Source of the DNA: Gemmatimonadota bacterium
GTDB lineage: Bacteria; Gemmatimonadota; Gemmatimonadetes; Gemmatimonadales; Gemmatimonadaceae
NCBI GenBank assembly: GCA_003223455.1
Contig: QHVE01000022.1
Location: 34,144-90,774, forward strand
Length of the DNA stretch: 56,631 nt
Reading direction: 5' to 3'
Positions within the stretch are counted from its first letter, which is position 1. Every line of letters starts with the position of its first letter. The position numbers and the translations under genes were made by a program. This document shows, piece by piece, positions 1 to 56,631 of the stretch. The notes beneath the pieces were generated by a model. The model did no database searches, was not told the DNA's origin, and worked only from the letters and a program-made list of their open reading frames with translations.

Positions 1-594
1 ATCGTCTACTACGGCAACGACTGGGTGTCGCCGGCGACGCGGGTGATCTTCACCCTCGACTACGCGGGACTCGGAGCGAGTGCCGCGCTGCTCGACGGGG
101 GCATGCCGGCGTGGAAGGCGGAGAAGCGAGCGCTCACGACCTCCGCGCCGAAGCCGTCGCGGGGGCACCTGGCGGCGCTGCAGATCAACCCGATCGTCGT
201 CGACGCGGCGTGGGTGAAGAGCCGGCTCGGCAGGCCGAGCTTCCACCTGATCGACGGGCGCGCCGCGGTGTTCTACGACGGCGTGGAGATGGGCGGATCT
301 CGCAAGGGACACATCGTCGGCGCGAAGAGCCTTCCGTACACCGAGATCGCCGACGACAACCTCAAGCTCCGCAGCCCCGCCGAGCTGAGCGCGCTGTTCG
401 CACGTGCCGGCGTGGCGCCTGGCGACACGGTGGTGGCGTACTGCCACATCGGTCAGCAGGCGACGGCGGTGCTGTTTGCCGCGCGGTCGATCGGCCATCC
501 CGTGCTCCTGTACGACGGCTCGTACCAGGACTGGTCGCGTCGTCCGGACTTCCCCGTCGAAGATCCGCGCGCGGGGAAGGCGAGCGCGCAATGA
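1..594 (+). CDS. Thiosulfate sulfurtransferase, tandem rhodanese (5'-truncated by window)
   Basis: The reading frame is open from base 1, so the gene starts left of the window. What remains is the end of a non-catalytic N-terminal rhodanese domain (YYGNDW near the start, then LLDGGMPAWK) followed by a complete catalytic domain carrying the loop YCHIGQQAT, whose Cys would form the persulfide. This arrangement is that of SseA-type thiosulfate or 3-mercaptopyruvate sulfurtransferases, which move sulfane sulfur to a thiol acceptor. No signal peptide can be judged because the N-terminus is missing. Its stop overlaps the start of the next gene (ATGA), so it is the visible head of the sulfur operon. 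Confidence 0.9.
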   Translation: MVYYGNDWVSPATRVIFTLDYAGLGASAALLDGGMPAWKAEKRALTTSAPKPSRGHLAALQINPIVVDAAWVKSRLGRPSFHLIDGRAAVFYDGVEMGGSRKGHIVGAKSLPYTEIADDNLKLRSPAELSALFARAGVAPGDTVVAYCHIGQQATAVLFAARSIGHPVLLYDGSYQDWSRRPDFPVEDPRAGKASAQ

Positions 595-1112
595 ACGCGC
601 GCGCTACGGCCCGGCCGTACGCCGATCCATACCTCGCGGGCGTCGGCCTCGGACTCGTGCTGCTCGCCTCGTTCGTGCTGGCGGGCCGCGGCCTCGGCGC
701 GAGCGGGGCCTTCGCCACGGCGGCAGCGACGTCGGTGAACGCCGTCGCGCCGAGCGCGGTCGCCGGCAATCCATACTTCGCGGATCATCTGGCCGCAGGC
801 GGCCCGCTGCGCGACTGGCTCGTCGTGGAGATCCTCGGCGTGATCGTCGGCGGTTTCCTCTCGGCGTCGCTCGCGGGCCGGCTCGCGTTGCGCGTCGAGC
901 GCGGTGCGCACACCTCCCTGAGGGAGCGGCTGGGTGCGGCGATGGCCGGCGGTGTGCTGATGGGCGGCGGCGCGGTGCTCGCGCGCGGATGCACCAGTGG
1001 CCAGGCGCTCACCGGAGGTGCGCTGCTCAGCGTCGGTGCGTGGCTGTTCATCGGCACCGCGTTCGCGGCGGCGTATCTCGTCGCGTTCGTGACGCGAAGG
1101 AGCTGGACATGA
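591..1112 (+). CDS. YeeE/YedE-family sulfur transporter, first half-size subunit
   Basis: A 173-residue, very hydrophobic membrane protein with the Sulf_transp (PF04143-type) signature: a Gly-rich helix, then ARGCTSGQALTGGA around residue 135. The Cys in that loop is the kind of residue that relays thiosulfate or persulfide sulfur in TsuA/YeeE transporters. Full-length YeeE carries both halves in one chain. Here the halves are separate polypeptides, as in the known paired YeeE/YedE genes. It starts at an ATG overlapping the upstream rhodanese stop and ends in the same way with the next gene, so the operon should be translationally coupled. The two halves presumably assemble into one channel. 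The substrate (thiosulfate or another sulfane sulfur species) is inferred. Confidence 0.85.
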   Translation: MNARATARPYADPYLAGVGLGLVLLASFVLAGRGLGASGAFATAAATSVNAVAPSAVAGNPYFADHLAAGGPLRDWLVVEILGVIVGGFLSASLAGRLALRVERGAHTSLRERLGAAMAGGVLMGGGAVLARGCTSGQALTGGALLSVGAWLFIGTAFAAAYLVAFVTRRSWT

Positions 1113-1714
1113 GCGCGCCGCTGCCCCTGTCGCTGGCGACGGGATCGGCCGGCGCGCTCGCTCTCGCGTTCGGCGTGGGAATCGGCTTCGGCTGGTGCCT
1201 CGAGCGCGCGGGGCTCGGCAGTGCGTCGAAGCTCATGGGCCAGTTCCACCTCACCGACCTGGCCGTGTTCAAGGTGATGTTCTCGGCGATCGTGACGGCG
1301 ATGCTCGGACTGTTCTGGCTGTCGCGCGTCGGCGTGGTCGATCTCTCGCGCGTGTACGTGCCGGAGACGTTCGTCCTGCCACAGCTCGTCGGCGGTCTGG
1401 TGTTCGGTGCGGGGATGGCACTCGCCGGGCTGTGCCCCGGCACGTCGTGCGTGGCGGCGGCGACGGGGCGGGGAGACGGGTTCGTGGTGGTCGGCGGGTT
1501 CTTTGCCGGTGTGCTGATGACGGCGCTCGCGCTTCCGGGGATGGCGCGCTTCTATCAGAGCGGTGCGCGCGGCACTCTGACGCTCGACTCGGTCCTCGGC
1601 CTGGAGACGGGATCGCTGATTCTCGTCGTCGTCGCCGCGGCGCTCGCCGGGTTCATCGTCGCGGAGCAGGTCGAGCAGTGGAAGTTGCGTCGCCTCGCGG
1701 AGCTGGAGCGATGA
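1109..1714 (+). CDS. YeeE/YedE-family sulfur transporter, second half-size subunit
   Basis: A 201-residue integral membrane protein forming the second half of the split YeeE/YedE pair. It has the repeat-related motif GLCPGTSCVAAATG near residue 110, with two Cys, preceded by GFGWCLERAGLGS near the N-terminus, which adds another conserved Cys. Alternating helices and the Gly-rich pore-like loops are typical of PF04143 proteins. The ATG start lies inside the previous gene's stop (ATGA), and its own stop overlaps the next start. With its partner at 591-1112 it should import a sulfur compound that the flanking rhodaneses and the aminotransferase then process. Family is clear and substrate is not. 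Confidence 0.85.
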   Translation: MSAPLPLSLATGSAGALALAFGVGIGFGWCLERAGLGSASKLMGQFHLTDLAVFKVMFSAIVTAMLGLFWLSRVGVVDLSRVYVPETFVLPQLVGGLVFGAGMALAGLCPGTSCVAAATGRGDGFVVVGGFFAGVLMTALALPGMARFYQSGARGTLTLDSVLGLETGSLILVVVAAALAGFIVAEQVEQWKLRRLAELER

Positions 1715-2325
1715 GCACGCGCGTGACCGCACTCCACCGCGCGCTCGCTGCCGCTGCGATTGCGTTGGCGGTTCCCGCCGCGATCGTTCGCGTGCCCGTG
1801 GCTCCGGCACGCGTTGCGCCAGTCGCGATCGGCGACGGCGTACGCGTCGACTCGTTCGTCACGCGCACCGTGGACGCCCGCCAGCTCGCGGCGTGGATCC
1901 GCGCAGGTGCTCGCGATGTCCGCGTGCTCGACTTGCGCGGGAATGCGGCATATCAGGCGCGACACGTGCCTTCGGCCGAGCCGGCCGACCGCGCGCGACT
2001 GGACACGCTGACCCGACGGACGGACGAGACGCTCGTCCTGTACTCGGGCGACGACGTGCGCGACGCGCAGGCGCTGGCCAACCTCGCCGCGCGCGGACAT
2101 CGGCACGCCTACGTTCTGGACGGCGGGATGGACGCCTGGGTGGACGAGGTGATGGAACCCGTGCTTCACGGTGACTCGGCGGACTACGTGGCGGCGCTGA
2201 GCCGATATTTCGGCGGCGCCCCGCGCACGAGCGCGCGCGAGCGAGAGGGGGAGCCGACACCGCCGCGTGTCAAGCCGATAGCGACTACCGGCGAGGCCGG
2301 CGAGACGCCGAGGCGCGGATGCTGA
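1711..2325 (+). CDS. Rhodanese-like exported protein lacking the loop Cys, with a C-terminal Cys
   Basis: A 204-residue protein with an N-terminal hydrophobic stretch (residues 9-30, signal peptide or anchor) and one rhodanese fold: the Asp-Arg pair in VLDLRGNAAYQARHVPSAE, and VLDGGMDAWVDEVM late in the domain. Where catalytic rhodaneses have a Cys the loop reads LYSGDDVRDAQ, with Ser instead. The only Cys in the whole protein is the final residue, after a flexible charged tail ending PRRGC. It is therefore unlikely to be a normal sulfurtransferase, though the tail Cys could carry sulfur (inference). It overlaps both neighbours and lies between the transporter halves and the desulfurase-like gene. 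Confidence 0.85.
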   Translation: MSTRVTALHRALAAAAIALAVPAAIVRVPVAPARVAPVAIGDGVRVDSFVTRTVDARQLAAWIRAGARDVRVLDLRGNAAYQARHVPSAEPADRARLDTLTRRTDETLVLYSGDDVRDAQALANLAARGHRHAYVLDGGMDAWVDEVMEPVLHGDSADYVAALSRYFGGAPRTSAREREGEPTPPRVKPIATTGEAGETPRRGC

Positions 2326-3725
2326 CCCCCACCGCCGCGCCGCGCGCCGAGCGCGCCGTCGACTTCGCCGATCTGCGTGCACGCGAGTTCCGTCGGCTCG
2401 ACGCGGGTGGCCACGCGTATCTGGACTACACGGGGAGCGCGCTCCATCCGGAGCGCCTCGTCACGGAGCATGCAGAGTCGCTGCGCCGCACCGTGCTGGG
2501 GAACCCGCACTCGGAAAGTCCCGCCTCACGCGCGAGCACGGCACTCGTGGAGGCGGCACGCGCGCGCGTGCTGCGCTTCTTCGATGCCGATCCCGGCGAG
2601 TACGTCGCGTGCTTCACCGCGAACACGACCGGGGCGATTCATCTCGTGGCATCCGGGTTCGCGTTCGGACCCGACGCGCCATTCATCCTCGCGACGGACG
2701 ATCACAACTCCGTGAACGGAGTACGCGCCTACGCGGAGCGCGCCGGAGCGCGCGTGCACTACCTTCCGCTCGACGGCGAGCTGCGGCTCGCCGACCCCGC
2801 GTCGCAGCTCGCCGTGTTGCGCCGCACGCACGTCGGAGCGGGGTTGGTCGCGTTCCCCGCGCAGTCGAATTTCTCCGGCGTGCAGCATCCGCTGGCCCTC
2901 GTCGAACGCGCCCGCGCGCTGGGCTACACGGTGCTGCTCGACGCCGCAGCGTTCGTCCCGACGTCGCCGCTCAGTCTTCGGCACGTGCCGGCGGATTTCG
3001 TGGCCTGCTCGTTCTACAAGATGTTCGGCTATCCGACCGGTGTCGGCGCGTTGGTCGCCCGTCGCGAAGCGCTCGCGCGGCTGCGCCGTCCGTGGTTCGC
3101 CGGTGGCACGGTGGAGTACGTGTCCGTGCAGCACGGGTCGCATCTGCTGCGCGAGGGAGCCGAGGGATTCGAGGACGGTACCGTGAGCTTCCTCGACGCC
3201 GACGCCGTGATTCGCGGGCTCGACTTCCTCGACGACGTCGGGATGCAGAGCATCCGCCGGCATGTCCGGTCGCTCGCCGCATCGCTCGTCGAGCGTCTGT
3301 GCGCACTGACGCACCCCGATGGCTCGCCGATGATCCGCGTGTACGGGCCGCGCGACCGATACGACTGCGGCGGCACGGTCACGTTCAACGTGCTCGATGC
3401 GCGCGGCGAGGCGGTGTCGTACGAGCTCGTCGAGGAGCACGCGCGCCTCGCCGGCGTCTCGGTGCGCGGAGGCTGCTTCTGCAATCCGGGCGCATCGGAG
3501 GCGGCGTTCGGCTTCGTCGCCGACCGTGCGCTCGCCTGCATCGCGGAGACGCGACAGGAAGGATGGACGCTCGAGCGCTTCGCGCGCAGGATGCGAGCGT
3601 GCGGAGGCGCGCACGCGATCGGCGCCATTCGGGCGTCAGCCGGAATCGCGTCGAGCGAACAGGATCTCGAAAGGTTGCTCGAGGCGCTCGTCGCGTCGAA
3701 CTGGCATCAGGAACGGAGGGCTTGA
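2319..3725 (+). CDS. Class V aminotransferase, cysteine-desulfurase/MoCo-sulfurase-like
   Basis: A 468-residue PLP-dependent fold type I enzyme. The PLP lysine is K234 in CSFYKMFGYPTGVGA, and a Cys-rich catalytic loop GGCFCNPGASE (C386, C388) is positioned like the substrate-activating Cys loop of cysteine desulfurases and the N-terminal domain of molybdenum-cofactor sulfurases. The C-terminus contains the familiar ASAGIASSEQDLERL helix. The reaction expected is removal of sulfur from cysteine as a protein persulfide. It is the last gene of the sulfur operon and starts inside the rhodanese-like gene (7-bp overlap). Length suits a stand-alone MOCOS-like N-domain. The sulfur acceptor is not known, and the rhodanese-like neighbour is a candidate. 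Confidence 0.85.
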   Translation: MLTPTAAPRAERAVDFADLRAREFRRLDAGGHAYLDYTGSALHPERLVTEHAESLRRTVLGNPHSESPASRASTALVEAARARVLRFFDADPGEYVACFTANTTGAIHLVASGFAFGPDAPFILATDDHNSVNGVRAYAERAGARVHYLPLDGELRLADPASQLAVLRRTHVGAGLVAFPAQSNFSGVQHPLALVERARALGYTVLLDAAAFVPTSPLSLRHVPADFVACSFYKMFGYPTGVGALVARREALARLRRPWFAGGTVEYVSVQHGSHLLREGAEGFEDGTVSFLDADAVIRGLDFLDDVGMQSIRRHVRSLAASLVERLCALTHPDGSPMIRVYGPRDRYDCGGTVTFNVLDARGEAVSYELVEEHARLAGVSVRGGCFCNPGASEAAFGFVADRALACIAETRQEGWTLERFARRMRACGGAHAIGAIRASAGIASSEQDLERLLEALVASNWHQERRA

Positions 3726-3730
3726 CAGGA

Positions 3731-4864
3731 TCAGGGGGGATCGGCCGGATGCACGGGCACCTGCTTTTTGGGAGGGTTCGCCGCGAGGAACGCCATGCCT
3801 CCGTACTTCGGCCAGCCCGTGGTGATCCACTCGTGATACTTCATCGCCTGGTCGGCGTCCTTCGCCCACTCCCACTGTCCCTTCGGTGGGGGCGATGGAT
3901 ACGCTCGCATGAGCGCCGAGACCTCGACGACGTCGTGTAGTCCGTCGCCAATGCTGCGCGTCACGAACGGGGTGCGGTACGCCTCGCCGCGCGTCCAGAC
4001 GCGGTAGCCGTAGTACGCCGAGGCGACCGCCTCGTGCAGCCGCGCCGTGAGCAGCGTACGCTCGAACAGCGCGTGCAGGTCGGCGTAGTCGCCGGGACGT
4101 ATCACTTTGCGCCCGTCCTCGATCGAGCGGAGCGACTCCCTCGCCCTGGCGACCCCCCAGCGCTTCTCGGTGAGCACCATGCGGAGCGTACCCTCGTCCA
4201 TCCGCTCCCCCGAATGGATCCACCCGCTGTCGCGCACCCACGGTACCTCGCCCCACTGCGCGCCGTTCGGCTCCTTCGCCGAGGGCGGCGCGATCCGGTC
4301 GACGACGTCGCGCCAGTAGTGCAGATCACGGTTCACTCCGTGCCGAACGTGCGCCACCGGTGGCTCGATCCACTTGCCGCTCACGTGCCGTGCGTAGCTC
4401 GACGAGTAGCCGTCGTAGTCGAGCCGCGAGTGGTTCGCGACGTTCGTCCCCAACGTGTACAGGCTGCTCGTGACGATGTCGAAGGCATTGCGGAAGGCGC
4501 GCGCCACGAACGGCCGCGCCGCCGCGCCGTAGTGCGCCGTGACGAACTCCGACGTGACCGCATCCGCCGTGACTCGCGGATCGTCGACGAAGCGCGCCAG
4601 CGCGTACAAATCGACCTCCGCGGGATGGCCGACCAGGCGAGTGCGTCCGTAGCGGTCGGTGCGCGCCGTGTAGCCGATCACGTGCGGCCGCCGCAGGAGG
4701 TCGCGCGCTCGCCCGAGGATGTACTCCGGCCATGTGCTGGCGATCTGACCCTGGCCGTTGAACTCCCCCGCAGCATCGAATTCGATCACCGTCGGCCGGG
4801 CGATCGTCCCCGCGTAGCGATCGTTGGGATGCGTGAGGAAGAAGTCGTGCGGCGTCTCCTTCAT
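3731..4864 (-). CDS. Secreted glycoside-hydrolase-like protein, C-terminal part (frameshifted)
   Basis: A 377-residue frame, opening with MKETPHDFF, that continues the protein encoded at 4864-5535. Recognisable stretches are IEFDAAGEFNGQGQIAS, a segment HVIGYTARTDRYG and many aromatic residues typical of carbohydrate-active enzymes. The overall pattern resembles the catalytic region of GH67-like alpha-glucuronidases, but I am not certain of the family. Its first ATG overlaps the upstream stop as TGATG, so the piece could be made by coupled reinitiation. More simply, the two were one gene and a single base was lost. The stop lies 5 bp from the stop of the convergent sulfur operon. Confidence 0.7.
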   Translation of the reverse strand: MKETPHDFFLTHPNDRYAGTIARPTVIEFDAAGEFNGQGQIASTWPEYILGRARDLLRRPHVIGYTARTDRYGRTRLVGHPAEVDLYALARFVDDPRVTADAVTSEFVTAHYGAAARPFVARAFRNAFDIVTSSLYTLGTNVANHSRLDYDGYSSSYARHVSGKWIEPPVAHVRHGVNRDLHYWRDVVDRIAPPSAKEPNGAQWGEVPWVRDSGWIHSGERMDEGTLRMVLTEKRWGVARARESLRSIEDGRKVIRPGDYADLHALFERTLLTARLHEAVASAYYGYRVWTRGEAYRTPFVTRSIGDGLHDVVEVSALMRAYPSPPPKGQWEWAKDADQAMKYHEWITTGWPKYGGMAFLAANPPKKQVPVHPADPP

Positions 4865-5535
4865 CAGCACTCTACCGCACCGATGATCGCGCGATACTCC
4901 TCGTGGGTGTACGAGAAGGTGCGCGCGTAGAGATTGAGGTGCCGCTCCCCGATCACCACGTCGGCCACGGCGTTCACCACCGCGGCGAGCTTCTCCTGCG
5001 GGGTGTTCATGACGCGAGAGTGCTGGCGCTCGGCGCGCGCGCCCGTCTCGATGAACGTGAGCACGATGCCGTCCGCGGCGGGAACCCGGTCGAGCATCTC
5101 GCGGTAGTCCTGCTTGAGCCACGCCCAGAATGCAGGATCGTCGAGATCGATCGTCCCGTCCGGTCCCGTGCGGAAGCGCTCGGGGTAGTACGCGAGCTCG
5201 TAGAGCGCGTGGTCCCACACGACGACCTCGCGAACTCCAGTGGCATGCGCCGAGTCGACGAGGCGGTTCACCAGCGCACGCTTCTTCTCGTCGCGGACCT
5301 CGTTGAGGTCCATGATCACCTCGTGCGAGAGCTCGAGGTGATTGATCCTGTACTTCGGCGCGGCGGCGATGACGGCGAGGTCATCGACCTCGCTGTTCGA
5401 CAGGATCGTCCATCCGCGCACCGGCTCGTCGCTGCGGAGCGCGCCATGCGGCGTCGCCCTCGACGTCTGCTGCGCCGCGCCCGGTGACGTGAGCGCGACG
5501 AGCAGCAGACCGAGGCGCGCGAGCCGAGCGATCAA
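4864..5535 (-). CDS. Secreted glycoside-hydrolase-like protein, N-terminal part (frameshifted)
   Basis: A 223-residue frame with a clear signal peptide (IARLARLGLLLVALTSPGAA), then a TIM-barrel-like segment with DDLAVIAAAPKYRINHLELS, REVVVWDHALYELAYY and GIVLTFIETG. The most likely start is a TTG at 5535 overlapping the msrA stop (TTGA), since no ATG or GTG sits between that point and the signal peptide. It ends early at GAVEC and the adjacent frame continues the homologous reading with LMKETPH, so one nucleotide seems missing close to 4866-4872. Together the two pieces give a secreted enzyme of about 600 residues. It forms an operon with msrA. Confidence 0.65.
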   Translation of the reverse strand: MIARLARLGLLLVALTSPGAAQQTSRATPHGALRSDEPVRGWTILSNSEVDDLAVIAAAPKYRINHLELSHEVIMDLNEVRDEKKRALVNRLVDSAHATGVREVVVWDHALYELAYYPERFRTGPDGTIDLDDPAFWAWLKQDYREMLDRVPAADGIVLTFIETGARAERQHSRVMNTPQEKLAAVVNAVADVVIGERHLNLYARTFSYTHEEYRAIIGAVEC

Positions 5536-6218
5536 TCGCGCCAGAGCTGCGCGAACTGTGTCTTGAGCGCTTCCACCTTCGGCCGATCGTTGATCACGAT
5601 GTAGGGCTGGTTCGGGTGGAGGTTGTAGTAGTTCTGGTGGTAGCCCTCCGCGTCGTAAAACGCCTTGAGCGGCGCGACCTGCGTCACGATCGGATCCTTG
5701 AACGCCTTGGACTTCGTGAGCTGCGCGATGTAGGCGTCCACCACCTTGCGTTGCGCCTCGGTGGTGTAGAAGACCGCCGATCGGTACTGCGTGCCGACGT
5801 CCGGTCCCTGGCGGTTGAGCTCCGTCGGATCGTGCGCGACGGAGAAGAACACCTTGAGGAGCTGGCCGAGCGAGACCTGCGAGCTGTCGAACACGATCTT
5901 CACGGACTCGGCATGCCCCGTCGTCCCCGAGCTCACGTGCTCGTAGCTCGGCGACGAGACAGTCCCGCCGGCGTACCCGGACGTCGCGCTCACGACCCCC
6001 TTCACGTGCTGGAAAACCGCCTGCACGCCCCAGAAGCATCCGCCGGCGAGCACGATAATCTGTTCGCCCTTCGCGGAAGCGATCGGCTGATCGATCGCGG
6101 GGTCGGGAAGTGTCGTGATGGTCGGCGTCGAGCCCGCGATCGTGCGCGTGACGAAGAGAAGGGCGGCGACGAGGCCAGCGGTGAGCGCGGCGATACCGCG
6201 TTTGGGCGAGCGGGACAT
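5532..6218 (-). CDS. msrA: Exported peptide-methionine (S)-S-oxide reductase MsrA
   Basis: A 228-residue protein with an N-terminal hydrophobic export segment (residues about 8-30) followed by a complete MsrA domain. The catalytic motif GGCFWG has Cys61. GYAGG, YEHVSSGTTGHAE, and the HDPTELNRQGPDVGTQYRS block that binds methionine sulfoxide are all present, as is GYHQNYYNLHP. It reduces S-methionine sulfoxide in proteins, here presumably outside the cytoplasm. A second or third resolving Cys is not evident after the catalytic one. I chose the ATG at 6218 because the signal peptide begins there, although an upstream in-frame start exists. The split hydrolase gene follows with a 4-bp overlap. 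Confidence 0.93.
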   Translation of the reverse strand: MSRSPKRGIAALTAGLVAALLFVTRTIAGSTPTITTLPDPAIDQPIASAKGEQIIVLAGGCFWGVQAVFQHVKGVVSATSGYAGGTVSSPSYEHVSSGTTGHAESVKIVFDSSQVSLGQLLKVFFSVAHDPTELNRQGPDVGTQYRSAVFYTTEAQRKVVDAYIAQLTKSKAFKDPIVTQVAPLKAFYDAEGYHQNYYNLHPNQPYIVINDRPKVEALKTQFAQLWRD

Positions 6219-6295
6219 TGGAAGCACTCTCGGGAAGGGACGTTCAGCGACTCCCCATTGATACGCCGATCGGACGAAAATGGATGTACGACGCA

Positions 6296-6325
6296 CGAAG
6301 GGCGAGCCGGCCGGCTCGCCCTTCG
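6296..6325. terminator. 30-bp perfect palindrome, terminator-like
   Basis: Two 15-base arms, CGAAGGGCGAGCCGG and its exact reverse complement, meet without a spacer. It lies 18 bp past the stop of the small minus-strand gene at 6344-6565 and upstream of msrA. No T-run follows on the minus strand, so intrinsic termination is plausible rather than certain. Confidence 0.55.
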
Positions 6326-6343
6326 GTATTCGGGGGCAGGCGG

Positions 6344-6565
6344 TCAGGCGCGTGCCGTCGGGGACATGCGTGGCGCGACGTGCGGCAGAAGCTGGAGTGC
6401 CGCCTCCCGGTCCTGCTCGCTGATCGGATCGCGATCCGAGGCGAGGCGGAACGACGCGAGAACCTCATCGCACAGGTCGCGCAGCCGAGTCCGGCGGCGA
6501 CGGTCGCGGGAGACGGGGCGGGGACCGGAGAGCCTGGTCGAGGAGAAAACACGATCAGTTCGCAT
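6344..6565 (-). CDS. Small hypothetical protein
   Basis: A 73-residue frame starting at the ATG at 6565. The first half is Arg-rich (DRRRRTRLRD) and the second half forms a regular amphipathic pattern, LCDEVLASFRLASDRD then EQDREAALQLLPHVAP, which reads like a genuine small helical protein rather than a shadow. A strong palindrome lies just beyond its stop. There is no obvious ribosome binding site. I do not recognise the family and cannot give a function. The main alternative is a non-coding gap between msrA and the L,D-transpeptidase. Confidence 0.45.
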   Translation of the reverse strand: MRTDRVFSSTRLSGPRPVSRDRRRRTRLRDLCDEVLASFRLASDRDPISEQDREAALQLLPHVAPRMSPTARA

Positions 6566-6770
6566 GGGGAATCGCTTGGTTGAGTCGTTGACACCGGGGC
6601 CCGGCACACGGTCGAGCTGGTCAGGCGAACCACAAAGCAGAGTTCGGGCCAGTATGTCGCCGAGTGAAGAGTCCGATTCCGCGAGCGCTGGCGCGCTCGA
6701 CGTGGCCCGACTCTCGCCTCTGTCGGTCGAGCGGCAATGCGCCCGCCGACACCATTTCCTCGCGACGAGC
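6566..6770. other. Divergent intergenic region, no gene seen
   Basis: About 205 bases between the start of the small minus-strand gene and the start of the plus-strand L,D-transpeptidase. It must hold promoters for both directions. I see no clear -10/-35 pair, operator or repeat. Confidence 0.5.
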
Positions 6771-8576
6771 ATGCTTCCAATGACCTTCCCGACCGTTCGA
6801 GCCGCGGCACGTACCGTGGCGTTCCTCCTCCCATGGGTGACCCTCGCCGGCTGCAGCATGAGCGACGCCGACGAGCGCAGCCACGCGGGCGAGTCTCAGG
6901 TCGCCGAAGGAGACATCGGGCGCGGCTGGTCCCCGGCGGAGATCTCGGAAGTGAAGGGCATCCCGATCGCGACGCTTCGCACCGCCGTCCAGGAGCGGCT
7001 CAAGGGGAAGGTGCCGGGTGCGGTCGGCGAGGAGGCGTGGCAGCACACCAGGCGGCTCTATGCACGATTCCAGCAGTCACCGCTTTGGTTCGAGCGAGGC
7101 GGGCTCGACAAGGACCGTGTCGAGGCCCTGACCAACGCGCTCCTCAACGCGACGACGGACGGACTTCGCATCGACGACTATCCGCTGCGCGAGGTCGCCC
7201 AGGCCATCTCGATGGTGCGCGCGACGAAGCAGCCGACCGCCGAGCAGCTGGCCGACGTCGACGTGTTGCTCACCGCCGCGTATGCGTCGCTTGGCGAAGA
7301 CCTTCTCGTCGGGCAGGTCGATCCGAAGACCGTGGGACAGAGCTGGCACATCGATGCGCGCGACGACAACGTCGACAGCGCGCTCGTGCGCACGCTCGTC
7401 AAGCAACCGCTCGACAAGGCCATCAACGCGATGCGGCCGAACGACGAGGAGTACGCGGCGCTGCAGAAGGAGCTCGTGCGCTTTCGCGAGGTGGTCGAGA
7501 AGGGCGGATGGAAGCCCATCCCGGCGGGGAAGCCGCTGAAGCGTGGGCAGTCGGACTCGCCGGAGCGCATCGCGGCATTGCGCGCGCGACTCGAAGCGGA
7601 AGGAATCACGGTGGCAGGTGGGTCGCAGGCCTCGACGTCGACTGGGACAGACAGCGGCGCATCGACGTCGCGGCGATCGTCGGCGTCGAGCGGTGCGGTG
7701 TTCGACGAGGGATTGGCCAGCGCGATCGCGCAGTTCCAGGCGCGGCATGGCATCAATGTCGATAGCTCGCTCGGCAAGGAGACGCTCGACGCGCTCAACG
7801 TGCCCGCGGAGTACCGGCTCGGCCAGATCGCGGCGAACCTCGAGCGGCATCGCTGGCTGCCTCGCTCGCTCGGCGAGCGCTACATCTATGTGAATGTACC
7901 GGCGTTCCAGCTCCGCGCCTTCGACAAGGGCGAGCCGGTGCTCGAGATGAAGGTCATCGTCGGCCAGGAGTACGAGGACAAGGCGACCCCCGTGTTCTCC
8001 GATTCGATGGAGACCGTGGTGTTCCGTCCCTACTGGAACGTGACGCCCGACATCCAGACCAAGGAGATCGAGCCGAAGATCGCGTCGAATCCCGGCTATC
8101 TCGCCGAGAACGACATGGAGTACTGGAACGACAAGGGCGCGCGTCGCATTCGCCAGCGCCCGGGCCCGAAGAACTCACTGGGCTACGTGAAGTTCCTCTT
8201 TCCGAACGACTTCAACATCTACTTGCACGACACGCCCAATCACGAGCTGTTCGACAAGGACGTCCGCGCGTTCAGCCATGGCTGCATTCGGGTCGAGAAG
8301 CCCGCGGAGCTCGCGCAGTGGGTGCTCGGGTGGGACGCGTCGCGCGTGGAGCAGGCGATGCAGGAGGGAGGCGACAACAAGGGCGTGAAGCTGCCGCGGA
8401 AGATCCCCGTCTACATCGCCTACGGCACGGCGTACGTGCGCGACGGACAGCTCTACTTCGGCAACGATCTCTATCACCGCGACGACGAGCTGGTGAAGGC
8501 GATCGCGCAGGGCGCGGTAGTGAGCCCGCGAGGGGTGCAGGCGATCGAAGAGCTTAAACGAGTGGCCACCAAGTAA
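6771..8576 (+). CDS. L,D-transpeptidase lipoprotein (YcbB/LdtD-like)
   Basis: A 601-residue protein with a lipoprotein signal (FLLPWVTLAGCSMS, lipobox Cys at about residue 24). The long N-terminal region resembles the scaffold of YcbB. A peptidoglycan-binding helix pair (about 310-345, FDEGLASAIAQFQARHG) follows a Ser/Thr-rich linker near 285-308. The YkuD catalytic domain ends with HGCIRV, His503 and Cys505. It should form 3-3 cross-links in murein or attach proteins to it. The ATG at 6771 gives the cleanest signal peptide, with another in-frame ATG three codons later. It is monocistronic and converges with the DUF1906-like gene. Confidence 0.92.
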   Translation: MLPMTFPTVRAAARTVAFLLPWVTLAGCSMSDADERSHAGESQVAEGDIGRGWSPAEISEVKGIPIATLRTAVQERLKGKVPGAVGEEAWQHTRRLYARFQQSPLWFERGGLDKDRVEALTNALLNATTDGLRIDDYPLREVAQAISMVRATKQPTAEQLADVDVLLTAAYASLGEDLLVGQVDPKTVGQSWHIDARDDNVDSALVRTLVKQPLDKAINAMRPNDEEYAALQKELVRFREVVEKGGWKPIPAGKPLKRGQSDSPERIAALRARLEAEGITVAGGSQASTSTGTDSGASTSRRSSASSGAVFDEGLASAIAQFQARHGINVDSSLGKETLDALNVPAEYRLGQIAANLERHRWLPRSLGERYIYVNVPAFQLRAFDKGEPVLEMKVIVGQEYEDKATPVFSDSMETVVFRPYWNVTPDIQTKEIEPKIASNPGYLAENDMEYWNDKGARRIRQRPGPKNSLGYVKFLFPNDFNIYLHDTPNHELFDKDVRAFSHGCIRVEKPAELAQWVLGWDASRVEQAMQEGGDNKGVKLPRKIPVYIAYGTAYVRDGQLYFGNDLYHRDDELVKAIAQGAVVSPRGVQAIEELKRVATK

Positions 8577-8585
8577 CGCACTCCT

Positions 8586-8603
8586 GTACTGGGTACTCAG
8601 TAC
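8586..8603. repeat. Short GTAC-rich inverted repeat between convergent genes
   Basis: GTACTG, six bases, then CAGTAC form a perfect 6-bp stem spanning the end of the minus-strand gene at 8597. The 12-mer GTACTGGGTACT recurs exactly on the opposite strand at 56495-56506, so it may belong to a dispersed intergenic family. Confidence 0.4.
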
Positions 8604-9619
8604 GACCGACGTACCAGCGAGACCTCCGCCACCACCGCGGAAGGCGACCGCTGCGCCGCGACGTTGACGTCGATCGGGATCTTGTGGCCGTTCCACGTCT
8701 GCGTGACGTCGAGCACGCCCTGCCAGACCGCGGCGAAGGTGTGGCCGGTCTCGCGCGGATGCTTGGTCGTGTCGAAGCCCTTCGACTTGGCGACCCAGAA
8801 CGGAGGCTCGGCTTCGATGCCGACGGAGGTGTAGAGCGCTTTCACGTCGTTGTAGACCGTGTTGGCGTTGTAGGTGTGCACGTAGATGCCGGGCACGTAG
8901 CGGCCGTCGTCGAGCACGGCGCGAACCCACGCCGAATAGTAGTCGCGCATCGATTGATGGAGCACGTCCATGCGCTCGAGGTCGAGGAAGATCGTGGTGC
9001 CGCGGGGGAAGCCTTCGCGCGCCGTCGTCTGCGCCGCGTCGACTCCTTCGCGCATGCCGCGCGCGCCGCCGACGAAATCGGCATCGCACGTTGCGTCCGG
9101 CGGCGGCGGGGGCGCCTTGCGCAGCACCGTGCGCATGACGGTGCGTGTGACCTTGTGGCGGCGCTTCCCTCGCCCGACGTACGCCGTCACGCGCTTGGGC
9201 ACGCTGACACGCTCGATGTGCGGGACACCGGGCCGGCGTCCCCACGTCTGCTGGCCGACGTAGAGGACGGCGAGGCCGTAGCCCATCGCGGTGAGGGTCT
9301 CGCGCTTACCCATCCAGCCCTCGTCCTGATGACACGGGCTCTTGAGGTAGTAGCCCGCCCACGAGTAGGGGGAGTTGCCGGTCCGCCAGGCGCGCATGGC
9401 GCCGTCGCCGGGGTAGGTACCGGTGTCGAAGCCGAGGTAGGAGGGATGTGCGACCTCGTTGGCGAGCATGGCGTTCTGGCCGCTGATCGTCGCAGCGGCG
9501 ATCGCGACGCGGGCCGAGGCGTCGGCGACGGACGCACGGGTGCCCCGGTCGCCACACGCCGCGACCGCCACGAATGCGCCCAGCCCGAGCACTCTCCCAG
9601 CGCTCCTGCTCCGTCCCAT
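8597..9619 (-). CDS. Lipoprotein with DUF1906 (Rv2525c-like) glycoside-hydrolase-like domain
   Basis: A 340-residue lipoprotein (signal ending VAVAACGDRG). The mature part begins with YLGFDTGTYPG, then WAGYYLKSPC and LAVLYVGQQTW, the pattern of the TIM-barrel DUF1906 family, thought to act on cell-wall glycans. TTIFLDLERMDVLHQSM supplies acidic residues at the strand end where the family's putative catalytic carboxylates sit. A basic and proline-rich insertion (about 145-175, with PPPPPDATC) interrupts the domain. The start ATG is preceded at 5-12 bases by a strong GGGAGGGG-type binding site. It faces the L,D-transpeptidase tail to tail, which fits a shared envelope role. Enzymatic activity is unproven. 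Confidence 0.8.
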   Translation of the reverse strand: MGRSRSAGRVLGLGAFVAVAACGDRGTRASVADASARVAIAAATISGQNAMLANEVAHPSYLGFDTGTYPGDGAMRAWRTGNSPYSWAGYYLKSPCHQDEGWMGKRETLTAMGYGLAVLYVGQQTWGRRPGVPHIERVSVPKRVTAYVGRGKRRHKVTRTVMRTVLRKAPPPPPDATCDADFVGGARGMREGVDAAQTTAREGFPRGTTIFLDLERMDVLHQSMRDYYSAWVRAVLDDGRYVPGIYVHTYNANTVYNDVKALYTSVGIEAEPPFWVAKSKGFDTTKHPRETGHTFAAVWQGVLDVTQTWNGHKIPIDVNVAAQRSPSAVVAEVSLVRRSY

Positions 9620-9712
9620 GGATTCCCCTCCCAGCCGGTCTCCGTCTGTTTACACCATAGTGGCTGGGATGCTTCGGGTCACGTTGGGATTGTGATTTGG
9701 GGCACAAAGCCG

Positions 9713-9784
9713 AGTGACTCAGTGAGATAGTGACTCAGTGACTCAGTGACTCAGTGACTCAATAACTCAGTGACTCAGTGACTC
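9713..9784 (+). repeat. Tandem array of nine 8-bp units (AGTGACTC)
   Basis: Nine consecutive octamers of consensus AGTGACTC. The second (AGTGAGAT) and seventh (AATAACTC) units are degenerate, the others exact. The same octamer recurs in opposite orientation (GAGTCACT) at 11604-11635, beyond the next two genes. Confidence 0.9.
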
Positions 9785-9835
9785 AGAAACGACCTCCGGA
9801 AGCAATTGTCTCCCGAGGCCATTTCCTGCGTCGTT

Positions 9836-9879
9836 GGGGTCAGAGTCGTTGGGGGTTGACCCCCAACGACTCTGACCCC
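9836..9879. repeat. REP-like palindrome, GGGGTCAGAGTC family
   Basis: Two perfectly complementary 20-base arms (GGGGTCAGAGTC at the outer end, TTGGGGG inner) flank a 4-base TTGA loop. The outer GGGTCAGA / TCTGACCC ends are shared with the elements at 24363-24424 and 49061-49111. No REP-associated transposase is present in the window. Confidence 0.85.
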
Positions 9880-9957
9880 TTTGAACTGAGTCACTGCTCC
9901 ACCGCCACCCCGGGTCTAGAACTTGAAACAGCCCCGTACCGTGCCAGGGAGCTCACG

Positions 9958-10392
9958 ATGACATCCGGTTCGGAGCGGTCCAACGGTGATGGATCGGCGT
10001 CGCTCGTTCTCGTCGACGGGTCCAATGTGGCCCACTCGAGCGAGGGGGATCAGCCGAAGCTGGCGAACATCGTTGCCGTGTGTGACAAACTGTCCGAGGA
10101 AGGCTACGAACCCGTGGTCGTCGTCGACGCGGCATTGCGTCACCAGATCGACGACCGGGCCGGCTACGAGCGCCTCGTCGAGGCCGGGACGATTCGACAG
10201 GCCCCGGCGGGCACCGACGCGGACTACTTCATCCTCTCGTTCGCGCGCGAGCTGGAGGCGTCGATCGTCTCGAACGACCGGTTCCGCGACCGGCAGAAGG
10301 TGTTTCCGGATGCGGCAGGGCGGCTGATCCGGTACATGGTCGTCAAGGGCGAGGTCGTGCTGGAGCGGCGGACAGGCCGGCGCGGGGACTGA
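9958..10392 (+). CDS. NYN/PIN-like ribonuclease, Zc3h12a type
   Basis: A 144-residue single-domain protein with the hallmarks of the Zc3h12a-like NYN nuclease family. VLVDGSNVAHS near residue 15 supplies the first metal-binding Asp, TDADYFILSFA about residue 80 the second acidic pair, and IVSNDRFRD the third. Such domains cleave RNA using a carboxylate-bound divalent metal. In bacteria they often occur as solitary small proteins. The ATG at 9958 has AGGGAG about 8 bases upstream. An in-frame extension upstream runs through the REP-like palindrome and is unlikely to be coding. Substrate and partners are unknown. Confidence 0.85.
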   Translation: MTSGSERSNGDGSASLVLVDGSNVAHSSEGDQPKLANIVAVCDKLSEEGYEPVVVVDAALRHQIDDRAGYERLVEAGTIRQAPAGTDADYFILSFARELEASIVSNDRFRDRQKVFPDAAGRLIRYMVVKGEVVLERRTGRRGD

Positions 10393-10692
10393 GGACGCCA
10401 GAAAAGGACGGTGCGCACGGCAATATTTGCCGAGGTAACCAACTTTTCCTGTAGCCGACTACGGCTGACTGCGTTAGTATTTCGCTCGCCCCACACGCAC
10501 GCGTCAGCATCCGCAACACACAGAGTCTCCCCGGCGCCGTTTCGCTCCGGAGAGAGTGCTCGAGTCAGACGATGGTCGGGCTCCACGACCGGCATCACAG
10601 CCGGAGTACGCCCCTCCGCTCTACGCGGCGCCTGCAGGAACCGTTGGACCCCCACCGGAGACAGCGCCGTCTCCACTGGTTACGAGGCACAG
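10393..10692. other. Intergenic region with small hairpins, probable promoter region
   Basis: A 300-base gap that is more AT-rich than its surroundings around 10415-10480. It contains the 13-bp hairpin GGCAATATTTGCC (10419-10431), a second short stem around CCGACTACGG, and no convincing gene. It presumably drives the glycosyltransferase gene. Confidence 0.45.
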
Positions 10693-11571
10693 ATGTTCGA
10701 TCCGACGACGGAGATACCCACCCTGTCGCTCGTGATCCCCGTGTACAACGCGGCGGATCAACTCCCGGCCACGCTCGCCGCGGTCGATCAGTTTGCCGCG
10801 CGATTCTCCGATCGCCTCGAAGTCCTCTTCGTCGACGACTGCTCGAGTGAAGTCGAGACGCAGATCATGCTCCAGGACTTCGCGCGAACGCGCGAGGGGA
10901 TCCGTGTGCTGCGCAACGCGCGCAACCGTGGCAAGGGATACTCCGTGACGCGAGGCATGCTCGCCGCGCGCGGCCGCTACCGCGTGTTCACGGACGTGGA
11001 TCTGGCGTATCCGCTCGACCAGGTCACGCGCATCGCCGAGGCGCTCGCAGGGGGCGCCGACGTGGCGATCGCCTGCCGCGTGCTGCCCGAGTCGCGCTAT
11101 CTCATGAGCCCGAGCTTTTTCCACTACCTGTATACGCGGCATCTCATGAGCCGCGCGTTCAACCGCGTGGTGCAGACGTTCCTGCTTCCCGGTATCCTCG
11201 ACACGCAGGCAGGGCTCAAGGGGTTCACGGCCGCCGCCGCGGAGCTCTGCTTCGGGCGCACGACGATCCCCGGCTTCGGCTTCGACATCGAGTGCCTGTA
11301 CATCGCGCAGCAGCACGGGCTCTCGATCCAGCAGACCGCGGTCAACTTCCGGTACGACGACGAGCCGACCACGGTGCGCTTCGCCCGCGACAGCTCCCGC
11401 ATGCTGCAGGACATCTGGCAGGTGCGCACCAATGCCTGGCGCGGTCACTACGCGGCGGCGGAGACGGGCTTCGAGTTCCCGGACGAGGACCGCTGGATAG
11501 GCGGTATCCACACGCCGGCGCACGGGATTCCGGCGAGCAAGCCTTCGAGTACGCTCGCCACAGCGTCGTAG
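10693..11571 (+). CDS. Family 2 glycosyltransferase, polyprenyl-phosphate glycosyltransferase-like
   Basis: A 292-residue GT-A fold enzyme: LSLVIPVYNAADQLP opens the nucleotide-binding half, VLFVDDCSSE follows, NRGKGYSVTRGM binds the phosphates, and the metal-binding motif sits in FTDVDLAYPL. The pattern fits dolichyl/polyprenyl-phosphate glucosyl- or mannosyltransferases (Alg5/DPM1-like), which load a sugar onto a membrane lipid carrier. There is no clear transmembrane helix beyond a hydrophobic stretch after the domain, so the soluble type is likely. A GAGG about 7 bases before the ATG supports the start. Neighbouring genes (ChbG-like, GT87-like) also belong to glycan or lipid-linked sugar work. 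Confidence 0.85.
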   Translation: MFDPTTEIPTLSLVIPVYNAADQLPATLAAVDQFAARFSDRLEVLFVDDCSSEVETQIMLQDFARTREGIRVLRNARNRGKGYSVTRGMLAARGRYRVFTDVDLAYPLDQVTRIAEALAGGADVAIACRVLPESRYLMSPSFFHYLYTRHLMSRAFNRVVQTFLLPGILDTQAGLKGFTAAAAELCFGRTTIPGFGFDIECLYIAQQHGLSIQQTAVNFRYDDEPTTVRFARDSSRMLQDIWQVRTNAWRGHYAAAETGFEFPDEDRWIGGIHTPAHGIPASKPSSTLATAS

Positions 11572-11603
11572 GGAGTTGGCGATCCGCAGGTCCTGGAGCC
11601 GGC

Positions 11604-11635
11604 GGTTCACTGAGTCACTGAGTCGCTGAGTCACT
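11604..11635 (-). repeat. GAGTCACT octamer array, inverse of the 9713 array
   Basis: Three units GAGTCACT, GAGTCGCT and GAGTCACT, preceded by a partial unit. Each is the reverse complement of the AGTGACTC octamer at 9713-9784. The array lies between the glycosyltransferase stop and the ChbG-like gene. Confidence 0.8.
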
Positions 11636-11678
11636 CGGTCGCCGCATGGCGCCGGCCCCTCGTCGTAAATTCCCCGCC

Positions 11679-12518
11679 ATGCGCATTCTCGTCATCAACG
11701 CCGACGACCTCGGGTTCGCCCCGGGCGTGAACCGGGGCATCTTCGAAGCCCACGCCGCAGGCACGGTCACGTCGGCGTCGATGATGGTGACGACGCCCGC
11801 CTTCACCGCCGCAGCCGAGCAGCTGCCGCGCGAGGCACCGCGGCTCGGTGTGGGGCTCCATCTGAATCTCGTCAGCGGTGTGCCGCTCTCGAGCGTCCCG
11901 TCGCTCGTCGATCCGGCGACGGGACGCTTCCATTCGCTCGAGGTCCTCGCGCGCCGCGCGCTCGCCGGCCAGGTCGATCCAGTGGACGTGCGCCGCGAGT
12001 GCGAGGCCCAGCTCGCGGCCCTGGTCGCGGCCGGCATCACGCCGACACATCTCGACAGCCATCGGCACGCCCACGCCATGCCGGGAATCCTGCCCGCCGT
12101 GGCGGCAGTCGCGCACGCCGCCGTAATCCCGGTGGTGCGCCGCCCGCTCGATCGCGTGTCGATCCTCGACCCGGTGGCGAGCGCGAAGATGCTCGTCGTG
12201 CACGCGGCGTGGCGCACCGCGCTCACCGGCGTCGCGCCGGCGCATCGCACGATCCTCGCCCGCGCGCCACACTTCCGCGGAATCGCGATGCAGGGCACGC
12301 CCGACATCCGCGACCGCCTGCTCGCGACGCTCGACCAGCTACCGATCGGCATGACCGAGATCATGGTCCATCCGGGCTACGACGACGAGGTGCTGGCGGC
12401 GCAGGACGCCTTTCGCGCCGAGCGCGCGGTGGAGCTACGCGCGCTGTGCGATCCGGCGGTCGTGGCGCGGTTGAACAGGGGCGATCTGAAGCTCGTGTCG
12501 TTTCGGGATTTGGCGTAA
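11679..12518 (+). CDS. YdjC/ChbG-like carbohydrate deacetylase (hopanoid-biosynthesis HpnK-like)
   Basis: A 279-residue YdjC-fold protein. The metal-binding residues appear in order: VINADDLGFAPGVNRGI (Asp pair near residue 8), GLHLNLVSG (His) and HLDSHRHAHAMPG (His-x3-His). IMVHPGYDDE near the C-terminus is also characteristic. Family members remove acetyl groups from N-acetylated sugars, including chitooligosaccharides and, in HpnK, hopanoid-linked sugars. The ATG at 11679 was preferred over one 33 bases upstream because the fold begins immediately. It follows the lipid-linked glycosyltransferase in the same direction, so both may modify a polyprenyl- or hopanoid-linked sugar. That partnership is inferred. 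Confidence 0.85.
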   Translation: MRILVINADDLGFAPGVNRGIFEAHAAGTVTSASMMVTTPAFTAAAEQLPREAPRLGVGLHLNLVSGVPLSSVPSLVDPATGRFHSLEVLARRALAGQVDPVDVRRECEAQLAALVAAGITPTHLDSHRHAHAMPGILPAVAAVAHAAVIPVVRRPLDRVSILDPVASAKMLVVHAAWRTALTGVAPAHRTILARAPHFRGIAMQGTPDIRDRLLATLDQLPIGMTEIMVHPGYDDEVLAAQDAFRAERAVELRALCDPAVVARLNRGDLKLVSFRDLA

Positions 12519-12530
12519 TCGCAGGGCGCG

Positions 12531-12600
12531 GTGCGCGAGTGCGCGAGTGCGCCCTGGGCCTGCGGGCCGTGGCGTATCCGCACACCCGCGCACCCGCGCT
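12531..12600. repeat. Facing arrays of GTGCGCGA / CCGCGCAC octamers
   Basis: GTGCGCGA twice plus GTGCGCCC on the left (12531-12554), and CCGCACAC, CCGCGCAC and CCGCGCT on the right (12578-12600), form imperfectly complementary arms with a 23-base centre. It lies between convergent genes and may act as a bidirectional terminator. Confidence 0.6.
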
Positions 12601-13715
12601 AACTGGGCTTCGCCTCTCTCACCCGCGGAAACCACAGGCGTCGCTGCAGCTCGATCCAGAGCACGATCAGCGGCACGGTCTTGAAGCGATATCGATCGAA
12701 GAAGTCGCGCTGGATCGCGCGGGGCATCAGGTCCGACGAGGCGAGGATCGTGAAGATCGCGACGAACGCGAGCAGGGCCCACTCCCAACGTGATGGACGC
12801 GCGATGGCGGCGAACCAGATGGCGACGCCGGTGATCGCGATGGCGAACGTCGGGCTCTCCGCCTGATGATTGAAGATCACGCAGAAGACCAGCACGGAGC
12901 ACAGATACAGCCGGCGCAGATCCCAATCGTGCCAGCGCCACACCTGCACCACGACTGGCGCGACGAGGATCAGCACCCCGGCGAGCTGGATCGGCCAGTT
13001 CGACAGGCCGGTGTGGAACAGTTGCTCGAAGACGTCCATCACCGAGAAACCGCGCTGCAGTGCGTCGGTGGCCTCGATGGCGCGCCAGCTCGCGTACTGG
13101 GCGAGGAGCCGAGCGGGTGAGGTGGCGAGCAGCGGGAGCAGAGCGAACAGCACCAGTCCCAGCACGATCGCGATCGCCACGCGCAGCTTGCGCGGATGGA
13201 AGATGGCGAAGCTGACGCCCGCGAGCGGGAACACCTTGATGTACGCGCCGGTGATCGCGGCGAGGCTGCCGAGCGCGGTGTGGTGTCGCTCGTACGCGGC
13301 GAACGTGAAGACGATCAGCGCCGCGACGAGCGCGTTGCTCTGCACGTTCTGGAGCGAGCCGAGCATGTCGAGGAACACGATCGCGCGCGCGACGGTGGCG
13401 GCGCGGCGCGGCAGCACCAGTCCGAGCGAGACGTAGAGCGCGCCGGCGTTGAGCGCGTTCCAGAGCAGCATCGCGGGCGCGAACGGAATCCACGCGAACG
13501 GCGCGAACAGCAGCGCGAACGTCGGGCTGTACTTGAAGAAATCGCCGCGACGCGGCGCGGAAGATCCGGAAGTTGTTGTTCTCGGAGACGACGCCATGCT
13601 GCACGGTGGTGGCGACGATGGCGCCGATCCAGAGCAGGGCGACGAACCAGTCGACGGGCCGGCGGCGTTCGGCGGAGCCGGCAGGGCGTGTGTCCGGAGG
13701 GGCCGTCGATGTCAT
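12599..13715 (-). pseudogene. GT87-like polyprenyl-sugar glycosyltransferase, frameshifted with internal loss
   Basis: A multi-pass membrane protein of the DUF2029/GT87 type, which uses polyprenyl-phosphate sugars on the outer face of the membrane. The N-terminus (MTSTAPPDTRP at 13715, helix WFVALLWIGAIVATTV, then NNNFRIFRAAS) is in one frame. The rest (DFFKYSPTFALLFAPFAW onwards to 12599, about 330 residues) is in another. GT87 proteins usually carry a short luminal loop between these two motifs, and here they nearly touch, so some 15-20 residues are also missing. The junction coincides with a perfect GC palindrome at 13543-13557. Either the gene is broken or the hairpin was misassembled. 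Confidence 0.7.
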
Positions 13716-13794
13716 CGAACGCGAAAACTAGACGCCGCATCCGCGCGCCGAAACCTCGTCGTCGCGCGGGCACCGATCTTGACCGAGGGACCGC

Positions 13795-14523
13795 ATGACC
13801 CAGACTCCACGCCCCCCCGGATCGGCGCTCCACACGGTCCTGCTGGACATCGACGGTACGCTCATCGACAGCAACGACGCGCACGCGCGCGCGTGGGTCG
13901 ATTCGTTGCGCGCCCACGGCTACGTCGTGCCGTTCGAGGAGGTGCGCCCGCTCATCGGCATGGGCGGCGACAAGGTCCTGCCCGCGCTCACCGGCCTCGA
14001 TCCGGAGAGCACGGAGGCCGAGCGCATGAGTGTCACACGGAGCGAGCTGTTCCTCGAGCGCGAGCTGCCTACGCTGCAGCCGACGCGCGGCGCGCGACAG
14101 CTCCTCGAGCACATGCTCGGCGCAGGACTCGAGCTCGTGGTGGCCACGTCCGCCAAGGACGACGAGGTGCGCGCGCTGCTGGAGCGGGCGGGAGTGTCGG
14201 ATCTCATCCAGCTCGCATCGTCGGCGGACGACGCGGAGCGCTCGAAGCCCGACCCGGACATCGTGCGAGCGGCGCTGCGACTGAGCGGAAGCCAGGCGGC
14301 ACACAGCGCGATGATCGGCGACACGCCCTACGACGTCGAGGCGGCGGCGCGGGCGCGCGTGCCGGCGATCGCGCTGCGCTGCGGCGGCTGGTGGGACGAC
14401 GCTGCGCTGGGGCACGCAACGGCGATCTACGACGACCCGGCGGATCTGGTGGCGAACTTCGAGACATCGCCGCTGGGACGGGGACTCCGTCAATCGACGT
14501 CGACGGTGAACGGTGAACGGTGA
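13795..14523 (+). CDS. HAD-family hydrolase, phosphoglycolate phosphatase-like
   Basis: A 242-residue HAD superfamily protein with all four motifs: LLDIDGTLIDSN (nucleophile and acid/base Asp), VVATSAKDD (Thr/Ser), the Lys in RSKPDPDIV, and MIGDTPYDVEAA (acidic pair). The alpha-helical cap between motifs I and II follows the phosphoglycolate phosphatase/beta-phosphoglucomutase pattern. It should remove phosphate from a small sugar phosphate, and the substrate is unassigned. The ATG is preceded by GAGGGA at 5-10 bases. The final residues (TVNGER) are encoded by a 7-bp tandem repeat whose inverse copy lies downstream, so the C-terminus is probably not functionally constrained. Confidence 0.87.
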   Translation: MTQTPRPPGSALHTVLLDIDGTLIDSNDAHARAWVDSLRAHGYVVPFEEVRPLIGMGGDKVLPALTGLDPESTEAERMSVTRSELFLERELPTLQPTRGARQLLEHMLGAGLELVVATSAKDDEVRALLERAGVSDLIQLASSADDAERSKPDPDIVRAALRLSGSQAAHSAMIGDTPYDVEAAARARVPAIALRCGGWWDDAALGHATAIYDDPADLVANFETSPLGRGLRQSTSTVNGER

Positions 14524-14607
14524 ACGGCCAGCGTCGGGACGCAAGAGCTGCTCGAGGCCGGCCGTTCACCCTCGACCGTCAACCGTTCACCGCGCGCGAA
14601 GCGCGCG
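14504..14607. repeat. CGGTGAA tandem repeat with inverse copies, plus CG hairpin
   Basis: Three CGGTGAA heptamers (14504-14524) overlap the end of the HAD gene. CCGTTCACC copies follow at 14562-14570 and 14583-14591 in inverse orientation. A CGCGCGC-GAA-GCGCGCG hairpin (14591-14607) closes the region. Terminator-like structures are likely. Confidence 0.7.
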
Positions 14608-14659
14608 TCGTGCGCGCGGATCTTGCGCCCCTCACCGCTCACTCTCACCGATTACGGTC

Positions 14660-14953
14660 ATGACGCCCTCCACTGTTCTTCGCGAGCGCCGCGCCGGGAT
14701 CCTCCCGATGATCCTGCTCGCCGTCGCCGGCGCATGCGGCGACTCGAGCAAGCACGCCACCGACGGCGACACCGGCGCCGCGGCTCCCGCGACGGTGCGC
14801 GACATGTCGGCGACGCCCAACGCGCCCGACAGCACGGCGGGCGTCTCGAATCCGACCGGACAGCCGAATGTCGCGGGGGACACGACGAGCGCACGCGTGC
14901 GCGATTCGTCGAAGGGTCCGAACGCGGGACGGCCGGCGGGCGCGCGTCCCTGA
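14660..14953 (+). CDS. Small low-complexity lipoprotein
   Basis: A 97-residue protein with a lipoprotein signal (ILPMILLAVAGACGDSS). The mature part is low-complexity, rich in Ala, Thr, Ser, Pro, Asn and Gly, with no aromatic core, so it is probably unstructured on the cell surface. The ATG follows an A-T rich stretch (ACCGATTACGGTC). No family recognised. It stands between the HAD gene and the convergent P450 gene, and its stop is 10 bases from the P450 stop. Confidence 0.65.
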   Translation: MTPSTVLRERRAGILPMILLAVAGACGDSSKHATDGDTGAAAPATVRDMSATPNAPDSTAGVSNPTGQPNVAGDTTSARVRDSSKGPNAGRPAGARP

Positions 14954-14962
14954 TCGGTCGCG

Positions 14963-16345
14963 TCAGCGCGCGTGCGCGGTCATCGGGAGACCGCCGCGCA
15001 CGCGCAGCGTGACGATCGGCTGCGGCACGACGGGCGCGCCGGGCACCAGCCGCAGCCGCCACCGGCGCGCGATGGTCGCGAGCGCGAGCGTCCCCTCGAG
15101 CCACGCGAACTGCTCGCCGATGCACACCCGCGTCCCCGCGCCGAACGGAAAGTAGGAGAACTTCGGCCGCGACGGATCGAGCGCGCTGCCGCCCGGCATC
15201 CAGCGCGTCGGCTGGAACCGATCGGCGTCGGGCCACCAGCGTGGATCGCGGTGCACGACCCACTGGCTCGTGAGCACGATCGTGCGCGCGGGCAGCACGT
15301 GCTCGCCGATGCGGTACGGCTGGAGCGCGCGTCGCCCGATGATCCACGCCGGCGGGAAGAGCCGCATGCTCTCCGTGAGCACGGCGCGCGTGAACGGGAG
15401 CCGCGCGAGATCGTCGGCGCCGAGCCGCTCGGCCGGCACCGCATCCACCTCGGCGTGGAGCGCCGACTCCACGTCGGGATGCTGCGACAGGAGATACCAC
15501 GTCCACGCGAGCAGGTTCGCCGTCGTCTCGTACCCGGCGAGCAGCAGCGTCATCGCCTCGTCGCGAAGCTGCCGATCGCTCATGCCGCCGCCGTCGCCCT
15601 CGCTGTCCTGCGCCATGAGCAGCATCGAGAGCAGGTCGCCGCGATCCTCGCCCGACGCGCGGCGTTCGGCGATGAGACGGTAGATCGTCGCGTCGAGCCG
15701 TTCGCGTCCGCGACGGAAGCGCAGCGTGGTCGGGATCGGGAGCTTCTCGAGCAGCTCGCCGAATGGGAGCACGCTGAGGTTGAACGCCTCGATCGCCGCA
15801 CTCAGGGCCTCACCGATCTCGTGGGCCTCGCCCTCGATATCGGTGTCGAACAGCGTCTTGCCGACCACGGCGAGCGTGTACGCCGCCATCTCGCGCGCGA
15901 CGTCGAGCCGCGCACCCTCGCGCCACTGCGCGGCACGACGGGCGGCGTACGTCGCCATCGTCTCCGCGTACGCCGTGATGCGCGCGCGGTGGAAGGCAGG
16001 CTGCGCGAGCCGGCGCTGGCGCAGGTGCAGATCGTCCTCGCTCGTGAGCAGTCCCTCGCCGAGCAGCATCCTGGCGCGCTCGAGACCGCGTCCCTTGTGG
16101 AACAGGCGTCCGTGCGTGACGAGCACGTCGCGGATGTCTTCCGGATCGCTGAGGAGAACGACCGGCTGCTTCGCGATGCGGATCCCCGCGACGTCGCCGT
16201 GGAGCTGTGCGAGCTCCTCGAACAGCGCGAGCGGCCGACGGATCACGGCCAGTGCGAACTCGCCCGGATAGCGCTGACGCGGGCCCGGCACCGAACCGAA
16301 GCCGCCGCGCTCGCGGGGGCGCCGCGGCGCGGGCGAGGACGACAC
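14963..16345 (-). CDS. Cytochrome P450
   Basis: A 460-residue P450 with the I-helix oxygen-activating motif AGYETTA, the K-helix ExxR in TESMRLFPPAW, and the heme loop FGAGTRVCIGEQFAWLEG with the Cys thiolate ligand. There is no N-terminal anchor, so it is a soluble bacterial type that needs external redox partners, none of which are nearby. The substrate cannot be inferred from sequence. The start is a GTG two bases after the stop of the NarL-type regulator gene, so the two are probably cotranscribed. Coordination of a P450 with a response regulator and a multicopper oxidase upstream suggests an oxygen- or redox-linked response. Confidence 0.93.
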   Translation of the reverse strand: MSSSPAPRRPRERGGFGSVPGPRQRYPGEFALAVIRRPLALFEELAQLHGDVAGIRIAKQPVVLLSDPEDIRDVLVTHGRLFHKGRGLERARMLLGEGLLTSEDDLHLRQRRLAQPAFHRARITAYAETMATYAARRAAQWREGARLDVAREMAAYTLAVVGKTLFDTDIEGEAHEIGEALSAAIEAFNLSVLPFGELLEKLPIPTTLRFRRGRERLDATIYRLIAERRASGEDRGDLLSMLLMAQDSEGDGGGMSDRQLRDEAMTLLLAGYETTANLLAWTWYLLSQHPDVESALHAEVDAVPAERLGADDLARLPFTRAVLTESMRLFPPAWIIGRRALQPYRIGEHVLPARTIVLTSQWVVHRDPRWWPDADRFQPTRWMPGGSALDPSRPKFSYFPFGAGTRVCIGEQFAWLEGTLALATIARRWRLRLVPGAPVVPQPIVTLRVRGGLPMTAHAR

Positions 16346-16347
16346 GC

Positions 16348-17013
16348 TCAGACCGTCTTCAGCAGGCCGAGTCGGAGGCAGAACTGCACGTAGTCCGAGC
16401 GGTGCGAGAGCCCGAGCTTCTCGGTGATGCGCTGCTTGTACGTCTCGACCGTCTTCGGGCTGATGAACAGCCGCTCGCCGATCTCCGACGCCGAGTATCC
16501 GCCCGCGACGTGGACCAGCACGTCGCGCTCACGCTCGGTGAGCTGCTGGTACTGCGCACGCTCGTCGGCGTGCTCGCCGCGCTTCGACACCTGCCGGGCG
16601 AGCGCGCGCGCGGCGCTCGCCTGCACGTAGTTGTCGCCCGCGGCCACGGCGCGGACCGCATCGGCGAGCTCGCGGTCGGCGGCGTTCTTGACGAGGTAGC
16701 CCGCCGCGCCGGCCTCGAGAAGGTTCACGAGGAACTCGTCCTCGGTGTGCATGGTGAGGATGAGCACGCGCGTCGCGAGGTTCTTCCCGATGATCTCCTT
16801 CGTCGCGGTGAGCCCGTCCATCTGCGGCATGTCGAGGTCGAGCACGGCGACGTGCGGCGACAACCGCTCGACGAGGGCGACCGCGTCGCGGCCATTCGAC
16901 GCTTCACCCACGACCTCGATGTCCTTGCTCGTGCCGAGGAGTGCCTTGAGCCCGGCGCGGACGACGAGATGGTCGTCGGCGAGGATGACGCGGATCACAT
17001 CGGGACGGGACAT
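16348..17013 (-). CDS. NarL/FixJ-family response regulator
   Basis: A 221-residue regulator: receiver domain with the acidic pair in ILADDHLVVRAG, phosphoacceptor Asp in AVLDLDMPQMDG, Thr in LILTMHTED, and Lys in GYLVKNAAD. A LuxR-type helix-turn-helix follows (LTERERDVLVHVAGGYSASEIGERLFISPKTVETYKQ has the classic spacing of the last motif). The ATG at 17013 is chosen since the receiver begins right after it. An upstream in-frame TTG would add 14 residues. The likely partner is the PAS histidine kinase at 18391-19557, across the multicopper oxidase gene. It is close in sequence pattern to the regulator at 48227. Confidence 0.92.
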   Translation of the reverse strand: MSRPDVIRVILADDHLVVRAGLKALLGTSKDIEVVGEASNGRDAVALVERLSPHVAVLDLDMPQMDGLTATKEIIGKNLATRVLILTMHTEDEFLVNLLEAGAAGYLVKNAADRELADAVRAVAAGDNYVQASAARALARQVSKRGEHADERAQYQQLTERERDVLVHVAGGYSASEIGERLFISPKTVETYKQRITEKLGLSHRSDYVQFCLRLGLLKTV

Positions 17014-17094
17014 GGGAGGGAGTGTTGGACGGTCGAACCGTTTAACGGTTCGCAAGAGTAACGTGCTCGGCGCCGCTTCCCGTACTACCTCATA

Positions 17095-18219
17095 CTACTT
17101 CTGCACCACCAGCGCCGTCACCATCCCGAACATGCCGTGCTCGCTCTCGGCGTGCGGGAGGATGTGGCAGTGGAAGGCCCAGGTGCCGGGATTGGTGCAG
17201 TTCACGATCACGTCCCACCGCTCGCCCGGGGCGATGTTGAGCGTGTCGCACTTCCAGGGGGCGGGCACCGGCCAGCCGTCCTTGGCGATCACGGTCTGAT
17301 GCATCCCGTGCAGGTGCATCGGGTGAATCATCATCCCCTCGTTCATGTATCGGATGCGGACCTTCTGGCCGAGCTTGGCAACGATCGGCAGGGTGGCCGG
17401 GAAGCTCTTGCCGTTGAACGTGTAGCCGTGCGCCCCGTCGTTCAGGATGAACACGACGTCCTGATCGACCTTCGGCTCCTGTGCCTTGTTCCTGGGCTCG
17501 ACGATGAATGCGCCGAGGAGCCCGAGCCCCACCTGCGTCGCCGCGTTGTGATGGGAGTGGTACATGTGCGAGCCGGCGTTCGGCACCGTGAACTCGTAGG
17601 TGAAGCTCTGGCCAGGCTTCACCGGCGGCTGGGTGATGAACGGGACGCCGTCCATGTCGTTCTGCAGCTCGCAGCCGTGGAAATGGATCGCCGTGGACTG
17701 GGTGAGCTGGTTCTTCAGCACGACCCGCACGCGGTCACCCTCGCGGACGCGAATCTGTGGGCCCGGCACCTGGCCATTGTAGGCCATCGCCTTCACCATC
17801 TGACCGGGAGCGGTCTCCCACTGCATCTCGCTCGCGGTGATCTCGAAGACCTTCACGCCGTTCACGATCTTCGGCTCGAAGGGCTGGTTTCCGTAGACGG
17901 CGGTCTTGGCCGGAAACGCCTTGATGCCCTTCTCGTGCATCGCGTCCATCGCGTCGGCCGCGCTCAGGGCGCCGGGGGCGGGCTTGACGGTATCGTGCGC
18001 CCCCATCGTTCCGCCGGTCTGGCCTGATTCCGGTCGAACCGGAACAGCGGCTGCGGGCTTCTGTGCCTGGGCACCGCTCTGGCCGCCATCCTTCCCGCAG
18101 GCGACGAGCGCACCACCGACGGCGGAGAGCGAGGCGGTACGAAGGAAGGTGCGGCGGCTGGTCGGCGCCTCAGCGAGAGTCGCCAGCGTATCGTCGGCGT
18201 GCGACATGATCTTCGACAT
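17095..18219 (-). CDS. Two-domain multicopper oxidase (laccase-like), exported
   Basis: A 374-residue protein with a twin-arginine-like, lipoprotein-type leader (SRRTFLRT, then GGALVACGKDGG) and a Pro/Ala/Gln-rich linker to about residue 75. Two cupredoxin domains follow. Domain 1 carries HFHGCE and MYHSHH, copper-binding His but no type 1 Cys. Domain 2 carries HPMHLHG and HCHILPHAESEHGM, the full type 1/2/3 set with an axial Met. A type 1 site only in domain 2 matches small-laccase-like type B enzymes, which act as trimers. It oxidises phenols or metals with O2. It lies beside a two-component system with which it is probably co-regulated. Confidence 0.9.
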   Translation of the reverse strand: MSKIMSHADDTLATLAEAPTSRRTFLRTASLSAVGGALVACGKDGGQSGAQAQKPAAAVPVRPESGQTGGTMGAHDTVKPAPGALSAADAMDAMHEKGIKAFPAKTAVYGNQPFEPKIVNGVKVFEITASEMQWETAPGQMVKAMAYNGQVPGPQIRVREGDRVRVVLKNQLTQSTAIHFHGCELQNDMDGVPFITQPPVKPGQSFTYEFTVPNAGSHMYHSHHNAATQVGLGLLGAFIVEPRNKAQEPKVDQDVVFILNDGAHGYTFNGKSFPATLPIVAKLGQKVRIRYMNEGMMIHPMHLHGMHQTVIAKDGWPVPAPWKCDTLNIAPGERWDVIVNCTNPGTWAFHCHILPHAESEHGMFGMVTALVVQK

Positions 18220-18289
18220 GTTTGGTCCAGGGTCGTAGAGGAAAAGATCGGACGCCAGGGAATCTCGTCGGCCTCAGCCTTCCGTCATG

Positions 18290-18305
18290 TCGGACTAAAG
18301 CCCGA
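18290..18305. promoter_or_regulatory. Candidate palindromic operator, DosR-box-like
   Basis: TCGGACTAAAGCCCGA is an imperfect palindrome in the divergent gap between the multicopper oxidase and histidine kinase genes. It resembles the NarL-family DosR box GGGACTWWAGTCCC in centre and spacing. The match is judged by eye only. Confidence 0.35.
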
Positions 18306-18390
18306 TATTTGGTCGCGCGAGCCTGACCGGGTCACAGGGAAACTCCCGACACGCCTGGAACCGAAAATCGCGGTGGAGCCGCGCGACCAG

Positions 18391-19557
18391 ATGAAAGAAG
18401 CAACGAACGCGGTCGAGCGTGCCGCCATGCAGCAGGTGCTGCCGCCGGACCTGTACTCGAGCTTCCTCGCGATCTCGGCGGATGCCGTCATCGCCGTGGA
18501 CGACGAACAGCGCATCATCTTCTTCAACGAGGGTGCGGAGAAGATCTTCGGCTGGTCGGCGGCCGAGGTGGGAGGCAAGTACCTAGCGATGCTGCTGCCG
18601 GAGCGGTTTCGCCCGTCGCACCGCGGGCACGTGCAGGGATTCGGTGCGGCGCACGGTCGGGCGCGCCTGATGGGTGAGCGCCAGGAGATCTCCGGACTGC
18701 GCAAGTCGGGGGAGGAGTTCCCCGCCGAGGCCTCGATCCAGCGCATGGTGATCGAAGGGAAGGACATCTACGCCGCCGTTCTTCGCGACGTGAGCGCGCG
18801 CTACCGCGCCGAGGAAGCGCTGCATCAGGCGATCCGCGCGCGGGACGACATGATGGGGATCGTGTCGCACGACCTGCGCAACCCGGCGAGCGCGGTGAAG
18901 ATGCTCGCGCGCAGCATCCTCGCCGAATCTCGCGAGCGCGACGACATTCCTCCCGACGTCGCCGAGCGCGTGGAGGTCATGCAGCAGGCCGCGGTCCAGA
19001 TCGACGCCCTGATCCAGGACCTGCTCGACGTGACGCGACTCGAGGCGGGTCGGCTCACCGTGCTGCCGCGCGACGTGGACCCCGTCCCCCTCGTCGAGGA
19101 CGCGCTCTACGCGATGCGCACGCTCGCCGAGAGCAGCGGGGTCGCGCTGGACGCGGCGTTCGAGCGAGAGCTGCCGATGGTGCACGCCGACCCCGAGCGC
19201 GTCACGCAACTGCTCTCCAACCTCGTGGGAAACGCCCTCAAGTTCACGCCGGCGGGAGGGCGCGTGGAGGTGCGCGTGCAGCCGTACGACGACGGCGCGA
19301 TGGTGAGCGTGATCGACACTGGGGAGGGGATTCCGGCGGACCAGCTGCCGCACGTGTTCGACCGCTTCTTCCAGGTCTCGAACAGCCGCGCGGGGGCACG
19401 CCACGGCGCGGGGCTGGGGCTGCCGATCGCGCGCGGCATCGTCGAGGCGCACGGGGGCACGATCTGGATCGAGAGTGCAGCGGGGCGAGGCACGACGGTG
19501 CGGTTCACCCTGCCCGCCGCGCGCGGAGAGCGGGTCGGCGTGGCCTCGGCGCGATAA
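18391..19557 (+). CDS. PAS-domain sensor histidine kinase
   Basis: A 388-residue cytosolic kinase with no membrane segments. A PAS domain (about 20-145, FLAISADAVIAVDDEQRIIFFNEGAEKIFGWSA pattern) is followed by a dimerisation helix with the phospho-His in MGIVSHDLRNPASAV (HisKA type) and an HATPase domain with N box NLVGNALKFTP, G1 DTGEGIP and G2 GAGLGLPIARGI. It senses an intracellular signal, perhaps redox or a small ligand, which the PAS sequence does not reveal. The ATG at 18391 was selected near the PAS onset, although a GTG 18 bases upstream is possible. It is divergent from the multicopper oxidase and regulator genes, its probable circuit. Confidence 0.9.
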   Translation: MKEATNAVERAAMQQVLPPDLYSSFLAISADAVIAVDDEQRIIFFNEGAEKIFGWSAAEVGGKYLAMLLPERFRPSHRGHVQGFGAAHGRARLMGERQEISGLRKSGEEFPAEASIQRMVIEGKDIYAAVLRDVSARYRAEEALHQAIRARDDMMGIVSHDLRNPASAVKMLARSILAESRERDDIPPDVAERVEVMQQAAVQIDALIQDLLDVTRLEAGRLTVLPRDVDPVPLVEDALYAMRTLAESSGVALDAAFERELPMVHADPERVTQLLSNLVGNALKFTPAGGRVEVRVQPYDDGAMVSVIDTGEGIPADQLPHVFDRFFQVSNSRAGARHGAGLGLPIARGIVEAHGGTIWIESAAGRGTTVRFTLPAARGERVGVASAR

Positions 19558-19716
19558 GCGCCGAGCGGGCGGCCGGCGTCCAATCCACAGCCATGGTCCC
19601 ATGAGGAGTCGGTCGGCAGTCCACGTCTCGCCGTCGGCGACGACGGGCTCGTCGATCGCGCGCGGCGTGGCGACGTCGACGCGTTCGAGCAGCTCTACCG
19701 ACTGCACTCGGGCCGG

Positions 19717-20166
19717 GTGTACGCGCTGTGCCTGCGGCTCGCCGCCGATGCGACGGTGGCGCGCGAGCTGACGCAGGACACGTTCGTGCGGGCGTGGGAA
19801 GCGCTGCCGCGGTTCCGTGCCGAGGCGAATCTGACGACGTGGCTGCACCGCATCGCCGTGAACGCGATGCTCGAGCGGCGCCGCGGAGAGAAGCGTCGTG
19901 CGGCGCGCGTCTCGCTCGCCGACGACGAGGACGAGGCGGAGATGGTCGTGAGTGGTGTGGTGATGGCGCCGGACGTCGCGACGGCGATCGATCTCGAGCG
20001 CGCGATCGGCGCACTGCCGCCGGGGGTGCGACGGGCGTTCGTGCTGCACGACGTGGAGGGATACACGCACGAGGAGATCGCGACGATGACGGGGCTGGCG
20101 GCCGGCACGCTCCGCGCGCAGCTGCATCGCGCCCGGCAGCTTCTGATGAGGGTCCTGAGCCTATGA
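19717..20166 (+). CDS. ECF RNA polymerase sigma factor (5' end uncertain)
   Basis: From the GTG at 19717 the frame gives 149 residues with sigma-70 region 2 (ELTQDTFVRAWEALPRFRAEANLTTWLHRIAVNAML) and region 4 (GVRRAFVLHDVEGYTHEEIATMTGLAAGTLRAQLHRARQLL). Real coding almost surely extends upstream in the same frame: DDGLVDRARRGDVDAFEQLYRLHSGR is the start of a normal region 2. Yet no ATG, GTG or TTG occurs in that frame back to the kinase stop at 19555-19557. Out-of-frame ATGs lie at 19593 and 19601, suggesting an indel or unusual start. The anti-sigma-like gene overlaps its stop (ATGA). Confidence 0.85.
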   Translation: MYALCLRLAADATVARELTQDTFVRAWEALPRFRAEANLTTWLHRIAVNAMLERRRGEKRRAARVSLADDEDEAEMVVSGVVMAPDVATAIDLERAIGALPPGVRRAFVLHDVEGYTHEEIATMTGLAAGTLRAQLHRARQLLMRVLSL

Positions 20167-20720
20167 GCGAACACACTTCCCCCGAGGACCGCCTCGACGA
20201 GCTGACGGCGGAGCTGCCGCGCGAGGTCGCGCCGCCACCCGATCTCTGGCCGGCGATCCGTGCCGAGCTCGCACCACGCTCGGGACGGACGATTCACTGG
20301 AATCCGCGCTGGCGTCTCGCTGCGGCTGGTTTGCTCGTCGCGGCCAGCTCGTCGATCATCACGCTGCTGGCCGTGCGCTCGAGGGAGCCGGCGCGGGAAT
20401 CGTCCGTGGTCGCGTCGACGGATTCCGCGCCGACCGCCGGAGAGCGTCTGCCGGCGCATCTGCTCGTCGCCGAGCGCGGGTACGCACGGAGCATCGACGC
20501 GCTCTGGCGGACGCTGGACGAGCGGCGCGACTCGCTCGCGCCGTCCACGGTGGCGACGGTCGAGCGGAGTCTGCGCATCGCCGACTCGGCGATCGCCGAG
20601 GCGCGCTCGGCGCTCGAGCGCGATCCGGCGAATCGCGTGCTGGCCGACCTACTCGTGTCGAACTACGAGCGGAAGATCGACCTCCTGCGGCGAGCGACCG
20701 AGCTCGCTCCGCGCACGTGA
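20163..20720 (+). CDS. Putative anti-sigma factor, single-pass membrane protein
   Basis: A 185-residue protein: an acidic N-terminus (DRLDELTAELPREVAPPPDLWPAIRAEL), one transmembrane helix (about 48-66, LAAAGLLVAASSSIITLLAV) and a helical extracytoplasmic domain rich in Arg, Ala and Asp. No zinc-binding His-Cys motif is present, so it is not a classical ZAS domain. The assignment rests on its position overlapping the sigma factor stop and the cytoplasmic/membrane/periplasmic layout. It should hold the sigma factor at the membrane until a signal arrives. Its own stop overlaps the GTG start of the next gene. Confidence 0.7.
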   Translation: MSEHTSPEDRLDELTAELPREVAPPPDLWPAIRAELAPRSGRTIHWNPRWRLAAAGLLVAASSSIITLLAVRSREPARESSVVASTDSAPTAGERLPAHLLVAERGYARSIDALWRTLDERRDSLAPSTVATVERSLRIADSAIAEARSALERDPANRVLADLLVSNYERKIDLLRRATELAPRT

Positions 20721-21613
20721 CGCGCGCACGCGTGCAGCGAATCGTGGTCGTCCTCATCGCGGTGGTGACGAGCGCGACGTCGCTGCACGCGCAGCAGAAG
20801 GTGCATACGGCCTACGCCACCACGCCGGATGTCTCGGTGCGACTGTTCGCCTCGGTCGGGACCGTACAGGTCGTCGGCTGGGACAAGGACAGCGTCGTCG
20901 TGAGCGGCATCGTGGCGTCGGGCTCTCAGGTCTCGCTCGGCACGCCGGGCGCGGGTCCCACGCGCGGGCTCAAGCTGTTCGTCGAGTCGCCGACGGAGCA
21001 GGCGGTGCGCGAGGGGTCGCTCACGGTGCGCGTGCCGCGCGGCGCACGCGTCTGGCTCAAGACCGGAAGCTCCGACGTGACGGCGAGCGAGGTGACGGGA
21101 GGACTCGACCTGAACGTGGTCGGCGGCTCGATCACGGTGCACGGCAGCCCGCGCGAGCTGCGCGCCGAAAGCATGGACGGCGCGGTGACGATCGACGGTA
21201 CGCCGTCGTGGATGCGCGTGAAGACGGCGACGGGCGACATCGCGCTGCGCGGGGGCGAGGACATCGGCGCCTCGACGATCAGCGGCACGATCGACGCGCG
21301 CGGCGGCGAGGTGGAGCGTGTGAAGCTGGAGTCGACGACGGGGGCGATTCGTTTCGCACTCGGGCTGACGCGCGGTGCCTCGGTGGAGATGGAGACGCAC
21401 AGCGGGCCGATCGACGTGCAGCTCTCGCGCAAGATGCCGCCGGAGGTGGACGCGGCCACGGTGACCGCGACGATCGAGAACGCGTGGTCCAAGATACCGC
21501 CGGTGCCAGGGCGCGAAGGGCGCGGGATGTCGCTCGCGATCGGTGGCGGGCAGATGGGTGGACGCGTCGTGCTGCGAAGCTTCAAGGGCAAGATCACGCT
21601 GCGCGGGATGTGA
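20717..21613 (+). CDS. Exported DUF4097-like beta-strand repeat protein
   Basis: A 298-residue protein with a signal peptide (VVVLIAVVTSATSLHAQ) and repeated short beta strands such as VGTVQVVGWD, GSLTVRVPRGARVWL, GGLDLNVVGGSITVHG and MDGAVTIDG, each ending in Gly/Asp turns. This is the parallel beta-helix pattern of DUF4097/DUF2807 'adhesin-like' proteins, often encoded beside ECF sigma and anti-sigma genes. It starts at a GTG overlapping the previous stop (GTGA). It is probably an envelope-stress output or sensor of the sigma factor. No enzyme motif is seen. Confidence 0.75.
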   Translation: MTRARVQRIVVVLIAVVTSATSLHAQQKVHTAYATTPDVSVRLFASVGTVQVVGWDKDSVVVSGIVASGSQVSLGTPGAGPTRGLKLFVESPTEQAVREGSLTVRVPRGARVWLKTGSSDVTASEVTGGLDLNVVGGSITVHGSPRELRAESMDGAVTIDGTPSWMRVKTATGDIALRGGEDIGASTISGTIDARGGEVERVKLESTTGAIRFALGLTRGASVEMETHSGPIDVQLSRKMPPEVDAATVTATIENAWSKIPPVPGREGRGMSLAIGGGQMGGRVVLRSFKGKITLRGM

Positions 21614-21676
21614 GCGCTCGATAAGCACACCGCGCATGCACGGCATCTCACGAGCATCACCTTCATGGAGCTCGAG

Positions 21677-22198
21677 ATGTCAAAGACTCGTTCCCGTGCT
21701 GCACGCACCGCGCTGCTGGCGTCGCTCGGCGGCGCGATCCTGCTGCTCTCCGGTGCAGCCTCTTCGTCTCACGCCGCGTGGTTCAAGGGCGGCCCGTGGA
21801 TCTCGATCGAGACGCCGATCAATCCGTACGACGTGCCGGCGCGCGGCGCGCTGTTCCTCGTCCACACCTTCCACCATGCCGTACCGACGAATCTCACTGT
21901 CGAAGCGCGAGCGGAGGGGCTCGTGGACGGAAAGCGGCGCACGGTGCCGCTCTCGCCGAGCGCGCTGCGCACCGGCACGTTCGCCGTACGCAATGAGTGG
22001 GGCGCGAGGGGGACGTGGAGCGTGCTGATCGTCGCCACGCAACCCGAGCCGAAGGCGAGCATCCAGGCAGTGGTGGACGTCGGTACGGACGGGGGCGTCT
22101 CCCGGGTCACGCTGCCGCAGCGGATGATGACTGCGGCGGACGTCGATCGCAGCCTGCGCGAGCGTGCCGGTGCGCCGGTGACCGTCGGCGCTCGATGA
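21677..22198 (+). CDS. Exported hypothetical protein
   Basis: A 173-residue secreted protein with signal peptide (RTALLASLGGAILLLSGAASSSHA). The mature domain is a likely beta sandwich: WFKGGPWISIETPINPYD, GALFLVHTFHHA and GTWSVLIVATQPEP. The ATG at 21677 is chosen over one at 21665 because GGAG lies 6-9 bases upstream. Its C-terminus is charged. It lies in the same direction as the sigma group after 63 bases, possibly the last gene of that operon. Family not recognised. Confidence 0.7.
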   Translation: MSKTRSRAARTALLASLGGAILLLSGAASSSHAAWFKGGPWISIETPINPYDVPARGALFLVHTFHHAVPTNLTVEARAEGLVDGKRRTVPLSPSALRTGTFAVRNEWGARGTWSVLIVATQPEPKASIQAVVDVGTDGGVSRVTLPQRMMTAADVDRSLRERAGAPVTVGAR

Positions 22199-22210
22199 GG
22201 AGACGGGGCG

Positions 22211-23245
22211 CTACCGCGAGAGCAGCTTCATCGCGGAGCGCCCTTCCTGCTCCACCTGCGCGATCGTGCACCGCCGCGGCGGCTTGTCGGGACGCCAGCG
22301 CAGGAACGACGTGCCGTGGCGGAAGCGGCCGCCGGAGAAGTGATCGTACTGCACCTCGACGACGAGCTTCGGCGCGAGCGGTTGCCATTCGGCGGAGCGT
22401 GCGGTACTCCATCGGCTCGGGCCGCCCGGTGCCTGGCCCGTGAATCCGGGCGGCTTCACGAGCGTCTCGAGCTGCTTCGTCACCGCCGGCTTCGCATCAT
22501 TGGGGATGTTCGACGTGAAGCCGACGTGGTGCAGCAGGCCACCCTCGTCATAGAGGCCGAGCAGCAGCGAGCCGACGAGCTTGCCCTTCGACGCGTAGCG
22601 GAAGCCGCCGACGACGCACTCCGCGGTGCGCATGGACTTCATCTTCTGCATGCCGTCGCGTGTACCCGATTGATACGGCAGGTCGAGCTGCTTGGCGATC
22701 ACGCCGTCGAGGCCACCACCGACCGAACGGAACCAGCGTTTCACCGTCGCCATCTTCGTCGTCGCCGGCGAGAGCTTCACGCGCAGCGAGACGGGCACTT
22801 CGGCGGCGACGAACGCCTCGAGCGCGGCACGGCGCTCGGCAAGCGGACGAGAGACGAGGGACTTGCCCTTCGCGTCGACGAGGAGGTCGAACACGATGAA
22901 CGACGCGGGACTCTCGGTGCTGAGCAGCTTGATGCGGCTCGCAGCCGGGTGGATGCGCAGGAGGAGCTCGTCGAACGAGAGCTCGCCGTCCTTCGGGACG
23001 ACGATCTCGCCGTCGAGGGCGAACCGCCGCGCGCGTACCTGCCGCACCATCTCGACCAGTTCGGGGAAGTAGCGCGTGAGCGGCTTCCCCGCCTTGGACA
23101 TGAGGTCGACCTTGGCGCCGTCGCGGAAGACGAGGCAGCGAAAGCCATCCCACTTCGGCTCGTACTGCCAGTCGTCGCCGACGGGAAGCTCGTCGACGAG
23201 CCGCGCCTCCATGGGCGCGTAGGTGCGCGCAACCGGGAGCGTCAC
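22211..23245 (-). CDS. ATP-dependent DNA ligase (LigD ligase-domain type)
   Basis: A 344-residue ligase: nucleotidyltransferase domain with the AMP-binding lysine K31 in YEPKWDGFRCLVF (motif I), DGEIVVP (motif III), FDLLVD (motif IIIa), DGVIAKQ (motif IV) and KMKSMRTAE (motif V), then an OB-fold C-terminus. It seals nicks using ATP. It starts at a GTG overlapping the polymerase gene's stop (GTGA), so the two halves of a LigD system are separate, translationally coupled proteins. No Ku or 3'-phosphoesterase is nearby. The gene would take part in bacterial end-joining or other repair. Confidence 0.92.
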   Translation of the reverse strand: MTLPVARTYAPMEARLVDELPVGDDWQYEPKWDGFRCLVFRDGAKVDLMSKAGKPLTRYFPELVEMVRQVRARRFALDGEIVVPKDGELSFDELLLRIHPAASRIKLLSTESPASFIVFDLLVDAKGKSLVSRPLAERRAALEAFVAAEVPVSLRVKLSPATTKMATVKRWFRSVGGGLDGVIAKQLDLPYQSGTRDGMQKMKSMRTAECVVGGFRYASKGKLVGSLLLGLYDEGGLLHHVGFTSNIPNDAKPAVTKQLETLVKPPGFTGQAPGGPSRWSTARSAEWQPLAPKLVVEVQYDHFSGGRFRHGTSFLRWRPDKPPRRCTIAQVEQEGRSAMKLLSR

Positions 23246-24177
23246 AGCACGTGCTCCAGGTCGAAGCGTCCGCGCGCCGCGAGCAGCGGCTTCCAGAGGT
23301 CGCCGAGCTTCTTCACGCGCGCCGGCACGTTCCCGAGGTGGAAGTCCTCGATGGTGATGCCGCGCTCGACCTCCGTCCAGGTCACTGGCGTGGACACGGT
23401 CGCGCCGGACTTCGGGCGCGGCGAATAGATCGACGCGAGCGTGCGGCCCCACGCGTTCTGGTTGTAGTCGACGAGGACGCGCCCCTTCGGCCGCTCGGCG
23501 ATGCGGTACTCCGACGTGAGTAGCTTGTGGTGCTTCGCGGCGAGTGTCTGCGCGAGCGCCTTGGCGAACGTCCAGACGCGCTTCTGCAGCGGGCCTCGCT
23601 TGATGGGCACGTAGACGTGCACGCCCTTGGAGCCGGTCGTCTTGACGAGCGGCACCATGTCGAGCGACTCGAGCGCGTCGCGCACGACGAGCGCGGACTC
23701 GCGCACGCGGTCGAACTTCACGCCGGGACCGGGATCGAGATCGAAGTGCAGATAGTCGGGGCGATCGACGTCGTCGCAGCGGGCGTACCACTGATTGAGG
23801 TCGATGCAGCCGAGGTTCACGACCCAGAGCAGCGACGCGAGATCCTGCACCATCGGGAAATCGATCACGTTCCCCGACTTGTGCTCGATCGAGCACGTCG
23901 CGATCCACGATGGATGCGGTTCGGGGACGCGCTTCATGAAGAAGCATTTCCCCTTCGCACCGTTCGGGTATCGCTTCATGACCATCGCGCGGTCGCGCAA
24001 ATGCGGCAGCAGCGCGGGGGCGACGTCGACGTAGTACTGCAGCAGCTCGCGCTTCGTGATCGCAGCGTCGCGCCAGAACAGCTTGTCGAGGTTGGTCAGC
24101 TTGACGCGCTTGCCGCCGATGGTCAGCTCGACGTCGGAGACGTTCTCGGGGATCGTGATCGCACGCGCCGCGGCCAT
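23242..24177 (-). CDS. LigD-type primase-polymerase domain protein
   Basis: A 311-residue PrimPol-family protein: ELTIGGKRVKLTNLDKLFW at the N-terminus, the metal-binding Asp pair in HFDLDPGPG, the nucleotide-binding TTGSKGVHVYVPI block, and DYNQNAWGRTLASIYSPRP near the C-terminus. It is the stand-alone version of the polymerase domain of LigD, filling gaps with a preference for ribonucleotides in studied family members. The ATG at 24177 gives the standard start. An alternative GTG at 24234 would add 19 residues. Neither has a good ribosome binding site. It is upstream of and coupled to the ligase gene. Confidence 0.9.
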   Translation of the reverse strand: MAAARAITIPENVSDVELTIGGKRVKLTNLDKLFWRDAAITKRELLQYYVDVAPALLPHLRDRAMVMKRYPNGAKGKCFFMKRVPEPHPSWIATCSIEHKSGNVIDFPMVQDLASLLWVVNLGCIDLNQWYARCDDVDRPDYLHFDLDPGPGVKFDRVRESALVVRDALESLDMVPLVKTTGSKGVHVYVPIKRGPLQKRVWTFAKALAQTLAAKHHKLLTSEYRIAERPKGRVLVDYNQNAWGRTLASIYSPRPKSGATVSTPVTWTEVERGITIEDFHLGNVPARVKKLGDLWKPLLAARGRFDLEHVL

Positions 24178-24489
24178 GGCGGGGGGAGGTGCAAGAGGCG
24201 TGCGGGTCTCTCGTCGGCCTTGCGCGCGCTTCACGAGTGGCGCGTGGAAAACTGCTGGAAAACCACGCCGGCGGTTGCGACTTGGAACGACAACGGTGAC
24301 GGGAACAGCTCGGCGCGGAGAGCGCGGAGGGAACGGCGAGAACGCGGAGGTTTGCGCATCAAGAGGGTCAGACTCCTTGAAAAACGCTTCGCTTCGCGGG
24401 CGAATGCTCGGGAGTCTGACCCTCCACGCGTCGGTGGCCGGGCATCAAAACGAGGGTTTGCCATCCCCTTCGCTGCGAAACCCGCGTAG
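24178..24489. other. Intergenic region with REP-like and Arg-rich-looking repeats
   Basis: A 312-base gap. It contains the REP-like pair at 24363-24424, and around 24313-24350 a run of short units ending in CGCGGAG. GCGCGGAGAGCGC (24313-24325) recurs inverted at 39939-39951. No convincing gene is present. Confidence 0.55.
24363..24424. repeat. REP-like inverted repeat, GAGGGTCAGACTCC family
   Basis: Arms GAGGGTCAGACTCC (24363-24376) and its exact reverse complement (24411-24424) are separated by 34 bases. The outer GGGTCAGA / TCTGACCC ends match the palindromes at 9836-9879 and 49061-49111. Confidence 0.8.
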
Positions 24490-24804
24490 CTACTCGTTCG
24501 CCTCCTCCGCTTCGTCGCCGAGCTTCACGATGTCGCCCTTCGTGAACAGGATGCCCTGCAGCACCTCGCGCCACTGCGGCTTCCTGCGCAGCAGGAACTC
24601 GAGATCCATGCCGAAGTGCTTCATCTCCTCGTGCTGCGCGTTCTTCATGATCGCCTTCGCCTGGCGGTCCTTCTCCAGCGAGAGACGCTGCTCGTACCAC
24701 CCGATCGCCTCGGCCTCCTCGATCAGCGACGTGATCATTCGCGCGAAGGTGCGCGTCTCCGCCGAGAGCTCCTCGGGCGGCTCGTGATACTGGTCGAATC
24801 CCAT
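24490..24804 (-). CDS. Encapsulated-ferritin-like (EncFtn) protein, shell gene absent
   Basis: A 104-residue two-helix protein that matches the EncFtn family of encapsulin-associated ferroxidases. YHEPPEELSAETR opens the first helix, SLIEEAEAIGWYEQR carries E30, E32 and W36, and AQHEEMKHFGMDLEFLLRR carries E60 and H63. These correspond by alignment to the glutamates, Trp and His of the Rhodospirillum EncFtn ferroxidase site. It should form an annular decamer that oxidises Fe(II). The C-terminal tail (DIVKLGDEAEEANE) is acidic and does not look like the usual encapsulin cargo peptide. No shell gene is adjacent or anywhere in this window. Confidence 0.82.
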   Translation of the reverse strand: MGFDQYHEPPEELSAETRTFARMITSLIEEAEAIGWYEQRLSLEKDRQAKAIMKNAQHEEMKHFGMDLEFLLRRKPQWREVLQGILFTKGDIVKLGDEAEEANE

Positions 24805-24868
24805 CGATGGTCCTGCGTGCGGGAGAATAGACGTCGCGCTCGCGACGTGGTGAGATGAAATCGTCGCG

Positions 24869-25258
24869 TCAGGCGGCGGAAGCGTCGGACTGCATCATGC
24901 CGAAGATCGTGCCGTCGGGGTCCTTTGCATAGGCGAGCCAGCCCATGCCGGGAATCGCCATCACGGGCAGCGCCTCCGATCCGCCGAGTGCGATCGCCTT
25001 CGCGAGCGAATCCTTCGCCGAGGCGACGTCCACCGTGCAGACGAACGCGTTCACCGGCTGTCCGTCCGTCGGCGCGGCTCCGCGGCGCGGCACGACGCCA
25101 CCGTCGATGCCAGCCTGCCCCTGCTCGCCGGTCGTGATCAGCCAGTAGGTATTCGGCGGTCCCCATGCCTGGAACTTCCAACCGAACAACTCCGTGTAGA
25201 AGCGCATCGTGCGCTCGGGATCGCTCGCGTGGACCTCGAAATGAACGACGCGCCGCAT
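24869..25258 (-). CDS. VOC (glyoxalase/bleomycin-resistance) superfamily protein
   Basis: A 129-residue VOC protein: VVHFEVHASDPERTMRFYTELFGWKF is the first beta-alpha-beta-beta-beta unit and GMGWLAYAKDPDGTIFGMMQSD the second. The His and Glu positions suit a metal centre, but the family is functionally broad and no specific reaction can be assigned. The ATG at 25258 is preceded by AGGAGG at an ideal distance, which decides the start against an upstream ATG. It is followed by the EncFtn-like gene in the same direction. Confidence 0.85.
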   Translation of the reverse strand: MRRVVHFEVHASDPERTMRFYTELFGWKFQAWGPPNTYWLITTGEQGQAGIDGGVVPRRGAAPTDGQPVNAFVCTVDVASAKDSLAKAIALGGSEALPVMAIPGMGWLAYAKDPDGTIFGMMQSDASAA

Positions 25259-25332
25259 GGGGCCTCCTGATGGTGGTGGTTCGCTCACGATGAACGGTGG
25301 AAGCTAGCCCGGACTCCAAGGCCGACGCGGCA

Positions 25333-25839
25333 TCAGACGCTGCGCACGACCTTCGCCGTCGTCACGAGCTGGCCCGCATGACGCTGCGTGTGCTCGGCGG
25401 CATGGAACAGCAAGCCGAGCACCGTCGACGGCAGCCGCGCGCGGCCGACCTCGCGCGGCTCGAGCAGCGTCGAGGGGTCGGTGGCGCGCAATTGCGTGAG
25501 CGCGCGCTCGACCGCCGCGTCGAACTCGGCAACGAGCTCCGCCTGGATCCCATCGCGCTCGTCCATCCGTCCTTCCTCGCGCAGCGCGATCATCTGCGCG
25601 TGCGACAGCTGCTCTCCGCGCGCGTAGGTGAAGAGACGATCGAGGCTGCCGATCGCGTGGCGCACGTGATATCCCGCCGACGCGGCGCCGCCGGGCGTCA
25701 CCCAGAGCTCGGTGGGCGAGAGCGTGGGCACCGTCGCCCGGACCTCGAGGCGACACTGCAGCAGACTGTGCGCAACGGGCTGAAGCAGCGGAGCGACGTC
25801 AGGGAGCGCACCGCGCAGCCACACTTCCGGCTCGGACAT
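25333..25839 (-). CDS. DinB/DUF664-family protein
   Basis: A 168-residue four-helix bundle of the DinB/YfiT superfamily. The conserved metal-binding histidines lie in GYHVRHAIGSLDRLFTYARG (about residue 60) and LFHAAEHTQRHAGQLV (about 145-155). Such proteins often act as metal-dependent thiol-S-transferases. The substrate here is unknown. It is divergent from galT and upstream of the VOC gene in the same direction. Confidence 0.85.
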   Translation of the reverse strand: MSEPEVWLRGALPDVAPLLQPVAHSLLQCRLEVRATVPTLSPTELWVTPGGAASAGYHVRHAIGSLDRLFTYARGEQLSHAQMIALREEGRMDERDGIQAELVAEFDAAVERALTQLRATDPSTLLEPREVGRARLPSTVLGLLFHAAEHTQRHAGQLVTTAKVVRSV

Positions 25840-25939
25840 CTGACTCGTGTTCGAGGACTCCGAGCATCTGCTCGGCGCTCTATATTACCGCGGCCGCTCG
25901 CGCGGCGTACCGATTCCCCGCATCCGCAAGCTGGAGACC

Positions 25940-26971
25940 ATGGTCTGGGAAGAGCGCTGGCATCCATTGCGTCGCGAATGGGTCATCGTTTCCTCGCATC
26001 GCAACGATCGCCCCTGGCGCGGCGAGACGGTGGATGAAGGGCGCGACACCGACGTGCCCTATGACGCGGACTGCTATCTCTGTCCGCGCAACGTGCGCAT
26101 CTCGGGGAAGACGAACCCCGACTATCGGTCGGTCTACGTGTTCGACAACGACCATCCGTGCGTGGGCCCCGACTCGCCGGCCGTGCCCGAACCGGCACCG
26201 AGCGTCTATCAGAGCCGCCGTGCCGACGGCATGGCCCGCGTGGTGTGCTACACGCCGCGCCACGATCTCACCCTCGCCGAGCTTCCACAGCCGGAGATCG
26301 TCCGGCTGCTCGAGACCTTTCGCGAACAGTATCTCGAGCTGGGCGACCGGCCAGAGGTGCGCTACGTCCTCGCGTTCGAGAACAAGGGCGAGGTGGTCGG
26401 TGTGAGCAATCCGCATCCGCACGCCCAGATCTACGCCACGAACTTCGTCTTCCGCACGATCGAGACGGAGATCCAGGCGTCGACGGAGCATCTCGCCGAG
26501 CACGGACGTCCGTTGTTCCGCGACGTGATCGACGCGGAGGAATCGGACGGGCGGCGAGTCGTCGTGCAGCAGGGAAGCGCGCTCTCGTTCGTGCCGTACT
26601 TCGCGCGCTACCCATACGAGACGTACATCGCGCCGCGCGAGACGCACGCGAGCGTCGCCGAGGTGTCGGCGGACGAGCTGAGCGACCTCGCCGAGGTGCT
26701 GCGGCGCACGCTCGTGCGGATGGACAACCTGTGGCGCATGTCGTTCCCCTACGTGATGGTGCTGCATCAGGCGCCGACGGACGGCGCGCGGTACGACGGA
26801 TTCCACTTCCACATCCAGGTCCATCCGCCGCTCCGCAAGCCGGGACTGCTCAAGTATCTCGGCGGCCCCGAGATCGGTGCGGGGAACTTCCTCAACGACA
26901 CCGCGCCCGAGCAGAAGGCCGCGGAGCTCCGTGCCGTGCCCGAGACGCACTACCGCGCGGTGCGCGCATGA
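25940..26971 (+). CDS. galT: Galactose-1-phosphate uridylyltransferase
   Basis: A 343-residue GalT-class HIT-fold enzyme. The catalytic sequence is [10 protein letters not shown] with nucleophile His161. A CYLCPRN pair (C45, C48) with His108 and His159 forms the expected zinc site. [12 protein letters not shown] and [10 protein letters not shown] are also typical. It exchanges UMP between UDP-glucose and galactose-1-phosphate. An ATG at 25940 with GGAG six bases upstream is preferred over one 93 bases earlier. TATATTA at 25880-25886 could be a -10 element. It leads a three-gene operon with an IMPase-like and a GHMP kinase gene, overlapping the next start (ATGA). Confidence 0.92.
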
Positions 26972-27993
26972 CGACGACTGCCGACACGCGACGGCTGCTG
27001 CCGGCGATCCTCGAGCTGCACGAGCACATTCGCGCCAGCGTGGTGGCGGCGTTCGCCGAGCAGCGTCCGGAGTCGCTGAGCGACGTCGCCGACGACGGCG
27101 TGGGCGACACGATCTACGCGGTCGACCGCGTGAGCGAGGAGACGCTCGTGGCGGGACTCGAGCGACTCGCGCGCGAGGAGCCGCTCGTCCTCATCGCCGA
27201 GGGGCTGCCGTCGAGCGGCCTCGTGCTGCCGCGTGGCGCGCCCGAAGCCGAGTGCCGGTGGCGGCTGCTCGTCGATCCGATCGACGGCACGCGCGGGCTG
27301 ATGTACCAGAAGCGACCCGCGTGGATCCTCACCGGCGTTGCGCCGAACCGCGGCGCCGAGACGCGGCTGCGTGACATCGTGCTCGCGGTGCAGACGGAGA
27401 TTCCGCTCGTGAAGCAGCACCTCTGCGACCAGCTCTGGGCGGTGCGTGGCGAGGGCGTGGAAGCAAGGCGTCTCGACCGCACGACGGGTCACGTCGAGCC
27501 GCTCGCGCTGCGGCCGTCGCGCGCCGAGACGACGGCGCATGGATTCGCGTCGGTGAGCCGCTTCTTTCCCGGCGCACGCGACGTGCTGGCCGCGATCGAC
27601 GACGAGGTGGCGAGCGCCGTGCTTGGCCCTCCGGTCGAGGGGAAGGCGGCGTGCTTCGAGGACCAGTACATCTCGAGCGGCGGCCAGCTCTACGAGCTGA
27701 TGGCGGGGCACGATCGATACATCGCCGATCTGCGACCGCTGTTGCAGGGGGTGCTGAACGATCGCGGGCTTCCGAATCCGCTCTGCTGTCATCCGTACGA
27801 CCTGTGCACGATCCTGATCGCCGAGGAGCTGGGACTCGCGATCACCGGACCGACGGGCGCGCCGCTCGACGCGCCGCTCGACCTCGAGAGCGACGTCGCG
27901 TGGATCGGCTACGCGAACGATGATCTGCGGCGAGCCGTCGAGCCGGCGTTGATCGGCGCACTGCGTCGGCGCGGGCTCCTGTCGCCGGTCTGA
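26968..27993 (+). CDS. Inositol-monophosphatase-like enzyme in a sugar-salvage operon
   Basis: A 341-residue FIG/IMPase-superfamily protein. The metal-binding motif is [13 protein letters not shown], with another acidic cluster in VLIAEGLP. It has longer insertions than inositol monophosphatase, including a Cys-containing [11 protein letters not shown] near 275. It should hydrolyse a phosphate ester of a sugar or polyol. Its place between GalT and a GHMP sugar kinase suggests a sugar phosphate of that pathway, but no member of that type is known to me. Its stop is two bases from the kinase start. Confidence 0.8.
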
Positions 27994-27995
27994 CG

Positions 27996-29429
27996 ATGCG
28001 CGTACGCACGCTCGACGAGGTGCGGAGCTCGGGCGGCGCCGAGCGGCTCGAGGAGGCGATCGCGCGCGGGCGCGAGACGTTCGCGACCGAGGGACCGCTG
28101 TTCGTGGCTCGCGCGCCCGGCCGGCTCGACGTGATGGGGGGCATCGCGGACTACAGCGGCTCCCTCGTGCTGCAGCTCCCGCTGGCGGTCGCGACGACCG
28201 CCGTGCTCCAGCCGACGGAGGATCGCACGATCGAGATCGTGTCGCGACGTGGAAGCGAGTCGTCGCGCTTCTCGATGGCGCTCGACGAGCTCGTGCTGGG
28301 CGAGCTCCGCGACGCGGCCACGCTCGCGGCGTGGTTCGCGTCGCACGAGCATGAGCGATGGGCCGCGTACGTGATCGGCGTGGTGCACGCGTGCTTCGCG
28401 CGACGCGACGCCGGAGACGTGGCGCGACGCGGCGGCTTCCGGCTGCTCGTCGAATCCGAAGTGCCGGAAGGGAAGGGGGTGAGCTCGTCCGCGGCGCTCG
28501 AGGTGGCGTGTCTCTCGGCGATCGCGACGCGATACGGCATGGAGCTGACGGGCGAGGAGATCGCGACGTCGAGCCAGTGGGCGGAGAACCACATTGCCGG
28601 CGCGCCGTGCGGGATCATGGACCAGATGACGAGCGCATGCGGTCGGCGCGACCGACTGCTGCGACTGCGATGTCAGCCCGGAACGGTGGAAGGCCACGTC
28701 GACATTCCCCCTGGGTTCAAGTTCTACGGCATCGACTCGGGGATCCGGCACGCCGTGACGGGCTCGGACTACGGAACCGTGCGCACCGCGGCGTTCATGG
28801 GCTATCGCATCATCGCCGACGTCGCCGGCCTCCCGTCGTCGATCGACGCCACGAACGTGCGCGAGCTCGATACGCGCTGGCGCGGCTACCTCGCGAACAT
28901 CAGCCCGGCCGAGTTCGAGTCTCGCTTCGCGGCGCAGCTGCCCGAGCGCATGACGGGAGCGGAGTTCCTGCGCCGGTACGACGGGATCACCGACGCCGTG
29001 ACGCGTGTGCATCCCGAGCGAGCGTACGCCGTTCGGCAGTCGACGGCGCATCCAGTGTACGAGAACGCGCGCGTGACGAGATTTGCCGAACTGCTCGCCG
29101 AACTCTGGCCGGGCACGGACGACGTGGCGCGCGAGATGGGGGTGCTGATGGCCGAGTCGCACGCCAGCTATGGAGCGTGCGGGCTGGGGAGCGAGGGGAC
29201 GGACCAGCTGGTGGAGATGGTGCATCGCGCCGGCCCGGGGGTCGGGATGTTCGGCGCGAAGATCACCGGCGGTGGGAGCGGCGGAACGATCGCGGTGCTC
29301 GGGACGACCGAGGCGGAGGCGAGCGTGCGGGAGATCGCGCGGCGGTACGCGGAGGAGACGGGGAGGGAGGCGGAGGTGTTCGTGGGGTCGGGGCCCGGGG
29401 CGGAGGAGTCGGGGGTGGTGGTGGCTTGA
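27996..29429 (+). CDS. GHMP sugar kinase, arabinokinase/galactokinase-like
   Basis: A 477-residue GHMP kinase. [21 protein letters not shown] near residue 38 is the sugar-binding motif. The phosphate-binding loop is [18 protein letters not shown]. The C-terminal motif is [13 protein letters not shown]. Galactokinases usually have NLIGEHTDYNGG in the first motif. The MGGIADYSG form is that seen in L-arabinokinases, so the substrate may be L-arabinose or galactose. Activity would give a sugar-1-phosphate for the adjacent uridylyltransferase. The last ~25 residues are Gly/Glu-rich and low-complexity. It is followed by a strong hairpin. Confidence 0.85.
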
Positions 29430-29530
29430 ACTGCAACGGCGAGTACCGACTACCGAAGTACGAAGTAGTCCGACCCAGTCCGCGGGCTCCCGGAAGGCGC
29501 CGCCGGATTGCGACCCGGAAGGTGAAAGAG

Positions 29531-29565
29531 AACGGCCCCGGGAAGCATCGCTTCCCGGGGCCGTT
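29531..29565. terminator. Bidirectional terminator hairpin
   Basis: A perfect 15-bp stem (AACGGCCCCGGGAAG and its complement) with a CATCG loop, between the convergent GHMP kinase and membrane protein genes. It is followed by no long T run, but stem strength and placement make termination likely in both directions. Confidence 0.75.
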
Positions 29566-29598
29566 CACTCCCCACCCTCACCCCCCACCGGTGTCATC

Positions 29599-30063
29599 TC
29601 ACGTCCGAATGGGAAGATCGTGATGCGGCCGGACGGCGGCCTGGATGGCGCGGCCGAGGGCCGCGACGCGCTCATGGGCGTCGTCGTAGGCGCTGGTGAG
29701 CGGTACGCGACCGCCCGACGTGACGAGGGCGAGGCGGTGCAGGTAGGGCGGGCCGTACTCGGTCTCGACGGCGACAGCGTCGAGGGCGTCGTAGGGCATC
29801 ACGCCGGACATGCGGCGCAGGAGGCGGACGCGCGTCCACTTCACGCGGCCCTCGCTCGGATGGAATTCGAACACGCTTCGCTCGTAGAGCGCGAACAGCA
29901 GCACCGCGAGTCCGGCGCAGACCCAACCGGCGACGCGGTGGCTGACCGTGGGATCGAGCAGCGTCCAGCCGGCGATCACCATCAGCGCGATCGCGCTGAA
30001 CAGCTCCAGCCAGGCTGCGTACGAGATCACCAGCGTTCCATCGGGCAGAGTGCGAGCTCTCAT
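29599..30063 (-). CDS. Hypothetical two-helix membrane protein
   Basis: A 154-residue protein with two transmembrane helices near the N-terminus (about 14-35 and 43-62) and a cytosolic beta-rich domain (FEFHPSEGRVKWTRVRLLRR, then LDAVAVETEYG). The arrangement recalls PH-like bacterial membrane proteins, but I do not recognise a specific family. The ATG at 30063 is preceded by GGGAGG at about nine bases. It shares direction with the ACT-domain gene upstream. Confidence 0.6.
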   Translation of the reverse strand: MRARTLPDGTLVISYAAWLELFSAIALMVIAGWTLLDPTVSHRVAGWVCAGLAVLLFALYERSVFEFHPSEGRVKWTRVRLLRRMSGVMPYDALDAVAVETEYGPPYLHRLALVTSGGRVPLTSAYDDAHERVAALGRAIQAAVRPHHDLPIRT

Positions 30064-30140
30064 CGGACAGGCCTCCCTGAGAATGGCCGCGCCAGGTCCT
30101 GGCAGCGGGGTCTGTAGGGGGACGGCCTAGCGGGCTCGGG

Positions 30141-30173
30141 CGTCACTGGGTTGTGATGGGGAGCACAGTGACG
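30141..30173 (-). terminator. Hairpin downstream of the ACT-domain gene
   Basis: CGTCACTG (30141-30148) pairs with CAGTGACG (30166-30173) around a 17-base loop, 12 bases past the stop of the minus-strand ACT gene. No T run is visible, so termination is a weaker inference. Confidence 0.4.
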
Positions 30174-30185
30174 GGGACCCCAGCT

Positions 30186-30845
30186 CTAGAACACCCTCCG
30201 CTGCAGCCGGTCGACGGTGAACTTGGCCGTGTCCGCGATCGCCATCACCGTCATCACCCCCGCCTGCACAGGGTCCGTGACCACCAGGTCCGCCGCCTCG
30301 GGGACGCTACCGGCCATGTTCAGGCTCACCACCAGCAGCCCCTGCGCACGCACCTCGCGCACTGCCTTCTCGATCTCGCCTCCCATCAGCGAACCGGCGA
30401 GCACGATGGCGAAGGCGCGGGGCAGCCGAGCCACGGCGCGCACCGCGTCGGCCAACGGCTGCTCTCCCACGAGCGGGATCGTGTCGACCGAGATGCGCTC
30501 GCCGCGGATGTTGTGGCGATCGGCTTCGGAGATCGCGCCGATCGCGACCTGCCCGACCTGTGCCCCGCCACCCATGATGATGATCCGCTTGCCGTAGATG
30601 GTCTTCAGCGTATCGACTACCTCGACCCCGCGCACCACCGCCAGCTCCTGGAGCGCCGCGACGAGCTGGTCGACGCTCCCGGGGAGGTCGATCTCGAAGT
30701 ACACGAGATCCTCCGTCGGCCCCTGGCTCGAGATCTCGACCGACGAGATGTCGCCGCGGAGCTGGGCGATCGCGCCGGTGAGCTGATGCAGAACCCCGGG
30801 TCCACCCGAGGCTCGCACCTGTACTCCGATTCGGTCGTTCATCAT
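30186..30845 (-). CDS. ACT-domain protein (DUF5612-like C-terminal domain)
   Basis: A 219-residue protein. Residues 1-75 form an ACT domain (DRIGVQVRASGGPGVLHQLTGAIAQL, then the VYFEIDLPGSVDQLVAALQEL second half), the small regulatory fold that binds amino acids. The rest (GKRIIIMGGGAQVGQVAIGAISEADRHNI) is Gly-rich and Rossmann-like, a combination I associate with DUF5612-like proteins. A role in sensing an amino acid is likely. The ATG pair at 30845/30842 has GGAGAG about 8 bases upstream. No metabolic neighbour identifies the ligand. Confidence 0.65.
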   Translation of the reverse strand: MMNDRIGVQVRASGGPGVLHQLTGAIAQLRGDISSVEISSQGPTEDLVYFEIDLPGSVDQLVAALQELAVVRGVEVVDTLKTIYGKRIIIMGGGAQVGQVAIGAISEADRHNIRGERISVDTIPLVGEQPLADAVRAVARLPRAFAIVLAGSLMGGEIEKAVREVRAQGLLVVSLNMAGSVPEAADLVVTDPVQAGVMTVMAIADTAKFTVDRLQRRVF

Positions 30846-30979
30846 GACGCTCTCTCCAGCGGGATCGTACCGCGATCTCTCGACGTGCCGCGGCACGATG
30901 CCGAAGCTGGACCGGAATCGGTCGCCTCAATATGCGATGCGCCCGCCATGATATAGAAGTGCGGATCCCTCAGGTGCAG

Positions 30980-31001
30980 ATCCCTCGACTACGCTCGGGA
31001 T
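30980..31001. repeat. ATCCC...GGGAT intergenic hairpin-like element
   Basis: ATCCC and GGGAT arms around a TCG/GCTC-rich 12-base centre, preceded by a second ATCCCTC at 30964. I recall similar ATCCCTCG-type elements in intergenic DNA of many environmental bacteria. It has no assigned function. Confidence 0.35.
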
Positions 31002-31099
31002 GACAGCCCGTGATCCTGGTCGATTGACAACCTCGCCACCGGCTCCAGTTTCCCGCCGCTGCCTCTCCACCCAGCGAACTCCTTCCGCGGATCAGGCTC

Positions 31100-32137
31100 A
31101 TGCCCCGTCATGTCCGACCGATCACCCTCGCGCTCGTCCTCGCCGCGTCCCCGGCGCTCGCGCAGAACGCCGCGAAGGCGACGCCGATCGCTCCCGCCGC
31201 CGGCGCCAAGATCGAGCGGCTCGACCCCGCGTTCGACGCGCTCGTGTCGACCGACGCGAAGATCGAGCAGCTCGCCGAGGGATTCGACTGGACCGAAGGA
31301 CCCGTGTGGAAGAGGAGCGGCGGCTACCTGCTGTTCAGCGACATCCCGAAGAACACGGTCTATAGATGGAAGGAGGGCGAGGCGCTCTCGGTCTTCCTGC
31401 GGCCGGCGGGATATAGCACGGGCACCACGCCGCCCGGTCGGGAGCTCGGATCCAACGGTCTGACCTTCGACGCGAAAGGCCAGCTCGTCGTGGCCGACCA
31501 CGGCAATCGCGGCATCTCGCGCTGGAACGACTCGCTGTTCGCGCGCACCGTCGTCGTCGACCGGTTCGAGGGGAAGCGGTTCAACAGCCCGAACGATCTC
31601 GTGTGGGGATCGAATGGTGATCTCTACTTCACCGATCCCTCGTACGGGCTGCGCGGCCTGAACGCCGATCCGGCGAAGGAGATTCCATTCAACGGCGTCT
31701 ACCGTCTCTCGGCGAGCGGCCAGCTGTCCGTCGTCACACGCGACCTGACCTTTCCCAACGGCATCGGGCTCGCGCCCGACGGGCGCACGCTCTACGTCGC
31801 GATCTCGGACGACAAGAACCCGTACATCATGGCATACAGCGTGAACCCCGACGGTAGTACGGGGCAGGGGCGCATCTTCTACGACGCCCGTGCCCGCGTG
31901 GCGCAGGGGCTCAAGGGAGGGCTGGACGGCCTCAAGGTCGACACGAAGGGAAACCTCTTCGCGACGGGCCCGGGCGGCATCCTCGTGCTGTCACCGGAGG
32001 GGAAGCACCTCGGCACGCTCTATCCGGGCGACGTGGTCGCCAACTGCGCGTTCGGCGACGACGGCTCGACGCTCTACATGACCGTGAACCACCAGCTCAT
32101 GCGCGTGCGGACGCTGACGAAGGGACTCGGCTTCTGA
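31100..32137 (+). CDS. Exported SMP-30/gluconolactonase-like beta-propeller
   Basis: A 345-residue secreted protein with a signal peptide (ITLALVLAASPALA). Six-blade propeller motifs are SNGLTFDAKGQLVVADHGN, RFNSPNDLVWGSNGDLYFTD, LTFPNGIGLAPDG and GGLDGLKVDTKGNLF, with the conserved Asn and Asp that bind Ca2+ or Zn2+ in gluconolactonases. It probably opens a sugar-acid lactone in the periplasm. The nearby GntP permease (37568) and other sugar-acid enzymes fit this role. The ATG at 31100 was chosen because the signal begins there. Confidence 0.87.
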   Translation: MPRHVRPITLALVLAASPALAQNAAKATPIAPAAGAKIERLDPAFDALVSTDAKIEQLAEGFDWTEGPVWKRSGGYLLFSDIPKNTVYRWKEGEALSVFLRPAGYSTGTTPPGRELGSNGLTFDAKGQLVVADHGNRGISRWNDSLFARTVVVDRFEGKRFNSPNDLVWGSNGDLYFTDPSYGLRGLNADPAKEIPFNGVYRLSASGQLSVVTRDLTFPNGIGLAPDGRTLYVAISDDKNPYIMAYSVNPDGSTGQGRIFYDARARVAQGLKGGLDGLKVDTKGNLFATGPGGILVLSPEGKHLGTLYPGDVVANCAFGDDGSTLYMTVNHQLMRVRTLTKGLGF

Positions 32138-32167
32138 GAAACCGGAGCGCGCACACGATACGGACGC

Positions 32168-32740
32168 TCACGTCGCGGCGGTCGATCGCAGCGCTCTGAT
32201 CTCTCGGGCGAACGCGTCGAGCGTGTCGCGCAGCGCCCGCCGGATCTCGGCGCTCTCGATCGTGCCGTCGGCACCGACGTCACCGCGCGCCACGGGGATC
32301 GTCACGTCGCTCACGACGCGCGTGCTCATCACGGTGAGCGTCTCGATGAGCGACGCCTGCGCGTGGGTCGCCCACGGCGACGCATTGAGCAGCGCCACCG
32401 GCTTGTTCGGCAGCTCCACGCTCGCGACGAGCCAGTCGAGCGCGTTCTTGGGCGAGCCCGGCACACCGTGCGCGTACTCCGGGCTGCAGATGAGGAGGCC
32501 GTCCGCCTCGCCGACGCGTGTCCGCAGGTCGAGCACCGGCGTGGGCGGCGCGTCGACGTCGTCGTCGGGGTTGAAGTGCGGGAGCGACGCAAGACCATCG
32601 TACAGCGCGATCTGGACGTCGTCCGGCGCTACGTCGACGGCGAGCCGCAGGAGCGACGTGTTCGACGAGCGCGCACGCAGACTGCCAGAGATCGCGAGGA
32701 TTCGAAGCGGTGCCGCGCCGGCGCGCGGAGTCGTCGTCAC
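32168..32740 (-). CDS. NADPH-dependent FMN reductase-like flavoprotein
   Basis: A 190-residue flavodoxin-fold protein. ILAISGSLRARSSNTSLLRLA is the FMN phosphate loop and SPEYAHGVPGSPKNALDWL the second flavin-binding loop of SsuE/ArsH/ChrR-like reductases. It should reduce flavin or quinones with NAD(P)H. The start is a GTG overlapping the LDH-like gene's stop (GTGA), a coupled pair. Its substrate cannot be set from sequence. Confidence 0.87.
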   Translation of the reverse strand: MTTTPRAGAAPLRILAISGSLRARSSNTSLLRLAVDVAPDDVQIALYDGLASLPHFNPDDDVDAPPTPVLDLRTRVGEADGLLICSPEYAHGVPGSPKNALDWLVASVELPNKPVALLNASPWATHAQASLIETLTVMSTRVVSDVTIPVARGDVGADGTIESAEIRRALRDTLDAFAREIRALRSTAAT

Positions 32741-33654
32741 TCGCGCAGCGACGCGATCGCCTGGCGCAGGACGTCGGCCGAACGGTCGAGCCCGTGCCGC
32801 TCCGCGTCGTCGAGCTTCACGGGGATGACGTCGACCGCGCCTCCCGCATCGACGACCGTGGGCAGCGACAGCGCCACGTCCCGGAGACCGAGCACGCCGC
32901 TCTGCACACGCGACACGGTGAGCACGCGCCGCTCGCCGCGCAGCGCCGAGCGCAGCAGCGCGGCCGTCGTCAGACCGATGGCGTGATTCGTCGCGCCCTT
33001 CCGCTTGATGATCTCGTAGGCTGCCGTGCGCACCTCGGTGGCGATCGGCTGCTCGCGCTCGCGCGACCAGCCAGGCCATTCGCGCAGCGGCGTGCCGCCG
33101 ACGTGCGCGCTCGACCAGAGCACGACCTCGGAGTCGCCGTGCTCGCCGACGACCTGTGCGTGCACCGAGTGCGGATCGACGCGCAGCTCGTGGCCCAGCA
33201 CCTGCCGCAGCCGCGCCGTGTCCAGCATGGTACCGGTGCCGATCACGCGCTCACACGGAAGCCCGGAGCTCTCGGCGACGACGTAGGTGAGCACGTCTAC
33301 CGGATTGGTGACGACGACGACGAGCCCACGATAGCCGCGCAGCTTCTCGCCGAGCTCGCGCAGGATCTTCGCGTTGTCGCGCAGGAGATCGAGCCGCGAT
33401 TCGTTGGGCTTGCCGCCGCGGCCGGCGGCGACGACGAGTGCGTCGGTGTGCAGCATCTCGTCGATCGGCACGGCGCGCACCGAGGCCGTCGTGTAGAACG
33501 CGGCGCCATGCGCGAGGTCCATCGCCTCGCCCTCGGCGAGGTCGTGACGCACATCGGCGAGGAGCAGCTCGCTGGCGAATCCACCGTGCAGCGTCGAGAT
33601 CGCGACGCTCGATCCCACCCATCCCGTTCCCACCACACCGACGGAGATCGTCAT
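32737..33654 (-). CDS. L-lactate/malate dehydrogenase-family enzyme with atypical specificity residue
   Basis: A 305-residue LDH/MDH fold protein: GVVGTGWVGSSVA (G9, G11, G14) binds the dinucleotide and an Asp ends the second strand (NAD preference). The catalytic set is R87, D145, R148 and H172 (VGEHGDSE). At the position that is Gln in L-lactate and Arg in malate dehydrogenases the loop AGRGGKPNESR has Gly81. That would widen the pocket, so it may act on a larger 2-hydroxy acid. It is downstream of the ThuA gene and overlaps the flavoprotein gene. Confidence 0.87.
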   Translation of the reverse strand: MTISVGVVGTGWVGSSVAISTLHGGFASELLLADVRHDLAEGEAMDLAHGAAFYTTASVRAVPIDEMLHTDALVVAAGRGGKPNESRLDLLRDNAKILRELGEKLRGYRGLVVVVTNPVDVLTYVVAESSGLPCERVIGTGTMLDTARLRQVLGHELRVDPHSVHAQVVGEHGDSEVVLWSSAHVGGTPLREWPGWSREREQPIATEVRTAAYEIIKRKGATNHAIGLTTAALLRSALRGERRVLTVSRVQSGVLGLRDVALSLPTVVDAGGAVDVIPVKLDDAERHGLDRSADVLRQAIASLRE

Positions 33655-33657
33655 CGC

Positions 33658-34482
33658 TCAGGGGCCGATCGCCCAGAGAATGCCGCCAGCGAGGTGATCG
33701 AGGTACGCCTGCTCCTTGTAGCTCTCGCTCGTGTGGCCCAGCTCCGTGTAGAACGCGCGCCCGCCGTCGAAGCGGTGGGACCACGCCATCGGGTGGACGT
33801 CGCCCATCTGGCCGCCCGTGTACGACTTCTCGTCGATCGTGATGAGGATCTTGGCGTCGGCCGGCGGTACGGCGCGGAAGTCGTACCACTCGTCGCGACG
33901 CTTCCACTCCGCGGGCAGGCACTTGGTGGACAGATCGGTGCGGTCGCGCACGTCGAGCTTCGCCTCCTGCACCGCGGGGTGGCGCTTGAAGTACGCGCCG
34001 ACGAGCTGTCCGTACCATGGCCAGTCGTACTCGGTGTCCGTCGCCGAGTGCACACCGACGTAGCCGTGGCCGCCGCGGATGTAGCGCTCGAAGGCGGCCT
34101 GCTGCGCGCTGTCCAGCACGTCACCAGTGGTCGACATGAACACCACGGCGGCGAACTTGCTCAGCGACTGATCGGTGAAGGCCGTAGCATCCTCGGTCGC
34201 CTCGACGGCGAAGCCATGCTGGGCGCCGAGGGCGGTCACCGCGGCCACGCCGTCGGGGATCGATGCGTGGCGGAAGCCCTTGGTGCGCGAGAAGACGAGC
34301 ACCCGGCTGCCGGCGCGGGCGGGCTTCAGGTCGCACGCGCTGCTCTGGGCCCGACCGGACGATGCGACCGGAGCGACGGTATCGAGGCTTCGCGGCGTGC
34401 TCGACGAGCAGGCACCCGTGACGAGGAGTAAGACGCCGGCCGAGAGCGCGCGAGACGACGGTCGGAGATGAGAAATGATCAT
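33658..34482 (-). CDS. ThuA-domain lipoprotein
   Basis: A 274-residue lipoprotein (signal ending LLLVTGACSSS). The mature part is a ThuA/class I glutamine-amidotransferase-like fold: VLVFSRTKGFRHASIPDG, VVFMSTTGDVLD, GGHGYVGVHSATDTEYDWPWYG and GRAFYTELGHTSESY. Such proteins bind or modify trehalose-like sugars, and the exact activity is unproven. An ATG at 34482 starts the signal cleanly, and a further 20 residues upstream are possible but unlikely. It is three bases from the LDH-like gene stop-to-start and divergent from the MFS gene. Confidence 0.82.
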   Translation of the reverse strand: MIISHLRPSSRALSAGVLLLVTGACSSSTPRSLDTVAPVASSGRAQSSACDLKPARAGSRVLVFSRTKGFRHASIPDGVAAVTALGAQHGFAVEATEDATAFTDQSLSKFAAVVFMSTTGDVLDSAQQAAFERYIRGGHGYVGVHSATDTEYDWPWYGQLVGAYFKRHPAVQEAKLDVRDRTDLSTKCLPAEWKRRDEWYDFRAVPPADAKILITIDEKSYTGGQMGDVHPMAWSHRFDGGRAFYTELGHTSESYKEQAYLDHLAGGILWAIGP

Positions 34483-34659
34483 GGAACGCGAGTGGCTGAC
34501 GATGGGCGAGCACCGTGGCCGCGAACGTGCGCGGCCACGCAAGATGAGCGGCCGTTCCGCCCTATCGCAATGCGGGCGCGTGGGGACACATTCACGATCG
34601 TGGCCGTGGTGGGGCAGTCTCTTCCTTTCCGCGAACGCTCCTTAAACGAACAAACTCTC

Positions 34660-36189
34660 ATGGCATCAGAGCGGACCCCAGTGGCAGCCGAGACACCCGT
34701 CCGCCGCGGCCGCACCATCCGCGGTCTTCGTTGGTGGATCTGCGGCCTGCTGTTCTTCGCCACCACGATCAACTACGTCGACCGGCAGTCGCTCAGCGTC
34801 CTGAAGACGATGCTGGAGCGGCAGATGAACTGGAGCGAGGCCGACTATGGCTGGATCCAGTTCGCGTTCACGGCAGCCTATGCCGCGTTCCCCTCGGTTG
34901 CCGGACGCGTGATGGATTCGATGGGGGTGAAGTTCGGGCTCGCGCTGGCGCTCGTGGCCTGGTCGACGATGTCGATGCTGACGGCGCTCGCGAGAGGGAC
35001 GGTGGGGTTCGCCGTCGCACGGTTCTTCCTCGGCGCCGCGGAGGCGGGGAACTTCCCGGCGTCGATCAAGGCGATCGGGCAGTGGTTCCCGCAGCGCGAG
35101 CGGGCACTGGCGACCGGGCTGTTCAACTCGGGGACGAACGTCGGGGTGATGGTTTCGTTCATCACCGTGATGATCGCCGAGAGCTTCGGCTGGCAGTTCG
35201 CGTTCATCTCCATCGGTGCCATCGGGTTCATCTGGCTCGTCTTCTGGCAGATCGGGTTCCAGTCGCCGGAGGACCATCCGAATCTGTCGCCCGAGGAGCT
35301 GGCGCACATCAAGTCGGATCAGGCGCAGAACCAGGAGCGGCTGAAGCTGCACTGGACCACGCTGCTGCGGTTCAAGCAGATCTGGCCCTTCCTGCTCGCC
35401 AAGCTGCTGACCGACCCGGTGTGGTGGTTCTACTTGTACTGGCTGCCGTCGTATCTGGCGAAGGAGCGCGGTCAGAACATCCTCGGCAGCGCGTACCTGC
35501 TGACGGGCATCTACACGGCGGCGAGCCTTGGCTCGATCGCGGGTGGATGGCTCTCCGGCTTCCTGATCAAGCGCGGCTGGCGCATCGCGACGGCGCGCTA
35601 CGCGGCGATGGGGATCGCGGCGGTGTGCGCGCCATTCGCGATCCTCGCGTACTACACGGACAGCTTCGCGCTCTGCCTCGTGCTGCTGAGCGTCGTGACC
35701 GCGGCGCACCAGGCGTGGTCGGCGAACCTGTTCACCTCGGCGACGGATCTCTTCCCGTCGAAGGTGACCGGCTCGGTGGTGGGGCTCGGCGCGACGACGG
35801 GGGGCCTCGGTGGGATGTTCCTCACTTTGTTGGCCGCGATGTCGATCCAGTGGATCGGGAACCAGAGCGCGGTGTTCGTGTGGGCGGGGCTGATGCATCC
35901 GCTCAGCCTTCTGATCTTCTGGCTCGTGCTCGGCCGCGACTTCAAGATGGCGGACGTGGACACGGTGCTCGACACGAGCAAGGTCTCGCGGCCGCTCGTG
36001 ATGGCGGGGGTCGGACTGGTCGTCCTCGGGCTCGCGCTCGTGGCGCTGATCTGGGCCAACTGGGCGACAGCGGTGGCGGCGGCGAAGCTGGCTGGCGCAG
36101 CTCAGGCGGCGACGGCGGCCGTCGGCGTGGCGCTGGTGGGGCTGACGCTGCTGTACGCTGGGATGCGGCGGAGGGCGTTCGTGGCGTAA
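34660..36189 (+). CDS. MFS transporter, hexuronate/anion:cation symporter-like
   Basis: A 509-residue major facilitator protein of the ACS/ExuT type: TTINYVDRQSLSVLKTML in helix 1, FGLALALVAWSTMSML in helix 3 and the loop GAAEAGNFPASIKAIGQWFPQRER in helix 4-5 are the family signature for sugar-acid carriers. It extends beyond 12 helices with an extra hydrophobic C-terminal pair. It probably imports hexuronates or aldonates, consistent with the gluconolactonase and GntP genes. The start ATG has no ribosome binding site, and a TTAAACGAAC stretch precedes it. Confidence 0.87.
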   Translation: MASERTPVAAETPVRRGRTIRGLRWWICGLLFFATTINYVDRQSLSVLKTMLERQMNWSEADYGWIQFAFTAAYAAFPSVAGRVMDSMGVKFGLALALVAWSTMSMLTALARGTVGFAVARFFLGAAEAGNFPASIKAIGQWFPQRERALATGLFNSGTNVGVMVSFITVMIAESFGWQFAFISIGAIGFIWLVFWQIGFQSPEDHPNLSPEELAHIKSDQAQNQERLKLHWTTLLRFKQIWPFLLAKLLTDPVWWFYLYWLPSYLAKERGQNILGSAYLLTGIYTAASLGSIAGGWLSGFLIKRGWRIATARYAAMGIAAVCAPFAILAYYTDSFALCLVLLSVVTAAHQAWSANLFTSATDLFPSKVTGSVVGLGATTGGLGGMFLTLLAAMSIQWIGNQSAVFVWAGLMHPLSLLIFWLVLGRDFKMADVDTVLDTSKVSRPLVMAGVGLVVLGLALVALIWANWATAVAAAKLAGAAQAATAAVGVALVGLTLLYAGMRRRAFVA

Positions 36190-36250
36190 GCTCGGGGGTC
36201 CCGATGTCCAGCGGGACCCATTCGCGCGCCGCGAGACCGACCCCCCGAGC
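36190..36250. terminator. Nested hairpin between convergent genes
   Basis: Outer arms GCTCGGGGGTC (36190-36200) and GACCCCCCGAGC (36239-36250) pair with one bulged C. An inner GGGTCCC / GGGACCC pair sits between them. Placed between MFS and DUF4412-like genes, it is a likely two-way terminator. Confidence 0.6.
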
Positions 36251-36269
36251 CCTTTCGACCCCGGCTACT

Positions 36270-37298
36270 TCACGGCCGTCGAAACAACCCGCCGAGTCCT
36301 TTCTTCACCTTCTGCGACATCTCGTCCTTGGCGGCTTGCTCCGCCGTCTTCTTCGCCGCCTCCTTGACCGATGGGCCGCTGTCGGCCGCAGCGGTGGGCG
36401 GCTGGCTGGCCTGCGCCGCCTGGGCCGCCTTGGCCTGCTCCATCTGGGCGGCCATCGCCTTCGTCTGCTCGCCCATGTCCATCACCTGGTAGTCGGCGGG
36501 CGGGACGAGGAGCGCGTCGTCGACGTTGCCGGCCTTGAGCTCCGTCACCTCCATCGTCGCGACGTTCGTCGTCTTCTCGTCCTTGTCGTTCGTCGACGTC
36601 GTGGTGGTGACCGTCTTCACCGGGATTCCCTTGCCCATCCTGGCGGTGGCTTCGGCGGTCTTCGTCATCAGCTCGGCGAATGCGCTGCCGCCGACGGGGC
36701 GCATGTTGCCCATGCGCGCGAACGGGTTGGCGAAGCCGCTCTTCTGGTCGGCCATCCAGTAGTCCTGGACGATGTGCTCCGTGCTGTTGCGATTCACGAA
36801 CGCGACCTTCATCGCGAGCTTGTAGTCCTGCGTGACGCGATACCTGGTCGTCGCCATGCCGAGCATCGGCTCGCCGGGACCGAGCTTCTCGAGATTCACG
36901 ACGACGTCGGTGATGGCGATGCGCATGCCGGGCACGCTGGCGGCGAGCGCCGACATCCCCTTCTCGAGGTCGTCGAAGGTGAACTTGAGAATCTGCTTGT
37001 CCTTGGGCGACACGATCATCATCGACGTCGGATCGTAAAGGATGTAGCCCCCCTGCTCGGCCATCGCGCCGCGCTCTCTCGAGGCCGAGTCGATGTCGAG
37101 CCGGCCCGCCTTCGACGTCACCATCGCATGTCCGGACAGGACCACGTACTCCCTGGTCTTGCCACTCGCCTCGGTGGCCTGGCCGGAGATGCGCATCCGA
37201 TACGTGTAGCCGGGCGAGAAGGCGCGCGTCGCGGCGGCCAGGGTGAGCGCCGATCCGGCGACTGCCAGCGCGATGCCGGCGCGACGAGCGAATGACAT
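36270..37298 (-). CDS. Exported DUF4412-like protein
   Basis: A 342-residue secreted protein with signal peptide (RAGIALAVAGSALTLAAATRA). The mature beta-rich domain has YTYRMRISGQATE, GGYILYDPTSMMIVSPKDKQILKF and PVKTVTTTTSTNDKDEKTT. A low-complexity Ala/Gln/Lys tail ends in KKGLGGLFRRP. I place it near DUF4412 with modest certainty and no function can be given. The ATG at 37298 has GGAGGA upstream at about six bases, deciding against a far-upstream start in the repeat region. Confidence 0.7.
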   Translation of the reverse strand: MSFARRAGIALAVAGSALTLAAATRAFSPGYTYRMRISGQATEASGKTREYVVLSGHAMVTSKAGRLDIDSASRERGAMAEQGGYILYDPTSMMIVSPKDKQILKFTFDDLEKGMSALAASVPGMRIAITDVVVNLEKLGPGEPMLGMATTRYRVTQDYKLAMKVAFVNRNSTEHIVQDYWMADQKSGFANPFARMGNMRPVGGSAFAELMTKTAEATARMGKGIPVKTVTTTTSTNDKDEKTTNVATMEVTELKAGNVDDALLVPPADYQVMDMGEQTKAMAAQMEQAKAAQAAQASQPPTAAADSGPSVKEAAKKTAEQAAKDEMSQKVKKGLGGLFRRP

Positions 37299-37383
37299 GG
37301 GTCCTCCGATGGTGGTGAGCGCCTCGAGGGATCGAAAGTAGAGGACCTGTTGGGATTCGTACAGAGCGGGCAGATTGCGACCC

Positions 37384-37564
37384 CAACTCGTGAGTTGGTG
37401 AGTTGGATCGTTGGTTGGCTGGTCGGTTGATTGGTGAGTTGACTGCCCCGGCCACTCAGCCAGCGTCCGACTCCACGAGTGGTCTCCACGCTGGTTGTGG
37501 CCAGGGCCGTTCCGTTCACTAGTGCACCGACCAACGAGCCAGCTACCCAACTCACCAACTCACC
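37384..37564. repeat. Facing GTGAGTTG arrays forming a long inverted repeat
   Basis: Left: GTGAGTTGGTGAGTTGG (37390-37406) plus degenerate GTTG-type octamers to 37441. Right: the exact reverse complement of those 17 bases at 37547-37563, plus related units from 37528. The right arm ends only four bases before the GntP start codon. Confidence 0.8.
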
Positions 37565-37567
37565 AAA

Positions 37568-38950
37568 ATGCCGCTGCTCTGGGTCGTCGTCGGCGTCGCG
37601 CTGATGCTCGTGCTGATGCTCGTCGTGAAGCTCGACGCGTTCTTCGCGCTGATCCTCACGTCGCTCGTCGTCGCGCTGCTCAATGGCATGGACCTGCTGG
37701 GCGCGCTGCAGTCGATCCTCAAGGGGATCGGCAACACGATGGGGGGCGTCGCGCTGATGCTGGTTTTCGGGGCGATGCTCGGCCGGCTGCTGGACGAGAG
37801 CGGCGCCGCGCAGGCGATCGCGACACGATTCATCGACATCACGGGGCGGAAGCACATCCAGTTCGCGATGTCGGCGACCGGACTCCTCGTCGGGATCGCA
37901 ATGCACTACAACGCCGGCTTCCTCGTCCTCATCCCGCTGGTCTACACGGTCTCGCTGACGACGGGGTTGCCGCTCGTGTACGTCGGGCTGCCGCTCGCGT
38001 CCGCGCTGTCGGTGACGCACGGCTTCACCCCGCCGCACCCGGCGCCGACGTTTCTCACCCTGCTGTACCACGCCGACGTCAATCGGACGCTGCTCGTCGG
38101 GCTCGTCGCGGCGATTCCCGCCGCGTTCCTGGGTGGCATCGTGTTCAGCCGAGTGCTGCGCATACGAGATCTCACGCCGCCCGAGGGACTCGTGCGCGCC
38201 GCGCCGCTCGAGCGTTCCGCGCTGCCGGGATTCGGCGTCAGCCTGACCACGGCGCTCGTGCCGGTGATCCTCATGCTCACCAACGCGATCGTCGACATCA
38301 GCCTTCACACGGCAGCACTCGATCCGGCGAAGCCGGAGTACGGCGCGCAGCTCGCCGCGGCCGTGCCACAGCCCGGACTCCGATTGCTCGTCACGGGACT
38401 CAAGTTCTTCGGCAACCCGAACATCGCGCTGATGATCGCCGTGCTCGTCGCCGTATACGTGCTCGGCGTGCGGCGAGGTCGCTCGATGGACTCGCTGATG
38501 CGGAGCGTGCAGGGTGGCGTCGCGAGCATCGCGGGGATCCTGCTCATCATCGCCGCGGGGGGCGCGTTCTCGCAGGTGCTGCGCGACGGCGGCGTGTCGG
38601 ACTACATCACGCGGCAGGCGGCGCAGATCCACGTCAATCCGCTCATCCTCGCATTCGGCGTCGCCGCACTCCTGCGCGCCTCGATCGGATCGGCGACCGT
38701 GGCGGGGATGACGGCCGCCGGCGTGCTCGCCCCGACGGCAGCGGGCAGTGGCGTGCACCCCGAGCTGATGGTGCTGGCCACCGGCGCCGGCAGCCTGATG
38801 TTCTCGCACTTCAACGACAGCGGCTTCTGGATGTTCAAGGAGTACTTCAACGCGACGATCCGCGAGACGCTGCTCACGTGGAGCATGATGGAGCTGATCG
38901 TCGGGCTGACGGGACTCGCCGCGGCGCTGCTGATGAACCTCGTGTGGTGA
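37568..38950 (+). CDS. Gluconate/H+ symporter-family permease (GntP)
   Basis: A 460-residue multi-pass permease of the GntP family. LMLVFGAMLGRLLDESGAAQ, VGIAMHYNAGFLVLIPLVYTVS, LSVTHGFTPPHPAPTFL and MFSHFNDSGFWMFKEYF are highly characteristic. It should import gluconate or another aldonate with protons. It supports the notion that this region processes sugar acids, together with the lactonase at 31100. Translation start is odd: the sequence before the ATG is the right arm of an inverted repeat and contains no Shine-Dalgarno sequence. Confidence 0.92.
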   Translation: MPLLWVVVGVALMLVLMLVVKLDAFFALILTSLVVALLNGMDLLGALQSILKGIGNTMGGVALMLVFGAMLGRLLDESGAAQAIATRFIDITGRKHIQFAMSATGLLVGIAMHYNAGFLVLIPLVYTVSLTTGLPLVYVGLPLASALSVTHGFTPPHPAPTFLTLLYHADVNRTLLVGLVAAIPAAFLGGIVFSRVLRIRDLTPPEGLVRAAPLERSALPGFGVSLTTALVPVILMLTNAIVDISLHTAALDPAKPEYGAQLAAAVPQPGLRLLVTGLKFFGNPNIALMIAVLVAVYVLGVRRGRSMDSLMRSVQGGVASIAGILLIIAAGGAFSQVLRDGGVSDYITRQAAQIHVNPLILAFGVAALLRASIGSATVAGMTAAGVLAPTAAGSGVHPELMVLATGAGSLMFSHFNDSGFWMFKEYFNATIRETLLTWSMMELIVGLTGLAAALLMNLVW

Positions 38951-38965
38951 CGGCTCGCTCGACGG

Positions 38966-39829
38966 CTAGAACCTGAGCGCCGAGATGTAGGCGAAGTCGC
39001 GCTTCACGCTGGCCAGCGGCGTGTCGGGGTAGGTCTCCTGCTCGACGTAGAAGTACCGGTCGTCGAACGTCTTCACACGCGAAAGGATGCCGCGCAGATC
39101 GACGATCCCCTTTCCGAGCTCGACGTCGTGCGGCGAGGGAATGCCCGGCGCGTCCTTGATGTGGAAGGAGTAGTAGCGATCGCCGTAGCGCTTCATGAGA
39201 TCGAGTGGATCGCGCCCCCCGACCGCGGCGTTGCCCGTGTCGAGCTGGAGGCGCACGAGGCTGGGGTCGAGCCTGGCGACGAGCGCGTCGTAGCCCTGCT
39301 GCCCGTCGAAGGTCTTGAAGTCGTCGGCCTCGTCGTGCCAGGCGATCCAGAGGTCGTGCTTGCGCGCGGCCTCGCCGGCTCGGTTGAGCGTGTCGGCGTA
39401 CGCGCCGAAGTCCGCGAGCGACCGGCGCGCGGAGGCGGGAAGGTCGGCGAGGATGAGGTATCGGTGCCCGAGGGTGCGGGCCTCGTCCACGGCACCGTCG
39501 ACGTTGGCGAGGGTCGCGGTGCCGATGTGTGTCGACGGCGCACGGAGCCCGTGCGAGTCGAGCATCCGCCGCACGTCGGCGGGCGAGTGATTGAAGTTGC
39601 GCAGCGACATCAGCATCTCGACGTCGGTGTAGCCCGCGGCGGCGATGTCGGCGAGCGTGCGGTCGAGATCGGCGCGCGCGGCGTCGCGCAGGGTGTAGAG
39701 CTGGATGCCGATACGCGTCAGACGACGCTCGCCAGTGGGCACTGGGGCAGCGGCGCGGGCGGTGGTGCAGGCGACGGCGGGAGCGAGCAGCGTCGCGCCC
39801 AGCGTCTGAACGAATGTGCGTCGGTGCAT
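38966..39829 (-). CDS. Exported sugar phosphate isomerase/epimerase-like TIM barrel
   Basis: A 287-residue protein with an export leader (HRRTFVQTLGATLLAPAVACT, Tat-like RR with a possible lipobox). The AP-endonuclease-2/xylose isomerase-like barrel follows: IGIQLYTLRDAARADLDRTLADIAAAGYTDVEM, APSTHIG, LQLDTGNAAVGG and YSFHIKDAPG, with His, Asp and Glu residues for metals. It may isomerise or epimerise a keto-sugar. It is tail-to-tail with GntP (15 bases) and divergent from the GFOR-like oxidoreductase. A close pair of this kind is common in sugar or inositol clusters. Confidence 0.85.
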   Translation of the reverse strand: MHRRTFVQTLGATLLAPAVACTTARAAAPVPTGERRLTRIGIQLYTLRDAARADLDRTLADIAAAGYTDVEMLMSLRNFNHSPADVRRMLDSHGLRAPSTHIGTATLANVDGAVDEARTLGHRYLILADLPASARRSLADFGAYADTLNRAGEAARKHDLWIAWHDEADDFKTFDGQQGYDALVARLDPSLVRLQLDTGNAAVGGRDPLDLMKRYGDRYYSFHIKDAPGIPSPHDVELGKGIVDLRGILSRVKTFDDRYFYVEQETYPDTPLASVKRDFAYISALRF

Positions 39830-40020
39830 GAACGGGGCTCCGTCGGGTCGAAGCTCGAAGGTACGAGCGGGGACGGGTGGGCGGGAGGACGAATCAACGA
39901 CGCCAGCCCTGGCTGTTGCCGTGCTTCGTGTTCTCTCAGCGCTCTCCGCGCCCTCCGCGTGAAACCCTTGCCGTGCCGAGAGCGTCGTCCGATCTTGCCC
40001 GCCGACCATCAACTCACTGG

Positions 40021-41154
40021 ATGAATCGTATGTCGACCTCCCGCCGCGACTTCGTGCGCATGTCGGCGCTCGCCGCCGTCGGTGCGCCCCTGATTCGGCC
40101 CCTCGGCTCCGTCCCTTCGATCGCGCACCGCGCCACACCGACGACGAGCCGGCAGGAGAAGAAGCTCGGCTTCGCGCTCGTCGGACTCGGCAGTCTGAGC
40201 ACCAACCAGATCGCACCGGCGCTGCAGAAGACGAAGCACTGCCGGCTCGCCGGGATCGTCACCGGGACGCCGGCGAAGGCTCAGAAGTGGAAGGCGCAGT
40301 ACGGGATCCCGGACAGGAGCATCTACAACTACGACACGATGGGCCGGATGGCGGACAATGCGGACATCGACGTCGTGTACGTCGTCACGCCGAACGCACT
40401 CCATGCCCGCGACACGATCAAGGCGGCGAAGGCGGGGAAGCACGTGCTGTGCGAGAAGCCGATGGAGGTCTCGACGGCGCGGTGCCAGGAGATGGTCGCC
40501 GCGGTGAAGGGGGCCGGCCGTCAGCTCGCGATCGGATACCGCTGCCGCTTCGAGCCGCATCACCTCGAGATGCTGCGCGTCGCCAAGGCGAAGGAGTTCG
40601 GCGACGTGCGGCTGATCGAGTCGAGCTTCGGGTTCTCGATCGGCGATCCGACCCAGTGGCGCCTCAACCGTGCCCTCGCGGGGGGCGGACCGCTCATGGA
40701 CGTCGGCATCTACTCCCTCCAGTCGGCGGAGATGATCGCGGGCCAGTATCCGATCGCCGTGAGCGCGATGACGACGAAGACGGATCCGGTGAAGTTCAAG
40801 GACGTCGAGGAGTCGATGACGTTCGAGCTCAAGTTCGCCAACGGCATCTCCGCGTCGTGCACGACGACGTACAAGGTGAACGGCTTCAACCGCACCACGG
40901 CCTACGCCGACCGCGGCACGTTCGGGCTCACGCCGGCGTTCAACTACGACGGCATCAAGGGCTGGCGCAGCGACCAGACAGCGCTCGAGGCCCCCGAGGT
41001 CGATCAGTTCGCGACGGAGATGGACGACTTCGCCGACTGCATCATCAACAACCGCCCCACGAGCGTGCCGGGCGAGATGGGGCTGCGCGACGTGCGCACG
41101 CTGATGGCGCTGTACGAGGCGGCGAGGACGGGGAGAACGGTCGAGCTGGTGTGA
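40021..41154 (+). CDS. Exported Gfo/Idh/MocA oxidoreductase (glucose-fructose oxidoreductase-like)
   Basis: A 377-residue protein with a twin-arginine leader (TSRRDFVRMSALAAVGAPLI). The Rossmann fold begins LGFALVGLGSLSTNQI, with CEKPMEVS as the cofactor-binding loop. AIGYRCRFEPHHLEML and GGGPLMDVGIYSLQ are close to glucose-fructose oxidoreductase. Pre-folded export with a bound NADP would explain the Tat signal. It should oxidise a sugar in the periplasm. The ATG at 40021 is not preceded by a binding site, and one three codons later is possible. Confidence 0.9.
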   Translation: MNRMSTSRRDFVRMSALAAVGAPLIRPLGSVPSIAHRATPTTSRQEKKLGFALVGLGSLSTNQIAPALQKTKHCRLAGIVTGTPAKAQKWKAQYGIPDRSIYNYDTMGRMADNADIDVVYVVTPNALHARDTIKAAKAGKHVLCEKPMEVSTARCQEMVAAVKGAGRQLAIGYRCRFEPHHLEMLRVAKAKEFGDVRLIESSFGFSIGDPTQWRLNRALAGGGPLMDVGIYSLQSAEMIAGQYPIAVSAMTTKTDPVKFKDVEESMTFELKFANGISASCTTTYKVNGFNRTTAYADRGTFGLTPAFNYDGIKGWRSDQTALEAPEVDQFATEMDDFADCIINNRPTSVPGEMGLRDVRTLMALYEAARTGRTVELV

Positions 41155-41250
41155 GTCGTGAGTGACGGGTGGGGAGTGGGGAGTTCGGGGTGACGACAAA
41201 CGCCGCTCGGGACGCTTCCACGCCCCATTTCCCACTCCCCACCCACTGAG
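41151..41250. repeat. Facing GT/GA-rich arrays forming an inverted repeat
   Basis: GGGTGGGGAGTGGG (41167-41180) and its exact complement CCCACTCCCCACCC (41231-41244) are flanked by further GTGAGT-like units. The arms overlap the end of the oxidoreductase gene and the leader of the DUF72 gene. Confidence 0.75.
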
Positions 41251-41253
41251 AGC

Positions 41254-42084
41254 ATGCCCAAGCGTGCCGCCCGCGCCTACATCGGCATCAGCGGCTACGA
41301 CTACAAGCCGTGGCGCGGGGCGTTCTATCCCGATGGGCTGCCAGCGCGACGCTGGCTCGAGTACGCGAGCGCTCGGTTCAACAGCATCGAGCTCAACGGC
41401 ACCTTCTACAGCCTCAAGTCGCCCGCCGTGTTCGCGCGGTGGGTCGACGAGACACCGGCGCGGGACTTCGTGTTCGCGGTGAAGGGCGGGCGGTTCATCA
41501 CGCACAACCTGAAGCTCAGGAACGCCGAGCGTTCGCTGGGCAACTTCTTCGCGAGTGGGGTGCTCGCGCTCGGAGGGAAGACGGGTCCATTCCTCTGGCA
41601 GCTTCCGGCCACGTACCGGTTCGACGCGGAGCGTCTGGACGGCTTCATGCGCCAACTGCCGCGCAGCGCTCGCGCAGCGGAAGCGGTGGCGCTGCGCCAC
41701 GACGATCGGCTGCGGCGCGGTGCGCTGGTCGATGCGGCGGCGAACGTGCGCTACCGCCACGCGTTCGAGGTCCGGCATCCGAGCTATTTCCACGACGAGT
41801 TCTACGCGCTCCTCCGAGCGCACGGGTGCGGCTTCGTCGTCGCCGATACCGCGGGCAGGTTCCCGTATGCCGAGGAGGTCACCGCGGACTTCGTCTACGT
41901 GCGCCTGCACGGGTCGCAGGAGCTCTATGCGAGCGGCTACACGGACACGGAGCTGGACGAGTGGGCCGCGAAGGTCCGCGCCTGGCGCGGCTCAGGACGC
42001 GACGTCTACGTGTACTTCGACAACGACATCAAAGTGCACGCACCCTACGACGCGATGCGGCTGGCGGAGCGAGTCGCATCGTGA
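41254..42084 (+). CDS. DUF72-family protein (YecE-like)
   Basis: A 276-residue TIM-barrel-like DUF72 protein: YIGISGYDYKPWRGAFYPDGLPARRWLEYASARFNSIELNGTFYSL pattern at the N-terminus, FVFAVKGGRFITH, FEVRHPSYF and YVRLHGSQELYASGYTD. No catalytic activity has been established for the family. The ATG follows a repeat arm with a weak GAGAGC site. It converges with the P2A ATPase gene. A further same-frame stretch follows its stop. Confidence 0.87.
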   Translation: MPKRAARAYIGISGYDYKPWRGAFYPDGLPARRWLEYASARFNSIELNGTFYSLKSPAVFARWVDETPARDFVFAVKGGRFITHNLKLRNAERSLGNFFASGVLALGGKTGPFLWQLPATYRFDAERLDGFMRQLPRSARAAEAVALRHDDRLRRGALVDAAANVRYRHAFEVRHPSYFHDEFYALLRAHGCGFVVADTAGRFPYAEEVTADFVYVRLHGSQELYASGYTDTELDEWAAKVRAWRGSGRDVYVYFDNDIKVHAPYDAMRLAERVAS

Positions 42085-42087
42085 CTC

Positions 42088-42216
42088 CGAATCGATCCGC
42101 TCGAGCGCATCACGAGGAAGGATCGCGAGGCGCTGAAGCGGGAGGGTGAGCGGCTGCTCGCGTTTGCCCATCCGGAATCGACGTCGCGCGCGGTGCGATT
42201 CGCCCCACGAGCTTGA
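42088..42216 (+). pseudogene. Possible gene remnant behind the DUF72 stop
   Basis: After the DUF72 stop the same frame reads about 43 residues (RIDPLERITRKDREALKREG and on) to a stop at 42216, with no start codon. The text looks like the C-terminal helix of a winged-helix protein of the AlkZ/DUF1006 type. It overlaps the ATPase gene's end on the other strand and may be chance. Low confidence. Confidence 0.25.
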
Positions 42217-45016
42217 CGAGCTCGCGCTCCCACACCACCGCGCTGCCCATGGCCAGACAGCGAATCCAGTCCGCGCCGCTCAGCGCCGTCGCGCCGAACG
42301 CGCGCTGGAGGGGTGGCACGTAGAGCACGGCCGCCTGGAGCGCGAGCGACAGCGTGGTGGCCGCGGCAGTCCACCGTGCGCTCCCCAGATCGGAGAACGC
42401 ACTGCGTGACACCGAGCGTGCGTTGAACGTGTTGAACAGCTGCGCCAGCACGAGCGTCGTGAACGCCATCGAGCGGGCATGCTCGATCGTGCCGGCGCCC
42501 GCGACGAACCCGCCCGGGAGCGACGCGTCGACGACCCACAGCGTGCCGAGCGCCATGACGAGCCCCGACGTCGCGATCTCGCGCCACATGCGCGGCGTGA
42601 GCACTCCCTCGTCGCGCCGGCGCGGCCCGCGGCGCATGAGCCCGCGCTCCGCCGGGTCGAGCCCCAGTGCCAGCGCCGGCGCGCCGTCGGTCACGAGATT
42701 GATCCAGAGGATCTGCGTAGCGAGCAGCGGGAGCAGCAGCGTGCCGTCGGCGGCGCGCATACCGAGCCGCGCGGCGAGCAGCACGCCGAGGAACATCGTG
42801 ATCACCTCGCCGAGGTTGCCGGCGAGCAGGAAGCGGAGGAACCGGCGGATGTTCGCGTAGACGCCGCGACCTTCCTCGACGGCCGCGACGATCGTGGCGA
42901 AGTCGTCGTCGGCGAGCACCATGTCGGCCGCTTCCCGAGAGACGTCGGTGCCCGTGATGCCCATCGCGACACCGATGTCGGCCGCGCGCAGCGCCGGCGC
43001 GTCGTTCACTCCGTCGCCCGTCATGGCCACGACGTCGCCGTTCCGCTGGAGCGCGCCGACGATGCGCAGCTTGTGCGCCGGATCGACGCGCGCGTAGACG
43101 GACACCTCCTTCACGGTTCTCGCCAGCGCCTCGTCGGAAAGCTGACCGAGCTCCTGGCCGGTCATCACACGGCGGTCGGCGCTGATCCCGAGCTCGGCGG
43201 CGATCACCGCGGCGGTGCGCGGGTGATCGCCCGTGATGAGGATGGGGCGGATACCGGCGTCGCGGGCGCGCTGCACCGCGTCGCGCGCTTCGGCGCGCGG
43301 CGGATCGATCATGCCGATGAGGCCGAGAAAAACGAGATCACGCTCGGCGGAGTCGTCGAGGCGGCCGTGCGTATCATCGACGCGCCCGACATCGTCGACG
43401 TGCCGGAACGCGGTGGCGAGTGTGCGCAGCGCCTCGTCGGCGAGCGCCTCGTTCTCGCGCGCGAGCGCTTCCCGACGTGCAGGCACGAGCTCCACCGGCT
43501 CGCCGTGAACGAGCTCGTGCGAGCAGCGTGGCAGGAGAACGTCGGGCGCGCCCTTGGCGAACAGCACGCACTGCGACTCGCGCTCGACGTTCTCGTGCAC
43601 GGTGCTCATGAGCTTGCGCTCGGACGAGAACGGAAGCTCCCCGACGCGCGGCCAGCGCGCGTGAAGCGCTCGGCCGTCGAGTCCGGCCTTGCGTGCCGCG
43701 ACGAGCAGCGCGCCCTCGGTGGGATCGCCCTGCACGCTCCAGCGGCCGTCGCTCTGCTGGAGCGACGCGTTGTTGGCGAGCGACGCCGCGGTGAGCGCAC
43801 GCTCGAGCTCCGTCGCGAGCGCTCCTTTCAGGGGCGCGCCGTCCGCGACCACGTCCCCCTGCGGCTCGTAGCCCGAGCCGGCGAAACGCACGCGGCCGCT
43901 CGCCGTCACGACGGCACGCACCGTCATCTCGTTGCGCGTCAGCGTGCCGGTCTTGTCGGAGGCGATCACGGTGGCGGCGCCCAGCGTCTCGACCGCCGAG
44001 AGGCGGCGCACGATCGCGTTGCGCCGCGCCATGCGCCGCACGCCCACCGCGAGCACCGCGGTGACGATCGCCGGCAGACCCTCCGGTACGGCGGCGACGG
44101 CGAGCGCGACGCCGAGCAGCAGCACGTCGACGAGCGCGGACATGCCGCGTACGTGATGCATCATCACGATCACGCCGACGATCACGACGGCGATGGCGAC
44201 GACGGCCACGCCGAGCACCTTGCCGACGTGATCGAGCTCGCGCTGGAGCGGCGTGGTCTCCGTGGTCGTCGAGCCCAGCATGCCCGCGACGCGTCCCATC
44301 TCGGAGCGCATCCCCGTGGCGACGACGACGGCGCGCCCGCGACCATAGGTGATCGTCGTGCCGCTGAACAGCATGTTCGTGCGATCGCCAAGCGCGGTGT
44401 CAGCGTCCAGCGCGTCGGTGTCCTTGTCGACCGGGAGACTCTCCCCCGTGAGCGTGGCCTCCGCCGTCTGGAGTGCGGTCGACTCGAGGACGCGTGCGTC
44501 GGCGGGGATCGTATCGCCCTCCTCGACGAGCACGAGATCGCCCGCCACGAGCTCGCGGGCCAGGATGCGCCGGCGCTCGCCATCCCGGATCACGGTCGCC
44601 TCGGCGGCGGACATCGAGCGCAGCGCCGCGACCGCCTGCTCGGCGCGCGACTCCTGCACGAAGCCGAGCGTCGAGTTGAGCAGCACGATGGCCAGGATGG
44701 CGAGCGCGTCGTACGGAAGGGCGGCACCACGCTCGACGAACCAGAGCGCGAGGGAGATCGCCGTCGCCGCGAGGAGCAGCAGGACGAGGACGCTCCGGAA
44801 CTGCGCGAGGAATCGTCGCCAGGCGGGGACCGGCGGTTCGGTGGCGAGCTCGTTGGGGCCGTCGCGCGCGAAGCGCCGCCGCGCTTCGACGTCCGCGAGT
44901 CCGCGCGCGTCGTCGGTGCCGAGCGATGCGATCACTGCGCCAGCGGGGCGCGCGTGCCAGGGCTCGTGCGCTACCCCAGCGGCGGGCTCTGATTCCGGGA
45001 CGGGCGCTGACGACAT
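42110..45016 (-). CDS. P2A-type cation-transporting ATPase (Ca2+-ATPase-like)
   Basis: A 968-residue P-type ATPase: actuator loop LTGESLPVDKD, M4 motif VAAVPEGLPAIVTAVLA (cation binding), phosphorylation DKTGTLT, and the hinge MTGDGVNDAPALRAADIGVAMG. The C-terminal helices follow. PEGLP and overall length match calcium/manganese pumps of the PMR1/SERCA type. It should expel or sequester Ca2+ or a similar ion. The start ATG at 45016 begins the normal cytosolic N-terminus. It is divergent from the P1B ATPase across a 229-base gap, the edge of a stress-type gene block. Confidence 0.92.
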   Translation of the reverse strand: MSSAPVPESEPAAGVAHEPWHARPAGAVIASLGTDDARGLADVEARRRFARDGPNELATEPPVPAWRRFLAQFRSVLVLLLLAATAISLALWFVERGAALPYDALAILAIVLLNSTLGFVQESRAEQAVAALRSMSAAEATVIRDGERRRILARELVAGDLVLVEEGDTIPADARVLESTALQTAEATLTGESLPVDKDTDALDADTALGDRTNMLFSGTTITYGRGRAVVVATGMRSEMGRVAGMLGSTTTETTPLQRELDHVGKVLGVAVVAIAVVIVGVIVMMHHVRGMSALVDVLLLGVALAVAAVPEGLPAIVTAVLAVGVRRMARRNAIVRRLSAVETLGAATVIASDKTGTLTRNEMTVRAVVTASGRVRFAGSGYEPQGDVVADGAPLKGALATELERALTAASLANNASLQQSDGRWSVQGDPTEGALLVAARKAGLDGRALHARWPRVGELPFSSERKLMSTVHENVERESQCVLFAKGAPDVLLPRCSHELVHGEPVELVPARREALARENEALADEALRTLATAFRHVDDVGRVDDTHGRLDDSAERDLVFLGLIGMIDPPRAEARDAVQRARDAGIRPILITGDHPRTAAVIAAELGISADRRVMTGQELGQLSDEALARTVKEVSVYARVDPAHKLRIVGALQRNGDVVAMTGDGVNDAPALRAADIGVAMGITGTDVSREAADMVLADDDFATIVAAVEEGRGVYANIRRFLRFLLAGNLGEVITMFLGVLLAARLGMRAADGTLLLPLLATQILWINLVTDGAPALALGLDPAERGLMRRGPRRRDEGVLTPRMWREIATSGLVMALGTLWVVDASLPGGFVAGAGTIEHARSMAFTTLVLAQLFNTFNARSVSRSAFSDLGSARWTAAATTLSLALQAAVLYVPPLQRAFGATALSGADWIRCLAMGSAVVWERELVKLVGRIAPRATSIPDGQTRAAAHPPASAPRDPSS

Positions 45017-45123
45017 CGGTCTGATTCGTGCGAGTCGCTCGACGGACGAAGTGTGAATGTACGTCGGCACGACCGACGCCGTCGTGGCGGCCGTGTCCGC
45101 CGAGTCGTGCCACTCGAACGCAG

Positions 45124-45136
45124 CGGGCAACTCCCG
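45124..45136. promoter_or_regulatory. Candidate operator upstream of the P1B ATPase
   Basis: CGGG-CAACT-CCCG inverted repeat in the divergent ATPase gap. AACTCCCGAC here is repeated at 48144-48153, upstream of the response regulator, suggesting a shared binding site. Visual match only. Confidence 0.3.
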
Positions 45137-45245
45137 ACGCCGCGTCACGATGTTCCCCGACGCCCGACCCTGCGCGATCGTCCGACATTGCTCGCACGGG
45201 ACGCGCTCCGCGTCCCGGCGACCGTCACGGGCCGAGGAGCCGCCG

Positions 45246-47246
45246 ATGCCAGCGCGCACGACGCACGACGAGCCGTCGAGCGGGCATTCACGGTCCGCGG
45301 GCCGGCTGCTGCCCCAGCTCGCACTCGCCTTCCTCGCCGTGGGCGCGATCGTCCGGTTCACGTCGGGGCCGTCGAATGCGGACGCGGTGTGGATGACCGG
45401 GCTCGTCGTGACCGGCGCACCGGTGGTGTGGCGTACGCTGCGGCGCTTCGCGTCCGGCCACTTCGCGACGGATCTCGTCGCCACGCTCGCCGTCACGACG
45501 TCCGTGATCCTTCTCGAACCGCTGGCGGGACTGGTGATCGTGCTGATGCAGACCGGCGGCGAGGCGCTCGAGCACTACGCCGAAGGCCGCGCATCGGCGG
45601 CGGTGCGCGCGCTCGAGGAGGAGGCGCCGCGCATCGCACACCGATTCCCGAACGGCGAGGCGCCCCTCGTCGGTGGTGCCACGGACGACGTCGGCGTGGC
45701 GGTCGTGGCGGTGGGCGACCATCTGCTCGTTCGGCCGGGAGAGATGGTGCCGTGCGACGCGGTCGTCGTCGCTGGCTCGTCGAGCGTCGACACCTCGCGG
45801 CTCACCGGCGAGCCGATGCCCGTTCGCGCACATGCCGGCGTGGCACTTTCGAGCGGCAGCGTCAACCTCGAGGGCGCCCTCGTCGCGCGCGCCACGGCGA
45901 CGGCCGGCGCCAGCCAGTATGCGCGCATCGTCGAGCTGGTCCGCTCGGCGCAGAGCACGAAGGCGCCGCTGCAGCGTCTGGCCGATCGCTACGCCGCATG
46001 GTTCACGCCGGTGACGCTGCTCGCGTGCGCCGTGACCTACGTCGCGAGCGGCGATGTGGAGCGCGTGCTGGCCGTGCTCGTCGTCGCGACGCCCTGCCCG
46101 CTGATCCTCGCCACGCCGATCGCGATCATCGGCGGGGTGAACCGCGCCGCACGGCGCCTCATCGTCGTGAAGCATGGCGGTGCATTCGAGCAGCTCGCCG
46201 GCGTGACGGCGGTCGTGTTCGACAAGACCGGCACGCTCACCGTGGGCACGCCGATGGTGAGTGGAGTGATGCCCGTCGCGGGCTTCTCGCATGTCGACGT
46301 GCTTCGGCTCGCGGCCTCGGTCGAGCGCGCGAGCGGTCACCCGCTGGCGCGGTCCGTGGTGGACGCGGCGGAGCAACGCGGGCTCGAGCTCCAGACGGCG
46401 GCCGAGGTGCACGAGTCGCCCGGTCGCGGCGTGTCGGGGATGGTGAACGGCTGGCGCGTTTCCGTCGGCGCGCGCGACTTCGTCGCGGGCTGCGTCGACG
46501 CGCCGCAGGGGACGCCGCTCGCCGACGTGGCCGACCGCGAGGGACTGCGTGCGCACGTGGCGATCGACGGCAAGTTCGCCGGCGTGATCGAGTTCGCCGA
46601 CGAGCTCCGCCCCGGACTGCCCCAGATGTTCGGTGCGTTGCGCGATGCCGGCGTGCGGCGCTGCGTGCTGCTCTCGGGCGACTCGGTGGCGCACACGTCC
46701 GCCATGGCGATGCGCGTCGGCGTCACGGAAGCGCGCGGCGGACTGCTGCCGTCGGACAAGCTGGACGTCGTGGCTGGTCTCGTGCGCGATGGCGAGCGCG
46801 TGCTGATGGTAGGCGACGGCACGAACGACGCGCCAGCGCTGAGCGCCGCGACGGTTGGAGTCGCGCTGGCGGGCCACGGCGGCGGGATCACGGCCGAGGC
46901 GGCCGACGTCGTCATCCTGAACGACGATCTCACGCGTGTCGTCGAGGCGATCCGCATCAGCCGCCGCACGGTGCGCATCGCGCGGCAGAGCATCTGGACC
47001 GGCCTCGGACTCAGCGCCGCGGCGATGCTCGTCGCCGCGGCGGGCTACATCCCGCCGCCCATCGGCGCGCTCCTCCAGGAGGCGATCGACGTCGCGGTCA
47101 TCCTCAACGCACTGCGCACGAGCCGTCAGCCGCGCAAGACGCCGACGTCGTCCGTGCGCGAAGCGATCGAGCAGAGGAACCCGAACGCCGGCACCGCGCC
47201 GATCAGCGCGAGCACGACGAAGAGCGCCACGGTGCCGCTGGGGTGA
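45246..47246 (+). CDS. P1B-type heavy-metal-transporting ATPase
   Basis: A 666-residue P1B ATPase without N-terminal metal-binding repeats. The TM metal motif is TPCP (VVATPCPLILATP), the actuator SRLTGEPMPV, phosphorylation DKTGTLT, the HP motif SGHPLARSV, and the hinge VGDGTNDAPALS. TPC in place of CPC is reported for a subgroup linked to Ni/Fe or less common metals, so specificity is open. The ATG at 45246 has GAGGAG seven bases upstream. Its last ~40 residues (after NALRTSRQP) overlap the convergent membrane protein gene and are atypical for the family. Confidence 0.9.
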   Translation: MPARTTHDEPSSGHSRSAGRLLPQLALAFLAVGAIVRFTSGPSNADAVWMTGLVVTGAPVVWRTLRRFASGHFATDLVATLAVTTSVILLEPLAGLVIVLMQTGGEALEHYAEGRASAAVRALEEEAPRIAHRFPNGEAPLVGGATDDVGVAVVAVGDHLLVRPGEMVPCDAVVVAGSSSVDTSRLTGEPMPVRAHAGVALSSGSVNLEGALVARATATAGASQYARIVELVRSAQSTKAPLQRLADRYAAWFTPVTLLACAVTYVASGDVERVLAVLVVATPCPLILATPIAIIGGVNRAARRLIVVKHGGAFEQLAGVTAVVFDKTGTLTVGTPMVSGVMPVAGFSHVDVLRLAASVERASGHPLARSVVDAAEQRGLELQTAAEVHESPGRGVSGMVNGWRVSVGARDFVAGCVDAPQGTPLADVADREGLRAHVAIDGKFAGVIEFADELRPGLPQMFGALRDAGVRRCVLLSGDSVAHTSAMAMRVGVTEARGGLLPSDKLDVVAGLVRDGERVLMVGDGTNDAPALSAATVGVALAGHGGGITAEAADVVILNDDLTRVVEAIRISRRTVRIARQSIWTGLGLSAAAMLVAAAGYIPPPIGALLQEAIDVAVILNALRTSRQPRKTPTSSVREAIEQRNPNAGTAPISASTTKSATVPLG

Positions 47247-48031
47247 GTCGGATCGGAGCGGTGGCCCATGTACTGGTCGACCGCGATGCTCACCGACTCG
47301 ATGAGGAGGAGCACGAGCATGATCCCCGAGAGCAGGAACCCCCACGGCCGCCGGCGCCAGAGCCAGAGACCGGCGGCGAAGCTCACCGGCAGCGTGAACG
47401 CGAAGTCGACCACCTGCACGGGGTTCGTCGGCAGCGTCGTGCCGCGGAGTGACGGCGGACGCGCGCCGGCCAGCAGCGCGGGCAGCACATCGGCCAGCCA
47501 CAGGCCGGCGAAGGCGAGAGCCGTCGCGATCAGGTAGCCGCCCACCAGACGCACGGGAAAGCGCGCCGGGAACTGTGTCGGCAGCGCCGCGACGTCGATC
47601 GTGCCGAGGACCGCGACGAGCGACCACACGGCGAGCGAGAGCGACGCCGCATAGAGCAGGAAGAGCGCATTGAATTGCAGTGAGAAGCTCGACAGGATCG
47701 CGTTGTACAACAGGTAGCCGATGCCGCCGAGCCACGCGAAGCGCGCGGCGAGGGAGCCGCGCGCCGCGCTGCGCATGGCGAGGGCGACGACGGGCAACGC
47801 GACGACAAGGACCACCGCGTAGGTGCCGAGCGCGTTGCCCGCGTAGCCAGGCGGGTCGCGAAGAACCGTCGGCGCGACGAGCGTGACGACGCTGCAGATC
47901 GCGACGATGGTGAGCAGCGCGAAGGTGAGTGCGAAGGGGACGAACGGCGCACGCGGCGCGGCGAGTACGGGAGCGCTCGCCGCGCGCGGCGTGGTCGCTG
48001 GCGTGCTGAAGCGGGAGATTGCGCGGATCAT
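47126..48031 (-). CDS. Hypothetical multi-pass membrane protein
   Basis: A 301-residue protein with about seven or eight hydrophobic helices (FALTFALLTIVAICSVVTLV, AVVLVVALPVVALAM, and the last GTVALFVVLALIGAVPAFGFL). The family is not recognised, and the arrangement and small loops suggest a transporter or integral sensor. Its final ~40 codons run antisense to the end of the P1B ATPase (121-base overlap). The ATG at 48031 is chosen from the helix onset and has no clear binding site. Confidence 0.7.
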   Translation of the reverse strand: MIRAISRFSTPATTPRAASAPVLAAPRAPFVPFALTFALLTIVAICSVVTLVAPTVLRDPPGYAGNALGTYAVVLVVALPVVALAMRSAARGSLAARFAWLGGIGYLLYNAILSSFSLQFNALFLLYAASLSLAVWSLVAVLGTIDVAALPTQFPARFPVRLVGGYLIATALAFAGLWLADVLPALLAGARPPSLRGTTLPTNPVQVVDFAFTLPVSFAAGLWLWRRRPWGFLLSGIMLVLLLIESVSIAVDQYMGHRSDPTHPSGTVALFVVLALIGAVPAFGFLCSIASRTDDVGVLRG

Positions 48032-48134
48032 GGTGGCCGCCGGAAAGGGAACACGTCGAGCATGATGCGAAGGCTCGTTCGACACTGTCGGGCGACGGAT
48101 GACATGGGTGCGCAAGGACGTTCTACTCTGCCGA

Positions 48135-48151
48135 TCGGGATGAACTCCCGA
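48135..48151. promoter_or_regulatory. Candidate operator upstream of the response regulator
   Basis: TCGGGA-TGAAC-TCCCGA inverted repeat about 75 bases before the response regulator start. Its AACTCCCGAC core is shared with 45129-45138. It may be bound by the regulator itself. Confidence 0.3.
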
Positions 48152-48226
48152 CATCGTTTTCGCCTCGTGGGCACTAAGATTCGGATGGTGGCCGAAGACC
48201 CACGACATGAACGAGCAGTGAGCACG

Positions 48227-49003
48227 ATGACGTCGACGAACGAGCCGCCTCCCGAGGCGGAGATTCCGCACGGCACACTGGCCGAGGTCGGCCGCGACCT
48301 CGCGTCACGCCCGTATGCACGTCGAGGGGTACCGGCGCGCATCGAGCCGATTCGTGTGATGCTGGTGGACGACCACGCGCTCGTGCGTGCCGGCTTCAAG
48401 GCGGTGCTGCACGCATGCACGGACATCGTCGTCGTCGGCGAGGCGGGGGACGGGGAGATGGCCGTGAGCATCGCGGGCCGTGTCCATCCCGAGGTCATCG
48501 TGATGGATCTCGACATGCCCGGGGGCGACGGACTCACGGCGACGCGTCGGCTGCTCGACGCGAAGCGCGACGCGCGCGTGCTCGTCGTCACGATGTACGA
48601 AGAGCAGGAGAAGCTGCTCGCCGCCCTCCACGCCGGCGCGCGCGGCTACCTCTCGAAGGGGGCCGCCGAGCGCGAGCTGGCGGACGCGATCCGCGTCGTG
48701 GCGTCGGGTGACGTGTACGTGCGGCCGGCCGTGTCGCGTGCGCTGGCGGATGTCGTGCTCGCGCCGCCGCGCGCGCGCACGGACGCACGCGCGCGGCTCG
48801 AGCAGTTGAGCCACCGCGAGCGGACGGTGGTGATTCTCACGGCGAGGGGATTCAACGGTCCCGAGATCGGGCGGCAGCTCGGCATCACCGCCAAGACGGT
48901 GGATACCTACAAGCAGCGGATCGAGGACAAGCTCGGCCTGGCGCACCGCTCCGAATACGTGCGCTTCGTGCTCGATGCCGAGCTACTCGACGAAGTCGAG
49001 TAG
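48227..49003 (+). CDS. NarL/FixJ-family response regulator with N-terminal extension
   Basis: A 258-residue regulator: an extension of about 40 residues (MTSTNEPPPEAEIPHGTL), receiver with VMLVDDHALVRAG, phosphoacceptor Asp in IVMDLDMPGGDG and Lys in GYLSKGAAE, then a LuxR helix-turn-helix (LSHRERTVVILTARGFNGPEIGRQLGI). The closest paralogue here is at 16348. A DosR-like role in a hypoxia or dormancy response is plausible from the neighbours: UspA, ATPases, OsmC and a PAS-GAF kinase. The ATG at 48227 is chosen, though a GTG nine bases upstream is possible. Confidence 0.9.
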   Translation: MTSTNEPPPEAEIPHGTLAEVGRDLASRPYARRGVPARIEPIRVMLVDDHALVRAGFKAVLHACTDIVVVGEAGDGEMAVSIAGRVHPEVIVMDLDMPGGDGLTATRRLLDAKRDARVLVVTMYEEQEKLLAALHAGARGYLSKGAAERELADAIRVVASGDVYVRPAVSRALADVVLAPPRARTDARARLEQLSHRERTVVILTARGFNGPEIGRQLGITAKTVDTYKQRIEDKLGLAHRSEYVRFVLDAELLDEVE

Positions 49004-49060
49004 CGATGGATTCAGACCCCAAAGAGCAAGTTTTCAAGGGGTTCAAAGGGGGGGGTCAAA

Positions 49061-49111
49061 GGGGTCAGACTCCTTTCAAGGAGTCTGACCCCTTTCAAGG
49101 AGTCTGACCCC
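49061..49111. repeat. REP-like tandem palindrome, GGGGTCAGACTCC family
   Basis: GGGGTCAGACTCC (49061-49073), then two copies of its reverse complement (49080-49092 and 49099-49111), all spaced by TTTCAA. The outer motif is shared with the elements at 9836 and 24363. Additional GGGTCAAAGGGG-like degenerate copies precede it. Confidence 0.85.
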
Positions 49112-49230
49112 GTTCGGAACCGGGCCGGGTCTGTCCCGGGTCGAGCCCGGGGTCCGCCGTTGCCTGACGCCGCAAAGCAGCCGACGGTGCGAAGCTATGA
49201 TCAGCCCCATTCGATCCAGCGAGGTGATCC

Positions 49231-50190
49231 ATGTCGAGCAGAATGACGCTTGCGCCGCTCCAGCCGGTGAGCGGTCGGTCCGATGGCGAGACTGGCGCTG
49301 CGCCGCTCATCCGTCGGCCGCTCGAGCTGTCAGGCCGCGCCGTGCGCGCCGTCGCGGCGGCACGCGTCGCGTACGAGCTGGCCGCGCAGCACCATGCGGT
49401 CGTCCACGTGGTGAGCGTCGTCGACACTCGCTCGGCGCCGCTGCCACTGCCGCTCGACATCGCGCTCGCGATGGGCGACGCCATCGGTAGCACCGAGCTG
49501 CACCGCGAGCGCGAGCGATCCGTGCGCGCCGAGCTCTCGGGCGCGCTCAGCGAGTCGATCGACTGGCCCGTGCGCATCATGCTCGGCACGCCGTCGGCCG
49601 CGATCGTCCAGGAGGCCAATCACATCGGAGCGGTGCTCATCATTCTCGGCTTACGACGACACGGACGACTGGACCGGGTAGTACACGACGAGACGACGCT
49701 CAACGTGATGCGCGTCGCCTCGTGTCCCGTGCTCGGTGTCGTGACCGAGATGAACAAGCTGCCGCGCCGCATCCTCGCCGCGGTCGATTTCAGCGAGGGA
49801 AGCCTCGTCGCGCTGCGCACCGGCGGTGCCGTCGCTGCCGAGGGCGCCGTGCTCGTGCTCGCGTACGTGAGCGCGATGAGCGGTTTCCTCACCGACGAGG
49901 GTGAGGCAACGATCCACGAGCTCGGCGTGCGGGCCGGCTTCGAGAAGCTCGCGCGCGAGCTCGGCGACGACGGACTGATGTTCGACCACGTGGTGCTGCA
50001 CACCGCGCCACCGCAGAGCCCCGCACAGGCGCTGCTCGAGTATGCCGACGACGTCAAGAGCGATCTGATCACGGCCGGCAGCGTCCAGCACAGCCGACTG
50101 GATCAGTGGATGGTGGGCAGTGTCAGCGCCGAGATCGTGCGGAACGGACGGCGATCCGTGCTGATCGTGCCGCCCCGCCGCCGTGCATGA
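49231..50190 (+). CDS. Tandem universal stress protein (UspA family)
   Basis: A 319-residue protein with two Usp domains. The second shows the usual N-terminal strand RILAAVDFSEGSLVAL and a terminal GSVSAEIVRNGRRSVLIVPP, and the first a similar but shorter one. Consensus ATP-binding Gly residues (G-2x-G-9x-G) are partly recognisable. Usp proteins accumulate under starvation, hypoxia or redox stress. It follows the response regulator after 227 bases with a REP-like element between, and a GAGGTGA site precedes the ATG. Its stop is three bases from that of the PAS-GAF kinase on the other strand. Confidence 0.88.
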   Translation: MSSRMTLAPLQPVSGRSDGETGAAPLIRRPLELSGRAVRAVAAARVAYELAAQHHAVVHVVSVVDTRSAPLPLPLDIALAMGDAIGSTELHRERERSVRAELSGALSESIDWPVRIMLGTPSAAIVQEANHIGAVLIILGLRRHGRLDRVVHDETTLNVMRVASCPVLGVVTEMNKLPRRILAAVDFSEGSLVALRTGGAVAAEGAVLVLAYVSAMSGFLTDEGEATIHELGVRAGFEKLARELGDDGLMFDHVVLHTAPPQSPAQALLEYADDVKSDLITAGSVQHSRLDQWMVGSVSAEIVRNGRRSVLIVPPRRRA

Positions 50191-50193
50191 CAC

Positions 50194-51927
50194 TCAGACG
50201 GCGCGAGCCGGCAGGGCCGCCAGCGCGATGCAGAACGTCGCGCCCGCGCCCGGCTGTGGCGGCTCGAGCCACGCCCGTCCACCGTGCGCGCCGACGATCC
50301 CGCGCACGATCGCCAGCCCCATCCCGGTACCGCGCACCCTCGCCTCGCGCGGCTCCGTCCAGAAGCGCTCGAACACGTGGGCTGCCTGGTCTTCGGGAAT
50401 GCCCGGTCCGGTGTCGCTGACGTAGAGGCGCACGCGGCCCTCCTCGTCCACCGCGCCGATCCGCACGCTTCCACCGTACGGCGTGAACTTGACGGCGTTG
50501 CCGATCAGGTTGCCCAGCGCCTGCACGATGCGGTCGGCGTCGACGTCGATCGTGGAAAGTGGCGAATCCAGCTCGGCGACGAGCTCGATCCGACGCTCGG
50601 CGGCCAGCTCGCCGTACAGCAGGATGGCGCGGGTGACGAGCATGCGTGGATCTTCCGGACGTCGGGTGAGCGAGAGCCCGCCCGCATCGATGGCGCTCAC
50701 GTCGAGCAGGTCCTGGATGAGGCGCTGCGCCCAGCGCGTGGAGCGCTGGATCGTCTCCAGCGTTTCGCGGTCGCGCGCTTCGTCGGCGAACCCCTCGCCG
50801 AGCAGCGCCGCGGCGCACATGGCGACGACGCTGAGCGGCGTGCGCAGGTCGTGTGACACGATGCCGAGCAACTGGTCGCGCGCCTGCACGGCACGGCGCG
50901 CCTCGTCGTACAGCCGGGCGTTGTCGAGCGCCGAGGCGGCGCGCTGGGCGAGCGCCTGCGCGAGCGCGAGGTCGGCCTCGGTGTAGGGCCGGTCGCCGGG
51001 ACCACGCGCGAGCAGGAGTGCGCCGAGCACACGGCCGTGCGCGCTGAGCGGCAGGATGATGAGCGACGAGAACCCGAGACGGCGAAGGAGCGCGAGATGC
51101 TCGTCATCCTCGGCGAACGAGCGGAGGAAATCGTCGCTCACGGAGCCAACGAGCGCTGCCTCCGTCGCGTCGACGCCCCGCCGAGCGAGGTAGCGCGTCT
51201 GCTGCCGCGGATACGCGCCGAGTCGTTCGACCAATGCCTGCATGGCATGATCGCGGTGCGCGACGTGGGCGCGCGGCGCGCGTCCCTGGGCCTCGAGAAC
51301 CTCGACCAGGCAGCAGTCAGCGAGCTCGGGGACGATCAGCTCGAGCAGTGCATCGAACGTCGTCTCGACCGCGAGCGACGAGTGCAGCGTCTCCCCGACA
51401 TTGGCGAGGAATGCCATGCGTCGCTCGGCCTCTTCCGCTGCAGTGCGTGTGGCGTGCGTACGCGCCAGCAACGCGGCGTGCTCCTTCTCGGCGCGACGTT
51501 CCCGCGAGACGTCGCGCAGCACCGCGGTGAAGTAGGTCGCCTCGCCGACGGTCAGCCTGGAGATGGACGCCTCGGCGGGAAACAGCTCCCCCGACTTGCG
51601 TCGGCCCCAGATGCGACCGCACCCGGAGGGCTCGCGGCGATCCTCGGCCGCACCGCTGAGTGCCTCGAGGTCAGCGTCGTGCGCGCCCTGCGCCGATCGT
51701 GGAAGCAGGCAGGCGAACGGGTGGCCGAGCACCTCATCGCGTCGATAGCCGAAGATGCGCTCGGCGGCCGGGTTGAAGATGATGATGCGTTGCGCATCGT
51801 CGGTCGATACGACTGCGTCCGCGGCAACCGCGATGACCTCCTCGAGGAGACGCTCCGTGTCGGTGCGCCCCGGCGAGATGTCGCCGAGCAGGTGGATGGG
51901 GACCGGCGGAGCGGAGCGACGGCTCAT
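50194..51927 (-). CDS. PAS-GAF sensor histidine kinase
   Basis: A 577-residue cytosolic kinase: PAS (about 25-140, ADAVVSTDDAQRIIIFNPAAERIFGY), a coiled linker, GAF (about 175-330, ETTFDALLELIVPELADCCLVEVLEAQG), HisKA with phospho-His in LLGIVSHDLRTPLSVV, and HATPase with NLIGNAVKFTPYGG, DTGPGIPED and GTGMGLAIVRGIVGAHGG. This layout resembles gas- or redox-sensing kinases, although the ligand is not visible. It probably drives the regulator at 48227, yet its HisKA domain is not of the HisKA_3 type usual for NarL-family partners. The OsmC gene is divergent. Confidence 0.9.
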   Translation of the reverse strand: MSRRSAPPVPIHLLGDISPGRTDTERLLEEVIAVAADAVVSTDDAQRIIIFNPAAERIFGYRRDEVLGHPFACLLPRSAQGAHDADLEALSGAAEDRREPSGCGRIWGRRKSGELFPAEASISRLTVGEATYFTAVLRDVSRERRAEKEHAALLARTHATRTAAEEAERRMAFLANVGETLHSSLAVETTFDALLELIVPELADCCLVEVLEAQGRAPRAHVAHRDHAMQALVERLGAYPRQQTRYLARRGVDATEAALVGSVSDDFLRSFAEDDEHLALLRRLGFSSLIILPLSAHGRVLGALLLARGPGDRPYTEADLALAQALAQRAASALDNARLYDEARRAVQARDQLLGIVSHDLRTPLSVVAMCAAALLGEGFADEARDRETLETIQRSTRWAQRLIQDLLDVSAIDAGGLSLTRRPEDPRMLVTRAILLYGELAAERRIELVAELDSPLSTIDVDADRIVQALGNLIGNAVKFTPYGGSVRIGAVDEEGRVRLYVSDTGPGIPEDQAAHVFERFWTEPREARVRGTGMGLAIVRGIVGAHGGRAWLEPPQPGAGATFCIALAALPARAV

Positions 51928-52069
51928 GACGAGCTCGTCGGCGTGCGAGAGGGCGCACGCCCGATGTCGCGCAGGATTGGAACGACGACCGCTCGACGCA
52001 CCACCGCACCTCCTCGTGCAACGCTACTGGCGCGAGACCCGAATTTCATCAAGACTCGTCCCGCCGCGC

Positions 52070-52090
52070 CATCGGGAATTTTCCTCGATG
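52070..52090. promoter_or_regulatory. Imperfect palindrome in the kinase/OsmC gap
   Basis: CATCG and CGATG flank a GGAATTTTCC-like centre in an AT-rich stretch of the divergent gap 51928-52221. It may be an operator or promoter element for either gene. No other feature was found in that gap. Confidence 0.3.
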
Positions 52091-52221
52091 TCGAAATGAA
52101 GTGCAGCGGCGATGCGCAGAGATGCACGCTGAAGAAAACGAACGGAGACGTAGCGCATTTCCTGACAGACCGCCGTATATCTGTGTCGTAGCGTGCGAGC
52201 GTAGGCCTATCGAGGTAGACG

Positions 52222-52734
52222 ATGACGAGTTTTCTCACGGCGTCCGCGGCGAGCACGTTGGCCCCGCCAGCCATCGAACCGAAATCGAGCTTCTCGCTCG
52301 CGATCCACCGGTACACGAACTATCAGATCGTGGACTTTCGCCTCCCGGGAGTCGCCGTGCTCGGGCTCGACGATCGGCCGCCGATGGGGCGCGGATGGGG
52401 GCCGTCGCCCGAGCACCTGCTCGGCTCCGCACTAGGAGCATGCCTCGGCGCCGCGCTGCTTCGCGTCATGCGCGCCGCGGGGGCGGAGGTGCTCGAGATC
52501 CGCACCGACGTGAGCGGCGCGATCCAGGGCGATGCGTTGAGTCGTGAGCGCGTCACGGGCATCACCGTACGGCTGATCCCCGTCGTGGCGAGTCGGTCCG
52601 ATCTCGACGTGGTGCCCTCGGCCGAGCGGCTCGCCGAGCTGAGTCTGGTCGCCGACGCGCTCCGTCCGGATCTCCACCTCTCGGTCGCCATCACACCGGA
52701 AGTGCGCGAGGCGCAGCACCGGCTGCGTCACTGA
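52222..52734 (+). CDS. OsmC-like protein with a single Cys
   Basis: A 170-residue OsmC/Ohr-fold protein. GPSPEHLLGSALGACLGAALL carries the conserved first Cys (C74). The second helix, where peroxidatic OsmC proteins have a CPxS-type Cys, reads LADALRPDLHLS with no Cys. C74 is the only Cys in the protein. Without the pair, an ordinary thiol peroxidase mechanism seems impossible. It closes the stress block, divergent from the kinase. Confidence 0.82.
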   Translation: MTSFLTASAASTLAPPAIEPKSSFSLAIHRYTNYQIVDFRLPGVAVLGLDDRPPMGRGWGPSPEHLLGSALGACLGAALLRVMRAAGAEVLEIRTDVSGAIQGDALSRERVTGITVRLIPVVASRSDLDVVPSAERLAELSLVADALRPDLHLSVAITPEVREAQHRLRH

Positions 52735-52882
52735 CGCACGACCGAGCTCGACGACGATCCGAACGGAATAGCCGGCTCATCTGACGAGCGGGTCGTCGCG
52801 AGCTGGGGCGGAGCCTGAGCGCTTTCCGGACCCGCGGCGTAGTGTCATGATGAATCCCCCAGTGCTCCTCGTGGAGGCCCAC

Positions 52883-53905
52883 ATGCGCCCGTCGTCGATC
52901 ACGCTCGCCCTCGCGCTGTCCGTTGCCATCGGCCAGGCTGCCGTCGCCCAGACGTCGCGCGCCGCGCCCGCGTCCGAGATGAAGCTGTGGAGCACGCCGT
53001 GGGACGGTACGCGTCCGCGCGACCCGTTCGCAGACCAGAAGGGGCACGTGTGGTTCGTCGGCCAGGTCGGGAACTACGTCGCGCGCCTCGACCCGAAGAC
53101 CGGGGAGTTCAAGCGGTACGAGGTGGAGTCGGGGACGCACCCGCACGATCTCGTCGTCGACGCAAAGGGGCAGGTGTGGTTCACGGGCAACGCGAATGGA
53201 CGCATCGTGCGGCTCGACCCCGCGACGGGGAAGCTGACGAATTACATGATGCCCGACCCGAGCGTGCGCGACCCGCACACGATGACCTTCGACGCCAACG
53301 GCGACGCGTGGTTCACCGCCCAGCAGTCCGACGTCGTCGGCAAGCTCACGACGGCGACGGGGAAGATCCGGCTCTGGAAGATGGAATCCGGTTCGCGACC
53401 GTACGGCATCGTCGTCGACTCGAAGAACCGTCCGTGGTTCGACCTGTTCGGCACGAACAAGATCGGCACGATCGATCCCGCGTCGGGTGAGTTCAAGGCG
53501 TACACGCTGCCGAACGATCGCGCCCGCCCGCGCCGTATCGCCGTCACGAGGGACGACGTGATCTGGTACGGCGACTACACGCGCGGCTTTCTCGGCCGGC
53601 TCGATCCCAGGAGCGGACGGATCGAGGAGTACGCGCTGCCGAGCGGGCCGGGCTCGATGCCGTACGCCGTGACCGCGGACGACCGCGGCCGCATCTGGCT
53701 CGCCGAGACGGGGCCGCAGCCGAATCGCCTCGTGGCGTTCGATCCGGCGCAGCGGAAGTTCACGGAGAACATCGCCATCGCCGCCGACAAGGCGAACACG
53801 ATCCGCCACATGACGTTCGACAAGGCGTCCCGGCAGATCTGGTTCGGTGGCGATGCGAACATGATCGGGCGCGTCGCGGTCGCGCCGCAGCCACTCGTCC
53901 CGTAG
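52883..53905 (+). CDS. Exported beta-propeller, virginiamycin B lyase/streptogramin lyase-like
   Basis: A 340-residue secreted protein (signal SSITLALALSVAIGQAAVAQ). Repeated blades have GHVWFVGQVGNYVARLDPKTGEFKRYEV-type motifs (GxVWFTxxxxGxIxRLDPxTG), the pattern of Vgb-like seven-blade propellers. In true lyases the propeller opens a macrolactone. Here a substrate is not evident. The ATG at 52883 has GGAGG six bases upstream, settling the start. Two bases separate it from the App1 gene. Confidence 0.85.
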   Translation: MRPSSITLALALSVAIGQAAVAQTSRAAPASEMKLWSTPWDGTRPRDPFADQKGHVWFVGQVGNYVARLDPKTGEFKRYEVESGTHPHDLVVDAKGQVWFTGNANGRIVRLDPATGKLTNYMMPDPSVRDPHTMTFDANGDAWFTAQQSDVVGKLTTATGKIRLWKMESGSRPYGIVVDSKNRPWFDLFGTNKIGTIDPASGEFKAYTLPNDRARPRRIAVTRDDVIWYGDYTRGFLGRLDPRSGRIEEYALPSGPGSMPYAVTADDRGRIWLAETGPQPNRLVAFDPAQRKFTENIAIAADKANTIRHMTFDKASRQIWFGGDANMIGRVAVAPQPLVP

Positions 53906-53907
53906 CG

Positions 53908-55119
53908 ATGGCCGACGACGCGTCGTCGAGCTGGCGAGCGCGCCTCGGCCGGATCGCCGACGAGCTGCGCGCCGAGGTCGAGCGTGCCGGCAAGTCGATC
54001 GGCATCGGCGACGACGATCGGCCGTACGAGATCACGCCGTATCGCGGCTACGGCAACCGGTCGCGCGTGCTCGTGCACGGACGTGTCATCGAGGCGCGCA
54101 ACATCGCCGCGCCGACGGCGTCCGACTCGCTCTGGCGCAACCTCGTCAACACGTACAAGCGCATCGACAGCGACCCCCTGCCGCGCGCGCGCGTGCGGGT
54201 GCGGTTCGGGGATCACGAGCGCGAGGTCGTTGCGGACGACGAGGGATTCTTCCGCGAGTGGATGGACTTCGCGCCGCCGCTGGAGGGCGACGACCACTGG
54301 CGCGAGGCCGACGTGCGGTTGTTGGGACCCGGGCGCGACGGAGAGGGCGACATCACGGGCAAGGCGCCGATCCGCGTCGCCATCGGCTCCGAGACGTTCG
54401 GCGTCATCAGCGATCTCGACGACACGGTGATCCAGTCGCGCATCACGAGCTTCCTCCAGGCGGTGCGCACCGTGATGCTCGGCAACGCGCGCACGCGGCT
54501 CCCCTTTCCCGGTGTCGCCGCATTCTATCAGGCGCTCGAGCGGGGCGGTGACGGCGAGCGCCGCAACCCGATCTTCTACGTCTCGAGCAGCCCGTGGAAC
54601 ATCCATGACGTCATCGCCGACTTCATGGAGATCCAGCGCATCCCGGCGGGGCCGATCCACCTGCGCGATTGGGACGTCGACCTCGACGCGCTCACCTCAC
54701 AGCGCCTGAAGCGGCACAAGGAGCCGATCATCCGGGAGATTCTCGAGCTGTATCCGACGCTGCCGTTCATCCTGATCGGCGACGACAGCCAGAAGGACCC
54801 CGAGATCTATCGCGCCATCATCGACGAGTTCCCGGGCCGCATCCTCGCGGTGTACATCCGGAACGTTCGCGCCGAGCCGCAGCGCTCGGCGGCCGTGCAG
54901 GCCCTGGCGAAGGAGGTGCTCGCCGCCGGCTCGACGCTCATCCTCGCGGACGACACCTTCGCCGCGGCGAAGCACGCCGCGGAGCAGGGGTGGATCCAGA
55001 AAGATGCCCTCGACGCCGTGCACGAGGAGAAGCGCGCCGACGAAGGCAAGACGGGCGAGAAGGCCGACGTGCCGGGCGTGCCCGACGATCCGAAGGCGCC
55101 GACGGTCGTCGTGGAGTAG
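53908..55119 (+). CDS. App1/DUF2183-family phosphatidate phosphatase-like protein
   Basis: A 403-residue protein with an N-terminal beta-rich domain (about 40-150) and a HAD-like catalytic domain: SDLDDTVIQSR (DxDxT), FYVSSSPWNIHDVI and FILIGDDSQKDPEIY, the App1 motifs. Yeast App1 dephosphorylates phosphatidate. The bacterial substrate is unknown. The C-terminus is a charged, low-complexity tail (residues about 375-403). It follows the beta-propeller gene in the same operon. Confidence 0.87.
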   Translation: MADDASSSWRARLGRIADELRAEVERAGKSIGIGDDDRPYEITPYRGYGNRSRVLVHGRVIEARNIAAPTASDSLWRNLVNTYKRIDSDPLPRARVRVRFGDHEREVVADDEGFFREWMDFAPPLEGDDHWREADVRLLGPGRDGEGDITGKAPIRVAIGSETFGVISDLDDTVIQSRITSFLQAVRTVMLGNARTRLPFPGVAAFYQALERGGDGERRNPIFYVSSSPWNIHDVIADFMEIQRIPAGPIHLRDWDVDLDALTSQRLKRHKEPIIREILELYPTLPFILIGDDSQKDPEIYRAIIDEFPGRILAVYIRNVRAEPQRSAAVQALAKEVLAAGSTLILADDTFAAAKHAAEQGWIQKDALDAVHEEKRADEGKTGEKADVPGVPDDPKAPTVVVE

Positions 55120-55239
55120 ATCCTCTCGCGCGCCGAGCGCCTTTCCAGATCCGCGTTCCGTCGTTGAAAAGCCATGGCGCACCGAGCATCGGCCCGGGTA
55201 ACTTCCCGCGCCCGAATCTGCTCACCCCGTCCCGCGAAG

Positions 55240-56406
55240 ATGCCCTTTCACGATCGCCCGATCTTCCCCCGTGGGTTTCGCTGCGCGAGCCGCAACTGCG
55301 GGCTCAAGCCCACCGCGAAGGACCTCGCGCTGTTCGTGAGCGACGTCGATGCCGCGGCGGCGGCGGTGTTCACCCGGAATCAGTTTCCGGGCGCGCCCGT
55401 GGTGCTCGGCCGCGAGACCATCCGCGGCGGCCGGCTCCGCGCGATCTTCGCCAACAGCAAGGTCAGCAACGTCGCCACCGGTGCGCAGGGACTCGAGTAT
55501 GCGCGGCGCATGGCGGCCGCTGCGGCCGTCGAAGTGGGGTCCACCGCCGACAAGGTCCTCGTCAGCTCCACCGGCGTGATCGGCGTGCGGCTGCCGATCG
55601 AGATCATCGAGCGCGGCGTGCGCGGCATGTCGGCCGAGCTCTCCAGTGATCCCATCACCGGCGCCGAGGGGATCATGACCACCGACACGCATCCGAAGGC
55701 GCTGTCGCTGTCCGTCGGCGACGCGACGATCACCTGGGTCGCCAAGGGCTCCGGCATGATCGAGCCGAACATGGCGACGATGCTCGTCTACGTCTTCACC
55801 GACGCGATGCTCGACGCGGCGACGCTCGACCGTCTGCTGCGTCAGGCGGTGGACGTGTCGTTCAACATGCTCTCCGTCGACAGCGACACGAGCACGTCGG
55901 ATACGTGCGCGATCCTCGCCAACGGCCTCGCGGGCCCGGTCGACGAACATGCGTTCCTCGACGCGCTGACGGCGGGATCCATTCGCATGACCGAGATCCT
56001 CGCCCGCGACGGCGAGGGCGCGACGCACCTGCTGCGCACCGTGGCGCGCGATGCCAGGGATCTCGGCGAGGCGCGACGGATCGCCAAGTCGCTCGTCAAC
56101 TCACCGCTCGTGAAGACGATGGTCTACGGCGCCGACCCGAACGTCGGCCGCATCCTCATGGCCGTCGGCAAGTGCTTCGACTGCACGATCGACCGCGAGC
56201 GCACGAGCGCCTGGATCAACGGCCACGAGGTGCTCCGCGACGGCGTGCGCCTCGAATTCGACGACGGCGTGGTTCGCGCCGCACTCGGCTCCGAGGTGGT
56301 GGAGATCGTCGTGTCGCTCGGCGTCGGCACGGCAGAGGCGACGGCGTACGGCTGCGACCTCACCCAGGGCTACATCGACGAGAACGCAGCGTACTACTCG
56401 AGTTGA
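55240..56406 (+). CDS. argJ: Bifunctional ornithine acetyltransferase/N-acetylglutamate synthase
   Basis: A 388-residue ArgJ: the self-cleavage site is KGSGMIEPNMATML, where cleavage before Thr releases two chains. VSSTGVIGVRLP holds the oxyanion-hole Thr-Gly. NPLxKT-type NSPLVKTMVYGADPNVGR and the C-terminal GYIDENAAYYSS are also normal. The usual NSGNANACTG motif appears as ANSKVSNVATG, a notable divergence. It transfers acetyl groups from N-acetylornithine to glutamate, giving cyclic arginine biosynthesis. No other arg gene is in the window. The ATG at 55240 has GCGAAG upstream. Confidence 0.9.
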   Translation: MPFHDRPIFPRGFRCASRNCGLKPTAKDLALFVSDVDAAAAAVFTRNQFPGAPVVLGRETIRGGRLRAIFANSKVSNVATGAQGLEYARRMAAAAAVEVGSTADKVLVSSTGVIGVRLPIEIIERGVRGMSAELSSDPITGAEGIMTTDTHPKALSLSVGDATITWVAKGSGMIEPNMATMLVYVFTDAMLDAATLDRLLRQAVDVSFNMLSVDSDTSTSDTCAILANGLAGPVDEHAFLDALTAGSIRMTEILARDGEGATHLLRTVARDARDLGEARRIAKSLVNSPLVKTMVYGADPNVGRILMAVGKCFDCTIDRERTSAWINGHEVLRDGVRLEFDDGVVRAALGSEVVEIVVSLGVGTAEATAYGCDLTQGYIDENAAYYSS

Positions 56407-56494
56407 ACGGGGGTCCGGGGATCCGGAGCTCCGGAAGTCCGCGCCACTCGCGCGTGGCGACGAGTGAATCGTGCGAGTACCATGGGATGGTTGC

Positions 56495-56506
56495 AGTACC
56501 CAGTAC
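56495..56506. repeat. AGTACCCAGTAC 12-mer (inverse of 8586-8597)
   Basis: Exact reverse complement of GTACTGGGTACT at 8586-8597, within a GTAC-rich stretch (56477-56520) between argJ and the next gene. It may be part of a dispersed intergenic hairpin family. Confidence 0.4.
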
Positions 56507-56587
56507 GTCGTACAAGGTACGCCAGATTCGGCGAAGGTCGTCGCTCACGCGAACGCTCATCCACTCCGGTTCCCTCACCAACCCGCC

Positions 56588-56631
56588 ATGCCTCGCGCAT
56601 TCGTCGCGCTCCTCGCCGCCGCGCTGCTTCA
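56588..56631 (+). CDS. Exported protein, first codons only (window edge)
   Basis: ATG at 56588 followed by codons for PRAFVALLAAALL, the start of a signal peptide, cut off by the window. The rest of the protein is not visible. Confidence 0.5.
   Translation, partial: MPRAFVALLAAALL

Follow-up and report, generated by a model that had tools for sequence, protein, structure and literature searches.

How sulfane sulfur that is produced outside the cytoplasmic membrane is imported by YeeE/YedE-type transporters, and presented to them, has been called poorly understood (PMC11582611). For TsuA (YeeE), a ligand relay through Cys293, Cys91, and Cys22 to cytosolic YeeD has been proposed (PMC11073785). 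PmpA and PmpB are two polypeptides, the first corresponding to the C-terminal half of TsuA and the second to its N-terminal half, with one key Cys each (PMC11582611, PMC10812762). The PmpAB-like YedE1E2 takes up zero-valent sulfur and does not export it (PMC10812762). For SoxT1A and SoxT1B, YeeE-like import of sulfur held on SoxY, a periplasmic carrier with a C-terminal Cys, has been proposed (PMC11582611).

Here we describe an operon in which a split YeeE/YedE transporter is accompanied by a membrane-anchored rhodanese-like protein, RHO2, that ends in Cys. Searches of open-licence PMC papers listed no title or abstract that places a rhodanese with a tail Cys next to a split YeeE/YedE transporter. 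Like TsuA-TsuB (YeeE-YeeD), the operon pairs a transporter of this family with a dedicated single-Cys partner that is sometimes fused to it; the known partner is TusA-like and placed at the cytosolic exit (PMC11073785), whereas RHO2 is rhodanese-like and predicted to lie at the periplasmic entry. YeeE-like import of sulfur from a C-terminal-Cys carrier, as proposed for SoxT1A/SoxT1B with SoxYZ, would be a shared feature, although RHO2 itself is not SoxY; the route of sulfur delivery to SoxT is left open in PMC11582611, whereas the candidate carrier here is genetically tied to the channel. Cable bacteria and sulfur-disproportionating bacteria likewise combine YeeE/YedE with sulfur-transfer proteins in their YTD cluster (yeeE/yedE-tusA-dsrE), but the partners differ (PMC13047784, PMC13293266): TusA (PF01206) was not found in the genome studied here, and neither TusA nor DsrE was among the Pfam matches of the five-gene operon.

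Organization of the operon

The DNA analysed (the window) is 56,631 nucleotides long, and its positions 1–3725 carry five plus-strand genes in the order RHO1 (3' part)-TRA-TRB-RHO2-DES. All five scored above the Pfam gathering score, matching Rhodanese, the C-half of Sulf_transp, the N-half of Sulf_transp, Rhodanese, and Aminotran_5, respectively. Overlaps of 4 nt join RHO1 to TRA, TRA to TRB, and TRB to RHO2 (ATGA in each case), and RHO2 and DES share 7 nt (ATGCTGA). An earlier sequence-only reading had described five overlapping sulfur genes, and the coordinates, overlaps, and Pfam matches agree with it. The arrangement is not a matter of chance: many genomes show the same gene order, and nearly all full-length RHO2 relatives keep the tail Cys (see below).

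The 3' part of RHO1, a two-domain rhodanese, occupies positions 1–594 (PF00581, 63.4 bits). The whole gene spans L003:9689-10594; it starts outside the window and contains a short gap of N letters immediately ahead of the first window position. Complete RHO1 has two rhodanese stretches and a hydrophobic, signal-like N-terminal stretch, and its loop, YCHIGQQAT, retains the active-site Cys.

The split transporter

TRA (positions 591–1112, 173 amino acids) and TRB (positions 1109–1714, 201 amino acids) scored 70.8 and 62.4 bits against the Sulf_transp model PF04143 (cut-off 27), covering profile positions 176–309 and 5–156; TRA is thus the PmpA-like C-terminal half and TRB the PmpB-like N-terminal half of a YeeE/YedE transporter. 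By phmmer, TRA matched the TsuA chains 8j4c and 6leo, and its Cys134, within ARGCTSGQALTGG, aligned with the Cys of the C-half GGCNIG motif (Cys293). This residue is invariant in 17 of 17 aligned sequences, as is TRB Cys109, within GLCPGTSC, in 14 of 14. The TRB query found no match among PDB chains, so the equivalence of TRB Cys109 to TsuA Cys91 rests on the Pfam half-match. Judged from these matches, TRA and TRB would together form one YeeE/YedE-type channel. They resemble PmpA/PmpB (YedE1E2) in being C-half and N-half polypeptides, but PmpA and PmpB have about 130 amino acids each and no central-helix equivalent; TRB has five hydrophobic segments, including an extra C-terminal one, and this segment and the adjacent or fused tail-Cys protein set the module apart.

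RHO2 combines a rhodanese fold with a C-terminal Cys

RHO2 (positions 1711–2325; PF00581, 42.7 bits) has only one Cys, Cys204, which is the last of its 204 residues, and carries Ser at the position of the rhodanese loop Cys, in keeping with its initial description as a tail-Cys rhodanese lacking the loop Cys. Pfam searches at E values up to 0.1 matched Rhodanese alone and no SoxY domain. A SoxY search over 32 module genomes also gave no match, but its positive control matched nowhere either. The AlphaFold model adopts a rhodanese fold when compared with PDB rhodaneses (Z 13.1, rmsd 1.8 over 96 residues with 3ilm_A, Alr3790). This fold is common to the single-domain rhodaneses GlpE, YgaP, and Alr3790, from which RHO2 differs by the missing loop Cys and by a thiol at its C-terminal tip. 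Its tail, described as flexible and basic, was modelled with low confidence (residues 181–204, pLDDT about 50–66).

A census of the tail Cys covered 82 distinct loci, the C terminus being visible in 81. Cys was the final residue in 74 of these and lay within the last four residues in 6 more, giving 80 of 81 full-length relatives; SoxY likewise has a C-terminal Cys, but the sulfur-loading role is putative for RHO2. None of 184 partner proteins had such a tail (RHO1 0/29, TRA 0/81, TRB 0/53, DES 0/21), and only 1 of 25 generic rhodaneses did. In the RHO2 of L106 a stop codon precedes the tail Cys, which counts against a carrier function. Cys was present at the loop position in just two of the 82 relatives (L136 and L139); this rarity supports the carrier reading proposed below, and the two exceptions count against it.

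In the window, the TGC codon of Cys204 (positions 2320–2322, plus strand) is part of the ATGCTGA that RHO2 shares with the beginning of DES, so the tail Cys could have been forced by the overlap there. Loci without DES refute this explanation, since they keep the Cys with varied codons and stops: Cys-final tails without detected DES show six codon/stop combinations across 55 loci, a set that includes L079, which has DES but was counted there since its TRA is cut off. A ubiquitin-like or GG-type C terminus, with Cys added after GG, was likewise rejected, as GG precedes the Cys in some tails only; the preceding residues differ (RRGC, KEGC, RMGC, NTC, GGC).

An N-terminal hydrophobic helix was found in 80 of the 82 relatives, and in 69 of 82 the charge pattern is N-in (positive-inside). 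The pattern is opposite or neutral in the other 13, 5 of which are TRB-RHO2 fusions where the script chose a TRB helix. From these patterns we infer that the RHO2 domain faces the periplasm, anchored by one N-terminal helix. At 29 of 82 loci, TRB and RHO2 form a single fused protein. A model of one such fusion (mean pLDDT 80, pTM 0.52) matched structures through its rhodanese part only; TsuA was not among the matches listed, which is uninformative either way.

A constant core with interchangeable upstream enzymes

Although a first scan of genome contigs with a single-protein query gave no match, surveys of gene order recovered the module repeatedly. All 26 RHO2 orthologues from 395 genomes of the window's phylum follow TRB, and a RHO2-like protein lies downstream of TRA at 37 of 37 loci from 198 genomes of the phylum of the Bacteroidetes genome G397. 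In a second genome collection RHO2 lies beside the channel in 15 of 15 cases, 4 of which are repeats. Among 36 TRA loci, RHO2 is missing from one, G103:C4, where TRA/TRB persists as a degraded remnant, and two weaker TRA-like loci, L166 and L167, have no tail-Cys rhodanese-like protein. Besides the window's phylum, the module was seen in records titled Gemmatimonadetes, Bacteroidetes, Acidobacteriota, Ignavibacteria, Asticcacaulis, and Gammaproteobacteria. The idea of a recurring module emerged from these surveys more strongly than first supposed. A tail-Cys rhodanese lying far from YeeE/YedE in most genomes would have refuted the earlier reading, and the surveys showed it adjacent instead. 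The five genes did not recur as one fixed set, however: the constant core is TRA-TRB-RHO2, RHO1 is interchangeable, and DES is confined to loci of the RHO1 type.

Three kinds of gene precede the core among the 82 loci, as identified by Pfam and PDB matches: a Psr/Phs-like complex (32 loci), RHO1 (25 loci), and an octaheme cytochrome with cytochrome b561 (16 loci). The best PDB match of the PsrA-type enzyme was 2vpw (716.6 bits), and 1sp3 was matched at 447 bits. Scores of the Psr/Phs-like enzymes were below the PhsA equivalog cut-off (510.9 and 503.1 versus 694), and twin-arginine motifs were present at all 13 Psr-like N termini examined. Judging by these three kinds of enzyme, the external substrates may be thiosulfate, polysulfide, or tetrathionate.

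A proposed route for sulfane sulfur

A membrane-anchored tail-Cys protein encoded beside, or fused to, a transporter suggests a dedicated arm that passes sulfur to the transporter from outside the membrane. We favor, with a probability of roughly 0.55, a reading of the operon as a line for importing sulfane sulfur from periplasm to cytoplasm, in which RHO2 is a periplasmic swinging-arm carrier that loads TRA-TRB. A periplasmic enzyme (RHO1 here, a Psr/Phs-like complex or octaheme cytochrome elsewhere) would make or release sulfane sulfur. RHO2 would be held by its N-terminal helix or by fusion to TRB. Its rhodanese-like domain, having lost the catalytic Cys, would serve for docking or as a scaffold in the periplasm, and the C-terminal Cys on the flexible basic tail would supply the active thiol. 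This Cys would accept sulfur as a persulfide or S-sulfonate, swing to the channel mouth, and hand the sulfur to the first channel cysteine, tentatively TRA Cys134, for passage to the cytosol. The tail-Cys protein had earlier been suggested as a receiver of imported sulfur; the positive-inside charges and TRB-RHO2 fusions favor the opposite order, and RHO2 most likely precedes the channel on its outer face. Published relatives of the transporter import as well: YedE1E2 takes up zero-valent sulfur, and the relay proposed for TsuA ends at cytosolic YeeD. It counts against this reading that TusA, the usual cytosolic acceptor, was detected in just 6 of 32 (PF01206) and in 4 of 10 genomes carrying the module, and not in the window's own. 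The chances are about even that RHO2 is a rhodanese that exchanged its catalytic Cys for a single Cys at the end of a mobile C-terminal arm. It would then represent a new class of periplasmic carrier, an adaptor through which, in several phyla, interchangeable sulfur enzymes plug into one split YeeE/YedE channel.

An import line with RHO2 as its carrier has to be weighed against other uses of the same parts. TRA-TRB-RHO2 might sample external sulfane sulfur and report to a regulator, for which SoxT1B, reporting to SoxR, offers a precedent (PMC11582611). In 10 of 25 RHO1-type loci, RHO1 is immediately preceded by a histidine kinase and a response regulator, the possible target or partner, and MerR-type genes occur near some Bacteroidota loci. 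Such a sensor nevertheless seems unlikely: the kinase/response-regulator pair was not found at Psr-type or octaheme-type loci within the flanks available, and the large energy-metabolism enzymes that adjoin the core point to flux more than to signalling. It is similarly doubtful that the tail Cys is a redox or structural element, a disulfide or metal ligand locking RHO2 to TRA with no carrier role. Cys134 of TRA would be a conceivable partner for a terminal thiol in a mixed disulfide, but the neighbors are sulfur enzymes, and the varied residues before the Cys and the low-confidence tail are more in line with an arm that moves than with a fixed lock.

Sulfur might also flow outward, DES drawing it from cytosolic cysteine, TRA-TRB moving it across the membrane, and RHO2 and RHO1 using it in the periplasm, for example in sulfurating exported proteins or in cyanide detoxification. 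The prediction that two rhodanese-type proteins face the periplasm would suit such a scheme, as would the retention of the PLP Lys and Cys motif in DES. We consider export very unlikely, given that most loci lack DES, that the DES tree does not unite module members, and that the nearest tested split transporter imports and does not export (PMC10812762).

In the preferred import line, the gene of the candidate presenter adjoins those of the channel and is fused with them in about a third of loci, and the protein has one Cys to mutate, which makes the question of how sulfur is presented directly testable. TRA-TRB with a tail-Cys rhodanese also provides a sequence marker for a sulfur-handling trait.

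DES, an optional partner

DES (positions 2319–3725; PF00266, 147.4 bits) is a class V PLP-dependent, desulfurase-like protein that scored far below the cut-off of the SufS model TIGR01979 (140.7 versus 475.1 bits) and below that of the CsdA model TIGR03392 (71.6 versus 493.6). Lys234, Cys386, and Cys388 (RGGCFCNPG) are invariant in 7 of 7 aligned sequences; from family knowledge, we take Lys234 to be the PLP Lys and the loop Cys to be catalytic. The GCFCNPG motif presumably resembles that of molybdenum cofactor sulfurase. In the RHO1-type operon, DES may act as a cytosolic sulfur acceptor or handler.

DES was rejected as a core part by locus counts, by its tree, and by its restriction to RHO1-type loci: it is present in 22 of 82 module loci, all of that type, and by our count 18 of 54 DES loci belong to the module, the remaining 36 lying elsewhere. 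Inspection of 11 of the module-external loci revealed no further neighbor family in at least three of them, except frames opposite DES. At one locus, L118, RHO1 adjoins DES.

Organization of the operon

The sequence-only reading placed five overlapping sulfur genes at positions 1-3725 of the window, and all five are present there on the plus strand, with successive overlaps of 4, 4, 4 and 7 nt. They encode RHO1 (1-594, the 3' part of a two-domain rhodanese gene), TRA (591-1112) and TRB (1109-1714), the C- and N-halves of a split YeeE/YedE transporter, the rhodanese-like protein RHO2 (1711-2325), and DES (2319-3725), a desulfurase-like PLP enzyme. Each product matched its Pfam family above the curated score: Rhodanese for RHO1 and RHO2, Sulf_transp for both transporter halves, and Aminotran_5 for DES. 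RHO1 is truncated at the window edge; the contig runs 34 kb further left, where the gene starts at position 9689 of L003 (a fetched stretch of this contig), and a short run of N immediately left of window base 1 falls within it. Directly 5' of RHO1, and transcribed in its direction, are genes for a histidine kinase and for a response regulator that carries a Trans_reg_C domain. Converging on the operon from the minus strand are two overlapping reading frames (3731-5538), neither with a Pfam match, which read as if one protein had been broken by a frameshift near 4865. Next to these, also on the minus strand (5532-6296), a peptide methionine sulfoxide reductase (PF01625, 209 bits) is encoded, whose N-terminus has a hydrophobic stretch resembling a signal sequence.

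Recurrence of the module

A profile made from ten RHO2 proteins was searched against 395 genomes of the window's phylum, whereby 26 genomes scored at least 103 bits and the rest, among the matches listed, no more than 67. TRB was found directly 5' of RHO2, and TRA 5' of TRB, in all 26; TRA was complete in 25 and cut by a contig end in the other (L079). Scanning a second collection with a RHO2 sub-alignment gave 15 loci, four repeating known ones, with TRB before RHO2 in every case and TRA in 14, the locus with TRA cut off (L093) being the repeat of L079. Record titles in this collection included Acidobacteriota, Acidobacteria or Thermoanaerobaculia (L094, L097, L099), Bacteroidetes (L100, L105), Asticcacaulis (L102), Gammaproteobacteria (L104) and Ignavibacteria (L106).

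The same 395 genomes were then queried with a TRA profile, giving 36 loci of at least 157 bits (next score, 98). The 26 genomes of the RHO2 search accounted for 26 of these, with TRA and RHO2 on separate contigs in G360. In nine of the remaining ten, TRB shares its reading frame with a RHO2-like domain that is more divergent and has a tail Cys. The tenth (G103:C4) lacks RHO2 and retains TRA and TRB only in degraded form, merged in one shortened frame (L111, 4110-5033); it is a decaying copy, and an intact one lies on another contig of G103. The phylum of G397, the source of Bacteroidetes locus L100, was covered by 198 genomes; these held 37 TRA loci of at least 161 bits, all followed by TRB and a RHO2-like protein, with Cys final in 35 and next to last in two. 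Three weaker TRA-like loci used as negative controls (L117, L166, L167) had no tail-Cys protein 3' of TRB in the stretch examined. The 26 of 26 and 37 of 37 associations bear out a real recurring module, wider and more orderly than sequence alone could show.

Upstream enzymes and DES

The 82 distinct loci (35 + 11 + 36, repeats dropped) were classed by the gene directly 5' of TRA. In 32 this gene encodes NrfD, accompanied by a Fer4 protein and, in flanks long enough to show it, a PsrA/PhsA-like molybdoenzyme; in 25 it is RHO1 (19 with DES), and in 16 cytochrome b561 with an octaheme cytochrome. Four had other genes upstream (none of the three kinds in L036; RHO1 or NrfD further off in L105, L106 and L144), and five lay at a contig edge or had TRA cut off. 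Against the PDB, the L100 molybdoenzyme matched 2vpw (716.6 bits), named there thiosulfate reductase and which we take to be the Thermus polysulfide reductase; a twin-arginine motif was seen in all 13 Psr-like N-termini looked at. The L175 multihaem cytochrome matched 1sp3 (447 bits), presumably the Shewanella octaheme tetrathionate reductase. Outside the RHO1 class, DES was seen in L079, L094 and L098; within the flanks available, it was not found in the NrfD or octaheme classes. In the window's phylum, 18 of 54 DES loci lie inside the module, and a tree did not unite the module's DES proteins. The proposed five-gene unit is thus real as a module, but its core is only three genes, TRA-TRB-RHO2, with an upstream enzyme of three kinds and DES in 22 of the 82 loci.

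A tandem pair of RHO1 genes lies 5' of TRA in L039 (G044, 4881-6716). In L035 (12458-14521) a multihaem cytochrome adjoins Psr-like genes and matches ExtM, a member of the selenite/tellurite reduction operon, with 232 bits, below the cut-off of 800.

The C-terminal cysteine of RHO2

The sole cysteine of RHO2 is residue 204 of 204. Among the 81 loci with a visible C-terminus, Cys was final in 74, within the last four residues in 6 and absent in 1; these counts come from related sequences, so no probability was attached to them. The tail Cys forms the second most conserved alignment column (80 rows); elsewhere, Cys occurs in at most three rows of any column. Cys was rarely among the last four residues of partners in the same loci (RHO1 0/29, TRA 0/81, TRB 0/53, DES 0/21) or of generic rhodaneses of the window's phylum (1/25). 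The lone exception is the Ignavibacteria RHO2 of L106, where, just downstream of 5539, an in-frame TAG closes the frame shortly ahead of the tail Cys; the codons beyond it read VKKEEEELRYRC-stop, ending RC-stop, which may reflect sequencing error, decay or readthrough.

In the window, RHO2 ends and DES begins in ATGCTGA, which supplies the Cys codon and stop of the one and the start of the other, and the cysteine might be forced by this overlap. Among 55 Cys-final loci without detected DES (L079 included by miscount), however, codon and stop vary: TGC-TGA 23, TGT-TAA 11, TGT-TGA 10, TGT-TAG 6, TGC-TAA 4 and TGC-TAG 1. This rules out the overlap as the cause, and the cysteine is therefore conserved independently of DES. 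What is new in the module is the tail-Cys protein; searches of open-licence papers listed none whose title or abstract reports a tail-Cys rhodanese encoded with a split YeeE/YedE.

Predicted fold and topology of RHO2

In the predicted RHO2 model (mean pLDDT 82), a single helix at the N-terminus (3-25) is followed by a rhodanese domain (about 54-149) and a low-confidence tail; among PDB entries the model matches 3ilm_A best (Z 13.1, rmsd 1.8, 96 residues). In the catalytic loop, LVLYSGDD, Ser replaces Cys, and over the 82 loci this position holds S in 42, A in 17, G in 12, D in 8, C in 2 and V in 1. The two with C, L136 (LLYCEDN) and L139 (LLYCENN), also have the tail Cys and may be intermediates on the way to losing the loop Cys. 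Ahead of the domain, 80 of 82 loci encode a hydrophobic segment. Positive charge is higher on the N-terminal side of this segment than on its C-terminal side in 69, balanced in 5 and lower in 8, five of the last being TRB-RHO2 fusions where the script chose a TRB helix; RHO2 runs on in the TRB frame in 29 of 82. Charge pattern and fusions together fit a predicted periplasmic location for domain and tail.

Proposed sulfur route

According to PMC11582611, PmpB corresponds to the N-half of TsuA, with Cys91, and PmpA to the C-half, with Cys293. In PMC11073785 a relay through Cys293, Cys91 and Cys22, in that order, is proposed for TsuA, with YeeD at the cytosolic exit. YedE1E2 is described as importing, not exporting, zero-valent sulfur (PMC10812762), and the Gly-flanked C-terminal Cys of SoxY as able to carry sulfur for partner enzymes (PMC6067878). 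By analogy with these systems, RHO2 looks like a fixed sulfur presenter: an outside enzyme would load its tail Cys, which would pass sulfur to Cys134 of TRA and on through Cys109 of TRB to the cytosol. A search for TusA gave hits in 6 of the 32 module genomes from the window's phylum, the window's own not being among them, and in 4 of 10 others. In the RHO1-type operon, DES could be the cytosolic acceptor. The RHO2 tail of an octaheme-type locus of the window's phylum (L113, G166:C22) ends GGCG, near the SoxY tail motif GGCGG.

Follow-up and report, generated by a model that had tools for sequence, protein, structure and literature searches.

The window analysed here, a stretch of 56,631 nucleotides from a Gemmatimonadota contig, encodes a rhodanese-like protein that has lost its catalytic cysteine and carries its only thiol at the very end of a C-terminal tail. 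We think it likely that this protein is a dedicated periplasmic, membrane-anchored carrier of sulfane sulfur, whose terminal thiol arm loads the split PmpA-PmpB importer from outside. We also incline, with some reserve, to the broader proposal that it represents an undescribed class of periplasmic carriers, found in at least two phyla and paired either with an exported SseA or with PsrABC, in which a dead rhodanese would provide a docking scaffold and a thiol on the C-terminal arm would supply YeeE/PmpAB as an outer “zeroth cysteine”. The evidence comes from the conservation of the terminal cysteine, the neighboring genes, the charge pattern around the membrane segments and the repeated fusion of the domain to PmpB. 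The features referred to below are collected in Table 1.

Table 1. Features of the operon, in window coordinates.
Feature	Position	Strand	Basis
SseA-like tandem-rhodanese sulfurtransferase, 3' part of gene	1-594	+	Pfam Rhodanese 3e-17; 3-mercaptopyruvate sulfurtransferase model 6.4e-19
PmpA-like half-transporter, C-terminal half of YeeE	591-1112	+	Pfam PF04143 positions 176-309, 2e-19
PmpB-like half-transporter, corresponding to the N-terminal half of YeeE with an added helix	1109-1714	+	Pfam PF04143 positions 5-156, 7.1e-17
Pseudo-rhodanese, putatively exported or membrane-anchored, sole Cys C-terminal	1711-2325	+	Translation, Pfam, model, alignments
Putative N-terminal hydrophobic anchor/signal segment, about residues 10-26, basic residues before	1738-1788	+	Sequence, family-conserved pattern
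Rhodanese-fold domain, residues 58-145	1882-2145	+	Pfam PF00581, model, Foldseek
Ser112 codon, catalytic-Cys position	2044-2046	+	41-sequence count
LSRYFGG family motif, 3' of rhodanese domain	2197-2217	+	Alignments
Flexible linker and basic patch	2218-2319	+	pLDDT, family linker and basic-residue counts
Terminal Cys204 codon (TGC)	2320-2322	+	Translation, family counts
SufS-like PLP cysteine desulfurase, motif GGCFCNPG	2319-3725	+	Pfam Aminotran_5 7.4e-43; SufS-family model 5.7e-41; solved SufS relatives

A rhodanese fold with its only cysteine at the C-terminus

The pseudo-rhodanese gene translates to 204 amino acids that end in ETPRRGC, with LVLYSGDDVR as the loop. A sequence-only reading of this DNA had claimed that the sole cysteine is the final residue of an RRGC end, that serine replaces the cysteine of the catalytic loop, and that a flexible tail leads to the final cysteine. 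Translation of the gene bears out the first two points exactly, since residue 204 is the single cysteine and Ser112 (in LYSGDDVR) stands at the start of the loop, where an active rhodanese has its catalytic cysteine. Both profile and fold place the protein among the rhodaneses: Pfam Rhodanese (PF00581) matches residues 58-145 with an E-value of 8.4e-11, above the curated cut-off, and Foldseek matches the modelled protein to solved rhodaneses. With E-values admitted up to 1, the Pfam scan returned Rhodanese alone, with neither SoxY (PF13501) nor a TusA domain with its N-terminal CPxP cysteine. In an AlphaFold2 model built from six sequences, residues from about 51 to 150 are confident (pLDDT about 90), and residues 170-199 and 202-204 fall below a pLDDT of 50. 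These values agree with the third claim and are consistent with a disordered tail.

The terminal cysteine is conserved across the family

A scan of the genome contigs with the single sequence found no relatives; a profile scan found five loci, including a copy from Acidobacteriota (L058). When a profile of six relatives was run against 395 genomes of Gemmatimonadota, 26 sequences matched strongly, with E-values from 6e-90 to 6e-26, followed after a gap by ordinary rhodaneses near 4e-16. In this set together with L058, each of the 27 sequences whose end could be read has a cysteine among its last three residues and none has a loop cysteine; one possesses an additional cysteine in the anchor. 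When PmpB was used as the query, nine more distant loci were recovered (L124, L125, L127-L133), each with a single reading frame that runs from PmpB through an extra helix to the pseudo-rhodanese. These fused proteins end in KKKKSMGC, RRKAGGC, KKKKAGGC (two loci), KPKKKGGC, KKKEAGGC, KKPKAGGC, KKKGGGC and ISGGCG, and two of them (L127 and L128) have an extra cysteine pair, SCSC, inside the pseudo-rhodanese domain and off the catalytic position. Three further loci that possess PmpAB, from the phylum of L058 (L142, L143 and L146), end in REGC, KEGC and LEGC. Two more loci come from that phylum, the fusion L145/L155 described below and L144/L154. The pseudo-rhodanese of L144/L154 ends in GVGCS; its neighbors are PsrAB-like, cytochrome b and sseA-like genes, and no PmpAB was found there.

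The final set, sampled from Gemmatimonadota and Acidobacteriota, contains 41 sequences, 40 of which adjoin or are fused to PmpB; for several genes the start was set manually. The catalytic position holds serine in 25, aspartate in 8, alanine in 5, glycine in 2 and valine in 1, so that the loop cysteine is uniformly lost (0/41). A cysteine lies within the last three residues of 40 of the 41. Among the PmpB-linked sequences the figure is 39 of 40, the exception being one fusion that has an active sulfurtransferase where the others have the tail. Glycine precedes the terminal cysteine in 34 sequences and basic residues occupy positions -3 to -7 from it in 55-82% of them; many proteins end in GGC and one in GGCGW. 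The tail consensus is thus a basic patch followed by Gly-Cys, after a linker that varies from 19 to 64 residues. Lack of the catalytic cysteine, a variable linker, the basic patch, a Gly-Cys end and a position beside or fused to PmpB together mark these proteins as a new family. Homologues with a varying terminal cysteine or with a loop cysteine, which would contradict the reading of a dead fold with its thiol on the tail, were sought; apart from the one fusion none was found, and at the level of sequence that reading is supported. Conservation of this kind argues that the terminal cysteine matters; it does not speak to its role.

Searches of plasmids found a Gemmatirosa copy and otherwise weak, short matches. 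The operon is borne on the megaplasmid of Gemmatirosa kalamazoonensis KBS708 (NZ_CP007129.1 402746-415162; L161), a named strain whose sequence is complete, in which it can be tested outside metagenomes.

Partner genes in the operon

The operon of the window encodes, in order, an exported SseA-like sulfurtransferase, PmpA, PmpB, the pseudo-rhodanese as the fourth gene, and a SufS-like cysteine desulfurase. The SseA-like protein has an intact catalytic loop, YCHIGQQAT. The 5' part of its gene lies outside the window; the complete proteins, from this contig and from orthologues, carry an N-terminal signal peptide. In the stored contig, the sseA reading frame contains a stretch of N (11 unknown residues) just before the start of the window. 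Genes for a sensor histidine kinase and a response regulator lie directly upstream of sseA on the window's contig (L085 7289-9726), and this pair may control the operon.

The next two genes have the features of a PmpAB-type importer as defined in PMC11582611, namely two half-length PF04143 proteins, one for each half of the profile, with one conserved cysteine each. In PmpA a pore-type cysteine in RGCTSG (codon 990-992) is kept in every locus with a readable PmpA, and in PmpB the cysteine in LCPGT (codon 1433-1435) is conserved across loci. The third YeeE cysteine is absent from many copies of PmpB, and a strict cysteine relay is therefore not universal. PmpA and PmpB, as two half-size YeeE proteins, have been proposed to form one importer (PMC11582611). 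The sequence-only reading had linked RRGC-like tails with YeeE/YedE genes, and indeed PmpA and PmpB precede the gene both here and in almost every relative. At a separate locus the source genome has another two half-size Sulf_transp genes, again as a pair (G000:C86:48362-49410; L158-L160).

The ATG of the desulfurase gene overlaps the stop codon of the pseudo-rhodanese in the seven bases ATGCTGA (2319-2325). The GGCFCNPG motif of this desulfurase is similar to the sequence around the active site in molybdenum-cofactor sulfurases. A search of the source genome for SoxY gave no match, and none was obtained in the control either.

Predicted location of the pseudo-rhodanese domain

Basic residues precede the anchor helix of the pseudo-rhodanese. 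In the fused proteins a stretch rich in lysine and arginine separates PmpB from the extra helix, and the C-terminus of PmpB is basic. According to the positive-inside rule this stretch would be cytoplasmic, so that the extra helix would put the domain outside. Judged by charge pattern and homology, with helices counted by eye, the pseudo-rhodanese is probably an exported protein that works where the importer opens to the outside. YeeE has nine helices, and its partner YeeD attaches on the cytoplasmic side (PMC11073785); placement of the domain outside agrees with this topology if PmpB here has an extra central helix. The AlphaFold2 model of the PmpB fusion at L059 has a mean pLDDT of 63, too weak to inform topology.

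These considerations bear on a different arrangement, in which the domain is cytoplasmic and the arm takes sulfur leaving PmpAB, in place of TusA or YeeD. YeeD plays this part for YeeE (PMC11073785), the next gene of the operon encodes a cytoplasmic desulfurase, and a search of the source genome for the TusA family gave no match, whereas control genomes gave matches. However, the N-terminal charge pattern and the hydrophobic segment point to export, in the fusions the basic end of PmpB, presumably cytoplasmic, is followed by the extra helix, and the partner SseA has a signal peptide. We consider a cytoplasmic arm improbable.

Fusions of the domain to PmpB

The domain is fused to PmpB in 15 loci. 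In the tree, these fusions appear as two well-supported clades, one of five rows (99/98) and one of eight rows (100/99), together with two long branches. Their separation into distinct clades implies that fusion of the domain with PmpB, or the reverse split, took place on at least two occasions. At L145/L155, PmpB, the helix, the pseudo-rhodanese and SseA follow one another in one chain; the terminal cysteine is absent and an active loop, SCRTGHQAS, is present in cis. From this one sequence we infer a natural swap of the arm for an active sulfurtransferase.

If the terminal cysteine were not a carrier, it might sense redox state or sulfur, or form a disulfide tether, and in this way gate or anchor PmpAB. 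A lone, exposed cysteine is able to form mixed disulfides, and fusion to PmpB would suit a gating role. This explanation, however, does not account for the active sulfurtransferase that replaces the tail in L145/L155, nor for the constant pairing of the family with sulfane-sulfur enzymes, and it seems to us unlikely.

Two operon types

Operons of the window's type have the order sseA-pmpA-pmpB-carrier, with the desulfurase gene usually next. In the other type, psrA-psrB-psrC-pmpA-pmpB-carrier, PsrABC-like genes replace those for SseA and the desulfurase. Genes for this polysulfide or thiosulfate reductase lie directly upstream of PmpA-PmpB-pseudo-rhodanese in 16 loci (L074-L078, L083, L124, L125, L128-L132 and L151-L153), from many Gemmatimonadota and from three genomes of the phylum of L058. 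The best solved relative of PsrA is the Thermus enzyme 2vpw (5.3e-216), and PsrB and PsrC match the 4Fe-4S and NrfD families. In the tree, the two operon types split on one branch with modest support (67/89).

The Sud protein of Wolinella is a single-cysteine periplasmic rhodanese. By analogy, in the PsrABC operons the pseudo-rhodanese might bring polysulfide sulfur to PsrA, its bond with PmpAB being secondary. The position of the PsrABC genes in the 16 loci favors this idea, as does the relative at L154, which has PsrAB without PmpAB, and Sud itself (structure 1qxn) is a weak sequence relative. On the other hand, no PsrABC was found in relatives of the window's operon type and the fusion partner is always PmpB; a Sud-like role appears very unlikely.

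The terminal GC-stop ending

The ATGCTGA overlap might in principle have produced the RRGC end, which would then have no meaning at the protein level. This notion can be set aside with near certainty, for although the last codon lies inside the overlap in the window and in several relatives, the cysteine is kept where no desulfurase gene follows (L058, L070, L074-L078, L080 and the PsrABC group), with TGA, TAG or TAA stops, in one AT-rich genome, and in five relatives that have one or two residues after it. A chance origin was also rejected. Among 301 crude long open reading frames taken from the same loci, 28 end with a cysteine at one of the final three positions, and no fewer than 16 of these 28 are themselves family members, compared with 40/41 in the family.

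A proposed model for loading of the importer from outside

In the carrier model that we favor, the N-terminal helix, or the extra helix after PmpB in the fusions, would tether the dead rhodanese domain at the outer face of the membrane, where the domain would serve as a docking scaffold for the sulfur donor or for the transporter. The arm would consist of the linker of 19-64 residues, then the basic patch and then Gly-Cys. Its terminal thiol would receive sulfane sulfur. In operons of the window's type the donor would be the active cysteine of the exported SseA-like protein, and in the PsrABC operons it would be the polysulfide that this reductase handles. The sulfur on Cys204 would be offered to the outer pore cysteine of PmpA (RGCTSG) and then to the PmpB cysteine (LCPGT), and PmpB would pass it to a cytoplasmic acceptor. 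In the operon of the window this acceptor may be the cysteine desulfurase, which is a candidate for the role because no TusA-family protein was matched in the genome. A single cysteine of YeeD, which partners YeeE on the inner side, has been described as a “fourth cysteine” at the exit (PMC11073785); by the same count, the cysteine of the arm would be the one before the first.

We infer the periplasmic location, persulfide formation, the direction of transfer and the contact with PmpA. The carrier model draws support from the conserved terminal cysteine and the uniform loss of the loop cysteine, the constant PmpA-PmpB-pseudo-rhodanese order, the repeated fusion to PmpB, the active cysteine supplied in cis in the one exception, the sulfane-sulfur partner proteins, the conserved pore-type cysteines of PmpA and PmpB, the modelled disorder of the tail and the charge pattern. 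The relative at L144/L154, with PsrAB-like and cytochrome b genes but without PmpAB, count against a role with the importer, and in PsrABC operons the arm could serve PsrA instead.

For the entry of protein-bound periplasmic sulfur into YeeE-family importers, published work offers proposals only (PMC11582611). The family links a candidate carrier to the transporter through gene order and repeated fusion, and it offers one residue to mutate. It would also be an instance of a fold that keeps its place in a pathway after loss of the catalytic residue, with the chemistry moved to the tail.

Comparison with known systems

The rhodanese fold, the YeeE halves, SseA and PsrABC are all of known kinds. 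A search of open-licence papers yielded no description of a terminal-Cys pseudo-rhodanese; an account elsewhere is possible. The family shares its fold with GlpE-type single-domain catalytic rhodaneses, but where the latter have the catalytic cysteine, all 41 sequences have S, D, A, G or V. Sud of Wolinella succinogenes, a periplasmic rhodanese-fold carrier tied to polysulfide reductase, uses its loop cysteine. In our family, whose export is predicted, that cysteine is always absent and the thiol is on the tail.

Two other carriers place a cysteine on a C-terminal arm. SoxY of SoxYZ is a periplasmic sulfur carrier with its cysteine on a GGCGG arm. The GC, GGC or GGCGW ends of the family are similar, by analogy only, since SoxY has another fold and the window protein is a rhodanese, putatively membrane-anchored. 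DsrC also carries sulfur on the cysteine of a flexible C-terminal arm, but its fold is unrelated and it is cytoplasmic.

With regard to the transporter, the window resembles the PmpA/PmpB systems of Serratia and Hyphomicrobium, and SoxT, in having two half-size YeeE proteins; the available part of the account of these systems does not mention a terminal-Cys pseudo-rhodanese partner, and for the transfer of SoxYZ-bound sulfur to SoxT it presents proposals only (PMC11582611). Among the more distant DUF6691-like PmpB loci that were checked, a terminal-Cys pseudo-rhodanese was absent. An exported three-rhodanese protein has been described in a Psr operon (PMC12142623). A further parallel is YeeD/TsuB with YeeE/TsuA, in which a small, single-cysteine, sulfur-binding protein works with an importer of the YeeE family and can form one protein with it (PMC11073785). 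Unlike the proposed carrier, YeeD has the TusA fold, is cytoplasmic, acts at the exit and has its cysteine (C17) near the N-terminus.
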